Assembly (NCBI GenBank): GCA_025937035.1
Contig: JAICSG010000030.1
Location: forward strand, 1-14,090
DNA length: 14,090 nt
Source of the DNA: Thermoanaerobaculia bacterium
Lineage (GTDB): Bacteria > Acidobacteriota > Thermoanaerobaculia > Multivoradales > UBA5704
Direction: 5' to 3'
Part shown: positions 1 through 14,090 of the stretch, one piece after another
Layout: each line of letters opens with the position of its first letter
Position numbering within the stretch: position 1 is the first letter of the stretch
Notes under the pieces: model-generated
Told to the model about the DNA's origin: nothing
The model's database searches: none
Seen by the model: only the letters and a program-made list of their open reading frames with translations
Program-made: the position numbers and the translations under genes

Positions 1-1530
1 CCCACCTTCAACGGTCACCTGCGGCCGGACAAGCCGATTCTGATCTACTGGCTGATGGCGCTCTCCGTGCGGCTGCTGGGGCCGACCGAGCTGGCGGTGC
101 GCTTCTGGGCGCCGGTGGGGCTCGCCCTCACCGCCCTGCTGACCTGGTGGATCGGCCGATGGTTCCTACCGCCGCGCGCCGGTCTCTGGGCGATGGCCGT
201 GCTCGCCACCACGCCGCTCACGCTGATGGAGGGGCTCGCCGCCACCACTGACGCCATGCTGCTCGCCGCCATCACCGGCGCCATGGCGGCCTTCGCCGCC
301 GCTCTGGCGCGCGGCCCCCGGAGCCTCCACCTGGTGGCGCTGGCGGCCGCGATCGGCCTCGCCGAGCTCGCCAAGGGGCCGGTGGGGCTCGCCGTGCCGG
401 TGCTCGCCATGCTCGGCGCCCTCGGCTGGCTGGTCTGGCGGGAGAGGGTGGGGAAGGGGATCGCCGGCTACGCCTTCCTGATCGTCCTCGGCGCGGTGCT
501 CGGCACCGGTCTCTTCCTGCTCTGGGCCGTCCCCGCCAACGACGCGACCTTCGGCGAATTCGCCCGCTTGGGGATCGGCCATCACGTGGTGGAGCGGTCC
601 CTCTCCCCCCTGGAAGGGCACGGCGGAAACCGGCTTCTCAGCCTGCCGTATTACCTGGTGGTGGTGCTGATCGGCTTCGCTCCCTGGACCCTCTATCTGC
701 CCGGCGCGGCCTCGGCCGTGCTCGGCGGACGGGTCGGCGGGCCGCGCCTGCGGGCTCTCCTTGTGGGGTGGGCCGCACCTGTATTCTTGATGTTCACCCT
801 CATCGCGACGAAGCTCCCGCATTACCTGCTACCGGTGTGGCCGGCGCTCGCCCTGGCCGTGGGCGGCACGCTCGCCGCCAGCCGGGAGGGGAGGCTCGAC
901 GAGCGCGACCGCCGCTGGCTGCGCCGCGGCGCCTGGCTCTTCGCGCCGGTGGCGCTGCTCGAGGCCGCGGGGCTCCTCGCGGTGGTCTGGAGACCGCCGA
1001 TTCCGGAATTGCGCTGGCCCTGCCTGGCGCTCGCGCTGGTGATCCTGGGAACGGCTTTCGCGGCCCTGCGCCGGCATCTGGGAGGCGATCTCGCCCAGGG
1101 GGCCCGCCTCCTCTGCGCCGGCACGGCGCTGGCGCTGGCGATCGCCGGCGTCTGGGGGCTGCCGGCCTTCGACCGCCTCAAGCCCGTGCCGCCCGTGGCC
1201 GCCGCCATCCGCGACCGGACCCCGCCGGACACGCCGCTCGCCACCTTCGACTTCGACGAGCCGAGCCTGGTCTTCTACGCCCGGCGTACGCCGGTGGCGC
1301 CACTCCCGTCCGCGTCCGCGGTCGCCGCCTGGGCCCACGCCGGCGACTACGGCGTGCTGGTGCTGCCGCGCGCCGCGCTCGACCGGGTCACCGCGGCCTT
1401 CGGCCCTCTCCCCCTGAGGGAGATCGCCGCGGCCCGGGGCCTGAGCATCTCCAAGGGGCAGCGCCTGGAATTGGTGGCGCTGGCGAGAAATCTTCCGGAA
1501 AAGGAGCGCGGGGGCCTCCGACTGCGCTAG
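1..1530 (+). CDS. ArnT/PMT-like membrane glycosyltransferase, 5' truncated by window edge
   Basis: The frame is open from base 1, so the gene starts upstream; 509 residues are visible. Translation before the first in-window ATG (base 55) contains a DKPILIYWLM segment, the 'KP..YWL' motif that follows the first periplasmic loop in ArnT/PMT-type (GT83/PMT_2) lipid-linked sugar transferases, so 55 is not the true start. Many hydrophobic helices follow, then the ATKLPHYLLPVWPALAL block and a soluble C-terminal part with FDEPSLVFYARR, all usual in this family. Known members move a sugar from a polyprenyl-phosphate donor to lipid A or another acceptor on the outer face of the inner membrane. The acceptor and donor cannot be told from sequence. 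The next gene starts 34 nt downstream on the same strand. The family call is firm; the substrate is unknown. Confidence 0.85.
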   Translation, partial: PTFNGHLRPDKPILIYWLMALSVRLLGPTELAVRFWAPVGLALTALLTWWIGRWFLPPRAGLWAMAVLATTPLTLMEGLAATTDAMLLAAITGAMAAFAAALARGPRSLHLVALAAAIGLAELAKGPVGLAVPVLAMLGALGWLVWRERVGKGIAGYAFLIVLGAVLGTGLFLLWAVPANDATFGEFARLGIGHHVVERSLSPLEGHGGNRLLSLPYYLVVVLIGFAPWTLYLPGAASAVLGGRVGGPRLRALLVGWAAPVFLMFTLIATKLPHYLLPVWPALALAVGGTLAASREGRLDERDRRWLRRGAWLFAPVALLEAAGLLAVVWRPPIPELRWPCLALALVILGTAFAALRRHLGGDLAQGARLLCAGTALALAIAGVWGLPAFDRLKPVPPVAAAIRDRTPPDTPLATFDFDEPSLVFYARRTPVAPLPSASAVAAWAHAGDYGVLVLPRAALDRVTAAFGPLPLREIAAARGLSISKGQRLELVALARNLPEKERGGLRLR

Positions 1531-1533
1531 ACT
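1528..1533 (+). promoter_or_regulatory. Possible -10 element for the winged-helix/TPR regulator
   Basis: TAGACT overlaps the stop codon of the glycosyltransferase gene and fits the TAnnnT -10 pattern seen before several genes here. It would put a transcript start near 1540, ahead of either candidate start codon. No convincing -35 is visible, so this is weak. Confidence 0.25.
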
Positions 1534-1564
1534 TCGCAAGTAACAAGCGAGCTGAAATCCGCCG

Positions 1565-4500
1565 ATGATCGCCCGTCCAGAGGAAAAGGAAAGGGTGTTG
1601 TACGAGTTTGACGCGTTCCGCGTCGATCCCGTCCGCCGTGTCCTGCTGCGCGACGGCGAGCCGGTCTCGATCACGCCCAAGGCCTTCTCGATCCTCGCCG
1701 CCCTGCTGGAGCGGCCGGGCGAGGTGGTGGAGAAGGCGGATCTCCTGGAGAAGGTCTGGCCCGGGGCCTTCGTCACCGAGGCCAACCTCACGCAGAACAT
1801 CTTTTCCCTGCGCAAGTGCCTGGGCGAGCGGGCGAACGACAACCGCTACATCGTCACCGTCCCCGGCCAGGGGTACATGTTCGCGGGCGATCTGCGGCGG
1901 ACCGAGCGTGCCTCCACGTCCGAGATCCCGATCCTGGTGGAGACTCCCGCCGCCGCGCCGGCCGATCCTCCGGTCACGGCCACCTCCTTCCCGGTCACGC
2001 CGGAGCCGTTCCCGGCGCTACCGCCGACGGGGGAGATCACCATCGTGGCGCCGCTGCCGGCGCCGCCAGCCCCCCGTTGGCGGCGCGCTCTCGCCTGGAC
2101 CGCCTGGGCGGTGGCGGCGGCGCTGGTGATCGTCACCGCGGCCCACATCCTCAAGCACCTGGGCTCCCAGGCCTCGAAGACGCCGCGGGAGGCGGCCAGC
2201 GTCCGCAAGGCGATCGCGGTGCTCGACTTCAAGAGCCTCTCGCCGAGCTCCGACACGCGTTGGCTGGAGAGCGCCATCGCCGAGATGCTGACCACCGAGC
2301 TGGCGGCGAGCGGCAAGATGCGGGTGATCCGGGGAGACACGGTGGCCCAGGCCATGCGGTCGCTCGCCCTGCGCGATCCCGGCAGCCTCGGGCCCGCCGA
2401 CCTCCAGCGGCTGCACGACACCCTGGGCGCCGATCTGGTCGTCGTCGGCTCCTACCTGCCGTTCGAGGGGAAGATCCGCGTCGACCTGCGGGTCCTGGAG
2501 ATCCCGGACGGCGACACGGTGACCTCCCTGGCCCAGGTCGGGACGCAGAACTCGCTCTTCGATCTGATGTCGCGCACGGGGGAGTCGCTGCGGCAGTCGC
2601 TCGGCGTCACGGCGGTCTCGGAGGAGCAGGTCCGGGCGGCGCGCGCCCTGCGGCCGTCGAGCTCGGAATCCTCCCGCTTCTACACCGAGGGCCTCAAGGC
2701 CCTGCGTGCCTTCGATTCTCCGGGAGCGCTCCGCTCCCTTCAGCAGGCGGTGGAGATCGATCCCAAATCGGCGGTGATCCACTCCGCCCTTTCGCAGGTC
2801 TGGACGGCTCTCGGCTACGACGCGCGGGCGACCGACGAGGCCCGCAAGGCGCTCGAGCTCGCCGGCTCGCTGTCGCGCGAGGAGCGGCTGGTGATCGAGG
2901 GGCAGCTCTACCGGGCGAGCAAGGAGTGGGGCAAGGCGATCGAGGCCTACCGCTCGCTCTGGACCTTCTTTCCGGACGACGTCGAGCACGGTCTGCAACT
3001 GGTCGACTGCCTGACGATGGGTGGGCGGGGCACCGAGGCGGCGTCGACGATCGCCGCGCTGCGCAAGCTGCCGCCGCCGGCCGGCCAGGATCCGCGGATC
3101 GACGTGGCCGAGGCGAAGAGCTCGCGCCGGCTCGCCGACTACGCGACCCAGCTCCGCGCCGCGCAGGCCGCGGCCGCGAAGGCGCGCCAGTCCGGCCAGA
3201 GCCTGGTGCTCTCCCAGGCGCTCATCTATCAGGGGGACGCGCTGGTCAGGGTGGGCAAGCCCCAGGAGGCGATCCCGTTGTTCCAAGAATCCGGAGAGAT
3301 GGCCAAGAAAGCCGGCTACCAGTGGGGGATCGGCATGGCCCTGGCCAACCTCGGGGGGACCTATCAGGGGCTGGGGGACCTCGACGCCTCCGAGAAGGCC
3401 AATACGGAAGCGCTCGACATCGCCCAGCGGCTCGGCAGTGGCCTGGCGATCGGCAATCAGCTCTTCGCGCTGGGCCAGCTCCATCAGGCCCGGGGGGAGC
3501 TGAGCGAGGCGTTCCGGATGCTCGAGGAGTCCTACGGCTGGTACGTACGGATCGGCGACCGGCTGTTGCAGTCCTCCGCGCTGAGCTCCGCGGGCGAGGT
3601 GCTCTGCGCGCAGGGAGACCTCGTCGGAGCCCGCCAGCGCTTCGAGCGCGCCATCGCCCTCAGCCAGGCGCTGAGCAACCGCGCCCACGAGGCCAACGCG
3701 CTCGACAAGCTGGGGAGCGTCCTCGAAGCCCAGGGGGAGCTCGCCGAAGCCCGGCGCCGCCATGAGGACGCCTTCTTCCTGCTCCACCGCCTGGGCGACG
3801 CCAGCGCGGCGGCGGGGGCGCTCGCCGGCTCCGCCAGCGTCTCGGGCCAACTGGGCGACCTGCACACCGCCTGGCAGCGCGCGACGCAGGCCCTCGCCTC
3901 CACGCGGCAGGTGGGGGACCGCCTCGGCGCCGGCCGCATCCTCGGCCTGCGCGCGTGGCTGGCCTATCAGATGGGAGACCTCGCGGCCTCCCGGGAGAAC
4001 GCCCAGGAAGAGCTCCAGATCGCGCGGCAGACGGGCGCCAAGCCAGTCAGCGTCCTGGCCCTCCAGAGCCTCGGTCACACCGACTTCGCCGCCGGCGACA
4101 CGGAAAAGGCGCGCGGCGAGCTCGAGGAGGCCCTGCGGGTCTGCTCCTCGCTGGGGAACGAGCTGCGGGCCATGGAGATCCGCCTCGACCTGGCGGAGAT
4201 CGCCCTCGCCGGGAATCAGGCCTCCGAGGCCTCCCAGCTCGCGCGGCAGGCCGCCGCCTGGTACCGGGAGCACGGTATCCCGGGAAGTGAGGCCAAGGCC
4301 CTCTCCCTGCTCGCCGAGGCCCAGTTGCGCCAGGGGCTCTCCAAGGAGGCGCTCGCGGCGGCGGAGCAGGCGCGCAACCGGCTTGATACCAGCGAGGACC
4401 GGGAGCTCCGCATCGTCGCCGGCATCCGTCTCGCGAGGATTCAGGCGGCGACGGGGCACGCCGCCGAGGCGCTCCGGCAGCTCCGCCGTGCGGCGGACGA

Positions 4501-4717
4501 GGCTTCGGCGCTCGGGCTCGCCGCCGCGGCCCTCGAAGCGCGGCTCGCCCTGGGAGAGGTACAGCGCGGTGCCGGCGATCCGGGGGCCGGCGCCACCCTC
4601 GCCGCCGTCCGCAAGGAGGCCGAGACCCGCGGCTTCAAGCGGGTGGCCCTGGCCGCCGGCCCCGCCGCTAGCGCTCCGGGCTCGACGCTCCCGCGGATGC
4701 CGGTTTCGGCGGGGTGA
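1565..4717 (+). CDS. Winged-helix / TM / TolB-like / TPR one-component regulator
   Basis: The protein has 1050 residues. Residues about 12-108 are an OmpR/PhoB-type winged helix (ITPKAFSILAALLERPGEVV, then TEANLTQNIFSLRKCLGE and a Y(I/M)xTVPGQGYMF-type wing). A Pro/Ala-rich linker (about 120-170) leads to one TM helix at about 174-196 (after RWRR). Residues about 215-350 resemble the TolB N-terminal/FlgO fold (KAIAVLDFKSL; LGADLVVVGSY). The rest, to about 1010, is a long array of tetratricopeptide repeats. The layout is CadC-like: cytoplasmic DNA-binding head, periplasmic sensor/scaffold. Such proteins are very common in Acidobacteriota. Start choice is open: ATG 1565 has no Shine-Dalgarno, while GTG 1595 or TTG 1598 follow an AGGAAAAGGA purine run (1581-1590). 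Both alternatives keep the whole winged helix. The 3' end overlaps the convergent peptidase gene by 50 nt. Target genes are unknown. Confidence 0.88.
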   Translation: MIARPEEKERVLYEFDAFRVDPVRRVLLRDGEPVSITPKAFSILAALLERPGEVVEKADLLEKVWPGAFVTEANLTQNIFSLRKCLGERANDNRYIVTVPGQGYMFAGDLRRTERASTSEIPILVETPAAAPADPPVTATSFPVTPEPFPALPPTGEITIVAPLPAPPAPRWRRALAWTAWAVAAALVIVTAAHILKHLGSQASKTPREAASVRKAIAVLDFKSLSPSSDTRWLESAIAEMLTTELAASGKMRVIRGDTVAQAMRSLALRDPGSLGPADLQRLHDTLGADLVVVGSYLPFEGKIRVDLRVLEIPDGDTVTSLAQVGTQNSLFDLMSRTGESLRQSLGVTAVSEEQVRAARALRPSSSESSRFYTEGLKALRAFDSPGALRSLQQAVEIDPKSAVIHSALSQVWTALGYDARATDEARKALELAGSLSREERLVIEGQLYRASKEWGKAIEAYRSLWTFFPDDVEHGLQLVDCLTMGGRGTEAASTIAALRKLPPPAGQDPRIDVAEAKSSRRLADYATQLRAAQAAAAKARQSGQSLVLSQALIYQGDALVRVGKPQEAIPLFQESGEMAKKAGYQWGIGMALANLGGTYQGLGDLDASEKANTEALDIAQRLGSGLAIGNQLFALGQLHQARGELSEAFRMLEESYGWYVRIGDRLLQSSALSSAGEVLCAQGDLVGARQRFERAIALSQALSNRAHEANALDKLGSVLEAQGELAEARRRHEDAFFLLHRLGDASAAAGALAGSASVSGQLGDLHTAWQRATQALASTRQVGDRLGAGRILGLRAWLAYQMGDLAASRENAQEELQIARQTGAKPVSVLALQSLGHTDFAAGDTEKARGELEEALRVCSSLGNELRAMEIRLDLAEIALAGNQASEASQLARQAAAWYREHGIPGSEAKALSLLAEAQLRQGLSKEALAAAEQARNRLDTSEDRELRIVAGIRLARIQAATGHAAEALRQLRRAADEASALGLAAAALEARLALGEVQRGAGDPGAGATLAAVRKEAETRGFKRVALAAGPAASAPGSTLPRMPVSAG

Positions 4718-6866
4718 TCCCCATCTCCCGCAGCAGCGGCTCCGCCGCCTTACCGTGGAGAGCCTCCATCAGCCAGAGCATGTAGCGCACGTCCACGCTG
4801 ATGTTGCGGGCCACGTCCGGGTTGTAGCCGAAGTCGTTGGCCACGTTCTCCCAGACGCGGTCGAAATTCACGCCCACCAGCTCGCCGCGGCCGTTGACCA
4901 CCGGGCTGCCGGAGTTGCCGCCGGTGGTGTCCGCGTCGGCCAGGAAGTCGACCGGCACGTCCTTGAGCTTCGGATCCGCCCAGCGGCTCGCGGGGGCCTT
5001 GGGAGCCGCGGCCAGCAGCTCGGCGGGCGCCGCGAAGGGCTCCTCGCCCGTGTTCTTCTCGACCACGCCGCCCACGGTCGTCTGCGGCGTCATCCAGACG
5101 CCGTCGCGCGGGGCGTACCCCCGCACGCGGGCGAAGGAGACACGCAGGGTGCCGTTGGCGTCCGGGGCCACCGGCTTGCCGGCGTGGGCGATCACCGCCC
5201 GCTGCCAGCGGGGGCGCAGGCGCGAGACGGCGCCCAGGAAGCGGTCCTCCCGCTCCTTGAGAGCGCGCAGCTCGCGGTCGAGCGCGAAGGCGAGGTCGAG
5301 CAGCGGATCGTGGCGGGCGCGGAGCTGCGCCTCACTCTCCTCGAACATCCGTTTGCGCTCCGCCAGGTCGGTGACCTTGGTGTGAGCGAGGAGATCGTCC
5401 GCCCGGGGCCGGATCGCCGCGCGGTCGCGGGCACCGCCGAGGAGGCTCTCCACGGCCGGCACGCGGCTCGCCTCCGGCAGGGCGGCGAAGCGGGCGAGGA
5501 CGTCGGTGAGCAGGGCGGCCTCGGTCGGCGGATCGAGCCGCTTCTGGTCGCGCTCCAGCCGCTCGGCCAGCCGCTCGCGGTTGCGCTCCTGATAGTCCGG
5601 GTCCCGCTCCAGGTCCGGCTTCGCCTTCTCCCCGGCCCAGCGCGCCAGGGTGAGCGCCAGGTCGAGCGGCTTGGGGCCGGACTTCATCTGATTCAGCAGG
5701 AAATCTCGGTCCCACGTGGCCCGCCGCTCGGCGATCAGCCGCGCCAGCTCGTCGTGCGCGGCCACGGCCTCCTTCTGCTCCGGCCGCTTCGCCGCCCAGG
5801 CGAGGATCTCCTTCTCCGATGCCGTCTTCTTCTCCAGGATCTTGCCGCGGCGGATGCCGGCCACCTGCCCGCGTGAGTTCTTCTCGTTGTTGGCCAGGCC
5901 CTTGATGCGGTCGGCAAGCGCGATGCGTACCGCGTCATCCCTCTTCGAGGCGGCCTCCATCAGGTCGATCCAGGCGCGGTAGAGCTCGGCCCGCCGCGGA
6001 TAGAAGAGCTCGGCCCGCTCCCGCATCTCGGCCTCGGTATACGAGCGGAACGTCAGGCCCGGGTACCCCGCGACCATCACGAAGCCGTCCGGCTCGATGC
6101 CGCGCGGCGCCACCGGGAAGAAGTGCCGCGGCCGGTAGGGCACGTTGGCGTCCCCCTTGGGCGCCGGCTTGCCGTCCGGGCCGGTGTAGACGCGCAGCAG
6201 GGCGAAATCCCCCACGTGGCGGGGCCAGCTCCAGTTGTCGATCTCGCCCCCGTAATCGCCCACGGCGCGCGGCGGGGCATAGACCAGCCGCACGTCCGGG
6301 AGCTCCAGGCTGTCGACCAGCACATAGCGCAGGCCGCCGTCGAACGCCGCCACCTGGCAGCGGTGGTGCTCGGCCTTCTCGCACTCCGCGACCATCTCCT
6401 TCTGCTTGCGCTCGATGGCCCGGAAGCGCGCCAGGTCGTCGGCGCCGGCGGGCACCGCGGCCTCCACCTCGCGGGTGACGTCGGTCAGGCGGTGGGGGAG
6501 GGTGGCGCGGACACCCGAGCCGGGGAGCTCCTCGGCCGGTGTGCGGGCCAGGAAGCCGTGCGTGATCAGGTCGCGCTCCGGGGTCGAATGCTGCTGGAGG
6601 ATCGAGAACGCGCAGTGATGGTTGGTGATCATCAGCCCCTGGGCGGAGATGAACCCGGCCGAGCACCCGTCGATCCGCACCGCCGCCTCCAGCAGGCCGG
6701 CGCCGTCCTTGGTCCACAGCTTCTGCGGCGGGATCTCCAGGCCCAGCTTCCGAAGCCACTGCGGATCGTGCTCCAACACCTGCTCGGGGGTCCACTTTCC
6801 TTCCACGGCGAACGCTCCTGACGCGGCCAAAAGGCCGAGGGTGAATGCGATGGCGGGGAGTTTCAT
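4668..6866 (-). CDS. S46 family dipeptidyl-peptidase, DPP11-like
   Basis: The protein has 732 residues, normal for S46 exopeptidases (about 700-730), which remove dipeptides from peptide N-termini in the periplasm. The start at 6866 gives a clean signal peptide (MKLPAIAFTLGLLAASGAFA, cleavage after Ala20); the in-frame ATG at 6917 adds residues that lie in the repeat hairpin and spoil the signal. The catalytic triad is visible: His84 in TNHHC, Asp220 in PRHVGDF, Ser652 in GGNSGSP. Arg670 lies 18 residues after the serine, as Arg673 does after Ser655 in Porphyromonas DPP11; DPP7 has Gly there. This predicts cleavage after Asp/Glu at P1. A helical insert fills about 290-560. It is convergent with the TPR regulator (50-nt overlap). 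It probably serves peptide scavenging. Family certain, specificity inferred. Confidence 0.93.
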   Translation of the reverse strand: MKLPAIAFTLGLLAASGAFAVEGKWTPEQVLEHDPQWLRKLGLEIPPQKLWTKDGAGLLEAAVRIDGCSAGFISAQGLMITNHHCAFSILQQHSTPERDLITHGFLARTPAEELPGSGVRATLPHRLTDVTREVEAAVPAGADDLARFRAIERKQKEMVAECEKAEHHRCQVAAFDGGLRYVLVDSLELPDVRLVYAPPRAVGDYGGEIDNWSWPRHVGDFALLRVYTGPDGKPAPKGDANVPYRPRHFFPVAPRGIEPDGFVMVAGYPGLTFRSYTEAEMRERAELFYPRRAELYRAWIDLMEAASKRDDAVRIALADRIKGLANNEKNSRGQVAGIRRGKILEKKTASEKEILAWAAKRPEQKEAVAAHDELARLIAERRATWDRDFLLNQMKSGPKPLDLALTLARWAGEKAKPDLERDPDYQERNRERLAERLERDQKRLDPPTEAALLTDVLARFAALPEASRVPAVESLLGGARDRAAIRPRADDLLAHTKVTDLAERKRMFEESEAQLRARHDPLLDLAFALDRELRALKEREDRFLGAVSRLRPRWQRAVIAHAGKPVAPDANGTLRVSFARVRGYAPRDGVWMTPQTTVGGVVEKNTGEEPFAAPAELLAAAPKAPASRWADPKLKDVPVDFLADADTTGGNSGSPVVNGRGELVGVNFDRVWENVANDFGYNPDVARNISVDVRYMLWLMEALHGKAAEPLLREMGITPPKPASAGASSPER

Positions 6867-6874
6867 GGCGCGGG

Positions 6875-6880
6875 AGTGTA
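6875..6880 (-). promoter_or_regulatory. -10 hexamer (TACACT) of the S46 gene, leaderless position
   Basis: Read on the minus strand, TACACT ends 8 nt before the ATG at 6866, which places the expected transcript start at about 6868. No Shine-Dalgarno is present between it and the ATG. No clear -35 is seen. The same spacing recurs before the MerR-TPR, Ku and GNAT genes. Confidence 0.45.
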
Positions 6881-6900
6881 CCGTAGGAGAGACGCCGGCG

Positions 6901-6975
6901 AGGGACAACAGAGACAACAGGGACGAGGAGAAGGCTCCGGGCCTTTTCCCCGTCCCTGATGTCCCTGCTGTCCCT
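6901..6975 (-). repeat. 75-nt hairpin made of 9-nt GTCCCTGnT / AGGGACnnC repeats
   Basis: Two 25-nt arms (6901-6925 and 6951-6975) are inverted repeats, each built of about three 9-nt units (AGGGACAGC, AGGGACATC, AGGGACG on the minus strand). Two further AGGGAC copies lie at 6976-6990. The 25-nt centre also folds on itself (ten positions per side, loop CCGGA). In minus-strand RNA I count a 35-bp stem with two mismatches (U-U and A-C) and three G-U wobbles; in plus-strand RNA those wobbles become C-A mismatches. It lies between the secreted orphan's stop (6998) and the S46 promoter, so it could act as a 3' stabiliser or terminator, although no U-tract follows. It may also be a dispersed REP-like element. 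Confidence 0.8.
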
Positions 6976-6997
6976 GGAGTCCCTGTCCCTTGGCGGC

Positions 6998-7669
6998 TTA
7001 GCTACCCGAGCAATTCTGGGTCAGCGGCGGCTGCGGCGAGTAGAAGGCCGGGTGGAAATTGTTGTGGTAATAGTACGGAACCCCGTTCCAGAAGGTGTTG
7101 GGCACGTCGAAATCCCCCTGCGGCTTGGTGGGATCGCAGATCACGATCCGGTTGTCCGGGGAGAAGCCGGGGAGCGCGGCCTTGAAATAGGCGTAGTAGA
7201 GGGAGTTGTCGTTCACCGCCTGCATGTCGGTGATCTCGACCTCGGTGGGGGTGCCGTTGCGGTTCGTGGTGTCCCCGCCCAGGAGCTCCGGATGGTTGTT
7301 GAAGGCCCACACCAGCGCGTCCCGCAGCACGTACCGGACCTCGTTTCCCGGGCCCGCCCACCGCTTGAGGCGCGTCGAGGCGGTGCCGGGGCCCCAGCGC
7401 CGCTCGAAGGCGGCGATGACGGCCGGATCGGCGAGGTTGAAGGCGTAGGGGTCCGGGCGGGCCCCGACGAGGTCGGGCCGGGCGGAGAAGTCGATCGAGT
7501 AGGAGAGGAACGGGCTCCCCAGCGCGTCGAGCTCGTAGCTCGCGACCGTGAGGCCTCTCGCCTTCGGGTCGTACCCCACTCCGGGACGGGTCTGCGCAGT
7601 GGCGGCGGGAACGGCGGCGAGCGCCATCAGAACGAGAGCGGCCAGCACAGCCTGCGGGCGGATGAGCAT
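6998..7669 (-). CDS. Secreted protein of unknown function
   Basis: The protein has 223 residues and I recognise no family. The start is secure: GGAGG (7677-7681 on the complementary strand) lies 7 nt before the ATG at 7669. An N-terminal signal peptide (hydrophobic stretch about 8-22, cleavage probably at ATA-Q, after residue 25) sends it across the inner membrane. The mature part is rich in Pro, Asn, Tyr and Phe, with aromatic clusters near the C-terminus (GVPYYYHNNFHPAFY). Only two cysteines are present, Cys178 and Cys220, which could form one disulfide. No TM helix or lipobox is seen after the signal. It is divergent from the exported protein at 7831 and upstream of the S46 peptidase on the same strand, separated by the repeat hairpin. 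A periplasmic or extracellular location is likely; the role is unknown. Confidence 0.8.
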   Translation of the reverse strand: MLIRPQAVLAALVLMALAAVPAATAQTRPGVGYDPKARGLTVASYELDALGSPFLSYSIDFSARPDLVGARPDPYAFNLADPAVIAAFERRWGPGTASTRLKRWAGPGNEVRYVLRDALVWAFNNHPELLGGDTTNRNGTPTEVEITDMQAVNDNSLYYAYFKAALPGFSPDNRIVICDPTKPQGDFDVPNTFWNGVPYYYHNNFHPAFYSPQPPLTQNCSGS

Positions 7670-7729
7670 CCGTAGACCTCCAGGGATCCGGTACGGCGTC
7701 CAAGTCTCGGCTTCGGGTCCAGCGGCGCC

Positions 7730-7758
7730 ATGCTACCGTGGCATGACTGGAATGTCGA
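7730..7758 (-). promoter_or_regulatory. Sigma-70-like promoter for the secreted orphan
   Basis: On the minus strand there is a TCGACA -35 (7753-7758; five of six match TTGACA), a 17-nt spacer and a TAGCAT -10 (7730-7735). The transcript would start near 7723, giving an untranslated leader of about 53 nt that contains the GGAGG ribosome binding site. It interleaves with the opposite-facing promoter at 7768-7773. Confidence 0.5.
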
Positions 7759-7767
7759 GATCTCGGC

Positions 7768-7773
7768 TACAAT
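7768..7773 (+). promoter_or_regulatory. -10 hexamer (TACAAT) for the exported protein at 7831
   Basis: TACAAT matches the sigma-70 -10 consensus at five of six positions and would start transcription near 7780, leaving a leader of about 50 nt. The -35 is weak: ATGACT at 7743-7748 needs a 19-nt spacer. It lies about 10 nt beyond the -35 of the opposite promoter, so the two genes share a compact divergent control region. Confidence 0.45.
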
Positions 7774-7830
7774 CTGCCGTCCGCCACCGGGTTAGGTGGG
7801 CTCTTGAGTCGATTACTGCGAAAGGACTTT

Positions 7831-8436
7831 ATGAACAGCAAACATCTATTGGCGGCCTTCGGGGTTGCGTCCGCTCTCCTCGCCGCCGTGCCGGCGACGG
7901 GCTTCGGCGCCGAGGCCCCGCCCGCCGCGAAGGCCGAGGCCAAGCCCGAGGCGAAATCGGACGTGGTCACCGCGAAGGGCAAGGACTACTCCCTGACGGT
8001 CCGCACGCCGGAGGGGTGGCAGGCGGATACCGCGACGGCCAAGCAGTACCATGGCGAAGCTCTGTTCACCCAGAAGGGGGACTCCGGCGCCGGCGCCAAG
8101 ATCCTGCTGGTCGTGCAGCACAAGTTCGACGAGAACACCGGCCTGCTCGTCGACGGCGACGTCGCGAACATCCGCAAGCAGTTCCCGAGCCTGCAACTCG
8201 CCGATCTCGACGTCAAGCACCCCACCTATCCGACCTTTACCAAGACGCTCTCCCAGCCCGGGCAGTTCTTCCAGTACGAGGCCTACATGAACCCCGGCTC
8301 GCTGTATCCCAACGTGCTGTACGTGGGGATGTCCAAGGCCAAGGACCCCGCGACGCCGGCCGAGCTCGCCGCCTACAAGGAGATCGTCCAGTCGCTGAAG
8401 GTGGAGCCGCCCCCGGCGGCGCCGAATCCGCAGTAG
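7831..8436 (+). CDS. Small exported protein of unknown function
   Basis: The protein has 201 residues. The ATG at 7831 is preferred: AAGGA (7822-7826) precedes it by 4 nt and it begins a good signal peptide (MNSKHLLAAF..., hydrophobic to about residue 22, cleavage near GFGA-E at 27). An in-frame TTG at 7804 would add nine residues in front of the signal and has no ribosome site. After the signal comes an Ala/Lys/Glu/Pro-rich linker (28-45), then one compact domain with alternating beta and helix character (KDYSLTVRTPEGWQ; KILLVVQHKF; FFQYEAYMNPG). The layout resembles small periplasmic PsbP/DUF1795-like folds, but I cannot confirm membership. The C-terminus is Pro-rich. There are no cysteines. 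It ends 3 nt before the stop of the convergent MerR-TPR gene, so no separate terminator fits between them. Confidence 0.8.
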   Translation: MNSKHLLAAFGVASALLAAVPATGFGAEAPPAAKAEAKPEAKSDVVTAKGKDYSLTVRTPEGWQADTATAKQYHGEALFTQKGDSGAGAKILLVVQHKFDENTGLLVDGDVANIRKQFPSLQLADLDVKHPTYPTFTKTLSQPGQFFQYEAYMNPGSLYPNVLYVGMSKAKDPATPAELAAYKEIVQSLKVEPPPAAPNPQ

Positions 8437-8439
8437 GGC

Positions 8440-9321
8440 CTACCCCTGAATCAGCGTCCGGTACGTCCGCAGGTGCCGGAAGGCCGCCTCGGGCTGGCCC
8501 AAGCGCTCGTAGAGGCCGGAGAGGTTGTAGTGGGCGTCGGCGAGCTCAGGGTCGATCTCCAGGGCCTTCTCGTACGCCTCGGCGGCCTCGGAAAGCCGGC
8601 CGAGGTCCTGGAGGGCCACGCCGAGATTGAAGGCGGCGGTCTCGTCCTCCGGCCGGGCGGCGAGGGCCAAGCGGTAGTGCCGCTCGGCCTCGGCCGTCTC
8701 CCCCCGCTCGTGGAGGAGCCTGCCGAGGTTCACGTGGGCGTCCGTCAGGCCGGGAGCGGTCTCCAGGGCCCGCCGGTACGCCGCCATCGCCTCCTCGGGT
8801 GAGATCTCCTCCAACTCGCTGCCGCGCTCGAACCAGTCCTCCGCCCCCTCGGGCTCCCCTCCCGGCGCCGTCTCCGGCGTGCGCAAGGGGAGCGTCGAGG
8901 CCTCCCGCGCCAGCTCGGAGAGCTCGAAGTCGAAGACCGCCTGGCCGGATTCGGGATTCCACACGGCGCGGCCGTCGCGCACCACCACGTGATGCCCCTG
9001 GGCCGAGATGCGGACGCCGGTGAGCGGCCGGTCCCCGGGCAGCTGCTCGCGCAGGTTCTGGAGCGCCAGGCGCACCCGCCGCCGCGGGACGCGGGCCGCG
9101 AGCAGCCCCTTGGCGGTGCGCAGGAGGATGAGGTCCTGGAAGGAGAAGTAATACTCGCCGCGCGGCCCCTGCACGGGGGAGAGGAAGCCGGCGCGGACGT
9201 AGGAGCGGACCTGCTCGGCCGAGAGGCCGAGCAGGGCGGCGACGTCCTTGGTCGAGTAGCCGCTGGGCGACGCCGGGCGGTCGAGCTCGCCGGGCTGCTG
9301 GAGAGCGGTAGACCGGTTCAT
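8440..9321 (-). CDS. MerR-type HTH / TPR protein in the Ku operon
   Basis: The protein has 293 residues. Residues 21-92 form a MerR-like winged helix (YSTKDVAALLGLSAEQVRSYVRAGFLSP, then QDLILLRTAKGLLAARVP and a recognition-hinge helix). A middle segment (100-135) has short beta strands (VRISAQGHHVVVRDGRAVWNP). About four TPR units fill 160-290 (for example AAFNLGVALQDLGRLSEAAEAYEKALEIDPE). MerR proteins usually end in a ligand-binding or dimer helix; here TPRs replace it, suggesting protein partners rather than a small-molecule inducer. Its ATG lies 24 nt after the Ku stop on the same strand, so read-through from Ku is likely, yet a TACACT -10 in the gap could give its own leaderless transcript. 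It could regulate the ku/ligD pair or be an unrelated neighbour. Domains are firm, the role is inferred. Confidence 0.87.
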   Translation of the reverse strand: MNRSTALQQPGELDRPASPSGYSTKDVAALLGLSAEQVRSYVRAGFLSPVQGPRGEYYFSFQDLILLRTAKGLLAARVPRRRVRLALQNLREQLPGDRPLTGVRISAQGHHVVVRDGRAVWNPESGQAVFDFELSELAREASTLPLRTPETAPGGEPEGAEDWFERGSELEEISPEEAMAAYRRALETAPGLTDAHVNLGRLLHERGETAEAERHYRLALAARPEDETAAFNLGVALQDLGRLSEAAEAYEKALEIDPELADAHYNLSGLYERLGQPEAAFRHLRTYRTLIQG

Positions 9322-9328
9322 CGCTCTC

Positions 9329-9334
9329 AGTGTA
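9329..9334 (-). promoter_or_regulatory. -10 hexamer (TACACT) before the MerR-TPR gene
   Basis: On the minus strand TACACT ends 7 nt before the ATG at 9321, so transcription would start at about 9322 and the mRNA would be leaderless. A GAGAG run lies between it and the start, but would not be transcribed from this promoter. No -35 is evident. The gene can also be read from Ku. Confidence 0.4.
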
Positions 9335-9345
9335 ACCCGGCGGGC

Positions 9346-10239
9346 TTATCTCTTTGAGCTCTTTCTTTTCGGTGCCTCGGAAATTTCCGCCACGGGCTCG
9401 GCCGCGGTGCGCGCGGAGCGCTTCGCCGGCTTGCGGTCGGCGATCGAGACCGGCTCCGCCGTGGGCTTGGCCGCGGCGAGGCTCGCCTTGAGCGCGGCCA
9501 TCAGATCGATCACCTGCGCCTTCGGCTCCGGCGCCGGCGCGGCGGTGATCTCCTCGCCCTGCACCTTGCGCTCGATCAGCGACCGCACCTGCATGCGCTG
9601 GGTGTCCTCGTAGGTCTCGGGGTGGAACTCGTCGGTGGCGATCTGCTCGATGAGCTGGATGGCCAGCTTGAGCTCCGGCTCCTTGACCTCGGCCGTACCC
9701 ACCGGCACCTCGGAGAACGACCGCAGCTCGTCCGAATAGCGGAGCTGCTGCATGATCAGCCCCTCCTCGAACGGCCGCAACAGCACGAACTGATCCTTGC
9801 CGCGGGCCACGTAGCGGGCCAGCGCCGCCCGGTTCGTCTGCTTCATCGCCTCGGCCAGCAGACGGTAGGGCTTGTCGCCCCCCTTGTCCGGACCGATGTA
9901 GAAGGACTTCTCGTAATAGATCGGATCGACCTGCTCGAGGGGCACGAACTCGGTGATCTCCACCGCATTGGTGGGCTCCGGAACCAGAGCCTTCAGCTCT
10001 TCTTCCGTAAAGAGAACATATTGGCCCTTCGAGTACTCATAACCCTTGACCATATCTTCTCTTCCCACGACCTCGTTGTCGACAGGGCAGATGTATTGTT
10101 GCTTCAATCGGGATCTGCACTTCTTGTGCAGCATGTTAAATTGGATGCCAGCCGCGCTTTCTCCCGTGGAATAAAGCTTCATCGGGATCGTGACGAGGCC
10201 AAATGAGATCATTCCGGAGGCGAAGGGTCGGGCGCTCAT
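9346..10239 (-). CDS. ku: Bacterial Ku, NHEJ DNA-end-binding protein
   Basis: The protein has 297 residues, normal for bacterial Ku, which forms a homodimeric ring on double-strand break ends and recruits LigD. The N-terminus shows the family opening (FASGMISFGLVTIPMKLYS), followed by NMLHKKCRSRLKQQYICP with Cys41 and Cys51 and a KGYEYSKGQYV strand. ARGKDQFVLLRPFEEGLIMQQLRYSDE (145-171) is the conserved core beta/bridge region, and VIDLMAALKASL (243-254) is the typical C-terminal helix. Residues 257-297 are a Lys/Arg/Ala tail, expected to contact DNA. The start at 10239 matches the family N-terminus and sits right behind an extended -10. Codons 1 to about 93 are clearly AT-richer than the rest. 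It is divergent from ligD across 117 nt, with MerR-TPR 24 nt downstream. Confidence 0.97.
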   Translation of the reverse strand: MSARPFASGMISFGLVTIPMKLYSTGESAAGIQFNMLHKKCRSRLKQQYICPVDNEVVGREDMVKGYEYSKGQYVLFTEEELKALVPEPTNAVEITEFVPLEQVDPIYYEKSFYIGPDKGGDKPYRLLAEAMKQTNRAALARYVARGKDQFVLLRPFEEGLIMQQLRYSDELRSFSEVPVGTAEVKEPELKLAIQLIEQIATDEFHPETYEDTQRMQVRSLIERKVQGEEITAAPAPEPKAQVIDLMAALKASLAAAKPTAEPVSIADRKPAKRSARTAAEPVAEISEAPKRKSSKR

Positions 10240-10356
10240 AAGGCGTAATATAACATCGAATCGCTTTGCCGGAGCGTATTTACCAGGAATTGATCACTTC
10301 GAATCACAACGTTCGGTCTCGATATCCATTTAACCTTTCCAGGTGATTTTCCCGCA
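10240..10356. promoter_or_regulatory. AT-rich divergent control region between ku and ligD
   Basis: This 117-nt gap carries the ku extended -10 (10247-10255). Towards ligD there is a weak TAACCT hexamer (10331-10336) and AGGTGA (10341-10346), a ribosome site 10 nt before the TTG start. Short related words occur: TCGAATC twice (near 10256 and 10299), a TGATCA palindrome (10291-10296), and AATCAC/GTGATT as an inverted pair (about 10303-10308 and 10343-10348). They could be operator parts, but none is a strong long palindrome. Confidence 0.45.
10247..10255 (-). promoter_or_regulatory. Extended -10 promoter (TGTTATATT) of ku
   Basis: Read on the minus strand, TG-T-TATATT is an extended -10 motif, which can work without a good -35 (none is seen). 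It ends 7 nt before the ATG, so transcription would begin at 10240 or 10239 and give a leaderless ku mRNA. The surrounding gap 10240-10356 is about half AT. Confidence 0.5.
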
Positions 10357-12306
10357 TTGAAAGCGAGCGTCAAATCACGCAAAGCCGGAACCGGTCCGGA
10401 GCGCGAAATCCGCGCCGAGCTCGCGCGCCTCGGCGCACCCCGGGCGGCGGTCGATCCGGAGGCCCTGCGGCCGATGAAGCCGGAGACCGCCGACCGCCCG
10501 TTCAGCCGTCCGGGCTGGGTCTTCGAGCTCAAGTACGACGGCTTCCGCATGATCGCCGCGGGAGGAGCGGGGGAGGCGCGGCTGTTCTACAAGAGCGGCG
10601 CCGACGCCACCCGGATCTTCCCCGAGCTCGCCCGGGCCGTGGCCGCCCTGCCGTTCCAGGGGGTGATCCTGGACGGCGAGGCCGTGGTGCTCGACGAGCA
10701 GGGGAAGCCCAGCTTCCAGCGTCTGCAGCGGCGGGGGCTGCGCACCCGGCTGGCCGACGTCCAGCACGCCGCCGCGGCGAGCCCCGCCACGCTCTTCGTC
10801 TTCGACCTCCTGGGCTTCGAGGATTTCGACCTCCGGCCGCTGCCGCTCCACGCCCGGCGGGAGATCCTGCGCCGGGTGCTCCCGACCGGCGGGGACTGGC
10901 TCCGCCTCTCCGACGAGATCCCCGAGCGCGGCGAGGACCTCTACGCCGCCGTGGCCGGTATGGGGCTGGAGGGGATCGTCGCCAAGCGGGCCGACTCCCC
11001 CTACCGCGCCGGCTATTCGGCGGACTGGCTGAAGGTACGGGTGGATCAGAGCTCCGACTTCGCCGTGATCGGCTTCGAGAGCCCCTCGGGGCTGCGCCGG
11101 CTCCATCTCGCGGTGCGGGACGGCGACGGGCTGGCCTACGCCGGCACGGTGGGCACCGGCTTCAACCGCGAGGACGACAGGGAGATCCGCGCCCGGCTCG
11201 AGCCCCTCCGCCGCGCCGCGCCGGCCGTGCCGGTGGGCGACGTCCGCGGCGCCGTCTGGGTCGAGCCCGAGATGGTGGTCGAGGTGCGCTACAAGGAATG
11301 GACCGAAGGGGGGAGCCTGCGCCAGCCCGTCTTCCTGCGCGTCCGCGACGACAAGACCGCCGAAGAGTGTTTCCGTCCGGGGGAGGAGCGCGAGGAGGAG
11401 GAGGAGATCGTGGCCGCGGACCCCACGCCCAGAATCAAGCTCACCAACCTCGACAAGGTCTTCTGGCCGGACGAGGGCTACACCAAGGGCGATCTGATCG
11501 ACTACTACCGCGCCGCCGCTCCCTGGATGCTGCCGTTCCTGCGCGACCGCCCGCTGGTGCTCGACCGCTATCCGAACGGCATCACCGGCAAGTCCTTCTT
11601 CCAGAAGAACGCGCCGGAGAAGGCGCCCCCCCAGTTGCGCACGCTCAAGCTCCAGAGCGAGGAGCGGGAGATCGACTACATCCTCTGCGACGACGCCGAC
11701 GGGCTGCTCTATCTGGTGAATCTGGGGGCGATCCCCTTCCACGTCTGGTCGAGCCGGGTGGAAGCGATCGACCGGCCGGACTGGTGCATCCTGGACCTCG
11801 ATCCGAAGACGGCCCCCTTCGCCCACGTGGTGCGCATCGCGCTCGCCATCCGCGAGCTGTGCGAGGAGATCGGGATCACCCCCTACATTAAGACGAGCGG
11901 CGGCAGCGGCCTGCACATCCTGCTTCCCATGGGGAGGCGGCTCACCCACGAGCCGGTCCGCCAATTCGCCGAGCTGCTGGCGGGGGTGATCGTCCGCCGC
12001 CTGCCCGACATCGCGACCACGGCGCGCTCGATCCCGGCCCGCCGCGGCCGGGTCTACGTGGACGCCCTCCAGAACGGCCGCGGCAAGCTCCTGGCCGCTC
12101 CCTACTGCGTCCGCCCCCGCCCCGGCGCCACCGTCTCGACCCCGCTCGACTGGAAAGAGGTCAACAGCAAGCTGGACCCGGGCGCCTTCACCCTGAAGAC
12201 CGTGCCGGAACGGCTCCGCAAGCGGAAGAGCGATCCGCTGCTACCGGTGATGGAGGAGCAGCCGGATCTGGAGCGGGTGGTGGCGGTGCTGTCGGAGAAG
12301 CTGTAG
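10357..12306 (+). CDS. ligD: LigD, ATP-dependent DNA ligase/polymerase (LIG-POL, no PE domain)
   Basis: The protein has 649 residues. The N-terminal ligase domain (about 35-340) has motif I ELKYDGFR with the adenylated Lys59, motif III FVFDLLGFEDFDL (148-159), motif IV EGIVAKR (205-211) and motif V WLKVR (224-228). An acidic linker (EEREEEEE, 343-350) leads to the polymerase/primase domain (about 358-640), with metal-binding Asp480 and Asp482 in LDLDP, SGGSGLH (514-520) and Asp569 in VYVDALQN. It fills gaps and seals ends held by Ku in non-homologous end joining. The 3'-phosphoesterase domain present in Mycobacterium and Pseudomonas LigD is absent. TTG 10357 is the only plausible start codon after the in-frame stop at 10291 and before the ligase domain, and AGGTGA sits 10 nt upstream. 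It is divergent from ku; a GNAT gene follows after 9 nt. Confidence 0.96.
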   Translation: MKASVKSRKAGTGPEREIRAELARLGAPRAAVDPEALRPMKPETADRPFSRPGWVFELKYDGFRMIAAGGAGEARLFYKSGADATRIFPELARAVAALPFQGVILDGEAVVLDEQGKPSFQRLQRRGLRTRLADVQHAAAASPATLFVFDLLGFEDFDLRPLPLHARREILRRVLPTGGDWLRLSDEIPERGEDLYAAVAGMGLEGIVAKRADSPYRAGYSADWLKVRVDQSSDFAVIGFESPSGLRRLHLAVRDGDGLAYAGTVGTGFNREDDREIRARLEPLRRAAPAVPVGDVRGAVWVEPEMVVEVRYKEWTEGGSLRQPVFLRVRDDKTAEECFRPGEEREEEEEIVAADPTPRIKLTNLDKVFWPDEGYTKGDLIDYYRAAAPWMLPFLRDRPLVLDRYPNGITGKSFFQKNAPEKAPPQLRTLKLQSEEREIDYILCDDADGLLYLVNLGAIPFHVWSSRVEAIDRPDWCILDLDPKTAPFAHVVRIALAIRELCEEIGITPYIKTSGGSGLHILLPMGRRLTHEPVRQFAELLAGVIVRRLPDIATTARSIPARRGRVYVDALQNGRGKLLAAPYCVRPRPGATVSTPLDWKEVNSKLDPGAFTLKTVPERLRKRKSDPLLPVMEEQPDLERVVAVLSEKL

Positions 12307-12309
12307 AGT
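12304..12309 (+). promoter_or_regulatory. Possible -10 hexamer (TAGAGT) of the GNAT gene
   Basis: TAGAGT includes the ligD stop codon and is spaced so that transcription would begin exactly at the ATG at 12316. No Shine-Dalgarno separates the two genes. It fits the TAnnnT leaderless pattern of this window but may be chance, since TAG is fixed by the stop codon. Confidence 0.25.
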
Positions 12310-12315
12310 GGCTGA

Positions 12316-12822
12316 ATGATTACCGTGCGCGCCGAAGCCGCGGCAGACATTCCAGCGGTTCATCGGGTCAATGAGCTGGCCTTCGGTCGGCCGGGCGAGG
12401 CGGATCTGGTGGATGCGCTCCGTGCGGCCGCTCGCCCCTATGTCTCGCTCGTCGCCGCCGATGAGGGACAGGTGGTCGGGCACATCTTCTTCAGCCCCGT
12501 CACGCTGGAGGCGGAGGATTCTGCCTGTGCCATCCTGGGTCTCGCACCGATGGCGGTGTTACCTGAGTATCAGCGGCGAGGCATCGGCTCTCAGTTGGTA
12601 CGGGCCGGCCTGGAAGAATGCCGGCGGATCGGCTGCGACGTGGTCGTGGTCTTGGGGCACCCCGAATATTACCCGCGCTTCGGCTTCGTCCCGGCAGGTC
12701 GGAAGGGGCTCCAGTGCGAGTATCCGGTGCCTGACGAAGTGTTCATGGTGGTGGAGCTCAAGTCCGATGCGCTATCGGGGCAGGGCCTGGTGAAATACCG
12801 TCCTGAGTTTCGCGAGGTGTGA
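12316..12822 (+). CDS. GNAT-family N-acetyltransferase, YhbS-like
   Basis: The protein has 168 residues, one complete GNAT domain. Motif A, which grips the acetyl-CoA pyrophosphate, is LAPMAVLPEYQRRGIGSQLV, with the Q-R-R-G-I-G loop at 86-91. The later GHPEYYPRFGF (114-124) and the closing VVELKSDAL are marks of the COG3153/YhbS group of predicted cytoplasmic acetyltransferases. The acceptor (small amine, peptide or protein) is not known for most of the group and cannot be told here. The ATG lies 9 nt after the ligD stop, so it is probably co-transcribed with ligD, though no ribosome site is visible and a leaderless start is possible. Base composition is a little lower in GC than in ligD (36 of 60 G+C at 12541-12600). 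A link to DNA repair is not supported by sequence. Confidence 0.9.
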   Translation: MITVRAEAAADIPAVHRVNELAFGRPGEADLVDALRAAARPYVSLVAADEGQVVGHIFFSPVTLEAEDSACAILGLAPMAVLPEYQRRGIGSQLVRAGLEECRRIGCDVVVVLGHPEYYPRFGFVPAGRKGLQCEYPVPDEVFMVVELKSDALSGQGLVKYRPEFREV

Positions 12823-12908
12823 CCCTGAGATCAAGGCCGGGCTCGCGGCCGTCGAGGCGACTTCACCCGGTACCTTCGCGCGCGCGTAAACCAAAATCCA
12901 TGATGAAG

Positions 12909-12914
12909 AGGAGG
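12909..12914 (+). promoter_or_regulatory. Strong ribosome binding site of the UGA-containing DsbA gene
   Basis: AGGAGG lies 7 nt before the ATG at 12922. It is the best Shine-Dalgarno in the window and fixes the start of the thioredoxin-fold gene upstream of its internal TGA, showing that the region before the TGA is meant to be translated. Confidence 0.8.
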
Positions 12915-12921
12915 ATCGATC

Positions 12922-13575
12922 ATGACGGTTAACGTTCGTGACATCTCCCCTTGGTTGCTCGCTGCGGGGCTCGTCCTCGCCCTCGGCCCGCAATCCTGGG
13001 CGCATGCCCAGATCGGGCGCAAGATCTCCGTGGGGGATTACCCGTCCATGAAGGAGGGCTCGCCTGGGCTCGTCCTCATTGAGGTTTCGGACTTCCAGTG
13101 ACCGTACTGCGGCCAGAGCGCCCGTGAGGTGCTCCCGCAAATCGACGAGAAATTCATTGAGACCGGCAAGGTCGAGCTCGTCTTTCTCGACCTGCCTCTG
13201 CAGATGCATTCGAACGCTTTCAAGGCCGCGGAGGCGGCGGCGTGCGCGGGCGATCAGAAAAAGTTCTGGGAGATGCACAATCTCCTGTTCATCCATCAAC
13301 ATGAGCTGGCTCCGGAGCAGCTTTCAGGGTACGCCCAGACGATCGAGCTGGACCTCCCGGCCTTCCAGAAGTGCCTCTCCAGCGGGCGCCACGAGGGAGA
13401 GATCCGCGGCAGCATCCGACTGGCCAACAGCCTTGGCATCACCGGCACTCCGGCCTACGTGCTCGCGCGCAGAATTCCGGGCGGCGACAAGGTCCAGGTC
13501 CTGGAAATCGTCCATGGCGTGCGGCCGTACGAGGAGCTGGAGAAAAAGATCAACGCTCTTCTGGCCTCGAAGTAG
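12922..13575 (+). CDS. Exported DsbA-like selenoprotein, active site UPYC (in-frame TGA at 13099-13101)
   Basis: Read through the TGA, this is a 217-residue thioredoxin-fold protein of the DsbA/Thioredoxin_4 type. A signal peptide (hydrophobic 11-22, cleavage near AHA-Q at 29) exports it. Then come VLIEVSDFQ-U60-PYC63, the usual 'DFxCPYC' active site with TGA in place of the first Cys codon, the helical insert (AFKAAEAAACAGDQKKFWEMHNLLF, 99-123) and the cis-Pro loop GTPAY (175-179). Everything on both sides is in frame and family-like, and the TGA is the only stop. Selenocysteine at the attacking Cys is known in DsbA-like selenoproteins. A hairpin follows the TGA at 13108-13139. It would catalyse thiol-disulfide exchange in the periplasm. 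Alternatives are a nonsense mutation or a sequencing error. A start at GTG 13129 would lack the signal and the active site. DUF1330 follows after 23 nt. Confidence 0.85.
13108..13139 (+). promoter_or_regulatory. Candidate bacterial SECIS hairpin after the Sec UGA
   Basis: Six nt after the TGA, TGCGG (13108-13112) pairs with CCGCA (13135-13139). After a 3-nt bulge (CCA), GAGCGCC (13116-13122) pairs with GGTGCTC (13128-13134), one pair being G-U. The loop is CGUGA. The upper stem begins 14 nt after the UGA, close to the roughly 11-nt spacing in E. coli fdhF, and the loop contains G residues, as SelB binding needs. The bulged U of the E. coli element is not obvious, but bSECIS sequences vary widely. 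It lies within coding sequence. Confidence 0.6.
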
Positions 13576-13598
13576 GCGCAGCTCGAGTGGAGGGGAGA

Positions 13599-14090
13599 AT
13601 GCCTGACAACACCGCAACCGTATACCTGGAGCCGACGCAGGAGTCCGGCCGGGCGTTGATGCTGCGCCGGATCGAGGGCGGCGTCGTGATGTTGAACCTG
13701 CTTCGGTTCCGGGAGGTCGCGGACTATTCCGCCTCGCCCGAGCTGGCGCTGGAAACGCCGATCAGTGGCGAGGCGGCGTATCAGCTTTATATGGAGCATA
13801 CGCTGCCGTTCCTCCGGAAGAGCGGCGGCGAGGTGATTTTCTATGGTGAGGGCGGGCAATTTCTGATCGGTCCGACGAGCGAGCGATGGGACGCGGCCAT
13901 GCTGGTCCGGCAGCGGAGCCTCCAGGATTTCATGGCGTTCGCGTCGGATCGGGAGTACATGGCCGGGCTCGGCCACCGGATCGCCGCCCTCGCGGATTCA
14001 CGGCTGCTGCCGCTCGTCGAGGAGCCGCTCGCGGAGCCCCGGAAATCCTATCGGAAGGGCGCGGTGGGAGCCCTGATGGACGAATACGAG
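13599..14090 (+). CDS. DUF1330-family protein, 3' end beyond the window
   Basis: At least 164 residues are present, with no stop before the window ends. The ATG at 13599 follows GGAGG (13589-13593) by 5 nt. Residues about 28-140 look like a DUF1330 domain, a small dimeric alpha/beta-barrel fold: VVMLNLLRFRE (29-39), SGEAAYQLYMEHTLPFLRKSGGEVIFYG (56-83), LIGP, ERWDAAMLVR, DREYMAGLGHRIAALADSRLLPL (117-139). The pattern of short motifs is clear, but the biochemical role of the family is not established. The C-terminal extension (140 onward) is charged and incomplete. It starts 23 nt after the thioredoxin-fold selenoprotein candidate on the same strand, so the two are probably one transcript. No signal peptide is seen, so the protein should be cytoplasmic, unlike its neighbour. 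Confidence 0.8.
   Translation, partial: MPDNTATVYLEPTQESGRALMLRRIEGGVVMLNLLRFREVADYSASPELALETPISGEAAYQLYMEHTLPFLRKSGGEVIFYGEGGQFLIGPTSERWDAAMLVRQRSLQDFMAFASDREYMAGLGHRIAALADSRLLPLVEEPLAEPRKSYRKGAVGALMDEYE

Follow-up and report, generated by a model that had tools for sequence, protein, structure and literature searches.

A predicted exported DsbA-like selenoprotein with a UPYC active site in a Thermoanaerobaculia genome bin

Does the in-frame TGA of a DsbA-like gene from a soil bacterium of the Thermoanaerobaculia specify selenocysteine (Sec), or does it terminate a broken reading frame? The gene lies in a stretch of 14,090 nucleotides (the window, contig C1043 in our numbering) of a genome bin of 5.69 Mb in 1254 contigs, which is 93.75% complete and 4.01% contaminated. 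We consider it highly probable that it encodes an exported DsbA-like oxidoreductase with a Sec nucleophile, and that its UGA is recoded via tRNA-Sec and a downstream hairpin. The position of the codon, its conservation, the fold, the hairpin and the presence of selA, selC and selD were established by computation. The same window carries genes for Ku and a LigD-type ligase-polymerase, a divergently transcribed bacterial NHEJ pair (9346-12306), and, on the minus strand, a gene for a Peptidase S46 (4668-6917).

Reading frame and fold of the product

The initial annotation had named a ribosome-binding site, a start, a single in-frame TGA and a TAG stop, all of which were read directly from the sequence (Table 1). 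The TGA, codon 60 of a read-through product of 217 residues, is the only one in frame between 12922 and 13575 and takes the first Cys position of the active site (VSDFQ-U-PYC). The signal peptide claimed to precede it is likely as well, as a hydrophobic N-terminus is present; cleavage would be expected after its terminal AHA, and the translation shows no lipobox Cys. Using the standard code, the sole open reading frame listed in the same frame is a headless fragment, in agreement with the earlier statement that gene calling would report this fragment alone or a pseudogene.

Table 1. Features of the candidate selenoprotein gene in the window.
Feature	Position	Strand	Remarks
AGGAGG ribosome-binding site	12909..12914	+	read directly; 7 nt before ATG
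Predicted DsbA-like selenoprotein gene, complete from ATG to TAG, 217 residues	12922..13575	+	frame, Pfam, AlphaFold2 model
Start codon ATG; stop codon TAG	12922; 13573..13575	+	
Likely signal peptide, residues 1-29	12922..13008	+	judged from the translation
TGA, probably read as Sec, residue 60, first position of UPYC	13099..13101	+	Cys in 25 orthologues
Cys63, second (resolving) active-site Cys	13108..13110	+	invariant in 26 alignment rows
SECIS-like hairpin	13116..13134	+	7-bp stem, loop CGUGA (13123-13127), 21 nt after UGA
Cys108, first of second conserved Cys pair, helical domain	13243..13245	+	invariant in 26 rows
Cys151, second of the Cys108/Cys151 pair	13372..13374	+	invariant in 26 rows
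Thr176-Pro177	13447..13452	+	invariant in 26 rows
148-aa fragment, standard gene-calling product	13129..13575	+	standard-code ORF list

Pfam matches of the product to Thioredoxin_4 (2.2e-19, residues 51-180) and DSBA (1.8e-15, residues 52-209) cover both sides of the codon, which upholds the claim that the fold continues past the TGA. After base shuffling, the 157 codons 3' of the TGA stayed open in 0.9% of 2000 trials. The open frame is not a product of chance, since the Pfam matches span the TGA, shuffled sequences rarely stay open and a congener carries the same TGA (see below).

An AlphaFold2 model, for which the window protein (with C in place of U) was aligned with 25 Cys orthologues, reached a pLDDT of 89.2 and showed a thioredoxin fold with a helical insertion, the fold of DsbA. 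All DsbA-like features were present: this fold, a UxxC motif and a Pro loop, with Thr176-Pro177 presumably being the cis-Pro loop expected for thioredoxin folds. The top Foldseek matches were Wolbachia alpha-DsbA1 (3f4r), Bacillus BdbD (3eu3) and Corynebacterium DsbA (4pwo), with E-values from 4.3e-13 to 7.5e-12. These three resemble the window protein in fold; however, they are only about 20-26% identical to it and carry an active-site Cys in place of Sec. Alpha-DsbA1 also shares the second Cys pair, as Cys108 and Cys151 align with Cys residues of 3f4r. A related entry names a C97A/C146A double mutant in its title; C97 and C146 are probably the counterparts of Cys108 and Cys151, which would form a second disulfide in the window protein.

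Sec genes in the bin and conservation of the TGA

The proposal of a Sec codon calls for Sec machinery in the genome, and this was found in part: selA, tRNA-Sec and selD were present, while the search for selB gave no hit in the bin. The tRNA-Sec with the anticodon UCA scored 70.7 bits (cut-off 47), selA 541.9 bits (cut-off 267.9) and selD 342.8 bits (cut-off 125). The selD gene (L012 1405-2457, minus strand, contig C667) is itself a selenoprotein gene with a TGA at codon 19 (TTGGUAAK), followed by a hairpin of -15.2 kcal/mol. This TGA lies in the active site; with it, the bin has another gene that depends on Sec.

Neither the model TIGR00475 nor the complete SelB of the congener G001 detected selB in our bin (G000), where the four TIGR00475 matches were IF-2 (C687, C447), LepA (C616) and EF-G (C61). 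With the same two queries, selB was not found in the congener G002 either, which bears a TGA copy of the gene. Among the 59 genomes of the relatives search, our own included, 54 had selB above the cut-off; the remaining five include both genomes of the genus that carry the TGA gene, G000 and G002. While EF-Tu of G002 gave 190 bits on the selB model, no EF-Tu-like match was obtained from our bin in this search, so that at least one universal gene is missing there. As both bins also consist of more than 1000 contigs, the absence of selB probably reflects an assembly gap. We are aware that this is the main weak point of the Sec reading. Two IF-2 pieces of our bin (C687 = L008, C447 = L143) lie at contig ends and overlap with slight differences, suggesting that mixed strains have fragmented the assembly; the contigs with selA, selC and selD are consequently tied to the organism by binning only.

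A recent loss of SelB, leaving the gene and selD as relics of a former Sec trait that are now read in truncated form, would account for two TGA-bearing genomes of the genus in which selB was not found. It is nevertheless very unlikely: selA, tRNA-Sec and selD look intact, selB is widespread among the relatives and complete in G001, and both bins are highly fragmented, our own also lacking an EF-Tu match.

The congener G002, a separate assembly, provided a copy of the gene that is 84% identical and carries TGA at this very codon, as well as a 63% identical paralogue with Cys. In a comparison of the two TGA copies (NG86), codons 30-59 gave dN 0.015 and dS 0.268, the hairpin region 0.032 and 0.22, and the stretch downstream of the hairpin 0.118 and 0.337; in this last part the ratio of about 0.35 is only moderately low. 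A decayed copy in a close relative would have spoken against the initial annotation. The G002 copy shows no decay, with dN below dS on either side of the TGA, and the alignment column of the TGA holds Cys in the 25 orthologues and TGA in G002.

Searches reading through stops were performed on overlapping sets of 59, 396, 72 and 148 genomes. Among the matches listed, 36 from acidobacterial genomes bore a TGA, identity being 31-47% for all but the window and G002. In 35 of them, 33 besides the window and G002, the TGA took the first position of the active site. The exception, a partial match at a contig edge (G038 C243, L204 81-83), has its TGA at the Cys151 position (FDS-U-LASGKH). The sequence that follows folds with a z-score of -2.36, with a first loop that lacks G and falls outside the bSECIS limits; a further Sec codon, a genuine stop and an error are all conceivable here. 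Genome G370 holds three TGA-type copies (L156, L182, L183), two of them convergent on one contig. The gene neighbourhood was uninformative, as the contig of G002 begins with the Sec gene and the long frame after it, on the opposite strand, looks unrelated.

All informatively named orthologues among the database matches listed are labelled Thermoanaerobaculia or Acidobacteria. Fragments of exactly 148 aa, the size expected from mis-calling, were found for 3 of the 120 protein database matches listed (P0029 95%, P0044 93%, P0114 82%), and a TGA presumably precedes each of them.

The hairpin downstream of the UGA

The window RNA after the UGA folds with -20.2 kcal/mol (z-score -2.99, 2 of 200 shuffles as low), and the fold adds a lower helix (13108-13139) to the hairpin of Table 1. 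The bSECIS limits printed in the consulted part of a 2026 review (PMC13188914) are a loop of 3-9 nt with G in its first two positions, a stem of 4-16 bp, a spacing of 16-37 nt and a minimum free energy of -7.5 or lower. Applying them with our own script, not with bSECISearch, the window hairpin (7 bp, CGUGA, 21 nt, -20.2 kcal/mol) fell within all limits.

For a comparison of Sec with Cys copies, 154 rows were counted with one best segment per locus, namely 35 rows with TGA, from 34 genes of which one was entered twice, and 119 with Cys; removal of identical 48-mers left 31 TGA rows, the window included, and 119 Cys rows. Thirty-four of the 35 active-site TGA matches were counted; the one left out, L198, has the same hairpin with CGT. 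Many Cys rows stem from Cys-containing patterns and other phyla, and extra loci were chosen by hand (12 TGA, 4 Cys), so that the ratio of 31 to 119 does not reflect a frequency and relatedness differs in an unmatched way between the sets. A bSECIS-type hairpin was found by our script in 28 of the 31 Sec copies, 3 missing the limits, in 21 of 119 Cys copies and in 30% of 930 shuffles (Fisher p 5e-14, uncorrected for relatedness). Arg at position +8 was shared by 23 of the 31 TGA rows and 23 of the 119 Cys rows, and within this subset the hairpin was found in 20 of 23 Sec versus 6 of 23 Cys copies.

Clear differences became visible for the pairing of the 5-bp stem in the Arg subset. It was paired in 95.7% of cells in the TGA copies (0 of 500 shuffles as high) versus 54.8% in the Cys copies (87 of 500), with covariation scores of 0.262 (0 of 500) and 0.229 (89 of 500), respectively. 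Two-sided changes affected four of the five pairs in both sets, a value reached by none of 500 shuffles for Sec and by 335 of 500 for Cys; further pair types in the Sec set showed no excess over shuffles (249 of 500). RNAalifold recovered the hairpin from the Sec copies and predicted no pair for the Cys copies. The Arg codon of the loop was CGT in 21 of 23 Sec versus 1 of 23 Cys copies, although across ten genes of the window CGT accounts for 19 of 364 Arg codons. Comparing Sec and Cys copies of the same genome, CGT stood against CGC in G002 and G005; both copies of G371 use CGG and do not discriminate. The Cys paralogue of G002 lacks two of the seven pairs of the stem, in both cases through a synonymous difference; it departs from the Sec copy in the codons for the loop Arg (CGT/CGC), a stem Val (GTG/GTC) and Leu (CTC/CTG), all synonymously. 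Fold z-scores overlapped and were a weak discriminator (mean -1.15 for 23 Sec versus -0.21 for 115 Cys copies, p 0.0016), and stem-specific pairing and codon usage provide the stronger discrimination. Between the two congeneric Sec copies, the hairpin carries two synonymous changes and is not depleted of them (96 of 204 windows as low). A second acidobacterial TGA group of DsbA type (L184-L192, UPYC/UPFC-xRVGxTL), comprising 8 of the 31 distinct TGA copies, has a hairpin of 7-8 bp with a 3-nt loop (GUC, GUG or GUU) 19 nt after the UGA.

A pseudogene or sequencing error, with the Cys codon lost or misread and the gene decaying, could be suspected from a single stop in one genome bin where selB was not found. 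It is highly improbable in view of the same TGA in the congener and at the homologous position of the further matches listed, the dN below dS past the TGA, a stem pairing far above shuffles and a frame without any other stop. Decoding of the UGA as Cys or Trp through suppression or reassignment fits the Cys of the orthologues and is scarcely credible, as TGA terminates 2 of the 10 window ORFs counted, tRNA-Sec has the only UCA anticodon among six tRNA loci scanned, and a SECIS-type hairpin, selA and selD are present.

The reading of the TGA as Sec, put forward in the initial annotation, is thus supported by its active-site position, the Sec genes, the TGA-bearing congener and the hairpin. From these data we infer Sec insertion, export and the catalytic direction of the protein. 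UGA codon 60 would be recoded by tRNA-Sec, with SelB expected on the hairpin, whose CGUGA loop lies downstream at a suitable distance. The product would be an exported thiol-disulfide oxidoreductase with Sec as nucleophile, its modelled thioredoxin domain bearing the helical insertion, and U60/C63 would exchange disulfides or selenenylsulfides with substrates. The bin also holds a VKOR-family protein with CTLC, which might speculatively serve for re-oxidation.

Known relatives and the exchange of Cys and Sec

UxxC selenoproteins of the DsbA-like and DsbG-like types have been on record since 2005, and the DsbA-like protein (form 1, PF01323, UxxC) was described from the Sargasso Sea and in later surveys, as far as the consulted parts of these papers show (PMC1088965, PMC1794560, PMC13188914). 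The window protein shares with it the DSBA domain, an in-frame UGA that would place Sec first in the UxxC motif, and a predicted SECIS. The form 1 reports, in the parts consulted, concern a marine metagenome, Deltaproteobacteria, Clostridia and Asgard archaea and are set apart by their descriptions; the window protein, in contrast, falls into a clade of Acidobacteriota that has close Cys orthologues. The best NCBIfam match was NF041057 (95.3 bits, E-value 4e-27), by name a Sec/Cys family (Rcas_1661 family thioredoxin-like (seleno)lipoprotein) and the model given for the DsbG-like selenoprotein in the part consulted of the 2026 review (PMC13188914). Unlike this family, the window protein has no visible lipobox Cys and a shorter N-terminus, its match starting at profile position 91; membership was rejected, as the score stays below the 190-bit cut-off. 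The window protein is therefore a new acidobacterial member among the known DsbA-/DsbG-like UxxC selenoproteins. No description of it was found in the consulted parts of the literature on selenoproteins of Acidobacteriota and Thermoanaerobaculia, DsbA and Rcas_1661.

A quick maximum-likelihood tree was calculated from 100 chosen proteins, 46 from loci of at least 128 bits and 54 from the 120 database matches listed (25 TGA, 72 Cys, 3 headless fragments), with the active-site columns kept in. The TGA copies of the window and G002 fell within Cys orthologues, beside the fragments P0029 and P0044 and the Cys protein P0002, and distant from the other TGA copies, with moderate local supports of 82-98. 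At least seven label changes are needed on the tree, and well-supported branches force four of them. Its topology suggests a separate, fairly recent Cys-to-Sec switch in the window clade; since protein databases by construction omit full-length TGA proteins, the opposite direction, loss of an older Sec, may also apply. Conversion of Cys to Sec is a described process, with 33 events given in the part consulted of PMC1794560. We tentatively entertain, at somewhat less than even chances, that the window clade gained Sec recently from Cys, in an event unconnected with the distant acidobacterial Sec clade, and that the same SECIS with its CGUGA loop was rebuilt largely through synonymous changes.

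An exported seleno-oxidoreductase would be added to the Acidobacteriota, for which few selenoproteins are listed in the parts of the literature consulted, four in the 2006 survey (PMC1794560) and three known selenoprotein genes for Occallatibacter (PMC12013277). Some relatives probably sit in public databases as headless 148-aa fragments. With a UGA member and a Cys paralogue in one genome (G002), Sec/Cys exchange and the origin of a SECIS become testable, and if the recent gain is true, they would offer a naturally occurring, closely related pair in which to watch a SECIS arise inside a coding sequence.
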